A DNA stretch of 29,480 bases, taken from IMG/VR virus record IMGVR_UViG_3300037504_000626, positions 1 to 29,480 of that record; one strand, given 5' to 3'. Source of the stretch: a virus. Numbering within the stretch: the first letter of the stretch is position 1; each line of letters opens with the position of its first letter. Made by a program: the position numbers and the translations under genes. This document shows, one piece after another, positions 1 to 29,480 of this stretch. Under the pieces are notes generated by a model, which saw only the letters and a program-made list of their open reading frames with translations, searched no databases and was not told the origin of the DNA.

Positions 1-1
1 T

Positions 2-118
2 GGAAGGTGCGACTATTGCAAACAAAAAAGGGAGGTAACCGAGCCAAGAGACTTTGGCATCAAGGAAAAGGTCACCCCCGAAGAGTTTGATAATTTTCTT
101 AAAAATTTAATGAATTAG
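2..118 (+). CDS. C-terminal fragment of a Cys-pair protein (partial at window edge)
   Basis: An open frame enters from the left edge and stops with TAG at 116-118, giving the last 38 residues of a protein. It begins GRCDYCKQKREV, so one CxxC pair is visible; the other half of a possible zinc site would lie upstream. The rest is charged and ends in a short helix-like segment (EEFDNFLKNLMN). It is followed 13 bases later by the next gene on the same strand. The frame is preferred over the other two because they close within the first 100 bases or give no sensible protein. No function can be assigned from this fragment. Confidence 0.55.
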   Translation, partial: GRCDYCKQKREVTEPRDFGIKEKVTPEEFDNFLKNLMN

Positions 119-131
119 AAACAACAAAAAA

Positions 132-428
132 ATGAACGAAGAACGCTGGGACTATATCGCATCCATGCTTTACTCTTACTTAGAAAAAGAGGATGCGGAT
201 AAAATTTTAAAAGAAATTAAGGGGTGTGTTAAAAAGGAAGGTGGAAAAATGAAAAAAAGAATTCTTTGCCCTAAGTGCGAAGGGAACGGTAGCCACGAAG
301 TTCTTTTTTCTGGTGAGATGTTTTTAGTAACCGCCGGTATTCCTATGATAAGAAAATCCGTTGAATGCAAGGTTTGCGAAGGAAAGGGATATCTTGAGGA
401 GGATTGCAAGCTTGACAAAATAAGGTGA
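132..428 (+). CDS. Small protein with two DnaJ-type Cys pairs
   Basis: A 98-residue protein with an N-terminal charged helical segment (residues 1-40) and a C-terminal zinc-binding part. CPKCEGNG at residues 46-53 and CKVCEGKG at 79-86 resemble the CxxCxGxG repeats of the DnaJ central zinc domain. Such isolated pairs are common in small phage proteins, where the role is unknown. The first ATG follows an A-run without a Shine-Dalgarno. An internal ATG at 249 is preceded by GGAAGGTGG and would give a 59-residue protein that keeps both Cys pairs, so it is a real alternative start. Promoter P1 overlaps the last codons. Confidence 0.65.
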   Translation: MNEERWDYIASMLYSYLEKEDADKILKEIKGCVKKEGGKMKKRILCPKCEGNGSHEVLFSGEMFLVTAGIPMIRKSVECKVCEGKGYLEEDCKLDKIR

Positions 429-439
429 AAAGGTAAAAT
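412..439 (+). promoter_or_regulatory. Promoter P1 (TTGACA-16-TAAAAT)
   Basis: TTGACA at 412-417 and TAAAAT at 434-439 are separated by 16 bases, close to the bacterial sigma-70 consensus. The spacer ends in GAAAAGG, giving the block GAAAAGGTAAAAT that recurs at two promoters downstream (768-789 and 1372-1393). The -35 box lies inside the end of the preceding gene. Predicted +1 is near 446, leaving a leader of about 33 bases before the gene at 479. Confidence 0.75.
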
Positions 440-446
440 AGGCTTA

Positions 447-476
447 GTCAAGCCAAAAAGTCAAGGGCAAGTCAAG
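447..476 (+). repeat. Three direct GTCAAG repeats in the P1 leader
   Basis: GTCAAG occurs at 447-452, 460-465 and 471-476, spaced 13 and 11 bases start to start, about one helical turn. The array covers almost the whole leader between P1 and the ATG at 479. GGCTT/AAGCC at 441-454 could also form a five-pair hairpin around the first repeat. This could be an operator or an RNA-level binding array, or chance in a short A-rich leader. Confidence 0.35.
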
Positions 477-478
477 TT

Positions 479-739
479 ATGAAAAACCCAAAAGAGTCAA
501 AGTTAAGCGGGGAAAATTTAGATTTGTATTGTGCGATAATTGATCATGTTAATGGCCTTAAAAAAACACTAGAGGGCAGGGTGTTAACTATTGCCGAAGC
601 CTCTACCCAAGACCCAGAACAAAGAGCCTCCCTGAAGTCACTTGTGCGTGAGGCCATCTGGATGGAAACCCACTGGAGCAGTAACCTCCTAGAAATGGTC
701 GCGGAGCATTTAAAAATACCCAAGGACCAGGAAGAATAA
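479..739 (+). CDS. Hypothetical 86-residue helical protein
   Basis: An 86-residue, mostly helical and mildly acidic protein of a type I do not recognise. It has no Cys, no membrane segment and no known motif. Tryptophans sit in the IWMETHWSSNLLEM stretch near the C-terminus. It is the first gene behind promoter P1 and has no Shine-Dalgarno; its ATG follows GTCAAGTT. It lies directly upstream of the first promoter-RNA-initiator module, so a role in early regulation or replication is possible, from position only. Confidence 0.65.
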   Translation: MKNPKESKLSGENLDLYCAIIDHVNGLKKTLEGRVLTIAEASTQDPEQRASLKSLVREAIWMETHWSSNLLEMVAEHLKIPKDQEE

Positions 740-761
740 TTTATTAGTTAATTTTAAGCCC

Positions 762-789
762 TTGACTTTTTAGGCTGAAAAGGTAAAAT
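762..789 (+). promoter_or_regulatory. Promoter P2 (TTGACT-16-TAAAAT)
   Basis: TTGACT at 762-767 and TAAAAT at 784-789, spacer 16, with the same GAAAAGGTAAAAT block as P1 and nearly as P3. Counting 6-7 bases past the -10 box puts +1 at 796, exactly the first base of the 5' strand of the structured RNA that follows. Confidence 0.75.
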
Positions 790-795
790 AAAAAT

Positions 796-918
796 GCAAG
801 CTAAACTCATCACAAAAATAATTTTAGAGCCTTTAGTCTTGGCGGTTTTGCAGGCAAAATCGCCTCGCATCAGGGAAGTGATGAGCCCTGGTTTGCGCCG
901 TCAAGACTAAGGGCTTTT
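796..918 (+). ncRNA. Structured pseudoknotted RNA 1 (promoter to terminator)
   Basis: This is a 123-base transcript candidate between promoter P2 and a T-run. Pairings seen in the sequence: a 796-801/891-896 (6 pairs, one G-U); b CTCATCAC 806-813 with GTGATGAG 878-885 (8 perfect pairs), the latter in the loop of hairpin T, CAGGG 871-875/CCCTG 886-890; hairpin B 841-850/855-864 (10 pairs, loop 851-854); and stem A 828-845/898-915 (18 pairs, two G-U), followed by TTTT. Helices a and b cross stem A, and GGCGG 841-845 is shared by stem A and hairpin B, so the RNA is either a complex pseudoknot or switches between folds. A paralogue with the same layout lies at 1399-1522. I recognise no known RNA family. 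The function could be a cis antiterminator or attenuator, or a separate small RNA. Confidence 0.75.
828..918 (+). terminator. Long-stem intrinsic terminator of RNA 1
   Basis: The 18-pair stem A (828-845/898-915), with GGGCT followed by TTTTAATTTT, gives a GC-closed stem plus U-run just 15 bases before the ATG at 933. Its apical part carries hairpin B and the pseudoknot strands. Transcription of the downstream gene from P2 must therefore read through it. Confidence 0.6.
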
Positions 919-932
919 AATTTTAAAAAAAC

Positions 933-1349
933 ATGAAAGAAAAACCAAGTTATTACGCAATCTTAACCGCTGAAGTAAGGTATGCAAAAAACCTCACGAT
1001 GTTTCAAAAAATTCTCTATGCTGAGATGACGGCGCTAGCAGAGAAAGAGGGGTTTTGTTGGGCTAGCAATAAATATTTTGCCGAGCTTTACGATAAATCA
1101 GAAAAATATATCAGCAGCACAATTTCTGATATGAACAAAAAAGGATACATAGACACATTTATAAGCCAAAAAGACGGGATAACCAGAAAGATATACATTG
1201 GAGCTACCCATAAAAATCTGGATAGCTACCCAGAAAAATCTGGGGAGACCTACCCAGAAAAACCTGAACATAATACTACAAGTACTAATACTAAAAAAGA
1301 ACGGGAACCCTCTTACGAGGATTCCCTTACCACTTATAAGACAAAGTAA
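933..1349 (+). CDS. Winged-helix replication initiator-like protein, short paralogue
   Basis: A 138-residue protein. Residues 1-90 look like the winged-helix domain found at the N-terminus of phage replisome organisers and plasmid-type initiators: the stretch MFQKILYAEMTALAEKEGF is followed by an ASNKYFAELY recognition region and an IYIG wing. Residues 91-138 are a polar linker that ends SYEDSLTTYKTK, just where the longer neighbour at 1536 has SYEASLTTYKTK in mid-protein. The protein thus appears to be the initiator N-terminus without the C-terminal domain. Its ATG has no Shine-Dalgarno and lies 15 bases past the RNA 1 terminator. It probably binds DNA near the origin; it could regulate or compete with the full-length paralogue. 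Confidence 0.75.
   Translation: MKEKPSYYAILTAEVRYAKNLTMFQKILYAEMTALAEKEGFCWASNKYFAELYDKSEKYISSTISDMNKKGYIDTFISQKDGITRKIYIGATHKNLDSYPEKSGETYPEKPEHNTTSTNTKKEREPSYEDSLTTYKTK
1303..1345 (+). repeat. Conserved palindrome plus tail, copy 1
   Basis: GGGAA 1303-1307 and CCTC 1309-1312 pair with GAGG 1317-1320 and TTCCC 1322-1326 around the loop TTAC; C1308/A1321 is a mismatch. It is followed by CTTACCACTTATAAGACAAA (1326-1345). The second copy (1937-1978) keeps CCTC-TTAC-GAGG, the mismatch position and the tail, while the outer stem changes on both sides. The element is at the 3' end of the short initiator gene, 20 bases before promoter P3. It could be an initiator-binding site or an RNA hairpin. 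Confidence 0.6.
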
Positions 1350-1365
1350 AAAAGATTATCGAGAC

Positions 1366-1393
1366 TTGACAAAATAAAACGAAAAGGTAAGAT
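1366..1393 (+). promoter_or_regulatory. Promoter P3 (TTGACA-16-TAAGAT)
   Basis: TTGACA at 1366-1371 and TAAGAT at 1388-1393 with a 16-base spacer ending in GAAAAGG, like P1 and P2. The first ten bases, TTGACAAAAT, match P1 exactly. Predicted +1 is 1399-1400, the first base of the 5' strand of structured RNA 2. Confidence 0.75.
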
Positions 1394-1398
1394 GGAAA

Positions 1399-1522
1399 TG
1401 CAACAAATTAGGATTCAAACTATAAAAAAAGACCTATTCAACTGGCGGTTTGCTCGCAAATCGCCGAGCATAGAGGGTTTGAATCCCCCTTGTTGCACCG
1501 TCAGTTGAGTGGGTCTTTTTTT
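1399..1522 (+). ncRNA. Structured pseudoknotted RNA 2 (paralogue of RNA 1)
   Basis: Same order of elements as RNA 1: a TGCAACAA 1399-1406 with TTGTTGCA 1490-1497 (7-8 pairs); b GGATTCAAAC 1411-1420 with GTTTGAATCC 1477-1486 (10 perfect pairs), the latter inside a loop closed by AGG/CCT 1474-1476/1488-1490; hairpin B 1444-1452/1457-1465; and stem A 1429-1448/1498-1517 (20 pairs, three G-U), followed by seven or more T. Sequence shared with RNA 1 is mostly in hairpin B (GGCGGTTT, GCAAA, TCGCC), GCAT, AGGG and CCGTCA. Helices a, b and the base of stem A have different bases but keep pairing, which supports a selected RNA fold. The 3' part resembles a tRNA T-arm and acceptor (TTTGAAT loop, GCAACAA/TTGTTGC, ACCG), but no D or anticodon arm fits. 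Confidence 0.75.
1429..1522 (+). terminator. Long-stem intrinsic terminator of RNA 2
   Basis: The stem of 20 pairs (1429-1448/1498-1517) runs straight into a T-run at 1516-1522. The next ATG (1536) is 14 bases beyond it, as in RNA 1. The stem occupies the region of an upstream in-frame start at 1509, which argues for 1536 as the true start of the initiator gene. Confidence 0.65.
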
Positions 1523-1535
1523 AATACAAAAAAAC

Positions 1536-2369
1536 ATGGAAAAAACACTAAGAAAAGAGGGGGTACCGTTTGTGCAGGTCGCAAACGAAGTACTAAATAG
1601 TGAAACTTTAACATTCAAAGCCAAAGGCCTTTATGCGTTTATTGCATCAAAGCCGGACGGGTGGCAATTCTCCATTTACCGGATAGCGCTACAAACAAAG
1701 GAGGGGAGAGACTCAGTTTCAGCGGGATTAAAAGAGTTAGAAGATGAGGGATGGCTAGTTAGGATGCGGAAAAATGACGGAAGAGTGGAGTATGTTTTAT
1801 ATAATTCCATAAAACCAGCATCAAAAAACCCCACAACTAAACCAAAACCGGAAAATCCCACTGTGGGAAAATCCCAAAGTGGGAAAATCCAACCAGTAAG
1901 TAATAAAGAGAATATAGCAATAAAGAAGAGTATAGACGACACCTCTTACGAGGCGTCGCTTACCACTTATAAGACAAAACAAAAAATCTATAAACAAAGA
2001 GGATTAAATTATAAACCTAAGAAGTCTCGTTTTATAGAAGTAGGAAAGGTAGTTGAAGAGTTCCGCGCCGCCGCCAGCGCCAGAGGATTCAACCTCCTAA
2101 AGTCGGACGGCCAACGGAATAAAAGAATCCGAGGACAGATTGAGGCGCTTTTGATAGCGGGTAAAGACCTTAAAGGCCTTATAAATTGGTGGTTTAGAGG
2201 AGAAGGTGATTATTGTGGGTATGCTCCCGAAAACCTTTTCACAGAAAGGACTGTCGAAACCTACCACGTAAAAAATAAAAAAAAGGAAGTTAAGGACACA
2301 ACACCAGACTTCCAAAAATTAAAAGAGAAATGGAAATCACAAAACAAGAACCAGAGAAAAAGGTCTTAG
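1536..2369 (+). CDS. Replication initiator / replisome organiser-like protein
   Basis: 277 residues from ATG 1536. Residues 1-90 fit the winged-helix domain of phage and plasmid initiators (pattern VPFVQVANEVL, LTFKAKGLYAFI, DGWQFSIYRIA, EGRDSVSAGLKELEDEGWLV). A polar Pro/Lys/Asn linker follows, and the SYEASLTTYKTK segment is shared with the shorter paralogue upstream. The C-terminal part (roughly residues 165-250) is a helical domain with GLINWWFRGEGDYCGYAPENLF, which looks like a DnaD-like or helicase-loading tail. It overlaps the helicase gene by 40 bases, so the two are probably co-translated. An in-frame upstream start (1509) lies within the terminator stem and is rejected. The expected role is origin binding and recruitment of the helicase. 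Confidence 0.8.
   Translation: MEKTLRKEGVPFVQVANEVLNSETLTFKAKGLYAFIASKPDGWQFSIYRIALQTKEGRDSVSAGLKELEDEGWLVRMRKNDGRVEYVLYNSIKPASKNPTTKPKPENPTVGKSQSGKIQPVSNKENIAIKKSIDDTSYEASLTTYKTKQKIYKQRGLNYKPKKSRFIEVGKVVEEFRAAASARGFNLLKSDGQRNKRIRGQIEALLIAGKDLKGLINWWFRGEGDYCGYAPENLFTERTVETYHVKNKKKEVKDTTPDFQKLKEKWKSQNKNQRKRS
1937..1978 (+). repeat. Conserved palindrome plus tail, copy 2
   Basis: CGAC 1937-1940 and CCTC 1942-1945 pair with GAGG 1950-1953 and GTCG 1955-1958 around TTAC; A1941/C1954 is a mismatch. The tail CTTACCACTTATAAGACAAA (1959-1978) is identical to copy 1. The outer stem differs from copy 1 but still pairs. It lies in the linker-coding part of the initiator gene, a common place for phage origins. 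Confidence 0.6.
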
Positions 2370-3598
2370 CCACCTTATATCTCGATCCCAATAAAATATC
2401 CGGCCTGAAACTAAAACCGGAACACTTCACAACAGAAGAACACGGCAACGTGTACGACACAATAAGACAAGGATACCTTAACGGGCTTAAAAAAGATGAC
2501 ATAAGAGAAGATGTCCGCAAACTTGGCTTCACCTCAAGCTACTTCACCGAGGCGTCCATGATAGACTCCGACTTTCTTTTCAGTTGTGACAAGGTCTTGA
2601 AAAATTATCACTACAGGGAATTGCACCGCTCCTTATCAGAATCTCTCCAGGAAATTGCCACCTCTCCAAGAGATATTCAGGAGGTAACTAAAAAAATACA
2701 AATAAAGCTCCTAGAAAACCAACTTGAAAATAAGGAAACCGAAACCCCAAGCCAAATTCTAAAAGAAATTGAAAAAGATCAATTAGAGTATTATAATAAA
2801 AAAGCTCAAGGGTTGACTTGCCTTGGAATCCCAACCGGCTTTCAGTTCCTGGATGATGCTATCGACGGTCTAAGGCCCGGCCACCTCTGGCTAATAGGTG
2901 GCTACACCGGCACCGGGAAATCAACCTTCATGCTCCAAATTCTGAAAAACATTCTAGAAAACTCTTATAAAGTATCCTTATACTCCCTAGAAATGGGAGG
3001 TAAAGACATAATAACAAGGATACTAGGGATGGAATCAGGTCAAAATGGCCAACACCTAATTAAGGATGTTGATGATGACTTTTTTCATAGGGAATACGAA
3101 AAGGCAGCAGAAAGAATCAACGCCTACCAGCTTTCCATTCACACAAAAAAAAGAGATATTGAACAAATAGCCCTCTCGATGACCGAAGAAGCCGAAAAGG
3201 GAGTTGACGCCTTTGCTCTAGATTATGCGCAAAACCTTGACTATGGAAAAAAGTCAGAATATGAAGCTCTTACTTACGCCGCTAATGTTCTTCAGGACGT
3301 TGCCAAGCTAACGAAAAAACCAATAATCCTTCTTTCTCAGGTGAATAACGAATCGGTAAAAAACAAATCTGAGGTTATGGGCTATAAAGGAACTGGCGCC
3401 CTTCCTCAAGTTGCTGATTTAGCCCTTGAACTTGCCAGAACAGAAACCCAAGAAGAACTTGAAGAAAAAAAGGCCTATGGAAATTACAATTATGAAGTGA
3501 TGGCCAAAATTAGGAAAAATAAACACGGTATAACCTTTAATAAACTACTAGACTTCGATCCAGTAACAGGACAATACAATGAAACATTCCCAAACTAA
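2330..3598 (+). CDS. dnaB: DnaB-type replicative helicase
   Basis: 422 residues, near the usual 420-470 for phage DnaB-like helicases. The N-terminal helical domain (about 1-110) matches the DnaB N-domain in style (EKKVLATLYLDPNK, LKPEHFTTEEHGNVYDTI). The RecA-like ATPase domain starts around residue 165: GIPTGFQFLDDAIDGL, then Walker A GYTGTGKST at 191-199, the segment YSLEMGG and Walker B FALDYAQ with D298. LLSQVNNES and RKNKHG near the end fit the sensor and arginine-finger region. It would unwind DNA at the phage fork, loaded by the initiator whose gene it overlaps by 40 bases. No primase domain is present. A phage recombination ATPase is less likely given the N-domain and the neighbours. 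Confidence 0.92.
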   Translation: MEITKQEPEKKVLATLYLDPNKISGLKLKPEHFTTEEHGNVYDTIRQGYLNGLKKDDIREDVRKLGFTSSYFTEASMIDSDFLFSCDKVLKNYHYRELHRSLSESLQEIATSPRDIQEVTKKIQIKLLENQLENKETETPSQILKEIEKDQLEYYNKKAQGLTCLGIPTGFQFLDDAIDGLRPGHLWLIGGYTGTGKSTFMLQILKNILENSYKVSLYSLEMGGKDIITRILGMESGQNGQHLIKDVDDDFFHREYEKAAERINAYQLSIHTKKRDIEQIALSMTEEAEKGVDAFALDYAQNLDYGKKSEYEALTYAANVLQDVAKLTKKPIILLSQVNNESVKNKSEVMGYKGTGALPQVADLALELARTETQEELEEKKAYGNYNYEVMAKIRKNKHGITFNKLLDFDPVTGQYNETFPN

Positions 3599-3624
3599 CC
3601 GTTTTGTTTGTTGGCTAGAAGCTT

Positions 3625-3864
3625 ATGAAAAAACTAAAAGAGTGGCACAAAGCAGTTTGCGAAAAGGCAAACTATAGATGCCAAAAATGCAGAAAAGATT
3701 TTAGTTATCCTTGCTACTTTGACGGTGACGTTAACCAATACGTAACGGGCCATCATGTTAAATCGCAAAAGGCTCACCCAGAACTTAAATTTGAGGTAAG
3801 CAATGGGATTTGTTTGTGTTTGGAATGCCACAACGGCGTTCATTCTGGCAACTTGACATTATAA
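3625..3864 (+). CDS. HNH endonuclease-like protein
   Basis: 79 residues with the HNH layout: CQKC at residues 19-22, a GHHVKSQ segment with the catalytic-type His pair, an Asn in VSNGICLC, and CLECHNGVH near the end. The two Cys pairs would hold a structural zinc and the HH/N/H set would bind the catalytic metal. It is short but complete for a minimal HNH fold. It stands alone after the helicase, 26 bases on, and far from the terminase, so a packaging nuclease role is not indicated by position. It could be a free-standing homing-type nuclease or a DNA-processing enzyme. Promoter P4 follows directly. Confidence 0.8.
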   Translation: MKKLKEWHKAVCEKANYRCQKCRKDFSYPCYFDGDVNQYVTGHHVKSQKAHPELKFEVSNGICLCLECHNGVHSGNLTL

Positions 3865-3883
3865 AATACACACAACGAAAGAC

Positions 3884-3911
3884 TTGACATTTTTTTTCAA
3901 TCTGCTACACT
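3884..3911 (+). promoter_or_regulatory. Promoter P4 (TTGACA-16-TACACT)
   Basis: TTGACA at 3884-3889 and TACACT at 3906-3911, spacer 16 with a T-tract next to the -35 box. The spacer lacks the GAAAAGG block of P1-P3. A second TTGACATTA at 3853-3861 has no matching -10. Predicted +1 is near 3918, at the start of a pseudoknot stem. Confidence 0.65.
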
Positions 3912-3917
3912 AATTAA

Positions 3918-3975
3918 AAAGCAGGGGTGCATTAACGAGCGCTCTATTCATCCCCCTGCTTAGAGCGCTTTTTAA
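3918..3975 (+). ncRNA. H-type pseudoknot RNA 3 ending in a U-run
   Basis: Stem 1 AAGCAGGGG 3919-3927 pairs with CCCCTGCTT 3953-3961 (9 perfect pairs). Loop bases AGCGCTCT 3938-3945 pair with AGAGCGCT 3962-3969 (8 perfect pairs) immediately 3' of stem 1, so both stems can stack coaxially. Five T follow at 3969-3973. Loop 1 is 10 bases and loop 3 is 7. The GAGCGCTC core is also self-complementary, so loop-loop dimers are possible. As with RNAs 1 and 2, it starts at a predicted +1 and ends just before a gene (ATG 3985). It shows no sequence similarity to them. Confidence 0.6.
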
Positions 3976-3984
3976 TTTAAAACT

Positions 3985-4170
3985 ATGAACCAAAGAGACC
4001 TCTATATTCAAGAGAGAGAACTGGAAATCTTGATGGAAAGAGAGTTGATATTTGGAGGCAAGCTGTACAGCCCCCACCAAAAAAAGCATTACCTAGAACA
4101 ATTAAAAAAAAGAAATGACAACACTAATCAAGATTCTATTCAGCGCACTGAGCGCTTGGCTAATAATTAA
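3985..4170 (+). CDS. Hypothetical 61-residue charged protein
   Basis: A 61-residue, strongly charged helical protein (YIQERELEILMERELIF, then a His/Lys-rich part). I do not recognise it. It is the first gene behind P4 and RNA 3, without a Shine-Dalgarno. Its 3' end overlaps the small membrane-protein gene at 4115 by 56 bases. It may form a coiled coil; nothing points to an enzyme. Confidence 0.6.
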   Translation: MNQRDLYIQERELEILMERELIFGGKLYSPHQKKHYLEQLKKRNDNTNQDSIQRTERLANN

Positions 4171-4285
4171 GGGCTTTGTTGCTGATTGGCACTGGGCCTT
4201 AAGACTATTGTCTTTTGCTGTCGGTCTAACCTTAATCCCTTATATACTATGGCCGCCAAGAGTTGATAGAATAGGAGAGGAATGA
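4115..4285 (+). CDS. Small membrane protein, two predicted TM segments
   Basis: 56 residues starting MTTLIKILFSALSAWLIIKG. A first hydrophobic stretch covers about residues 3-23 and a second about 30-47 (LRLLSFAVGLTLIPYILW), separated by ADWHWA; the tail PPRVDRIGEE is charged. Size and layout are those of a class II holin-like or other small inner-membrane protein, but no endolysin gene is near, so holin is only a possibility. It overlaps the upstream gene by 56 bases and the next by ATGA, which supports translation. Confidence 0.6.
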   Translation: MTTLIKILFSALSAWLIIKGFVADWHWALRLLSFAVGLTLIPYILWPPRVDRIGEE

Positions 4286-4521
4286 ACAAAACAACGCTTA
4301 AAACAGGGGAATTAAATAATTGTGAAAACTGTCTAAGCACTTACGGAGAGTACACCCTTGACGGTAATAGTAATTTTTCAGAGTATTGGGGTAAGTACAC
4401 AACTTACGAAGGAGAGGAAATCAAAAAACCAAAAGGGCTTTGCCAATTTTGCAACCCTAAAAGCCGATATTATATTGAAGCCAAAAAGGACGAAGAAATC
4501 ATTTGCAAAAATAATTATTAA
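4282..4521 (+). CDS. Small zinc-ribbon-like protein
   Basis: 79 residues with CENC at 14-17 and CQFC at 54-57, plus a third lone Cys near the end. The two pairs are about 36 residues apart, fitting a zinc ribbon. The middle is rich in Tyr, Gly and acidic residues. GGAGAGG lies just before the ATG, closer than usual. It starts inside the stop of the membrane-protein gene (ATGA). Function unknown. Confidence 0.65.
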   Translation: MNKTTLKTGELNNCENCLSTYGEYTLDGNSNFSEYWGKYTTYEGEEIKKPKGLCQFCNPKSRYYIEAKKDEEIICKNNY

Positions 4522-4530
4522 GTAAGGTAT

Positions 4531-5088
4531 ATGAAAGTATATATTATTAAGTCTGATAAAGATTTAGAGAAGTATAGAGATGATTTTGGTTACCACATAA
4601 AAGGTAATGCAAAATTTGAGTATTCTGCTGATTTTGAGGGTAGATTAAAAGTTGATGGTTATTTACATATCGAAGCAGGTGGGTATATCGAAGTAGGTGG
4701 GTCTATCGAAGCAGGTGGGTATATCGAAGTAGGTGGGTCTATCGAAGCAGGTGAGTATATCGAAGCAGGTGGGTATATCAAAGTAGGTGGGCATATTAAA
4801 GCAGGTAGGTCTATCAAAGCAGGTTGGTCTATTAAAGCAGGCGGGTCTATTAAAGCAGATGAGCATATTAAAGTAGGTGGGTCTATCGAAGCAGGTGGGT
4901 ATATCAAAGTAGGTGGGTCTATCGAAGCAGGTGGGTCTATTAAAGCAGGTTGGTCTATTAAAGCAGGTTGGTCTATTAAAGCAGATGAGCATATTAAAGT
5001 AGGTGAGCATATCGAAGCAGGTGGGTATATCAAAGCAGGTGGTTCTATCGAAGCAACAAAAGGTATTTGTGCAAAGAATGAAATTTAA
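4531..5088 (+). CDS. Hexapeptide-repeat (beta-solenoid) protein
   Basis: 185 residues. Residues 1-46 are a non-repeat cap (MKVYIIKSDKDLEKYRDD). Residues 47-178 are 22 perfect-length hexapeptides of the form I-[EK]-[AV]-G-x-[YSH], close to the [LIV]-G-x4 repeat that builds left-handed beta-helices in acyltransferases and the polymer-forming folds of bactofilin-like proteins. Isoleucine would face the core and Glu/Lys the surface, with the charged position changing between E-rich and K-rich runs. There are no catalytic His residues as in acyltransferases, so a structural or binding role is likelier. A short tail ICAKNEI ends it. AAGG precedes the ATG. Confidence 0.75.
   Translation: MKVYIIKSDKDLEKYRDDFGYHIKGNAKFEYSADFEGRLKVDGYLHIEAGGYIEVGGSIEAGGYIEVGGSIEAGEYIEAGGYIKVGGHIKAGRSIKAGWSIKAGGSIKADEHIKVGGSIEAGGYIKVGGSIEAGGSIKAGWSIKAGWSIKADEHIKVGEHIEAGGYIKAGGSIEATKGICAKNEI
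4669..5064 (+). repeat. 18-bp tandem repeat array, 22 units, in coding DNA
   Basis: Twenty-two in-frame 18-base units of the form ATC/ATT-GAA/AAA-GCA/GTA-GGT-GGG-TCT/TAT encode the hexapeptide solenoid. Some neighbouring units are identical, and a larger block (IKADEHIKVG) occurs twice, which suggests growth by duplication. Copy number is likely to vary between related phages. The array also leaves long false reading frames open on the opposite strand. Confidence 0.9.
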
Positions 5089-5100
5089 AAAGGAGGATAA

Positions 5101-5310
5101 ATGATTTGTAAATTTTGCTGGCAATCAGTAGGGCACAAGGCGGATTGCCCAGGAAGATTCGCCACCTTGAATCGTTGTGAGTATTGCGGGGAGTCCTTTA
5201 AGCATAAAGGCTCTTGCCCCCACCGAACAACGCTTCACCAGCTCATTGACAAATTACAACGCAGGTTCCCAACCGTAAAAAAGGAGGTGTGGATTGACAT
5301 CTGGGCGTAG
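5101..5310 (+). CDS. Tandem zinc-knuckle protein
   Basis: 69 residues with two copies of C-x2-C-x5-H-x3-C: CKFCWQSVGHKADC (3-16) and CEYCGESFKHKGSC (26-39). This is a CCHC-type zinc-knuckle spacing, in other families used for nucleic-acid binding. A basic helical tail follows (LHQLIDKLQRRF). It has a strong AGGAGG 5-6 bases before the ATG. It overlaps the next gene by 17 bases. A nucleic-acid-binding role is likely, but the partner is unknown. Confidence 0.75.
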   Translation: MICKFCWQSVGHKADCPGRFATLNRCEYCGESFKHKGSCPHRTTLHQLIDKLQRRFPTVKKEVWIDIWA

Positions 5311-5476
5311 ACTGGTAATAGACATGACCATCACCGGCAAGGGGGATAGAGCCCCAAGAGACATTTTCCAGGAGTTTATCTATAAAATGGAAATCGCGGG
5401 CTTTAAAGTTGAGGCGTTAATCTATGAAGAGAAAGGAGCACAAATCAACGGCGAAGGCCGGATTGTGGGGGCGTAA
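5294..5476 (+). CDS. Hypothetical protein with TTG start
   Basis: 60 residues from TTG at 5294, chosen because AGGAGG (5282-5287) sits 6 bases upstream. The sequence alternates polar and hydrophobic residues (RRLVIDMTITGKGDRAPRDI, later GFKVEALIYEE), suggesting a small alpha/beta fold. I do not recognise it. It overlaps the zinc-knuckle gene and ends in TAATG with the HNH-like gene. An ATG at 5324 is an alternative start but lacks a ribosome-binding site. Confidence 0.6.
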   Translation: MTSGRRLVIDMTITGKGDRAPRDIFQEFIYKMEIAGFKVEALIYEEKGAQINGEGRIVGA

Positions 5477-5721
5477 TGTGCAAATATAATTATGAAAAAG
5501 CTATCTGCCCTAAGTGCTTCCGAACCGCCAAACTAGAAGGTCATCATTGGCTACCCCGCCGATTCTTTAAAGAAAGAGGGGCAAAACTGTTTCTTTGTCA
5601 TGATTGCCATGTGGAGCTAGAAAGAATAATCCCACGATGGCGGAAGCTTAAAATCCACGAATACCGAGACATAACAATGCTTTGGATGCGTGGAGGAACC
5701 CCAACCGTAACAAGGAGGTGA
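5476..5721 (+). CDS. Small HNH-like zinc protein
   Basis: 81 residues: CPKC at 11-14, GHHWLPRRFF with a His pair around 22-24, and LCHDCHVELERII at about 40-52, followed by a basic C-terminus. This is the reduced HNH pattern (CxxC, HH, CxxCH) common in phage genomes. The central Asn of classical HNH is not obvious, so catalysis is uncertain and a purely structural zinc protein is possible. It starts on the stop of the preceding gene (TAATG). Confidence 0.7.
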   Translation: MCKYNYEKAICPKCFRTAKLEGHHWLPRRFFKERGAKLFLCHDCHVELERIIPRWRKLKIHEYRDITMLWMRGGTPTVTRR

Positions 5722-5723
5722 GT

Positions 5724-5831
5724 ATGTGCCACAACGAAGAAGGCGACATTCGCGATGATTACGATCAGCCCACTGACGAGCCGGAGCCCGAACCGGAAGA
5801 ACGCTGGGGCTGGGACAGCGTCGACGACTAA
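5724..5831 (+). CDS. Tiny acidic protein (35 residues)
   Basis: MCHNEEGDIRDDYDQ then a Glu/Pro-rich run and GWDSVDD. More than a third of the residues are acidic. AAGGAGGTGAGT immediately precedes the ATG, one of the best Shine-Dalgarno sites in the window, and is the main support for this short frame. A competing frame from ATG 5755 to 5949 has no such site and crosses several hairpins. Acidic micro-proteins of phages often act as DNA mimics or inhibitors, but nothing here proves that. Confidence 0.6.
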   Translation: MCHNEEGDIRDDYDQPTDEPEPEPEERWGWDSVDD

Positions 5832-5837
5832 AAGATC

Positions 5838-5928
5838 GGGGGAGTGCAACGACGCTCCCCCCACTACTCCCCCAATCTGTATGATTGGACATATTTTCCC
5901 CCTAAACCTAGAGTTTGGGGGAGTGGTG
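5838..5928 (+). promoter_or_regulatory. GC-stem leader with alternative folds before rusA
   Basis: Hairpin 1: GGGGGAGTG 5838-5846/CGCTCCCCC 5853-5861, 9 pairs with loop CAACGA. Hairpin 2: CCCCC 5898-5902 and AAAC 5904-5907 pair with GTTT 5913-5916 and GGGGG 5917-5921, one bulged T. A competing 12-pair stem joins 5862-5873 (CACTACTCCCCC, starting at C5862) with 5917-5928 and excludes hairpin 2. There is no T-run afterwards, so it is not a standard terminator. It may be a switching leader or processing site for the resolvase transcript. Confidence 0.5.
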
Positions 5929-5945
5929 AAAACTAAAAAAAACAA

Positions 5946-6314
5946 ATGAAAATCATTCTCACCGGAAACCCAGCTATCAAGAAAAACAGCCGGCCGATAT
6001 ACAAAACTAAAAGCCGGCTGATACTAGGAAAAAGCGCAAATCTCAAAGAAGCGGAAAAGCTTGCTCACTATGAAGCACTAAGCCAAAAGCAAGGACCGAC
6101 AATTGACTATCCAATATCAATTAAGTTTCTTTTTTACCGCAACAACAAGCGCAAAGTAGATCTATCTAATCTATATGAATTCCCGCAAGACATTCTAGAA
6201 GGGGCTGGGATCATAGCAAACGACAACCTCATAGAGTCGCACGACGGATCGAGGAAATTATACGACAAAGAAAGCCCGAGAACAGAAATTTATATAAAAA
6301 AATATGAAAGTTAA
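5946..6314 (+). CDS. rusA: RusA-like Holliday-junction resolvase
   Basis: 122 residues, the usual length of RusA. The N-terminus MKIILTGNPAIKKNSRP fits the family, and the active region RKVDLSNLYEFPQDILEGAG carries D72 and D82 with N92-D93 after GIIA, matching the acidic residues of the RusA metal site. RusA-type enzymes cut four-way DNA junctions as dimers; in phages they debranch DNA for packaging or aid recombination. It lies after the structured leader and overlaps the next small gene by 11 bases. Confidence 0.88.
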   Translation: MKIILTGNPAIKKNSRPIYKTKSRLILGKSANLKEAEKLAHYEALSQKQGPTIDYPISIKFLFYRNNKRKVDLSNLYEFPQDILEGAGIIANDNLIESHDGSRKLYDKESPRTEIYIKKYES

Positions 6315-6471
6315 GGAATTAATCCCAGGGCTCCCTACCCCGAGACCAAAAGAAGAATATAGAGAATTCTTTATCCGGTGTATCAAGGACCACCGAACCA
6401 AAGAGAAAATTAAAGCCCCAAACGCAAGAGCAGACTATTGCGCTTTCGCTTGGGAGAACAGAAAAAAATGA
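6304..6471 (+). CDS. Short Cys-containing helical protein
   Basis: 55 residues, MKVKELIPGLPTPRPKEEYR at the start and ADYCAFAWENRKK at the end. The pattern of an F-x3-C helix followed by A-x-Y-C-x3-W resembles a family of very short phage proteins often found near structural genes; its role is unknown. It overlaps rusA by 11 bases and shares ATGA with the next gene, which supports translation. Confidence 0.6.
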   Translation: MKVKELIPGLPTPRPKEEYREFFIRCIKDHRTKEKIKAPNARADYCAFAWENRKK

Positions 6472-6635
6472 AAAAATTTGAGGAAATCGTTTGGTCGCTA
6501 ACAATCCTTCTAATGGCGACAGCAGCCTTGATATTAGTGGTTTTTGCAGTATTAGCTATGAGACATGCGACAAATGAGCTCCACGAAGAAAACGAAGAAC
6601 TCCGCCAAAAAAACAATGAGCTCCGCCAAAGGTGA
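6468..6635 (+). CDS. Single-TM protein with coiled-coil tail
   Basis: 55 residues from ATG 6468, chosen over an upstream in-frame ATG (6438) because it forms ATGA with the preceding stop. Residues 8-33 are one hydrophobic segment (SLTILLMATAALILVVFAVL). The C-terminal third is a polar heptad helix (NELHEENEELRQKNNELRQR). The N-in TM plus coiled coil layout is that of an i-spanin (Rz-like) or a membrane-anchored adaptor. It is shorter than typical Rz and no outer-membrane partner is seen, so spanin is only a suggestion. Confidence 0.6.
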   Translation: MKKFEEIVWSLTILLMATAALILVVFAVLAMRHATNELHEENEELRQKNNELRQR

Positions 6636-6669
6636 CAGTTAAACAATATAAAATTCTCAGTAACTTTCT

Positions 6670-6888
6670 ATGAAAGACGAAGAGTTTAGGAGTAAATACA
6701 AACTAAAGAATTACACCAGATCCCAAATCAAGAAACTCAAAAAACAAGTAGAAAGGACCAACGAAGAGGTGATGTTTATAGTTGACGGGAGGTTGGTGGT
6801 AAAAAGTAGGATAGTTGACGGCCGTCCTAGGCGGGGGAAGTCGTTTAAGGTCAGACAAATTACCCGAAGAGATGACACGCTCTCCTAG
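6670..6888 (+). CDS. Basic hypothetical protein
   Basis: 72 residues, rich in Lys and Arg throughout (KNYTRSQIKKLKKQVERT, later GRPRRGKSFKVRQITRR). The middle, VMFIVDGRLVVKSRIVDG, would form beta strands. It may bind nucleic acid. No motif is recognised. No clear Shine-Dalgarno; the start follows AACTTTCT. Confidence 0.6.
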   Translation: MKDEEFRSKYKLKNYTRSQIKKLKKQVERTNEEVMFIVDGRLVVKSRIVDGRPRRGKSFKVRQITRRDDTLS

Positions 6889-6988
6889 TACGGGAAACAA
6901 AACTGGCCGCACCGCCTTATAAAAAAGAGCATAAACTTAACTTATTACAGACCCACGAGAGGGAGTATAAAAAACATTCTCAATAAAT

Positions 6989-7228
6989 ATGAAACAATCA
7001 CAAATCAGCATCGAAAAAACCGACAATGGAGTGCTTGTTACAACCGTGGGATTTAGAGTACCTTCACAAAATGGGAAAACAATTTATGAACACAACGAAG
7101 TCTTGCCAGTAGGAGACCGAATTAAGCCCGGAATGACAGTTTTATTCGGACAGGATGTAAAAATTACACAGAAATTCTATGTAAAAGACATAGAAGAATT
7201 AATTGAATACCTTAAAAAACTAAACTAG
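6989..7228 (+). CDS. Hypothetical beta-rich protein
   Basis: 79 residues, beginning with a beta-rich part (SIEKTDNGVLVTTVGFRV), then GDRIKPGMTVLFGQDVKI and a final helix DIEELIEYLKKLN. The GDxIxxGMTVLFG phrase resembles a small beta-barrel such as the GroES-like fold of the next gene, but the match is too short to classify. It ends 5 bases before a hairpin terminator candidate. Confidence 0.6.
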   Translation: MKQSQISIEKTDNGVLVTTVGFRVPSQNGKTIYEHNEVLPVGDRIKPGMTVLFGQDVKITQKFYVKDIEELIEYLKKLN

Positions 7229-7232
7229 GCAC

Positions 7233-7262
7233 GGTGGGGGTTGCTAATCATCCCCACCCTTT
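7233..7262 (+). terminator. Hairpin terminator candidate
   Basis: GGTGGGG 7233-7239 pairs with CCCCACC 7252-7258 around a 12-base loop. The following CTTTCC is a weak U-run, so termination may be partial. The region to 7320 is AT-rich and gene-free. ACCGCCTTTAAAAA at 7294-7307 echoes ACCGCCTTATAAAAA at 6911-6925, upstream of the previous gene. Confidence 0.5.
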
Positions 7263-7320
7263 CCATATATTATAAAGAAAAAACTATAACAAAACCGCCT
7301 TTAAAAATTAATATAACTTA

Positions 7321-7560
7321 ATGCAACCAAGAAAAGACAAAGTGCTAATTAAAGTTAAGGACCGCCAAAAAGCAATTGTTGTCCAGTCAGAAGACACCCA
7401 GCATAAAGTATTAGAGGTGGTTGAAATCGGACCAGACGTGAGCAAAGACCTCAAGAAAGGTGACTTAGTGAAAGTCAGCCCTCAAAATTTAATCGCCTTT
7501 AGCGAGAAAGGTGAAAATTACATCCTAGCTAGCGACGAGGATATAGTTGCTAAAGAATAA
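7321..7560 (+). CDS. GroES-like co-chaperonin (short)
   Basis: 79 residues matching the GroES/Cpn10 order: PRKDKVLIKVKD, then a reduced loop region (RQKAIVVQSEDTQHK), VLEVVEIGP, KKGDLVKVSPQNLIAF and YILASDEDIVA. Bacterial GroES is about 97 residues; most of the loss is in the mobile loop that docks on GroEL. Phage co-chaperonins (for example T4 gp31) let the host GroEL fold capsid protein. Whether this short loop can still bind GroEL is uncertain. It stands just before the glycosyltransferase block, with a 4-base gap to the next ATG. Confidence 0.75.
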   Translation: MQPRKDKVLIKVKDRQKAIVVQSEDTQHKVLEVVEIGPDVSKDLKKGDLVKVSPQNLIAFSEKGENYILASDEDIVAKE

Positions 7561-7564
7561 AAAA

Positions 7565-9013
7565 ATGGAAATTATAGTCGTCCAATTCAACCAACCCAAA
7601 CTCACCACCGAGACTATCAAGTCTATCAAGAAGCACACTAAAGGACCTTATAAGCTAACAGTCCACGACAACTACCCCCAAAATGAAAATCTGGCGATTG
7701 TATGGAATAGACTAATAGAACAAAGTGACGAGGAGATTATTTGTCTTTTTAATGATGACGCTGTAGCTGAAGAAGGCTGGGATAAGATGCGAGAAGTCCT
7801 TAAGGACCCTAAAGTGGGAGCGGTGGGCCCAACAACTAACAATTGCGGCAGCGAACAAAAAGACATGCCCAGGTCTGACAAAATCCAAGAGTCTAAAGAC
7901 ATTTCTGGGTTTTGTTATTTGTTCCGAAAGTCAGTCTGGGAGGAAGTGGGTAGATTCCCTGAGGACTTCCCTTTTTACGGCCAAGAGTCTATATTTAACC
8001 GCAAACTTCAAGCAGCAGGATATAAATTAATGATAGACAGGCGCGTTTTTATCTACCATCACAAAGGACAAAGTTACAAAAAAGCAGTAAAGGACGGGAT
8101 AGTCAAGGATGATCAGCGCACAAGAGGGGCGTTTCATTATTGGAACTTTCTTGACAGACTAAATAAAGTTAAACACCTCCCCAAGCCGGTAATTTTGGGA
8201 GCGGGAAAAGGCAACCCCTTCCCGACCTTCATGGGAATAGACCAGTTTGTTTCTGATTTTGGTGGTGTTCACTTACCATCCGAGGCAAGTTATGAGGAGA
8301 TAATGAGCCACAAACCCGAGATAGTAATTGTAGTCCAGTCTCGTTATATACCAGAATTACTACAGAACGTCCTCAAGCTTAGAATGGCGGGAGTTAAAAC
8401 AGCACTATATTTCATGGACCTCCGAGAAAATTGGAACTGCCCGATACTGCCTTATGACAATGTTTTTCTTTGTGCCGAAGGATTAGTGGAAAAATGGAAA
8501 GAAAAATACAAAACCAACGTCCACTGGCTCCCCCAAGCCACAATTCAACAACCTGTTATCCCCGAAGGGAAGGGTTACCACCTTGTCCATATTGGGGATT
8601 TAACTAGCCACATCCACGAAAACAGAAAGAGAATAGCAGACCAACTAAACCCGAAGCAAATCAACGAAGTGGACCGCGAAAAGAGAGCGAAAGTTGTCAG
8701 TGAGATGTGGGGAGTTTACGCTAATTCTGATTTTTCTTTGGCCGTCAGCCCTGAAGTGAAAGGGTACACATCAGACCGGATTTATCACATAATGGGCTCA
8801 GGGGGGTGTTTGCTTAGTTACGATCCAGGCGGGCTGGAGCATCTCAAACGTTATGGGTTATGGTTTAAGACTGTGCAGGAAGCCAAAAGACTTTTGGAAA
8901 CCCCGAAAGAAGTTAGGGACCTAATCAAAGAAAAGGCGTTTGACTACACACAAACTAATCATTTATATAAAGATCGTTTAATAGAAATTCTATGCACTGG
9001 GCTCAAAAATTAA
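7565..9013 (+). CDS. Two-domain glycosyltransferase (GT2-like plus GT-B-like)
   Basis: 482 residues from ATG 7565; a TTG 18 bases upstream is less likely. Residues 1-200 are a GT-A/GT2-type domain: IIVVQFNQPKLTTETIKSI, a metal-binding type DD at 64-65 (CLFNDDAVAEEGW), and FRKSVWEEVGRFPEDF then GQESIFNRKLQAAGYKL as acceptor loop. Residues about 210-480 resemble the GT-B-like C-terminal region of CgeB-type proteins (KPEIVIVVQSRYI, MGSGGCLLSYDPGGLEHL, YTQTNHLYKDRLIEI). It would transfer sugars from nucleotide sugars to a glycan or protein. It opens a run of four glycosyltransferase-like genes. Confidence 0.8.
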   Translation: MEIIVVQFNQPKLTTETIKSIKKHTKGPYKLTVHDNYPQNENLAIVWNRLIEQSDEEIICLFNDDAVAEEGWDKMREVLKDPKVGAVGPTTNNCGSEQKDMPRSDKIQESKDISGFCYLFRKSVWEEVGRFPEDFPFYGQESIFNRKLQAAGYKLMIDRRVFIYHHKGQSYKKAVKDGIVKDDQRTRGAFHYWNFLDRLNKVKHLPKPVILGAGKGNPFPTFMGIDQFVSDFGGVHLPSEASYEEIMSHKPEIVIVVQSRYIPELLQNVLKLRMAGVKTALYFMDLRENWNCPILPYDNVFLCAEGLVEKWKEKYKTNVHWLPQATIQQPVIPEGKGYHLVHIGDLTSHIHENRKRIADQLNPKQINEVDREKRAKVVSEMWGVYANSDFSLAVSPEVKGYTSDRIYHIMGSGGCLLSYDPGGLEHLKRYGLWFKTVQEAKRLLETPKEVRDLIKEKAFDYTQTNHLYKDRLIEILCTGLKN

Positions 9014-9141
9014 AAGAAGAAAACAAAGACCTAAAAGAGGAAAACAACATCCTAAAGGAAGAAAACAAGCAACTAAAGGAAATGTTGGTTAAGTCTAAAT
9101 CGGAGAAACTACAAAGACGAAACCACCGTCCACTATACTAA
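8992..9141 (+). CDS. Small leucine-zipper-like coiled-coil protein
   Basis: 49 residues: MHWAQKLKEENKDLKEENN followed by two more LKEEN-type heptads, then a basic tail ending RRNHRPLY. Leu recurs every seven residues at core positions with Asn beside it, like a leucine zipper. It overlaps the glycosyltransferase gene by 22 bases and the methyltransferase start by TAATG, which supports translation. It may tether or dimerise a neighbouring enzyme; that is inference. Confidence 0.6.
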   Translation: MHWAQKLKEENKDLKEENNILKEENKQLKEMLVKSKSEKLQRRNHRPLY

Positions 9142-9584
9142 TGAAATACAATCTAGGCTGCGGCGACGAACACCTTGAGGGGTTTGTAAACGTCGACTAC
9201 AGCGTAAAATGCCAACCTGATATTGTAGCAGATATTCGCAAGCTCCCTTGGGACTGGTGCGAGGACGCTGATAGAATCGAAATGGACAACCTTCTGGAAC
9301 ATATTGAGGCAGAACTGGCGATTAAAGTAGTGAACGAATGCCACCGAGTCCTTAAGCCAGGCGGGCAGTTATGGATTAGAGTCCCGGAAGTGAGGCCTGA
9401 CAACCTTCTTCCCTGCTTCACCGACCCAACTCACGTCAATTACTTCACAGACCAAACCTTTGGTTATTTTGAAAAAGGCCATATTAGGCATGACAGATTC
9501 GGGAAAGACTATGGGATTGTCGGTTGGTCAAAAAGAACCCAAATTAGGAATGGGATATTCATTGAAGCAACTTTGATTAAATGA
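9141..9584 (+). CDS. SAM-dependent methyltransferase
   Basis: 147 residues of class I methyltransferase: motif I NLGCGDEHLEGFVNVDY at 4-20, a VADIRKLPW segment, then LLEHIEAELAIKVVNECHRVL and LKPGGQLWIRVPE, typical of the Methyltransf_11-like family. It lacks an obvious acceptor domain. In this block it may methylate a sugar or glycan precursor rather than DNA, since no DNA-binding region or NPPY-type motif is seen. Its stop overlaps the next ATG (ATGA). Confidence 0.82.
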   Translation: MKYNLGCGDEHLEGFVNVDYSVKCQPDIVADIRKLPWDWCEDADRIEMDNLLEHIEAELAIKVVNECHRVLKPGGQLWIRVPEVRPDNLLPCFTDPTHVNYFTDQTFGYFEKGHIRHDRFGKDYGIVGWSKRTQIRNGIFIEATLIK

Positions 9585-9703
9585 ACCCAATCAAAAACAA
9601 GCTAGACCTAATAGAAAAACAAACAGAACCGGACCCTCCCCCTAGATGGTGTTACTTGATAATTATTATAATTATATTAATAGGATGGTTTACACTTCTA
9701 TAA
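9581..9703 (+). CDS. Tail-anchored single-TM micro-protein
   Basis: 40 residues: a polar, proline-rich head (MNPIKNKLDLIEKQTEPDPP) and a C-terminal hydrophobic segment from about residue 25 with six consecutive Ile, ending GWFTLL. It looks like a C-tail-anchored membrane peptide. It overlaps the methyltransferase by ATGA and the next gene by 19 bases. Function unknown; it could anchor a glycosyltransferase or act in lysis. Confidence 0.5.
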   Translation: MNPIKNKLDLIEKQTEPDPPPRWCYLIIIIIILIGWFTLL

Positions 9704-10233
9704 CGGGAGGATATGACGCCCCAAGAGATGACGTCAAAGTTTTTTCAGAATATGACAGATTCAAAGAGGAGCGCTTGAATGCTAAGATATACAAATGTCT
9801 CCCTCACCTATTCATGCCTAATGAAAAGTGGTGGATATGGATTGACGGCAACTTAAAGTTAAAAGTCGGCGAAGAAAAATTGATAGAAATGGCTGGAAAT
9901 TCTGACGTGGCAGTCTTCGAAAACCCCTACCGTGACACAGTAGGCGAAGAACTAGAAGAAGTTAAAAAACTAAAACTAGACAAGCCCGAAAGGCTAAAAA
10001 TTGAAAACCCCAACGCTAAACTCCCCGCTTGCTTCCTTATAATCAGAAGAAACACCCCCGAGGTGAGAATAAGGAATGAAGCTTGGTGGGCTAAGATATG
10101 CGCCGGAAGTGTACGAGACCAACTAACCTTTTCTGATTACTATGAGGCTAAATTTTTCCCTAAAGTAGAACCCTTCGACAATCCTTATTTTACAAGACAT
10201 GGTCATCTATCCCCCCGACAATTGGATTCTTAA
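9685..10233 (+). CDS. DUF616/TOD1-like glycosyltransferase
   Basis: 182 residues from ATG 9685, which begins right at the conserved strand MVYTSITGGYD; an upstream in-frame ATG (9646) would add 13 unrelated residues. EKWWIWIDGNLKL carries the DxN-like site expected for a GT-A fold, and VRDQLTFSDYYEAK and TRHGHLSPR fit the C-terminal His/Arg part of the family seen in capsular and phage loci. Probable role: glycosyl transfer. It overlaps the next gene by 35 bases. Confidence 0.6.
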   Translation: MVYTSITGGYDAPRDDVKVFSEYDRFKEERLNAKIYKCLPHLFMPNEKWWIWIDGNLKLKVGEEKLIEMAGNSDVAVFENPYRDTVGEELEEVKKLKLDKPERLKIENPNAKLPACFLIIRRNTPEVRIRNEAWWAKICAGSVRDQLTFSDYYEAKFFPKVEPFDNPYFTRHGHLSPRQLDS

Positions 10234-10882
10234 CCGCATGGGAAAAGAGCTGAAAGGAGTAAGTTTTAAAGGCACCTACTTTATAAATTATGCCCTTTAC
10301 GATGAATCAAGGCCCCAACCGCACGCCGCCTGGTTTACTCACATAGAACCCAAAACAGAAAAAAGATTCTGGGAAGTAGCGCATAAAGTAGATTTGGCAA
10401 TTTGTCAAAATCACACAATCGCAAAAATGATGCCTTGCCCGTCAGAAGTTATTTACCCAGGCACCGACCGAGAAAAAGAAATCATCTTCGGAGTAGCGGG
10501 AAGAACCTACCCCAGCGGGAGAAAAGGAGAAAACAAACTTAAAGACCTTGACGCTAGAGTTATCGCACTTGGCGACGGCTGGCCCTGTGAGAAATTCGGA
10601 GATTTTGACAAAGCGGAAGAGTTCTACAGGACAATTGATTATTTAATAATAACTTCAGAAATTGAAGGCGGCCCAGTCCCCCTGACTGATGCTATAGGAG
10701 CAGGCGTCCCCGTGATAGCACCCCGAGGAGTAGGGAATTGTGATGAATTCCCCTGCATAAGATACGGCGATCTTAAAGAAACAGTAAAACAATTAACCAC
10801 ACCCCCGACATGGAAGGAGTGGAGAAAAAAACACCAACAATTGCTTTCTACTTTAGAGAAATCAACCTTTGCGGAGCGGTAA
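10199..10882 (+). CDS. GT-B (GT4-like) glycosyltransferase
   Basis: 227 residues. DNWILNRMGKELKG and YFINYALYDE at the N-terminus and SEIEGGPVPLTDAIGAGVPV in the C-terminal Rossmann domain fit GT4-type enzymes; the E-x7-E pair of the family reads E-x7-D here. It is shorter than the usual 350 residues and seems to have reduced inner parts. It overlaps both neighbours, by 35 and 73 bases. Likely glycan-modifying; donor and acceptor are unknown. Confidence 0.75.
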   Translation: MVIYPPDNWILNRMGKELKGVSFKGTYFINYALYDESRPQPHAAWFTHIEPKTEKRFWEVAHKVDLAICQNHTIAKMMPCPSEVIYPGTDREKEIIFGVAGRTYPSGRKGENKLKDLDARVIALGDGWPCEKFGDFDKAEEFYRTIDYLIITSEIEGGPVPLTDAIGAGVPVIAPRGVGNCDEFPCIRYGDLKETVKQLTTPPTWKEWRKKHQQLLSTLEKSTFAER

Positions 10883-11658
10883 AACAAACCCGAGAAGTAG
10901 TTGCAGAACTCCAAAAAAGAGGCTATAATGCATACATAACAAAAGAAGAACCCGAGGGTGATGTTATCGTCGCAAACTTCTGGCAAGACTTACCCTATTT
11001 AGAGCAATTCCCCGGTCGAAAAGTGCAGTGGGTGAGAACAAGAGACATTGAATTTTCTCGAGCCAACCGCAACCGCCCAGGCTGGGAAGTAATCGCCAAC
11101 AGTCATTATTCCGGTGATTGGATCGGCCTACCTTACACCATAATCCCCAACGGCCTAACTGAGGAATGGTTCAACCAACCCCCGAGAGAAAGAGATATAG
11201 ACATTCTAATTGAAGGAAACGACGAAAAAAACAAAAGAATCCCGGAAACACTTAAAAAAGCCCGAGAAATCTCTGAAAATGTTGTTTGGTTGACTAGACA
11301 AAACAGCGGCAGAGTAGACTGCAAAAAAATAATTAGGCCCGACAACCTTCCCGAGGTGTACCAGAGAAGCAAAGTCCTTCTAAAACTAAGCGATTCTGAG
11401 GGCTTCTCAAACCCTTGTCTGGAGGCTATGGCTAGCGGTTGTGTACTAGTAACCCAAGACATGGGAGGAAACACTTTTTGCGTTAATGGTTTTAACTGCT
11501 ACAAAACCCCTAAAGGAGATAAAAAAATACTCCTAAACAACGCCCTAAAAGAAACTAACCTACAAAAAAACGCTCTCGAAACGGCCAAGAAATTTACTAT
11601 CCAAAACACTGTAGACCTTTTCGAGAAGTGGCTAAACAATGAAAAAAGTATATTGTGA
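10810..11658 (+). CDS. GT-B (GT4) glycosyltransferase
   Basis: 282 residues. The N-domain starts TIAFYFREINLCGAVKQTRE, with the Gly-rich turn of GT-B enzymes, and the C-domain has LLKLSDSEGFSNPCLEAMAS with an intact E-x7-E (EGFSNPCLE), then GCVLVTQDMGGN. The start at 10810 overlaps the upstream gene by 73 bases but is the only ATG before the first strand. With the previous two genes it forms a translationally coupled set that probably builds or decorates one glycan. Confidence 0.82.
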   Translation: MEGVEKKTPTIAFYFREINLCGAVKQTREVVAELQKRGYNAYITKEEPEGDVIVANFWQDLPYLEQFPGRKVQWVRTRDIEFSRANRNRPGWEVIANSHYSGDWIGLPYTIIPNGLTEEWFNQPPRERDIDILIEGNDEKNKRIPETLKKAREISENVVWLTRQNSGRVDCKKIIRPDNLPEVYQRSKVLLKLSDSEGFSNPCLEAMASGCVLVTQDMGGNTFCVNGFNCYKTPKGDKKILLNNALKETNLQKNALETAKKFTIQNTVDLFEKWLNNEKSIL

Positions 11659-11890
11659 AGACTGCGCCCACCTAAATTATAACCGCCTCATTCGGGAAGA
11701 TTTGAATTTCTGCAATAACAAGAAGGCCTGGCTAACCGAAACACACGACAACGCCTACACTAGCCACTCAGTAACACAAAAAAGAATCGGCCAAATCAAC
11801 AAAAATAATAACTGCAAGCACTTCAAGAAGAAACCAATAGACGAACGAGGAGAAGTCCGGAGATTTGACACGAAACAAAAAGGAAAGTAA
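11639..11890 (+). CDS. Small Cys-containing hypothetical protein
   Basis: 83 residues with CEDC at 6-9, a third Cys at 25 and a fourth near residue 60 (NNCKHFKK), a spacing that could bind zinc. The C-terminus is very basic. It overlaps the end of the glycosyltransferase gene by 20 bases. Function unknown. Confidence 0.6.
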   Translation: MKKVYCEDCAHLNYNRLIREDLNFCNNKKAWLTETHDNAYTSHSVTQKRIGQINKNNNCKHFKKKPIDERGEVRRFDTKQKGK

Positions 11891-11916
11891 AATAAGGAAA
11901 ACATTAAAACCAAAAC

Positions 11917-12159
11917 ATGAAAAAGGCCATGAAAAAGGCAGCTAAAACCGCCAAAAAAGCTGCCAAAATGTCTCTAGTATCAAGAGGAAAGAAGAACCCG
12001 GAGAAGAAAGCGAAAAAAACCTTAAAAAAGTCTGCTCAAGCGGCATCCTTAAAAAAGGCCGCTAGAGTGGCAGGCGTGAGAAGAGCTGTTAAAGCGGCAG
12101 GTGCCAAAAAGGCTGCTAAAATTGGAGGCGCCAAAAAAGCTTCACGAAAAAAATACTAG
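11917..12159 (+). CDS. Histone H1-like Lys/Ala-rich basic protein
   Basis: 80 residues made almost only of Lys, Ala, Arg and Gly, with KKAAK, KKAAR and KKASR-type repeats like eukaryotic histone H1 tails and the bacterial AlgP/HctB-like proteins. No acidic surface and no hydrophobic core are visible, so it is likely unfolded alone and binds DNA by charge. Its place between the glycosyltransferase block and the terminase genes, just before a strong terminator, fits late expression. It may condense phage or host DNA, or travel in the capsid. Confidence 0.75.
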   Translation: MKKAMKKAAKTAKKAAKMSLVSRGKKNPEKKAKKTLKKSAQAASLKKAARVAGVRRAVKAAGAKKAAKIGGAKKASRKKY

Positions 12160-12175
12160 AAACAAGTAAAACTTG

Positions 12176-12223
12176 AAACCTGTGCTATCCCTCCCAAAAG
12201 GGAATTTCTGCACAGGTTTTTTT
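12176..12223 (+). terminator. Strong intrinsic terminator with alternative pairing
   Basis: AAACCTGTGC 12176-12185 pairs with GCACAGGTTT 12210-12219 (10 pairs), followed by T to 12223. TCCC-AAAA-GGGA (12192-12203) forms a small inner hairpin. In addition, loop bases TCCCAAAAG 12192-12200 are complementary to CTTTTGGGA 12224-12232 directly downstream (9 pairs), which could make a pseudoknot or antiterminator. It separates the accessory block from the packaging and head genes. Confidence 0.8.
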
Positions 12224-12251
12224 CTTTTGGGAGAGGACAGCACACACTTGG

Positions 12252-12623
12252 ATGGACAAACTAACACCCCAGCAAGCAGACTTCCTACAATACTACCTAG
12301 ACCCCACAAGTGAAACATACAACAACGCCCTAAGAAGCGCTCTAAAAGCAGGATACAAGCAAGAATACGCCGAGAATATCACTCACCTTTTTCCAGATTG
12401 GCTATCGGATATTATCGGGGAGAAGAAAAAGCTCGTAGATAAGGCAAAAAAGAACCTAGACATATTCCTAGAAAGCCAAGATGAAAAGATAGCCCAAGAC
12501 ACAACCAAGTTTGTATTAAAAACACTAGGGAAAAAAGAAGGCTTTAGCGAAAAAATGGAAACAGAACACACTGGAGGAATCACTATAAGTATTAGCAAGG
12601 AAGTAGCAGACAAAAACCAATGA
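12252..12623 (+). CDS. terS: Terminase small subunit
   Basis: 123 residues. LTPQQADFLQYYLDPTSETY and NALRSALKAGYKQEYAENI form the helix-turn-helix region of terminase small subunits, and the rest is helical with a C-terminal EHTGGITISISKE tail typical of the family. It recognises the packaging site and hands DNA to the large subunit, whose gene overlaps by 4 bases (ATGA). It has no good Shine-Dalgarno; GGGAGAGG lies some 15 bases upstream. Confidence 0.82.
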   Translation: MDKLTPQQADFLQYYLDPTSETYNNALRSALKAGYKQEYAENITHLFPDWLSDIIGEKKKLVDKAKKNLDIFLESQDEKIAQDTTKFVLKTLGKKEGFSEKMETEHTGGITISISKEVADKNQ

Positions 12624-13828
12624 AGCTACACGAAAACCAAGCAATTATCGCCAGAGACACTTCAAGATTCCGTGTTTGTTGCACAGGAAGACGCTGGGGA
12701 AAAACAACCCTAGCAGTAGAAGAGATGAAAGGTAAGGCTATCTACAAGGAGGCAAGAGTAGCATATATCGCCCCAACCTACCAACAAGCAAGAGACATTG
12801 CCTGGGAGGCATTAAAAAAAGAACTCCACCCAATAGCGAAGAACATTAACGAATCCCGACTAGAAATTACAGTCCACAACCTAAAGCAAACAACAAGTCA
12901 AATAGTATTGAGAGGATGGGAGTCGATTGAAACCCTCAGAGGTCAATGGTACGACTTTATTGTGATAGATGAGGTAGCAAGCATGAGGAACTTCCAAATG
13001 TACTGGCAGGAGGTAGTAAGACCAACATTGACAGACAGAGAAGGAGAGGCGCTCTTTATCTCCACCCCAAAAGGATTCAATCATTTCTATGAGCTATATC
13101 AGGGGATAAACCCTAAAACTAAAGAAAGGGACCCTGATTATAAAAGTTTCACATTCACCAGTTATGATAACCCGCACGTAACCAGAGAAGAAATTGACAA
13201 AGCCAAGGAAGAACTAACAGAAGACCGCTTTGCTCAAGAATATCTAGCAGACTTCAGAAAGACAGAGGGATTGGTTTATAAAGAATTTAGCCGAGAACAA
13301 CACCTAAGCGAGGAAGAGCCTAGAGCGATAAAGACAATAGTAGGACTTGACTGGGGATACACTAACCCAGCAGCAATCCTACAAATCAAAGTAGACCACG
13401 ACAACAATTACCATATCATTGATGAGTGGTACAAAACACAACAAACCACCGACCAGATAATCCAAAAAGCAAAGAGTTTTACTCCCCAAGAAGTCTACCC
13501 AGACCCAGCAGAACCCGACAGACTAGAAGAACTAAGGAAGGCAGGCCTAAATGTAAGAGAAGTAAATAAAGACATTCCTGCAGGAATTAACAAAGTCAGA
13601 GAACTATTCAAGCAAAATAGAATCAAAATCCACCCTCGTTGCCAAAACCTCATTCACGAGCTTGAGACATACCGTTACCCAGAGAGAGGAGTAGACTTTA
13701 GTAGTAAAATAGACTACAGCGAAAAAGAAACTCCAATCAAAAAGAACGATCATGCCTGCGACTCCTTAAGATATGCCCTATATACAATAGAACCAGAGCA
13801 ATTCATAACTCTTAAGACATCTTACTAG
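12620..13828 (+). CDS. terL: Terminase large subunit
   Basis: 402 residues with both domains. ATPase: Walker A TGRRWGKTT with K28, the YIAPTYQQARD segment, Walker B IVIDE with D117-E118, and LFISTPKGF as coupling motif. Nuclease: GLDWGYTNP with D244, YPDPAEPD with D295/D300, and KKNDHACDSLRYAL with D377/D381, the usual RNase H-type acidic set. This is the motor that packages and cuts DNA. Followed by a 24-residue micro-gene and the portal. Confidence 0.95.
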   Translation: MKLHENQAIIARDTSRFRVCCTGRRWGKTTLAVEEMKGKAIYKEARVAYIAPTYQQARDIAWEALKKELHPIAKNINESRLEITVHNLKQTTSQIVLRGWESIETLRGQWYDFIVIDEVASMRNFQMYWQEVVRPTLTDREGEALFISTPKGFNHFYELYQGINPKTKERDPDYKSFTFTSYDNPHVTREEIDKAKEELTEDRFAQEYLADFRKTEGLVYKEFSREQHLSEEEPRAIKTIVGLDWGYTNPAAILQIKVDHDNNYHIIDEWYKTQQTTDQIIQKAKSFTPQEVYPDPAEPDRLEELRKAGLNVREVNKDIPAGINKVRELFKQNRIKIHPRCQNLIHELETYRYPERGVDFSSKIDYSEKETPIKKNDHACDSLRYALYTIEPEQFITLKTSY

Positions 13829-13903
13829 ATGAAAAAAAAGAAAAAGACCTACGATGGGTCCGGAAAATTGAAAACAGCCGCACCTAACAAAAAGAAGAAA
13901 TGA
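13829..13903 (+). CDS. 24-residue basic micro-protein
   Basis: MKKKKKTYDGSGKLKTAAPN then four Lys. It starts right after the terminase stop (TAG-ATG) and ends in ATGA with the portal gene, so it fills the gap exactly. It may be a real peptide that binds DNA or the portal, or mainly a device for translational coupling. No Shine-Dalgarno. Confidence 0.45.
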   Translation: MKKKKKTYDGSGKLKTAAPNKKKK

Positions 13904-15981
13904 ACAAGATAGAGCAAAAAGCAATTGATATGTTTACGGCCCATCAAAGCCGGTTTTTGACTATCAAAGAAATGTGGGCGGACCTGGAGGCTAGATACTC
14001 TAACCACAGCCGCCCCGGCTCTATCTCTGAACGAACAGAATCTAACATTCAACTTGGTAAGGCTTATTCAATGGTGGAAAACGCCCTGCCAAGACTACTA
14101 TCTCAGCAGCCCAAATATAGGTACCTAGCGGTATCCGCCGAAGACGAGGAAGCAGTGGAAAAATATGAAGCATTCGGCAAATACCAGTGGGAAGAGGCAG
14201 AAGTATCCGACAAAGCCTTAGACCTTGCCAGGTGGGGACTAATGATTGGCCTTGTAGGATACAAGGTGGGGTGGAAAAGAGAAGCCCGACTTAAAAAAAA
14301 GAAAGAGGACACAATTCTTGGGCTAGAGATTAAGAAACCCTTAATCGAGAAACTACCCGTCCTCAAGAAGATGACCAAGAAGAAAAGCAAGGAAGTCCAA
14401 GAGGTAACATCTAATTTCACGTTCGACGTTATTAAACCTTTCGACCTTATATGGGATGTTAACGCTATTTGCCCTCGAGACGCCAAGATGCTCGGCCACA
14501 AGATGCGAAAGACTATAGGAGAGCTTAAGGAATTAGGCTTTGATACTAGCGGGATTAAAGTTAGTGCTGAATCAGACTACTGGAGACGAAGGATGGAAGA
14601 GAAGGACGGAGCAGCAGGAGCGGTTGAGTATACTCTATCAGATAGTGAGCCGGTAGAATTAGTCGAAATGTACCTTTACCACCAAGACAAAGATATTCTT
14701 AAGTTGTACCAAGTCTACCTTGCGGGAGTGGGTGAGGGAGCACACGGGGCAACGTTTGTATTAAGAAGTGAAGAGGCACCACTAGACGAGCAGTTTATTC
14801 CGATGGGAGTTTGGAGGCCAATAAGACGTCCCGGGAAGTTTTACGGCTTTGGGCTAATCGAGCCTTGCACGGGAGTATTAGACGCTGAGGAGGATTATCT
14901 TAATATGCTCATTGAAGCGGAATGGACCAATGTCTGTCGGCCAATGGCATATAACCCTTCGATGCTCCACCACCCGGAAGACCTTGCATTCGAACCTAGG
15001 ATCTTAATCCCGGTTAAAGGAACTGACAACGTCAACAATGCAGTAGGAACGATCGAAACTCCCAAGCCTGACATTGGCGGAGGGATGGCGTTGACGGAAT
15101 ATCTAAGAACAATCCAACAAAACACTAGCGGTATCACTGACTTCCAGACCGGCTCTGACGAAATCAAAGGAGCCAAAACCCTCGGAGAGATCCAAATAAA
15201 AACCGAAGAGTCCAACCAGAGAATTAAGATGATGCTAGACAGTCTAGAGAAAGAATTCCTCCAGCCTCTAGGAGAGATGGTGTTGAACCTTAACAAGCAA
15301 TATCTAGCCGACGAACAAGAGGTATTCTACAGAATACTCGGAAGGAAAGGAGATTTAGGGAGAGAGAAGTTAGACTTTGAAACAGTGGAAGCTATCAAGG
15401 ACGTGTCTATTGTTAGCGGATCGAGCGCTATGGTGATGCAGCAAGCCGAAATACAGAAGTGGAGTTTACTACTCAATCAAGCAGCTCAAGAGTTAAGTTT
15501 CGGACCTATGGGCGTACCGGTAAACCGCGAGAAGATGTGGGAGAATCTACTCGAGAAAGGATTCCTGAGGAAAGACGTGGAAGCCTTCTTACCAAGCGTG
15601 AAGGAAAGAGAGGAAAAAGAAGTAGGAGCCCTTAACGATCAACTTGATCTTGCAGTAGAGGAGAACGACAATATCTTTGCCGCCAGAGTAACTCCCGACC
15701 AAGACCACCCCACGCACCTAAGACTCCACCGCCGAGCATTAACAGCAGAAGCAACCAAGGATCGTCAACTTTATCCATCAGAATTAATCAGACTTAACCA
15801 GCACATTGATGAGCACACCGCCGCAATGGGCGGGCAAGTCCCCAACTATGAACAAGGAATTGCAGGAATGGCTGGACAGCAACCAGGAGGAGCACCTCCT
15901 CAACAAGCTGGTCCAGGAGCAGGACCCGGACAAGGTACGATTCCTCCAAGCAAAAATCCAGGCCCGCCGGGAGTTGGTTGA
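13900..15981 (+). CDS. Portal protein (P22-like)
   Basis: 693 residues, in the range of large podoviral portals. The N-terminal helical part (SNIQLGKAYSMVENALPRLL) leads into a core with NFTFDVIKPFDLIWD and a YGFGLIEPCTGVLDAEEDYL region; GITDFQTGSDEIKGAKTLGE and the C-terminal HPTHLRLHRRALTAE fit P22-type portals. The last 35 residues are Gly/Pro/Gln-rich and overlap a second reading frame. The dodecameric ring is the DNA channel of the capsid and docks the terminase. Confidence 0.88.
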   Translation: MNKIEQKAIDMFTAHQSRFLTIKEMWADLEARYSNHSRPGSISERTESNIQLGKAYSMVENALPRLLSQQPKYRYLAVSAEDEEAVEKYEAFGKYQWEEAEVSDKALDLARWGLMIGLVGYKVGWKREARLKKKKEDTILGLEIKKPLIEKLPVLKKMTKKKSKEVQEVTSNFTFDVIKPFDLIWDVNAICPRDAKMLGHKMRKTIGELKELGFDTSGIKVSAESDYWRRRMEEKDGAAGAVEYTLSDSEPVELVEMYLYHQDKDILKLYQVYLAGVGEGAHGATFVLRSEEAPLDEQFIPMGVWRPIRRPGKFYGFGLIEPCTGVLDAEEDYLNMLIEAEWTNVCRPMAYNPSMLHHPEDLAFEPRILIPVKGTDNVNNAVGTIETPKPDIGGGMALTEYLRTIQQNTSGITDFQTGSDEIKGAKTLGEIQIKTEESNQRIKMMLDSLEKEFLQPLGEMVLNLNKQYLADEQEVFYRILGRKGDLGREKLDFETVEAIKDVSIVSGSSAMVMQQAEIQKWSLLLNQAAQELSFGPMGVPVNREKMWENLLEKGFLRKDVEAFLPSVKEREEKEVGALNDQLDLAVEENDNIFAARVTPDQDHPTHLRLHRRALTAEATKDRQLYPSELIRLNQHIDEHTAAMGGQVPNYEQGIAGMAGQQPGGAPPQQAGPGAGPGQGTIPPSKNPGPPGVG

Positions 15982-16009
15982 AGAAATTAAACAACAATGG
16001 AAACCATAG
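15848..16009 (+). CDS. Small helical protein overlapping the portal gene
   Basis: 53 residues from ATG 15848, in the +1 frame relative to the portal and overlapping its last 134 bases. The sequence NKELQEWLDSNQEEHLLNKL and a second amphipathic helix ending EEIKQQWKP look like a folded, charged helical protein, not like the shadow of a Gly/Pro tail. Its stop overlaps the next small frame (15997). An upstream in-frame ATG (15806) is less likely. Function unknown. Confidence 0.55.
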   Translation: MNKELQEWLDSNQEEHLLNKLVQEQDPDKVRFLQAKIQARRELVEEIKQQWKP

Positions 16010-16176
16010 ACTTTGAAAGAATGCTGGAACTTACCGGCAGAAAACCAGTATCACCAAGAAAACCTAAGTTTTTAACACATTATCCGGAGAGCTTCAACTC
16101 CGTTAAAAAACAGTCGTACAATTATGGAAAAAGAAAACCAGAGCGTAAACCCAGAGTCAAGCCAAGACTCGTCTGA
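15997..16176 (+). CDS. Basic proline-rich small protein
   Basis: 59 residues: METIDFERMLELTGRKPVSP, then a Lys/Arg/Pro-rich tail (RKPERKPRVKPRLV). It begins inside the preceding small gene and overlaps the scaffold gene by 53 bases in another frame. The N-terminal helix looks real, while the tail could partly be a by-product of the overlap, so the call is tentative. No Shine-Dalgarno. Confidence 0.45.
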   Translation: METIDFERMLELTGRKPVSPRKPKFLTHYPESFNSVKKQSYNYGKRKPERKPRVKPRLV

Positions 16177-16675
16177 CGCTCCAGACAAACAAGAGCAGAC
16201 CCCTGCCGCCAGTGAAGGCGTAAACACTCAGGAGGTTGAACGGCTTAAAGAGATTAATGAAAATCTCAAAAAAGCAATCAAGGAAGAACGGGAAAAAAGA
16301 AAAAAGGATCCCGTGAAACCTAAGGAGCCTGAAAGCGAGGATGAGGAGTGGCAAGAATGGGAGGAAGTTAAGACTACTGTTGCCATGGTAAAACTCCAAG
16401 AGCAAGACCCAACATTCAATGATCGAAAAGACCTAGTGATCGATGAAATGAAAAGAACAGGGAAGTCTCTGGAAGATGCCAACAACTCAGTGCTAGCTTC
16501 ACTTGTTCGCTACTCGATGTCCACACCGGAACAGGCGCCAGAATCACCTAACACAATAAGACCAAGCGCCACTCCCGAGCCACAGCAGGACTCTCGCTCT
16601 TCTTATGAACGAATTAAGCAAGGAGAATTTCAGAACGAAGACGAAAGAATTCTCGCCAAACTCTGGAGCCGCTAA
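16124..16675 (+). CDS. Capsid scaffolding protein
   Basis: 183 residues, very acidic and Glu/Lys/Gln-rich. Residues 1-35 are disordered, then a coiled coil (QEVERLKEINENLKKAIKEE), a middle with SEDEEWQEWEEVKTTVAMVKL, and a C-terminal helix QNEDERILAKLWSR. Composition, size and position between portal and capsid gene are those of phage scaffolds, which guide capsid assembly and are then released or cut. Confidence 0.75.
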   Translation: MEKENQSVNPESSQDSSDAPDKQEQTPAASEGVNTQEVERLKEINENLKKAIKEEREKRKKDPVKPKEPESEDEEWQEWEEVKTTVAMVKLQEQDPTFNDRKDLVIDEMKRTGKSLEDANNSVLASLVRYSMSTPEQAPESPNTIRPSATPEPQQDSRSSYERIKQGEFQNEDERILAKLWSR

Positions 16676-16682
16676 CAGATAA

Positions 16683-17585
16683 ATGGCTAATATCACAGGA
16701 CAGAACACTAGCACAACCGGAGATTACAGAATCTCGGAAGTGTGGAGTGAAAGGGTCGCCGAGCAGTTGCAGGCCAATTTGCAGGCAACCCGAACCTTCG
16801 CCGACTTCTCGGAGGAGGCAATGAGTAGAGGAGATGTAATCCACATCCCTTCAAAAGAAACCGCTAAATCAGTGGTGACCTTTACTGAAGGAAACCAGTT
16901 GCTTGACAACTTGGCAGCTGCCACTGAAACCGGCACTAACCTAACGATTGAAACTTATGAGGTGTTGCCTTTCACAGTCAGCCGGAAGCTTAAGAAGCAG
17001 TCTTTCTACCGCGAGAAAGACCTTGAATACCGAAACGCTGCTTACGCGATTGCTAAAGCAGTTGATACCGCTATTCTTGCCAACTCTTCAAGCTTTGACA
17101 ACACTGTCAACTCTGGTGGTGGAACCATCACCAACAAAGACTTGACGCAAGCCCTGACCAACCTTGACGAGGCGGACGTGCCGGAGACTGATAGGACTTG
17201 GTTATTCTCCCCTGCTTCCTTGCAAGACTTGATGGACTTGTCAGGCAACTACTTTACCTCTTTTGACTTCGCCGGGTCTAAGACTTTAGTGGAAGGAACC
17301 CGAGGATTGTTGAGCGATATGATCTTGGGCTCCCCTGCCATCAAGACCACCAACCTACCGACAGGAAGCTTTGGAAGTCCAGCGACTTCTGGAGTATATA
17401 ACTTATATGCTCACCGAGACGCTATTGCTTACGCAATGCAATTCCGCCCGACTGTTGAAGAAACTAAGCCGGGAGACGGAGTCGAGATTAACATCCAAGG
17501 ACAGCTTTGTAACGTATACACCCTATACGGCACTACTGCCTGGAGAACTGATCACGGAGTCCGAATCGGAAGGAGCAGTTCCTAG
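16683..17585 (+). CDS. Major capsid protein
   Basis: 300 residues. The N-terminus MANITGQNTSTTGDYRISEV leads to a domain with SRGDVIHIPSKETA (like P22/N4-type coats), LKKQSFYREKDLEYRNAAYA as spine helix and LYAHRDAIAYAMQFRPTVE, ending WRTDHGVRIGRSSS. These are features of HK97-fold coat proteins of podoviral type. It follows the scaffold by 7 bases and is followed by a stable hairpin. There is no Shine-Dalgarno despite the expected high output. Confidence 0.88.
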   Translation: MANITGQNTSTTGDYRISEVWSERVAEQLQANLQATRTFADFSEEAMSRGDVIHIPSKETAKSVVTFTEGNQLLDNLAAATETGTNLTIETYEVLPFTVSRKLKKQSFYREKDLEYRNAAYAIAKAVDTAILANSSSFDNTVNSGGGTITNKDLTQALTNLDEADVPETDRTWLFSPASLQDLMDLSGNYFTSFDFAGSKTLVEGTRGLLSDMILGSPAIKTTNLPTGSFGSPATSGVYNLYAHRDAIAYAMQFRPTVEETKPGDGVEINIQGQLCNVYTLYGTTAWRTDHGVRIGRSSS

Positions 17586-17591
17586 TAACTT

Positions 17592-17613
17592 AGCCTCCCC
17601 TTCGGGGGAGGCT
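17592..17613 (+). terminator. TTCG-loop hairpin after the capsid gene
   Basis: AGCCTCCCC 17592-17600 pairs with GGGGAGGCT 17605-17613 around the stable TTCG tetraloop. The next bases (TCCCCTT) are not a U-run, so it is more likely an mRNA stabiliser or weak attenuator than a full terminator. The 3' half carries GGGGAGG about 9 bases before the ATG at 17621, so folding would hide that ribosome-binding site. Confidence 0.6.
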
Positions 17614-17620
17614 TCCCCTT

Positions 17621-17794
17621 ATGATTAAAGAATGCCCAAAAGGATGCTTTGTAACCGACAAGAACCAGTACCGCTGCCCCAAATGCGGCCGGCCGTTGCT
17701 TGGACATGGAAAGCGCACCAAGGAAGAGGTGGTGGAGATGTCGAGGCAAAGACAATTCTCTAATAGGTCTGATTTTTTAAGAAAAAATGGCTAA
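17621..17794 (+). CDS. Small zinc-ribbon protein
   Basis: 57 residues: CPKGC at 5-9 and CPKCGRPL at 19-26, a zinc-ribbon knuckle pair, then a basic helical tail (KRTKEEVVEMSRQRQFSNR). Its stop overlaps the next start. Small zinc-ribbon genes at this point in head modules are found in many phages; role unknown. The ribosome-binding site may be masked by the preceding hairpin. Confidence 0.6.
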   Translation: MIKECPKGCFVTDKNQYRCPKCGRPLLGHGKRTKEEVVEMSRQRQFSNRSDFLRKNG

Positions 17795-18422
17795 TCTAGC
17801 AACATACAGAACACTAGTTAAAAACGAATTCGACGACACCTCCAAAAGAGCCGAGGCCGTAATTGACCAGGCTATTAAGGACGTATATCAAGAGATTATA
17901 CGTTACAACTCCAAGGCTCTCTTGGCGGTATCAGAAAGCGACACGACCACGTCAGAAGGAACTAAAGACTACACCCCATTGTCAGATTATATTGACGTAT
18001 TAGAGGTGATGTACAAAGAAAGCGGCGACTACAAGGAACTGCCAAGAGTAAGGTTTGAGAGATATACTGAACACTACATCAATAGAGACAACGGAACCCC
18101 CGAGTGTTACGCGGTGCAAGGGAGGACGTTTCGCTTAATGCCAGCCCCCAAAGAAGCTGGGACCCTTAAAATCCTCCACACCGCTCCGCCCGACGCGATA
18201 GCAGAGGATAACACATCAATAATCCCCGACCGCTACGAGCAAGTGCTTATCTTCGGAGCGTTAGCCAGGGCCTTCGCGTACCAATTAGTGCCAGACGCTG
18301 ACAGCTACCAAAGACTATATAGAACAGCTCTTAACGAAATGGTTCAAGAGATGGGAGCACAGGATGAACCAATCCGCCCCCTCCTCTATGGACGCTATCA
18401 TAGGAATGCCTTTTACCGGTAG
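17787..18422 (+). CDS. Head-tail connector / adaptor protein
   Basis: 211 residues. The N-terminal helices (MANLATYRTLVKNEFDDTSK and AIDQAIKDVYQEII-like) and the beta middle (YTPLSDYIDVLEVMY, ECYAVQGRTFRLMPAPKEAG) with a final helical block (YEQVLIFGALARAFAYQL) match phage adaptor proteins that sit under the portal. The position right before the hub protein supports this. It overlaps that gene by 59 bases. Confidence 0.72.
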   Translation: MANLATYRTLVKNEFDDTSKRAEAVIDQAIKDVYQEIIRYNSKALLAVSESDTTTSEGTKDYTPLSDYIDVLEVMYKESGDYKELPRVRFERYTEHYINRDNGTPECYAVQGRTFRLMPAPKEAGTLKILHTAPPDAIAEDNTSIIPDRYEQVLIFGALARAFAYQLVPDADSYQRLYRTALNEMVQEMGAQDEPIRPLLYGRYHRNAFYR

Positions 18423-20004
18423 ATACATTACAAATAATATTCCATCACTACGAGACGGACTGAACGACGCCATGGAGTCAAGCGAAATCAGAGACACAGA
18501 AATGGCCGATTGTGAGAACTTCACCGTTGACGATGTAGCGATGATAACCGCCCCCGGATATGTTGCAGGAGATGACAACCCACAGCCCGGGCCTTATTAC
18601 GCTATCTACCACTTCAGAAAAGATGATGGGACAAGTGTCCTCATTAGACAAAGACAGAACAAGCTGGAATATTCAGAAGACCAGAACACTTTTTTCACAA
18701 CTGGATGGACCGAATGCACCTTACCAACAGAAGGCAGCCCGGCTGCCACAGTAGAACTTCAAGAAATAACCCCCACCTTCGCCACCCTCAATAACACCGT
18801 GATATTCACTAATGGTAAAAACACGGTGATGAGCAGCACCGACGGTAAGACTTGGAGCTTAGAGCCATCAGTGCCCAAAGCCTACTATGTTATATCTAAC
18901 GGGTTAAACCGCTTAGTTTACGCGAGAACTGATGATGACCCCTCTATTATCCATTGGAGCGACATCAACCAACCAACTACAATTGGAGCTGACAGTTGGC
19001 AATTCATCAACCCTAATGATGGCCAGAAGATTTGGGGGATGGGGATGGCACCCAACGGAGCTTTAATTCTCTTTAAGACCCTCTCCTTCTATTCGATTGA
19101 CGATGTTACGCTGGACACCGTGGGCGTGAACTTTATAGGGAATTTCAAATTAGCTTCTCACCACACCATTCAAACCACCGAGGACTCTATTGTATGCGGG
19201 GGACTTGATGGAATCTATGAATGGAAGGGCGGAGCTATGAGACTAATCAGCGGGAGATTGAAGCAAGGAGGGCGCAACCTCACCCTAAACTCTCAGAGTT
19301 TCAGAGCGGGTTATTATAAGCTGGAGTATCACTTATCGGTGCCGGACACCGATTCAGGGACCACCAACGTCCAGGAGTATGTTGTGTACAAAGCCAGATA
19401 TCGCAACGATCCCCTTCAGCCTTACGTAATCACCAGAAACAAAAGAAATATCGGGTGCTATTGTCATGTTGATGACTTCTCCGTCTTGGGCCGACCAGGT
19501 GGATTGTATATTGGAGACTCCACCGGAGCGACAGGAAGTCCGGCGTCAGGGGGTACTCTCTTTGGGTGGATTAACAGTTACCGTCAAAAAACCTACCCTC
19601 AAGGACTAGCGGGAGACCCACAGCCGGCATATTTCACTACTAAGTATTTCACGGAAAATGTGGCTTTCTATATGAAGAGAGCAGTCAAAGCCTTTATCCA
19701 CCTTAAAGTCGAGGACAACACCTCCATTGAATTCAGTTATCGCTTCCAGCCTTATGGTGCGTGGGTTAGCCTTGATGAGACGGTAGAGGTAGGAGGGATA
19801 GACTGGGAGTTTAGCGACGGCTCGACAGGAGAGTTTGAGGAAGGGTATGGATTTTATGAGCTTGCGTCCGCTACCGCCTTCTTCGACCTTGAGAAGGGAC
19901 AAGAACCCAGGGGAATTCAATTTAAGGTAGCGTCAAATCAGGTAAATGATGTGCAAATTCTATCTATGGCATATAAAACACTTATTAAACCTATAATGAG
20001 ATGA
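18364..20004 (+). CDS. Tail hub / nozzle-like protein, beta-propeller style
   Basis: 546 residues, mostly beta. Repeated W/Y-x-hydrophobic blades such as NNTVIFTNGKNTVMSSTDGK, NGLNRLVYARTDDDPSIIHW, APNGALILFKTLSFYSI and IVCGGLDGIYEWKGGAMRLI point to a beta-propeller. This fits the tail-hub/stopper group that includes P22 gp10 and the T7 nozzle. It would close the channel after DNA packaging and carry the fibres. GGGAG precedes the ATG by about 6 bases. Confidence 0.65.
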   Translation: MNQSAPSSMDAIIGMPFTGRYITNNIPSLRDGLNDAMESSEIRDTEMADCENFTVDDVAMITAPGYVAGDDNPQPGPYYAIYHFRKDDGTSVLIRQRQNKLEYSEDQNTFFTTGWTECTLPTEGSPAATVELQEITPTFATLNNTVIFTNGKNTVMSSTDGKTWSLEPSVPKAYYVISNGLNRLVYARTDDDPSIIHWSDINQPTTIGADSWQFINPNDGQKIWGMGMAPNGALILFKTLSFYSIDDVTLDTVGVNFIGNFKLASHHTIQTTEDSIVCGGLDGIYEWKGGAMRLISGRLKQGGRNLTLNSQSFRAGYYKLEYHLSVPDTDSGTTNVQEYVVYKARYRNDPLQPYVITRNKRNIGCYCHVDDFSVLGRPGGLYIGDSTGATGSPASGGTLFGWINSYRQKTYPQGLAGDPQPAYFTTKYFTENVAFYMKRAVKAFIHLKVEDNTSIEFSYRFQPYGAWVSLDETVEVGGIDWEFSDGSTGEFEEGYGFYELASATAFFDLEKGQEPRGIQFKVASNQVNDVQILSMAYKTLIKPIMR

Positions 20005-20231
20005 CAGCACTCAATGAAGGGGGTTTGGTTGGGATTAATGCGAGAGGTAAGCGCGTTAAGAACGTATCCCGTCCTTACCTGCCTACCGATGCAATGACCT
20101 TTCGCATACCAAATCTAACGACAACAGAGAGAGACAATCTGCCCGACATTCAGGACGGGCTAATTATATTAAATACAACTGACAATAAAATCCAAGCAAG
20201 AGTTAACGGCTCTTGGACTAACTTAAACTAA
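20001..20231 (+). CDS. Small tail-associated protein
   Basis: 76 residues: the second half, TFRIPNLTTTERDNLPDIQD then GLIILNTTDNKIQARVNGSWTNL, is the short repeat often seen at the end of phage fibre and tail-spike proteins. It overlaps the hub gene by ATGA and ends on the next start. Probably a fibre adaptor or accessory protein. Confidence 0.6.
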   Translation: MTALNEGGLVGINARGKRVKNVSRPYLPTDAMTFRIPNLTTTERDNLPDIQDGLIILNTTDNKIQARVNGSWTNLN

Positions 20232-20950
20232 TGGCAGTACTAAATCTCAATTGGCCAGACCAAACATATTCCAGCTCTAACAAGCCGTCGGCGGAAACCC
20301 TCCAGCAAGATTTAATCGCGATTGAGACAGTAGTGAACGCTATAGCCGCCACGGCAACCATCTTAGCGGATGGGTCTGTTGAATTTGCTGGCGACCAGTC
20401 GATGGGGGGTAATAAACTTACTACACTTGGGACGCCCACCGCCGCTCAAGACGCAACGACCAAGGCATATGTAGACGCTAGAGGCCTCCCCACAGGAGGA
20501 ACTACGGGGCAGACAATCGAAAAAGACTCCTCAACGGACTATGATGTAAGTTGGGTGGACAATATCAAATACATTCAGGCGATCGTAACCGCGCCTGATA
20601 GCGATGTAACCACCGGTGACGGTAAGGTATATATGCACATTCCGGCAGGATTAAACGGAACAAACTTAACCGAGGTACACGCTGAACTCGTGACAGCTGG
20701 AGGGTCGGGAACCACCGACATTCAAATCCACAATGTCACCGACGCCGTGGATATGCTAAGTACAAAACTAACTATTGACGCCAATGAAACAGGAAGCGAC
20801 ACTGCCGCCGCTGCTGCTGTTATTAATACTTCTAATGATGACGTTGCTACTAACGACAAACTAAGAATAGATGTTGACGCTGTAAGTTCTGGTGGAAGCC
20901 CTGCCGCTACAGCCCAAGGCTTAATTGTAACCCTAGGATTTAAAAAATGA
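20231..20950 (+). CDS. Tail fibre-like protein
   Basis: 239 residues. LQQDLIAIETVVNAIAATAT is a trimeric-type helix, and SMGGNKLTTLGTPTAAQDAT with KAYVDAR is the classic phage fibre repeat. The rest is beta-rich, with low-complexity Ala, Gly, Ser, Thr and Asp. It probably forms a fibre stem or a receptor-binding head. It overlaps the next gene by 4 bases (ATGA). Confidence 0.7.
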   Translation: MAVLNLNWPDQTYSSSNKPSAETLQQDLIAIETVVNAIAATATILADGSVEFAGDQSMGGNKLTTLGTPTAAQDATTKAYVDARGLPTGGTTGQTIEKDSSTDYDVSWVDNIKYIQAIVTAPDSDVTTGDGKVYMHIPAGLNGTNLTEVHAELVTAGGSGTTDIQIHNVTDAVDMLSTKLTIDANETGSDTAAAAAVINTSNDDVATNDKLRIDVDAVSSGGSPAATAQGLIVTLGFKK

Positions 20951-21954
20951 ACCGAACCAAAGAAATCACCGTAACAAGTGCATCTGGCTCACCAACCGCA
21001 AGTTTTGCTATGCCCTTAAAACTAGTTAGTGGGGATGACTCGACAACGGGAACAGGAGACATTGTTTTAGACTGGACAAATATAAACGGGAAAAAGGACA
21101 TTGAAATAAGAGACAACAATAATACTTTGTTGGATTATTATTTCGAAACGTTCGACCTTGTGGCGGAAGAAGCGGTTGCTTGGGTCTACAACACTTGGAC
21201 AAGAGATGGAACGGTGCAAGCGAAGATTAACTATGGAGATGGGGATTCTGACCAATCTGTTGCGTTGACAACAGTTTTCGCCAACGAGTCAACACTTGAA
21301 AGGGGCTTTTTATTAAACGAGTCAAGTGGTAACGCAATAGATATAGCGGGGAATGCGGATGCCACCATTAACGACTCACCCACAAGAGAAGCGGATGGTG
21401 TATTAGGGAAAGCTTATAACTTCGACGGCTCAAATGACTACCTTTTGCCAGGGGCGATTGGGAGCTTTAACACCTTTACTACTATAGTTTGGGTGAATCT
21501 TGATACACTCAAAGACTTTAACGATATTATCGGAGGAGAATTCGAAATAACAATGCTAGCTAGGGCAAATGGGGCGGTTACCTTTGGGGTCGGCGACGGC
21601 GGAGCGTGGGGGAACCTAACAACAACAAGTACAGGAGAGGTATCAGCTGGAAGCTGGTTTATGTACACGCTGAAAGGCGACGGGACAAACATAGAAGTCT
21701 ATCTAAACAAAACCTCTAAGGGGACAGGAGCTACAACAGACAATCTTAATACCACTCCCTATATAGGAACGAGAAACGATGGGGGACCTAAAGCGGGTTA
21801 TGCGACAGACGGCAGAATAGACAACATCAGGATTTATTCTTCTGAGTTAAACGACAATGAGATTGAAGCTATATACGACGGAATGAACCAAACACTGTTC
21901 TCCCAAAGCGAAGCACAATCCTCATTTATCCCTAAAATATTATTTATAAACTGA
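20947..21954 (+). CDS. LamG-domain receptor-binding protein candidate
   Basis: 335 residues. Residues 1-110 are a beta domain of DUF2341 style (MPLKLVSGDDSTTGTGDIVL, YYFETFDLVAEEAVAWVY). From about 120 it reads as a concanavalin/LamG fold: GKAYNFDGSNDYLLPGAIGS, TTIVWVNLDT, GSWFMYTLKGDGTNIEVYLN, then GRIDNIRIYSSELNDNEIEA. LamG domains bind carbohydrate or protein ligands, so it is a likely receptor-binding tip. Confidence 0.75.
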   Translation: MNRTKEITVTSASGSPTASFAMPLKLVSGDDSTTGTGDIVLDWTNINGKKDIEIRDNNNTLLDYYFETFDLVAEEAVAWVYNTWTRDGTVQAKINYGDGDSDQSVALTTVFANESTLERGFLLNESSGNAIDIAGNADATINDSPTREADGVLGKAYNFDGSNDYLLPGAIGSFNTFTTIVWVNLDTLKDFNDIIGGEFEITMLARANGAVTFGVGDGGAWGNLTTTSTGEVSAGSWFMYTLKGDGTNIEVYLNKTSKGTGATTDNLNTTPYIGTRNDGGPKAGYATDGRIDNIRIYSSELNDNEIEAIYDGMNQTLFSQSEAQSSFIPKILFIN

Positions 21955-21955
21955 T

Positions 21956-22786
21956 ATGAGCAAAAAAAAGGCAAGGATTGAGAAAAACTTTGGACACCTA
22001 ATGGCGGGGGGAGTTGACCCTCGATTTATTGCCGAACAAATCAACAATCAAGAGAGATATGCCAGCGGTGGGGCTAAAACCAATCAAGCTGAATTTCGGC
22101 ATGAAATAGCCGACCTATGGGCGCAGAAACAAAAAGAAGAAGGACCCCAAGGATTGGACAGGCTCCGAAGCCAAGAATACAAATGGGATCCCAACGAATT
22201 CTTGCCAGGGATTCAAGAGCAGTCCTCCGCGATTTACGACCCCAGACAACAACAACTAGAAGCCTTAAGGAAACTTCAGGAGTCTAAATACGAAGAGCAA
22301 AGAGCCCGAACTAAAGAGGAATACGCGCGAAGAATGCAAGCGGAAGAAGAGGCAATCAACCGAAGAGGTGCTTGGTTTAGCGGCGGCGCGATCCGGAACG
22401 AGCAGGACATTCGAAACGAACAAATGAGGCTGCTTAATCAGCAAGACCTTCAAAATCAAGCCAGTAGAGGAGAACTATTGGCCCAACAAGGAGGATTATC
22501 ATACGAACAATCCCAGTTCGAGAAGCAAGCCTTGTTTGGGGAAGAAGCGGGAGCATATGGCAGATTCAAAGACCAAAGGGCCTATGACTATATGTTTGAA
22601 ACAAACGAGAGAGACTATGCCACCAATGCCCTGATGGGGGTGGTTGATTCCCATAGGTTTGAACAGGAATTTGGGCTAAAAAAAGACCAGTTTAAACTTG
22701 CTCAAGACCGATTCAAAGAAGATACCCGCCGATGGAATAAAGAATTCGCTTGGAACAAATTTATGTATAAAAATATGCAGGAATAA
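21956..22786 (+). CDS. Internal virion / ejection protein
   Basis: 276 residues, Gln/Glu/Arg-rich and helical. NEFLPGIQEQSSAIYDPRQQ leads into QLEALRKLQESKYEEQRART, INRRGAWFSGGAIRNEQDIR and a Gln-rich coiled coil, the style of phage internal proteins found between fibres and the giant ejection proteins. It has no membrane segment. It probably lies in the capsid and leaves with the DNA. Confidence 0.6.
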   Translation: MSKKKARIEKNFGHLMAGGVDPRFIAEQINNQERYASGGAKTNQAEFRHEIADLWAQKQKEEGPQGLDRLRSQEYKWDPNEFLPGIQEQSSAIYDPRQQQLEALRKLQESKYEEQRARTKEEYARRMQAEEEAINRRGAWFSGGAIRNEQDIRNEQMRLLNQQDLQNQASRGELLAQQGGLSYEQSQFEKQALFGEEAGAYGRFKDQRAYDYMFETNERDYATNALMGVVDSHRFEQEFGLKKDQFKLAQDRFKEDTRRWNKEFAWNKFMYKNMQE

Positions 22787-22797
22787 CCCTAAAACAA

Positions 22798-23148
22798 ATG
22801 AGAAGAATCCCACCCCTAAGACGAAAGCCTTCAGTGCCGGAGGCTAGCGCGCAAAAAATAAATAGAACAGACATGCCACCCTCTGTCACCCCCAAACAAA
22901 ACCTGCCCCAAGCTCCACCTAAGGGGAGTGGTGATGAGATCGGTAAAGGCCAATCACCGGTAATTCCTGAGCCCGGGCCTAAAAACCTGCCTGATGACGT
23001 CCTTAAAAAGAAAATCAAGGAAAACTACATGGCAGGGCTTGACTGGGCTGAGAACGCTCTGGTAATGCGCCGAGCCGGTGTTGTTCCTAAGCCAGGGAGT
23101 GAATGGGATAAATTATTTAGGAAATTATACGACCTAGATTATGAATAA
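22798..23148 (+). CDS. Proline-rich hypothetical virion protein
   Basis: 116 residues. Residues 1-70 are Pro/Lys-rich and likely disordered (RRIPPLRRKPSVPEASAQKI). The C-terminal part GLDWAENALVMRRAGVVPKP and WDKLFRKLYDLDYE is a compact helical tail. It overlaps the giant protein gene by 8 bases. Probably a partner of the ejection proteins. Confidence 0.55.
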   Translation: MRRIPPLRRKPSVPEASAQKINRTDMPPSVTPKQNLPQAPPKGSGDEIGKGQSPVIPEPGPKNLPDDVLKKKIKENYMAGLDWAENALVMRRAGVVPKPGSEWDKLFRKLYDLDYE

Positions 23149-26100
23149 TTGGGAAATAACAACACCAGAAGAAATAAGCTCCCTTAGTCTTGATGTGCTA
23201 ACAGAGAAGATGTTGCGTAAAAAAAGGCAAGCGAAAGAAATGTCCGTTGAGGAAGAACAGGTCGAGGAAAAACAGGAAGTCAACCAAACCCCGGTTGCTG
23301 AAAAACAGAAAGTCGACCAAATGCGGACAGAGGAAGCAAAGACTGCCGCTGCTCAAGAAGAACAAGCTTTTAAGCAATACACCCTAGCTAAAGGTGACAC
23401 TGTTTGGGGGGAATTGCGGGAAGATAAGGGACAGGAAGGCGCCTCCGAACTAGTGAGGAATTACGAAGAGACCGCCAGCGAAAGACTCGTGGACGCGGGG
23501 GCTTTTGAAACACAAAATGAGGCTAAAAAATACTTGGATTATTCCTTCAGGAGGATGGCAATTGGAGCCGGGTTTGAGGCAAGTCCTGAACAGATACGTG
23601 TTGAGGATTTTTTCAGCCCTGAAAAAATTGAGCAATACAAACAAAAGAAACAGTCTCGCAAAGACTATGTACTTGGTGAGGATATAGTTAAGAAACTGGA
23701 AGAATCCGGAGACCTTCCCAAAACGGAGCTACCGGAAAAATACCTAAACGCTAAAGGAGAGGAGCGCTCAATTGACTCCGTGGTTGCCAACGAGCTGGGG
23801 TACATCCCTGAGTCAATGGGGGGCAAAGGACCTCAATTAACCGAAGAGCAAAAAAAAGAAGCGGCAAAAACTGCTTCTAGGGAACGATTCAAGATGAAAC
23901 TTGACGGTGAAAACCAAACCACCGAAGAACAGAAAGAAGCGATTGAGGGAAAATCAGTGGGTGAAAAAGCAGCTGAGTTTTTGGTGGGTGGAATCCAAGC
24001 TTACCGAGAGGCGGGGGAGGCGGCCGTTAAATCTAAAGAGGGAGACGAGAAACTAACCCAACTAGAGAAAGAAATTGACACCATCCGTAAAGAATACAAA
24101 GGAGCGGACCTTGAAAAAAAGAACCAATTGGAAAAAGATTACCTAAGGCTATCCGCCAAAAAGGCGGAAGTGCTTGGTGAGTGGGAGGTGGCCAATACCT
24201 ATTTAGCTAAAATGAGCGACAAACAAGCGCTAGGTCTCTCTTTGGGGGCTGCTTCTAACATTGCCATGGTTGCGCCGGTCGCCACCGCGGGCTCTACAGC
24301 CGCTAAAGCTGCTCAAGGAGCGACGGGGAGAGTTCTTGGCAGGCAAATAGCTAAGGGTGTGGCGGGAGCTGCCGCGGAGGGCGCCATTGGCGGAGCGGGA
24401 GAATCTGCCGCTGCTGCCATGGCTCAAGACGCTTCAACAGGAGAAATCGCAAAGTCCGCCGCGGTTGGTGGTGTGATAGGTACGGGACTAGGGATTACCC
24501 TAGGCGCGGGGGGAGCTCTAACCGGTAAACTTGTTAAAAAATTCAAAAAAGGAGTTCCGGACGAAGCTGCTGAGGCTATTGCTAGTAAAGCGAACGCCAA
24601 AGCGGAAGAAATGAGAGCTGAAGGAGCCTCTAACCAAGAAATCGCCGAGGAGGTGGAGAGAGTAATTAAGGAAACCGACCCCGAAAGAGCGAAACTACTC
24701 GAAGCAAAAAGGAAAGGAGACAGGAAAAAGGTGGTAGAACTGGCAGAAAAAACTGACAAAATAGACGAAAAAGAAACTTTGCAGCGCCTAAAGAAAGACG
24801 CCCAAAAAGACCCTGAGGCGAGGAAGGCTGTAGCTGAGAGAGTTTTTGGTGAGGAACCAAAACCCGACCCTAAAAAAGAGGCTATTCAACGAGTATTAAC
24901 GGATGAACCCCTAACCCCGGAAGGTAAAAAGAGATTTGAGGCGGAAGGACTGGAACCTGATGAGGAAACTATTAAGCAATTAGTTGAAACAAATCCGGAA
25001 AAAGCCAAAAAACTTCTCAATGAGGAAACCTACCAAAAATACACCACAGAAGCGCCTCAGGCCGGAAAGCTTACACCAGAGGCTGATGGGATAAAAATAG
25101 GTGATGAAACCGACCGAGGGAGGGTGGAGGACGTATTCACGCTACAAAGTGGGTTACAGCAATATAAGATTAACGGGGAGTGGATAAATGAAAGGCTAGT
25201 TAATAAAGTTGACGCTCCTGTGGGGCTCACGGAAGAAGCAGCGGTAAAGCAAATCAGAAAGTTCGGGGAGGATGAAGTTGAAAAACTTAAAGAAGCTGGG
25301 AAGGGGGACTTAATTGATGATGACGGGTACATTACTCTCTACCACGGGGGGCGTTTTAAGGGCGACAAAATAAAGGCCGATGACGACGGGGTATTCTTTC
25401 TTACTGACAACGCCTCAGAGGCTGCTGAATACGCCAATCTTCCGAGAAACAAAGGGAAGGGAGGGGTTACCGAGATTAAAGTTAGGCCTGAGTTTGTGAG
25501 GTTTAACGAAGGCTCTGGAGAGTTTGAAATATCAACCAATCTAGTTAAAAAAGGAGACCGCTTTGAGGTTGAAAATCCAATAGAGGTAGCAAATAAAATT
25601 AAGGAGGCCCAGTCAGCCGAAAAACAACCTAGAAGAGCAACACAAGAAGCCAAGCAACCAACACCAGAACAGGCGACAAAACCAGCCAAAGGGGAATTAG
25701 ATCTAGCCCAAGAAGCTAAGAAGTATAAGAGTGTGGAGGAGTTTGTAGAGAGTGTTAGAAAAAACGACGCAGTGACGCCCACCAACAAAGTAGTGGCTTC
25801 AAAGAGCGGAGAGCTTCCCGGAAAAATTAGAATGGGGGAGGTTTTAGAACTGAAGGGTTTGAGGGAAAAGTTCCCCGAGATTGAAGACATTCAATTAAAG
25901 CCGAGTGGCGCCGTGAAGAATGCAGCAGTAGACAAGGCTCAAAAGGATTCTATGCGCATAAACAAAAAATATTTTGAGAAAGTTACTAGCGAGAGCGCCC
26001 AAAAAGAGTACAACTCATTTGTAGAGAGTGTTACGAAAAAATACGGAGAAGATGTTACTCTTGAAAAACTCTCTCCGGCTGAAAAAGCTAGATTTGAAGA

Positions 26101-27055
26101 ATTAGAAGCCAACCTTTCTTCCCCTGGTGGTTACAAACTCAAAGAGGACGCGATTCCCGTTATTATCCACGAGCTGGAGCATATCAAACAAAACATAACC
26201 ACCCCCGGAGGTGGGACAACCTATAAGAGTGTTGCAGACCTAAAGGAAAAATACGGAGAAAAATGGGAGAGTTTTGGGAGGGATTCCGCCGGCGGAAGAG
26301 TGAAGTATAATGAGGGTCGAAACATGCCAGACCATGAAGTAGAGGCGTTTTTGGCGATGGATAGATACAAAACCAAATCAGAACTCAAAGAAATCTACAA
26401 CAAAGCCCAAAAACCCAAGCCGAAAGTAGAAACTAAACAACCAACACCAGAAACCAAGCCATTCAAGCCAGAAGTATCCCCAGAAAAACAACCCCAGCTC
26501 GGAGAGTACAAAGGCCCAGGTAAACAAGTGACATCTAAAGTAATTGAAAGAGAGTTTGGCGAGGATATTGCTAAAGAGATGACCTTTTCTAGGTATAACC
26601 TAAAAGAAGGAGCCGACCAAGCCGCTAAAGTAATCAATCAAGACCCCAAGAAAGCGTATAATATCGCCCTAGGACTTGAGACAACTGGAGAGGACGCTGC
26701 CGATGTAATGATCACAAACGAACTTGTCAACAAAGCCAACCCCTACAAAAATAAAGATGGAGACGCCGAGGTTTGGAAAAACCTAGTCACTTCAAACGCT
26801 CGAAGAGGGAGAGCTTTCGGACAAGGGCTAAATGCCATGAAGAGCTCTGTTGATGGCAACAGTGCAGAAGTTTACTTGAAGAGGGTTGTAGATGAACGCC
26901 TCAAAAGAATTAAACCACCCAAAGGCTTTAAAGATGCTACAGAATACATTAATAATCAATCTAAGAATCTCACTCAGAAGGTCCGGAAAGTTAAAAAACA
27001 AGTCGGAATTGAGGATGTCCAGTCCTTCTTTGATAAGATAACTTGTAAAGTATGA
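23141..27055 (+). CDS. Giant ejection protein, polyvalent type, with a metallopeptidase motif
   Basis: 1304 residues. Around 79-95 QYTLAKGDTVWGELRED is weakly LysM-like. Residues about 362-467 are Ala/Gly-rich and hydrophobic (GLSLGAASNIAMVAPVATAG), which may insert in membrane. Residues about 730-790 (LYHGG at 733-737, FFLTDN at 752-757, AAEYA at 761-765) suggest an ADP-ribosyltransferase-like fold, tentatively. H1010-E-L-E-H1014 in VIIHELEHIKQ with E1066 in PDHEVEAFL is a gluzincin-type zinc peptidase motif. Pro-rich linkers (KQPTPE) separate the parts. This mosaic is that of the phage polyvalent proteins injected with DNA. The stop overlaps the next start by ATGA. Confidence 0.7.
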   Translation: MNNWEITTPEEISSLSLDVLTEKMLRKKRQAKEMSVEEEQVEEKQEVNQTPVAEKQKVDQMRTEEAKTAAAQEEQAFKQYTLAKGDTVWGELREDKGQEGASELVRNYEETASERLVDAGAFETQNEAKKYLDYSFRRMAIGAGFEASPEQIRVEDFFSPEKIEQYKQKKQSRKDYVLGEDIVKKLEESGDLPKTELPEKYLNAKGEERSIDSVVANELGYIPESMGGKGPQLTEEQKKEAAKTASRERFKMKLDGENQTTEEQKEAIEGKSVGEKAAEFLVGGIQAYREAGEAAVKSKEGDEKLTQLEKEIDTIRKEYKGADLEKKNQLEKDYLRLSAKKAEVLGEWEVANTYLAKMSDKQALGLSLGAASNIAMVAPVATAGSTAAKAAQGATGRVLGRQIAKGVAGAAAEGAIGGAGESAAAAMAQDASTGEIAKSAAVGGVIGTGLGITLGAGGALTGKLVKKFKKGVPDEAAEAIASKANAKAEEMRAEGASNQEIAEEVERVIKETDPERAKLLEAKRKGDRKKVVELAEKTDKIDEKETLQRLKKDAQKDPEARKAVAERVFGEEPKPDPKKEAIQRVLTDEPLTPEGKKRFEAEGLEPDEETIKQLVETNPEKAKKLLNEETYQKYTTEAPQAGKLTPEADGIKIGDETDRGRVEDVFTLQSGLQQYKINGEWINERLVNKVDAPVGLTEEAAVKQIRKFGEDEVEKLKEAGKGDLIDDDGYITLYHGGRFKGDKIKADDDGVFFLTDNASEAAEYANLPRNKGKGGVTEIKVRPEFVRFNEGSGEFEISTNLVKKGDRFEVENPIEVANKIKEAQSAEKQPRRATQEAKQPTPEQATKPAKGELDLAQEAKKYKSVEEFVESVRKNDAVTPTNKVVASKSGELPGKIRMGEVLELKGLREKFPEIEDIQLKPSGAVKNAAVDKAQKDSMRINKKYFEKVTSESAQKEYNSFVESVTKKYGEDVTLEKLSPAEKARFEELEANLSSPGGYKLKEDAIPVIIHELEHIKQNITTPGGGTTYKSVADLKEKYGEKWESFGRDSAGGRVKYNEGRNMPDHEVEAFLAMDRYKTKSELKEIYNKAQKPKPKVETKQPTPETKPFKPEVSPEKQPQLGEYKGPGKQVTSKVIEREFGEDIAKEMTFSRYNLKEGADQAAKVINQDPKKAYNIALGLETTGEDAADVMITNELVNKANPYKNKDGDAEVWKNLVTSNARRGRAFGQGLNAMKSSVDGNSAEVYLKRVVDERLKRIKPPKGFKDATEYINNQSKNLTQKVRKVKKQVGIEDVQSFFDKITCKV

Positions 27056-29480
27056 GTTTTTGCGTCCCCAAAGAACAAGTTGAAAAACTTAAATCCTTTG
27101 CTCAAAAGACCCGCATTGATGTCGGGGAACTTTTGAACATGACAACCAAAGAGCGAAGGGACTTTTTCAAAAAGTCCACCGATGACGAGATGGCCAAGTT
27201 TATCAACACCGAATTTGAGAAAGCTAAGGTTAAGTATAATGACGGCAGCGCGAAAGCTTTAATGGAGTGGGCGGAAAGCACCTTTGACCCTAAGCTTAAA
27301 AAACCGCAACTCTTTAAGGGGTTAAGAGATAAGATTGAAATGCTCCAAGAGACCGGAGCGCTATCTAACGAGGGAGCTTTGGATGACTTTGTTGAAAGCA
27401 CTCTAGGCGGCGCAGTAACTAAACAAGAAGCTGACAAACTCCTAGAACACGCCGCTAAGGTTGATAAAGCCCAGTCTAAACTTGGGGAAAACTTAGAAAA
27501 ACTGGGCAACCCCAACGCCTTTGATGATAATTTAGCTTTTTGGAAAGCTAAATCAGAAGCCGACCAATATATTAACAGCATAACCCCAGCAGCGAAGAGC
27601 TCTGTGCTAACCAACACAATCAGGAAGGGCTCAATGCTCGCCAGGGTTAGCACCAACACTTTAAATATTTTGGGATCTTGGCTTAACCGAGGGTTTAAGG
27701 CTGGGACTGTTAGGGTTAGAGAAACCACCCTCAAAGGGGCGGCTGGGATTGATAAGGGTGTTAACCTCAAAAAACAATACGCCAAAATGTCTCGTAAGAT
27801 ATTCAAAGAGACGGGATACGATATTTCTAGAATGATCAAATTGGAAGACGACAAAAAACTTTTAGGAGAGAAATTCACCCACGCAGAAGGAGAGGGAACT
27901 ATCAGAAAAGTTGGAAGGTTTTTTGAAAATACTACTTTTAAAGTGCTGGGAATTTCGGATAACATGGTAGCCACCAGTCAGTTTGTAGATTCGGCGGGGT
28001 TATTAGCAAAACAGTTTGCCAAGAAAAAAGGCTTAAAAGGACAGGCGCTAATTGAAGAAGAAAATAAGCTTTTAAGAGAGGCTTTTAGCCTGTCTCCACT
28101 AAGAACAGCGGAAGGCGACATTTTAAGGGAGATTGCAGTGGTGGACGCCATGAAGGCTACTTATACCGAAACAGGATCTTTGAGTACCGCGGCTCTTGAT
28201 ACTAAAAACTTAATTAACAAATACACGGGCGCTTTTAATGTTGGTGATTTAGAGGTGCCTTTCGTTAAAACGCCCGCCAATGTTATTGAGCAGTCAATGG
28301 ACACCGCGGGGCTAGGGATGTTTAAAGGCTTAATAAAGCTTTACAAGGGCCTTGATGTCAAAGGCAAAGCTCTCAGGGGAACCTTGAAGGGTGGAGTAGA
28401 TGAAAGAATGGTTAGAGATGGAGTCGAAGACTTAACCCGTGCGGGTGTAGGACTTCTGGGCGCTGCTGTTTTCGTTTCGACTATTAAGCCGGATGACTTT
28501 ATGGGGGCTTACGACTACAGAAGAACAGACGAGGCTCAGCTTAAAAACGCTAACTATAACGCTATCAGGATCGGCGATAAATGGATTTCCCTTGACTACC
28601 TTGGACCCTTGCAGGCCCCAATTACGGGGATGCTGTACGCTAAGAAGTACGGAGGAGATGAAGGTATTATGAAGAAAGCCGAAAGGTACGCCCAAGGAGC
28701 GGGGAGGGCCTTCCTGGAAACCCCAGGGCTGGAGGCGTTTAGTAGTGATTATGAAATCGCCGTTGAGTGGTTGGAGAACGATTCAGCGAAAGCTACTGAA
28801 ACAGTTAAGAAATCTCTAGGAAACCACCTAACCAGCTACACCCCAGGGATTTTAGTTGACCTTGCGAAAGCAACCGACCCCCTAGAGCGAGAAACCCGAG
28901 GAGAGACAATCCCCGAGACAACCATCAATAAGGCAAAGAGAAACATTCCAGGATTAAGACAAACACTCCCCTCCGCAATAAATGTGCACGGAGAAGAACG
29001 CAAAACCGAGTTGGGAATGGCCGGCTTAACTGGCGCAATTTCCCAAGTGATGTTCGGCTCACGGGTAAAGACCGCTAACACTGACGCGGCAGCTGAGGAA
29101 ATCGCCCAACTATCTAAAGAGGGGCATGTGCCGAAGCTAACCAATCTTGAATGGTCTAACAGCTCTAAAGTTGGCAGACTGAAAGAGAAGGTAGGTGATG
29201 ATTGGAGAGAGACTAAAATCGAGTTTGGACAAGGAGCCGCTAAAAGAATCAAAGAACTAATTGACAGCAAAGAATACCAAAACCTAACCCCAGAACAGAA
29301 GGCAGAAAGAATTGAAGAAGTCACTAAGGAATCACTAGAAGAGGTCTACGCTCAAAATGGAATCTGGGATGCCAACCAAGACCCAGTTAAAGCAAAAAGG
29401 AAATATGAGATGGGCAAAGTCAAAGAAAAATATGATAAACTGCTCTCCCAAGGGAAGGCTTCTGAAGCCAAAAAACTTCT
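27052..29480 (+). CDS. Second giant ejection protein (partial at right edge)
   Basis: The frame is open from ATG 27052 to the window end, 809 codons with no stop, so the C-terminus is missing. It starts in the stop of the previous gene (ATGA). Residues 1-180 are charged and helical (CVPKEQVEKLKSFAQKTRID). The middle resembles C-terminal regions of large polyvalent phage proteins: NTIRKGSMLARVSTNTLNIL, DNMVATSQFVDSAGLL, EVPFVKTPANVIEQSMD, LTRAGVGLLGAAVFVSTIKP, IRIGDKWISLDYLGPLQAP. GLLGAAVFVSTI is a possible membrane segment. It is likely to enter the cell with the DNA. Confidence 0.75.
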   Translation, partial: MSFCVPKEQVEKLKSFAQKTRIDVGELLNMTTKERRDFFKKSTDDEMAKFINTEFEKAKVKYNDGSAKALMEWAESTFDPKLKKPQLFKGLRDKIEMLQETGALSNEGALDDFVESTLGGAVTKQEADKLLEHAAKVDKAQSKLGENLEKLGNPNAFDDNLAFWKAKSEADQYINSITPAAKSSVLTNTIRKGSMLARVSTNTLNILGSWLNRGFKAGTVRVRETTLKGAAGIDKGVNLKKQYAKMSRKIFKETGYDISRMIKLEDDKKLLGEKFTHAEGEGTIRKVGRFFENTTFKVLGISDNMVATSQFVDSAGLLAKQFAKKKGLKGQALIEEENKLLREAFSLSPLRTAEGDILREIAVVDAMKATYTETGSLSTAALDTKNLINKYTGAFNVGDLEVPFVKTPANVIEQSMDTAGLGMFKGLIKLYKGLDVKGKALRGTLKGGVDERMVRDGVEDLTRAGVGLLGAAVFVSTIKPDDFMGAYDYRRTDEAQLKNANYNAIRIGDKWISLDYLGPLQAPITGMLYAKKYGGDEGIMKKAERYAQGAGRAFLETPGLEAFSSDYEIAVEWLENDSAKATETVKKSLGNHLTSYTPGILVDLAKATDPLERETRGETIPETTINKAKRNIPGLRQTLPSAINVHGEERKTELGMAGLTGAISQVMFGSRVKTANTDAAAEEIAQLSKEGHVPKLTNLEWSNSSKVGRLKEKVGDDWRETKIEFGQGAAKRIKELIDSKEYQNLTPEQKAERIEEVTKESLEEVYAQNGIWDANQDPVKAKRKYEMGKVKEKYDKLLSQGKASEAKKL

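Follow-up and report, generated by a model that had tools for sequence, protein, structure and literature searches.

The window analysed here, a stretch of 29,480 bases that constitutes an IMG/VR virus record, encodes a terminase, an SU10-like portal and a DnaB-like helicase. On its plus strand, a unit comprising a promoter, a structured RNA, a terminator and a gene for an HTH_36 replication initiation protein is present twice: positions 762-924 precede rep1 (933-1349; ATG at 933), and positions 1366-1523 precede rep2 (1536-2369; ATG at 1536). Both genes contain repeats, which are iteron-like and located at ~1202-1262 in rep1, and located at ~1850-1890 in rep2. Together with a third RNA, which precedes a small ORF of 61 amino acids (3985-4170, plus strand; ATG at 3985), the window has three complete promoter-to-terminator units. 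Based on the sequence and a consensus scan, the promoter, leader, intrinsic terminator and ATG of RNA1, RNA2 and RNA3 lie on one strand with no intervening promoter. Because only 9-13 nt separate the end of the U-run from the ATG in the three units, there is no room for a further promoter before the start codon. In a consensus scan of positions 1-4000, no minus-strand promoter was detected within or just after any of the three RNAs.

The original prediction held that this region encodes two paralogous pseudoknotted RNAs, each of which lies downstream of its own promoter and has a terminator at its end, ahead of a replication gene, and our analyses bear this out. RNA1 (796-924) and RNA2 (1400-1523) share the order strand a, strand b, 5' strand of stem A (A5), hairpin B, hairpin T with strand b' in its loop, strand a', 3' strand of stem A (A3) and U-run, all on the plus strand. 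Strands a and b, located in the leader, pair with partners within the terminator loop, and a' adjoins A3. In RNA1, the promoter TTGACT-16-TAAAAT (762-789; consensus scan), which resembles the sequences at 411-439 and 1365-1393, is followed by the 5' strand of helix a, GCAAGC (796-801), which pairs with GTTTGC (891-896) and is extendable to 795-803 with 889-897. Helix b is formed by CTCATCAC (806-813) and GTGATGAG (878-885), the latter in the loop of hairpin T (871-890), and stem A is formed by 826-846 and 897-917. Hairpin B spans 841-864, GTTTGC lies immediately 5' of A3, and A3 with its U-rich tail spans 897-924, with the end of the tail being approximate. In RNA2, the promoter TTGACA-16-TAAGAT (1366-1393; consensus scan) is followed by helix a, formed by GCAACAA (1400-1406) and TTGTTGC (1490-1496), helix b, formed by GGATTCAAAC (1411-1420) and GTTTGAATCC (1477-1486), and stem A, formed by 1426-1449 and 1497-1520, with the U-run extending A3 to 1523. 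Hairpin B spans 1444-1465; hairpin T (1473-1489, ends approximate) has a weak stem with one A-C mismatch that overlaps b' at its ends. In both RNAs, strand a starts 7 nt after the -10 element. The first six bases of hairpin B (GGCGGT) double as the top of stem A in both RNAs and, therefore, hairpin B and the complete stem A compete; helices a and b, by comparison, have no bases in common with stem A in either RNA.

Judged by their sequences, RNA1 and RNA2 look like paralogues, having the promoter, the start ATGCAA, hairpin B and the motif CCGTCA in common. As had been proposed, helices a and b keep pairing as their bases change between the two RNAs. The z scores of the nested folding energy are -5.4 for RNA1 and -7.9 for RNA2. 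Consistent with the earlier statement that no Rfam family has this shape, no match at the gathering score was found in the window using Rfam 15, and a search of positions 700-1620 against named phages found no DNA similarity. RNA2 was considered as a tRNA or tRNA-like RNA and rejected, because ARAGORN found no tRNA and the tRNA-Sec model gave 15.2 bits compared with a cut-off of 47; the resemblance is superficial.

The implied restriction to two elements does not hold. RNA3 (3919-3974) consists of a promoter, a 9-bp helix a and a terminator followed by an ATG and, with helix a as its sole leader helix, represents a minimal form. Downstream of the promoter TTGACA-16-TACACT (3884-3911, plus strand; consensus scan), the 5' strand of helix a, AAGCAGGGG (3919-3927), pairs with CCCCTGCTT (3953-3961) in the loop of a 10-bp terminator. 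The 5' strand of this stem A is GAGCGCTCTA (3937-3946), and its 3' strand and the U-run occupy 3961-3974. The last T of CCCCTGCTT is also the first base of the 3' strand of stem A, making it the one base common to the two helices. Helix a of RNA3 was reached by 7 of 5000 leader shuffles. RNA3 is also present in a close relative of the window phage, L002.

L002 encodes a Rep1 that is 97% identical to that of the window, and it has kept RNA2 (131/133). At the position of RNA1, the flanks on the two sides are identical to the window at 271/280 and 408/417 positions, and the RNA between them has no sequence similarity to RNA1 of the window (73 matches versus a mean of 71.3 for 50 shuffled copies). 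This RNA has the topology of RNA1 in the window but lacks hairpin B: helix a is formed by CTGGAAG and CTTCCAG, helix b by TCAACGAAA and TTTCGTTGA in the T loop, stem A has at least 20 bp, and a U-run follows. The two phages, thus, carry RNA1 cassettes that are unrelated in sequence next to genes that are ~97% identical; in each version, the pairing is restricted to its own strands. RNA1 and RNA2 contain frames of 38 (ATG at 794) and 36 codons (ATG at 1398), respectively, that could specify a leader peptide; we rejected this candidate because the frame stops after 3 codons in RNA1 of L002 and after 7 in another locus, L080, and is not conserved.

Among the more distant loci, L044 encodes a Rep with 38% identity over residues 5-91 and has a helix a formed by TTGCTT and AAGCAA and a helix b formed by TAATCACA and TGTGATTA. 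By scanning and by eye, we identified further members of varying quality in L066, L080, L079, L138, L230, L220 and L120. The original prediction was staked on homologues not losing helices a and b. Both helices are kept in RNA1 of L002, L044, L138, L230, L220 and L120; however, only a is kept in RNA3, L169, L162 and the mutually homologous L136 and L141, and only b in L069. A clear U-run is absent from L162 and from the candidate in the Tenacibaculum phage Gundel_1. Most members precede HTH_36 replication genes. However, the element in L120 precedes an AntA/KilAC antirepressor gene (AntA, 1.5e-24; ANT, 6.8e-12), and those in L136, L141 and L220 precede other ORFs, arguing that the device is not tied to replication, contrary to what had been implied.

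L138, L230 and L220, which are similar enough for an alignment, were examined for covariation, with helix b omitted since its register shifts in L220. In this trio, 6 of the 31 pairs have changed on both sides and 98.9% of the cells pair; this is equalled by only 1 of 500 column shuffles, and all six slid versions of the alignment have zero double changes. For L138 and L230 alone, three of the seven pairs in helix b and one in helix a are double-changed; as 30 of 500 shuffles reach the whole-structure score, this pair by itself gives weak support. A covariance model built from RNA1, RNA2 and RNA2 of L002, and run on 26 sources, recovered its own members, L066 (E 0.0013) and weak minus-strand mirror matches, but missed RNA1 of L002 and L044 on the plus strand. 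With Rfam 15, the 17 related loci contained a single match, a tRNA located elsewhere in L069. DNA similarity to named phages was restricted to short matches (9-31% of the query) for the L044 RNA, L220 and L141, and none was found for L120.

Is this pairing more than would arise by chance? In the leader-shuffle test, the terminator was kept, the leader was shuffled and the pairing of a and b was scored. None of 2000 shuffles reached the observed pairing in RNA1, in RNA2 or in RNA1 of L002; pairing in the window RNAs is beyond chance. For L044 and L230, p was 0.0055 and 0.005, respectively, and support was weak in several distant members (p for L080, 0.048; L066, 0.057; L079, 0.081; L069, 0.10; L061, 0.15), with the caveat that three of nine sites labelled beforehand as negative also fell below 0.05. 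A descriptor of the ordered parts, applied to whole loci, gave scores of 86.5-107 for RNA1, RNA2, both L002 RNAs and L044, compared with 69 for the next real match and 74 for the best shuffled one (three shuffled sets; 74 again in two-fold shuffles). In 1.75 Mb of partly overlapping loci, a long-loop descriptor found seven elements (six different RNAs) at a score of at least 65 versus none in two shuffled sets, and 17 versus 2 at a score of at least 60, with five of the 17 mirroring, on the minus strand, an element of the plus strand. In the same 1.75 Mb, a short-loop descriptor found six distinct elements versus three in twice that length of shuffled sequence; five of these six, and none of the three shuffled ones, lie 15-28 nt before an ORF. 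At the lowest threshold, there were 688 real and 522 shuffled matches. Across seven control records (262 kb) from other phages, lambda and HK022 among them, the best descriptor score was 62.5. Because an ORF start within 70 nt is about equally common after ordinary long stems (26/44) and knotted ones (15/23), proximity to a gene is not evidence in its own right. Two contig scans for relatives gave no locus and 11 loci, respectively, and none of the latter scored above the shuffled maximum.

We also asked how widespread the arrangement is among replication genes. We considered 153 distinct start sites of rep homologues for which the available upstream sequence was sufficient. In 120 of them, a long stem with a T-run is absent from the 75 nt examined, arguing that the knotted terminator is a module of some phages rather than a fixed part of the rep gene. 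The leader was too short in three of the remaining 33, and 13 of the 30 testable rows, two of which are the same RNA, had a leader-shuffle p of at most 0.05. In the rep or antirepressor regions of ten phage records, 8 lacked a hairpin reaching the set strength within 60 nt; the candidate in Gundel_1, a weak one located upstream of the antirepressor of this phage, had a p of 0.014 among 11 loci tested (the ten phage-record loci and L120) and is the only candidate from an isolate. Altogether, we regard as well supported both how the window RNAs are structured and that this topology is conserved in the best relatives.

The order in which the helices would form bears on their function. When the RNA is cut just after a', the predicted best fold has helices a and b together in six of eight RNAs (RNA1, RNA2, RNA1 of L002, L044, L080 and L230), helix a alone in L066 and neither in L138. 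For RNAs cut before A3, the predicted fold of L120 has a and b and that of RNA3 has a, such that helix a is in the predicted fold before A3 in 9 of 10 RNAs; when RNA3 is cut inside a' (at 3957), helix a is lost from the fold. The predicted nested fold at full length is the terminator in all four RNAs compared (RNA1, RNA2, RNA3 and L120). From the predicted folds before and after A3, it follows that the two states would succeed each other in time; the energies omit pseudoknot penalties, and a nested folding program cannot show both states together. Thus, as in an attenuator, an earlier predicted fold yields to a terminator. Among the roles listed in the original prediction, attenuation fits best. 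A switch through shared bases, by contrast, does not match the structures, because helices a and b have no bases in common with the terminator except for the single T in RNA3, and hairpin B alone, with its 6 nt in RNA1 and RNA2, is an alternative of that kind.

We tentatively propose, at somewhat less than an even chance, that each element is a gene leader serving as a cis-acting transcription attenuator. According to this model, transcription would begin at or beside strand a, and b' and then a' would emerge and pair with the leader to form helices b and a, thereby enclosing A5 in a loop. For the long terminator stem to form, A3, which is made last, would have to wrap around A5; with a' adjacent to A3 and both ends of A5 fixed, free winding of the stem would be prevented until a and b, and also hairpin B in RNA1 and RNA2, have opened. 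While the knot holds, the polymerase would read through into the gene; if the knot opens or never forms, stem A would close over the U-run and transcription would stop ~10-15 nt before the start codon. The knot would, then, be an antiterminator that excludes the terminator by its shape and not by shared bases, so that the bases would be free to change while the pairing stays. With A5 held in a loop by a and b and A3 starting right after a', the knot may delay closure of the long stem and let the polymerase pass. We infer that the transcript is made, that the knot lowers rather than raises termination, and that its purpose is to meter the initiator and transcription through an origin within the gene. 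Of the 13 rep genes examined, 11 contain closely spaced repeats, and the annotation of lambda likewise places iterons inside the O gene. Because the repeats lie inside the rep genes, readthrough would control both the supply of initiator and transcription through the likely origin.

In plasmids such as pT181 and pIP501, attenuators of rep genes rely on an intrinsic terminator that is set by a counter-transcribed antisense RNA via alternative structures sharing bases. The elements described here likewise place a leader and an intrinsic terminator directly before the gene for a replication initiator, which would set the amount of initiator; they differ in that, apart from one T in RNA3, neither a nor b overlaps the terminator, and in that no minus-strand promoter is seen at the elements. 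In the fluoride riboswitch, a pseudoknot also forms during transcription and is followed by an intrinsic terminator (PMC11077080). However, the aptamers of riboswitches are conserved in sequence and bind a ligand, whereas here only the topology is kept, which makes a conserved ligand pocket unlikely; in the close relative L002, the RNA at the same place is unrelated in sequence. The put RNAs of HK022 are structured phage RNAs downstream of an early promoter that affect termination, as the present elements would. They are ~70 nt long, have two stem-loops and a shared sequence, bind the polymerase and lack a terminator of their own (PMC9378689); RNA1 of the window and its counterpart in L002, by comparison, are unlike in sequence, and the topology differs from that of put. 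The put RNAs work on distant downstream terminators by way of the zinc-binding domain of the polymerase. Judged by titles and the openings of abstracts, none of the papers among the matches listed from 5.39 million open-licence papers, a coverage with most subscription journals outside it, presents a knotted terminator of the kind described here.

Several other readings have to be weighed against attenuation. The elements may instead make stable stand-alone sRNAs that, with helix a closing off the 5' end and the terminator the 3' end, are compact, nuclease-resistant and trans-acting as decoy, antisense or protein-binding RNAs, the gene being served by leaky readthrough. That helix a begins at or near the predicted +1, that the RNA ends at the U-run, that all helices could coexist as a pseudoknot and that the window has three complete units would suit such RNAs. 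RNA1 and RNA2 each have nine complementary 10-mers in the rest of the window, compared with a mean of 4.1 and a maximum of 15 for 100 random segments; however, these mostly lie in stem A, hairpin B or A/T runs and not in a free loop, and as the number is above the random mean yet within the random range, we rejected a trans target within the phage. Moreover, the lack of sequence conservation makes a fixed trans target or partner unlikely, and such RNAs would not explain why the elements sit immediately before start codons; on balance, we regard this reading as unlikely. Apart from the one T in RNA3, no base of helices a and b belongs to stem A. The three helices could, therefore, be present together once the RNA is complete, and the knot might aid the terminator rather than oppose it. 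Here, the leader-loop helices would join A5 and A3 across a loop of 15-54 nt to give a strong terminator or an insulator against upstream transcription. Stem A is long with a large loop, a' abuts A3 such that stacking is possible, and the opposite strand of several elements gives a terminator score as well (mirror matches). Yet a promoter sits immediately upstream of each window element, and an insulator would, therefore, silence its own promoter; in addition, judging from the coordinates, RNA3 would have 9 nt (3928-3936) to span ~19 bp if the helices stack, which would be strained. We find a helper of termination rather improbable.

Pseudoknots in leaders are known to act as operators; in phage T4, the pseudoknot in the gene 32 leader binds protein for feedback on expression. 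By analogy, Rep or a host protein might bind the knot and feed back on expression, and the location before replication genes would fit. Against this, Rep1 is 97% identical in L002 and the window, yet the two RNA1s have no sequence similarity, so that a protein could recognise the shape only, and similar devices precede the antirepressor gene and other genes; protein binding, therefore, seems very unlikely to us. That the RNA modifies the RNA polymerase for processive antitermination in the manner of put, a role listed in the original prediction, gains nothing beyond the promoter-proximal position of a structured phage RNA, and given that sequence conservation is absent and that the structure has a terminator of its own at its end, we give this role hardly any weight. 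The same low standing applies to a function at the DNA level, for example as an origin or a recombination structure, and to a chance resemblance: the elements do lie a few hundred bases from the repeats within the genes, but the promoter, the U-run and the strand direction fit an RNA, and the shuffles and the covariation oppose chance.

A further idea is prompted by the C4 antisense RNA of P1 and P7, which, according to PMC12197685, acts on the antirepressor gene by complementary blocks and is the basis of heteroimmunity. It is, for that reason, the nearest idea for the swapped RNA1 cassette, and the knotted terminator before the AntA/KilAC gene in L120 is reminiscent of it. However, C4 base-pairs with the part of the ant mRNA that surrounds the ribosome-binding site (PMC12197685), whereas the blocks described here pair within their own leader. 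An antirepressor neighbours the element in L120; the elements of the window are followed by two Rep genes and a small ORF. Membership in the C4 family (RF01695) was rejected, as none of 11 phage records reached 45 bits and the positive control P1 gave 68.8 bits; conversely, the c4 region of P1 had no descriptor score above 45. We speculate that the elements could be self-recognising modules, in which the RNA, once finished or trimmed, captures the a-b leader of new transcripts of its own type, blocks the knot and forces termination. One RNA would, then, be both sensor and terminator, acting in trans to provide negative feedback on replication, or copy control, as well as a heteroimmunity code resembling c4 of P1 and P7 or the incompatibility RNAs of plasmids, and a device defined by topology alone would operate across unrelated phage lineages and genes. 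We consider this scenario improbable, and to a similar degree as the terminator-aiding knot.

Transcription attenuation is, in our assessment, the most likely use of the elements, although it falls a little short of probable. Our findings suggest that an RNA switch sets the amount of replication protein in these phages. A regulatory RNA of which only the topology is kept escapes searches of the Rfam type; the covariance model built from the window copies recovers only L066 among the other members. If the knot blocks the terminator by its shape, this would be a principle of antitermination that needs no shared bases, ligand or protein. The RNA1 cassette, swapped in sequence between two close relatives, makes a role in specificity or immunity directly testable. 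If shape-based blocking holds, it would also offer a means of uncovering leaders of a so far hidden class that precede replication and antirepressor genes of phages.

A third promoter of similar kind (TTGACA-16-TAAAAT) lies in the 412-478 region of the window. Downstream of it come a short hairpin, GGCTTAGTCAAGCC, and then a gene at 479-739; no knotted terminator is present between this promoter and the gene. We found that in L002, a close relative, the counterpart of this promoter directly drives the RNA of unrelated sequence that occupies the RNA1 site. Thus, it seems that a cassette of promoter and RNA was exchanged or gained here.

Other loci carry variants of the element. At L220:1982-2465, an RNA of the type common to L138, L230, and L220 precedes a 115-aa ORF that stands in place of the rep gene. 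This ORF has no Pfam match and, by its look, resembles a GIY-YIG nuclease; the arrangement is as if an endonuclease gene had been inserted between the RNA and rep. At L069:2780-2910, a second complementary strand and a T-run (GGCAAGC TTTTT) lie 3' of the first U-run, and this strand could serve as an alternative partner for leader strand b, giving two successive terminators. Among cultured phages, Tenacibaculum phage Gundel_1 (L268:760-886) has an 8-bp leader/loop pairing (GCTCTCAC/GTGAGAGC) 5' of an antirepressor gene, with a p of 0.014 for one among 11 loci tested; this candidate has no clear U-run.

RNA1 and RNA2 of the window overlap short reading frames, of 38 codons (794-910) for RNA1 and 36 codons (1398-1508) for RNA2, each with an ATG overlapping the predicted +1 and an end within the stem A 3' strand. 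Such frames are not conserved in L002 RNA1 or in L080, where they were compared. The RNA1 stem A 3' strand (901-922) is 82% complementary over 22 nt, 13 nt of them exact, to 23172-23193, at the start of a 1304-aa ORF (23141-27055); this match may reflect trans pairing or chance.

In the 185-aa ORF at 4531-5088, a repeat unit of six residues (GGYIEV/GGSIEA-like) recurs ~20 times, and the product of this ORF, judged by look, is probably beta-helical and bactofilin-like. An 11.5-kb contig (L144), assigned to a Nanoarchaeota MAG, carries a rep gene in which one segment is 51% identical; this contig may be phage DNA that was misbinned. Within the rep genes of the window, iteron-like repeats occur in rep1 (1202-1262; spacing, 22-24 bp) and rep2 (1850-1890; spacing, 16 bp). 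Possibly, this one small phage has two lambda-O-like in-gene origins.

What the first reader, a model, noticed from the sequence alone, without database searches (positions are those of the whole stretch)
23141..27055. Ejected giant protein with a zinc-peptidase motif and a possible ADP-ribosyltransferase-like segment
HELEH plus a downstream E-V-E-A, and an LYHGG/FFLTDN/AAEYA segment, occur in one virion protein with a membrane-like Ala/Gly part. Both enzyme types can disarm host defence or modify host proteins at the moment of entry. The toxin-like content is inferred from motifs only.
Basis: partly seen in the sequence, partly recalled or inferred. Interest (0 to 1): 0.65.

Follow-up and report, generated by a model that had tools for sequence, protein, structure and literature searches.

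The report
Phage entry protein with swappable enzyme cassettes
The last large protein of a podovirus-like phage's virion gene cluster, probably injected into the bacterium at infection, carries at its far end a predicted ADP-ribosyltransferase and a possible zinc protease on DNA cassettes that are exchanged between phages; the kind of protein is known, but the recent exchange of one cassette between unrelated phages makes it easy to test.

Summary
The motifs are real. ORF 23141-27055 (1304 aa) has only four histidines, and all lie in the two motifs: H735 (LYHGG), H1010/H1014 (HELEH) and H1065 (HEVEA). The ADP-ribosyltransferase (ART) reading is well supported. ART-PolyVal is Pfam's best hit, though below its cut-off. 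A profile from phage virion RNA polymerases that carry this ART beats all 3000 shuffles. A low-confidence AlphaFold2 model of the cassette retrieves almost only ART folds. His, Tyr and Asp candidates are present. The zinc-peptidase reading rests on HExxH plus a downstream Glu and weak profile scores; its model failed, so it is plausible but unproven. The new observation is that the ART lies on a movable DNA cassette (25066-25621). It is 95.7% identical at DNA level in a phage with almost no other similarity in the stretch compared, at the C-terminus of a different protein. A near-identical sister phage of the window shares residues 1-646, then carries different modules. A sibling of the second phage lacks the cassette too. 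Best explanation: a 'polyvalent'-type ejection protein whose C-terminal enzyme modules, on the predicted cytoplasmic side, are swapped between phages. New member of a known kind; injection, activity and targets are untested.

The parts
23141..27055 (+). ORF of 1304 aa, predicted polyvalent-type ejection protein
23141..25069 (+). conserved carrier region, residues 1-643 (96% aa identity over residues 1-646 in sister phage L001)
24227..24520 (+). Ala/Gly-rich membrane-like segments, residues 363-460
   Evidence: hydropathy
25066..25621 (+). exchangeable ART cassette; 95.7% DNA identity to L002:5997-6552, absent from sister L001
25322..25609 (+). ADP-ribosyltransferase-like domain, about residues 728-823; candidate catalytic H735, Y764, D806
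   Evidence: Pfam PF18760; phage ART profile; fold comparison. D806 is assigned by eye from the phage ART alignment
25661..25720 (+). linker A, 96.7% DNA identity to L001:8359-8418; left edge of the zinc module
25721..26407 (+). possible zincin metallopeptidase module, residues 861-1089
   Evidence: weak
26168..26182 (+). HELEH motif, residues 1010-1014
26333..26347 (+). HEVEA, residues 1065-1069; E1066 is the candidate third zinc ligand (compare invariant E in NEFMAW of N4)
26404..26473 (+). linker B, 91% DNA identity to L001:8403-8472; joined directly to linker A in L001, so the zinc module is missing there
26474..27055 (+). C-terminal helical region, distantly related (42% over 97 aa, starting in linker B) to that of L001
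21956..22786 (+). upstream putative internal virion protein (276 aa), only 70% identical to L001 within otherwise 97-100% identical genes
22798..23148 (+). small gene just upstream (116 aa), overlaps the start of the giant ORF
12620..20004 (+). virion gene cluster: terminase, SU10-type portal, major head protein, other virion proteins

Best explanation
The ORF is a polyvalent-type ejection protein of a short-tailed phage. A conserved N-terminal part with membrane-like segments would be packaged with the DNA and enter the cell envelope on infection (inferred). The C-terminal half would face or enter the cytoplasm (inferred from the T7 gp16 model) and carries effector modules. One is a compact ADP-ribosyltransferase of the phage polyvalent (N4 virion RNA polymerase-associated) type that would modify a host macromolecule early in infection (fold and family supported, activity inferred). 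The other is probably a zincin-like peptidase that would cut the polypeptide to free modules, or cut a host protein (motif only). The modules sit on DNA cassettes between reused linkers and are swapped between phages by recombination (shown by sequence comparison), presumably to match host targets or defences (inferred).
For: ART-PolyVal is the top Pfam match for residues 732-797, and the only one in the window. A profile built from five Schitoviridae virion RNA polymerase ARTs hits residues 728-782; 0 of 3000 shuffles score as high, also with LYHGG kept in place. Pairwise with the Roseovarius podovirus ART, E 0.002. AF2 model of the cassette (pLDDT 58): 34 of the 50 chains listed are ARTs (TreTu, RhsP2, KptA, ParT, PARPs, exotoxin A; Z up to 4.8) over model residues about 60-185. 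The same ART-then-peptidase order occurs in virion RNA polymerases of Roseobacter-clade N4-like phages. Cassette exchange: L001 is 97-100% identical in most virion proteins and 96% over residues 1-646, then differs; L002 shares at protein level only the cassette; L018, 96-98% identical to L002 in the region before the swap, lacks it. Purifying selection on the cassette: 7 nonsynonymous of 23 changes, pN/pS 0.12, p 1e-6. Gene position behind virion genes.
Against: Both Pfam matches are below the gathering cut-offs (17.8 against 31.2 bits; 15.4 against 23.7). The ART matches cover only the first half to two thirds of the families; the part with the third catalytic residue is short and not aligned by the phage profile, so D806 is a guess. 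Fold Z scores are low and the model is poor. The zinc module is no better than planted-motif shuffles against the N4 peptidase, and its AF2 model failed. No proteomics; presence in the virion and injection are inferred. Only three related loci are known.
Confidence: 0.62

Rival explanations
1. The ART fold is real but catalytically dead: a compact NAD-pocket remnant used for binding, or an ART-like fold without transferase activity.
For: The third catalytic residue cannot be placed with confidence by any profile (stop at or before residue 830); the domain is about 100 aa against a 140-position family; IcmQ, which I know as an ART-like NAD-binding fold, is among the top fold matches.
Against: H735 and the strand-2/helix motif with Y764 are intact and kept in L002; pN/pS 0.12; TreTu (112 residues) shows that compact ARTs exist.
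Confidence: 0.2
2. The zinc module only processes the polypeptide in the virion or on entry (as proposed for phage P1 DdrB) and is not a host-directed effector.
For: Iyer et al. 2017 (PMC5512222) propose processing as the common role of such peptidases, and the module sits between other modules.
Against: Sister L001 lacks it in the part sequenced (linkers A and B are joined directly), so it is dispensable for its carrier; N4's protein stays unprocessed in the virion (same paper).
Confidence: 0.3
3. HELEH is chance in a Lys/Glu-rich linker and there is no peptidase.
For: No profile match over a cut-off, N4 comparison within planted-motif controls, AF2 model unusable.
Against: HExxH in only 0.15% of shuffles; in a protein with four His, three of them fall in or next to the presumed zinc site; PhageMetallopep E 0.02; the peptidase profile score is reached by only about 0.5% of motif-planted shuffles.
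Confidence: 0.25
4. The protein is a purely structural internal virion protein and the C-terminal variation is neutral mosaicism.
For: T7-type ejection proteins are known to be mosaic (Swanson et al. 2022, PMC8954989).
Against: The swapped piece is an enzyme-like fold under purifying selection in two unrelated carriers.
Confidence: 0.15

Closest known systems
Virion RNA polymerase of Roseovarius Plymouth podovirus 1 and other Rhodovirinae (Schitoviridae), prototype of the polyvalent ART
   Same: LYHG..FF.T...A..YA ART followed by a charged linker and an HExxH peptidase module, in one large protein; described in PMC5512222 as virion-delivered
   Different: No RNA polymerase here; the protein is 1304 aa instead of about 3700; the ART is shorter; the peptidase similarity is motif-level only
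Polyvalent proteins (Iyer et al. 2017)
   Same: Large late-cluster phage protein joining ART and probable zincin modules
   Different: Both domains are below the Pfam cut-offs; here the modules can be seen to be exchanged at DNA level between phages
T7 gp16-type ejection proteins
   Same: Large last virion protein with membrane-like segments between N- and C-terminal halves; mosaic (PMC8954989)
   Different: No detectable sequence similarity in PHROGs or Pfam; enzyme modules at the C-terminal side instead of an N-terminal transglycosylase
Polymorphic toxins with C-terminal ART tips (Rhs TreTu, RhsP2)
   Same: Constant N-terminal carrier, variable C-terminal tip, compact ART fold
   Different: Phage carrier, internal as well as terminal modules, no immunity gene seen

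Membership tests
Phage polyvalent proteins (PMC5512222) | two or more domains of disparate activity in one polypeptide | tested here: inconclusive
   ART well supported, peptidase motif-level only
Phage polyvalent proteins (PMC5512222) | gene near late virion genes | tested here: met
   directly behind terminase, portal, head and tail-fibre genes
Phage polyvalent proteins (PMC5512222) | packaged and injected with the DNA | not testable with these tools
   needs virion proteomics and a translocation assay
ART-PolyVal (PF18760) | score above the curated cut-off of 31.2 bits | tested here: not met
   17.8-19.5 bits; so not filed as a Pfam member, only as ART-PolyVal-like
ART-PolyVal (PF18760) | His in strand 1, Tyr in the strand-2 region, Asp in strand 5 | tested here: inconclusive
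   H735 and Y764 align with the phage ARTs; D806 is a candidate by eye only
ART-PolyVal (PF18760) | ART fold | tested here: inconclusive
   AF2 model of low confidence; ART structures dominate the matches, best Z 4.8
Zincin-like metallopeptidase | HExxH plus downstream Glu ligand | tested here: met
   HELEH 1010-1014, E1066
Zincin-like metallopeptidase | zincin fold or family score | tested here: inconclusive
   PF18894 15.4 bits against 23.7; model pLDDT 52.7

The most novel reading that the evidence does not exclude
Short-tailed phages of one environment share a pool of exchangeable effector cassettes that plug into the cytoplasm-facing half of unrelated ejection proteins, so that host-modifying enzymes are gained and lost within otherwise near-identical phages together with the receptor-binding gene.
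Probability: 0.3. Interest if true: 0.7.

Novelty: new member of a known kind. Interest (0 to 1): 0.45.

Why it matters
Proteins that phages inject at entry are among the least understood counter-defence tools. Here nature supplies matched pairs of near-identical phages that differ in the predicted effector modules, and the same ART module in two unrelated carriers, so the effect of one injected enzyme could be tested directly in laboratory phages.

Tried and rejected
PHROGs, NCBIfam and Pfam on the whole protein: nothing useful. Close relatives among 50,697 phage records: none for the whole protein or the zinc module, and for the ART only a weak match in Vibrio phage D479 that has Arg in place of His. 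Cassette in genome contigs or plasmids: no confirmed relative; plasmids gave one match at E 6. PDB by sequence: no meaningful match. N4 peptidase profile against the zinc module: not better than controls with HELEH planted. Fold searches with the zinc model: uninformative. Foldseek on the ART model gave no match at E below 0.001 in either library. No alternative cassette of L001 or L018 was found elsewhere.

Full report
What is there. The window is a linear IMG/VR virus record of 29,480 bases. It carries DnaB, terminase, an SU10-type portal, a major head protein and other virion genes, so it is podovirus-like. The last gene of the forward cluster, 23141-27055, encodes 1304 aa. Only four His exist in the protein, and they are the His of LYHGG, HELEH and HEVEA. 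HExxH arises in 0.15% of shuffles.

ART module. Searched alone, the segment gives ART-PolyVal as its best Pfam match (E 0.006, 17.8 bits against a cut-off of 31.2); searched over the window's DNA the match is unique at E 2.5e-5. The prototype named by Iyer et al. 2017 (PMC5512222) is the Roseovarius Plymouth podovirus 1 virion RNA polymerase. Its ART (residues 1023-1096) aligns with the window with E 0.002. A profile from five Schitoviridae ARTs scores 14.4 bits; none of 3000 shuffles does so, also none when LYHGG is held fixed. An AF2 model from the two available sequences is weak (pLDDT 58, pTM 0.49) but has the expected strand and helix order. Among the 50 PDB chains listed, 29 are PARP-type, tankyrase, ParT or exotoxin A domains by title, and TreTu, RhsP2 and KptA (three entries) add five more (that these five are ARTs is my own knowledge). 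All Z are 4.8 or less, so this supports the fold but does not prove it. His (735), Tyr (764) and a possible Asp (806) match the H-Y-D set described for this clade; the Asp is placed by eye, and that the clade's Tyr is the one of the YA motif is my reading, where some phage ARTs have Phe there.

Zinc module. HELEH and E1066 fit HExxH plus Glu, and E1066-V-E-A-F resembles the NEFMAW of the N4 family, whose Glu is invariant. Support beyond motifs is thin: PhageMetallopep E 0.02, and a Rhodovirinae peptidase profile whose score is reached by about 0.5% of shuffles that keep both motifs. Against the N4 peptidase itself it is no better than controls. The AF2 model failed. In Rhodovirinae virion RNA polymerases the ART is also followed by an HExxH module, which makes the reading more plausible.

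Cassettes. L001/L008 (IMGVR 3300037826_000125) has proteins 97-100% identical to the window from the gene before terminase onward, apart from a lectin-like gene (44%) and the 276-aa gene (70%), and 96% over residues 1-646 of the giant protein. The identity stops at 25070. L001 has another module, then linker A joined directly to linker B, so it lacks both the ART and the zinc module in the part sequenced; its contig ends inside the gene. L002 (3300037504_000493) has no other protein-level similarity to the window in the 12.5 kb compared, but carries the ART cassette at 95.7% DNA identity as the C-terminus of a 797-aa protein in a similar gene position. Apart from the giant gene, 110 bases at the window's left end match L002 at 82%. 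L018 (3300038954_000398), 96-98% identical to L002 in the region before the swap and 89-95% after it, has the same carrier start and a shared 74-bp anchor, then a different C-terminus. The variation in L002/L018 begins after the first membrane-like segments, as in the window. Between the two copies of the cassette, 16 changes are synonymous and 7 are not (pN/pS 0.12, p 1e-6), so the cassette has been under selection as protein.

Mechanism. In the T7 model the part of gp16 after the membrane segments projects into the host cytoplasm (PMC8954989). By analogy the swapped modules would be on the cytoplasmic side. An injected ART would act on a host macromolecule before phage genes are expressed, as T4 Alt does (PMC5512222). 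The peptidase, if real, would process the polyprotein or cut a host protein. Only the sequence relations and the exchange are shown; packaging, injection, activity and targets are inferred.

Known or new. Polyvalent proteins, their ARTs and zincins, and mosaicism of ejection proteins are published. What is added here is a member in a small phage with a compact, divergent ART, and direct DNA evidence of recent module exchange between unrelated phages with matched sister genomes.

Noticed in passing
20947-21954: Lectin-like (Laminin_G_3 plus DUF2341) protein, only 44% identical to its L001 counterpart amid 97-100% identical virion proteins; probably receptor binding and fast changing.
   Followed up: partly
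1-110: 82% DNA identity to L002:12442-12551, the only other shared DNA with that phage in the stretch compared; function unknown.
   Followed up: no
7547-9013: Protein with two glycosyltransferase-type Pfam matches at its two ends, upstream of the virion genes.
   Followed up: no
L002:4186-4326 and L018:5001-5141: Tandem repeat PITRAEYQxKFGQQPPQ at the start of the carrier protein.
   Followed up: no
L018:7706-8548: M23 peptidase gene two genes downstream of the carrier protein; L002 has a related gene at 7043-7870.
   Followed up: no
L004:2731-3411 (Vibrio phage D479): Free-standing protein 35% identical to the ART segment but with Arg instead of His in the first motif.
   Followed up: partly
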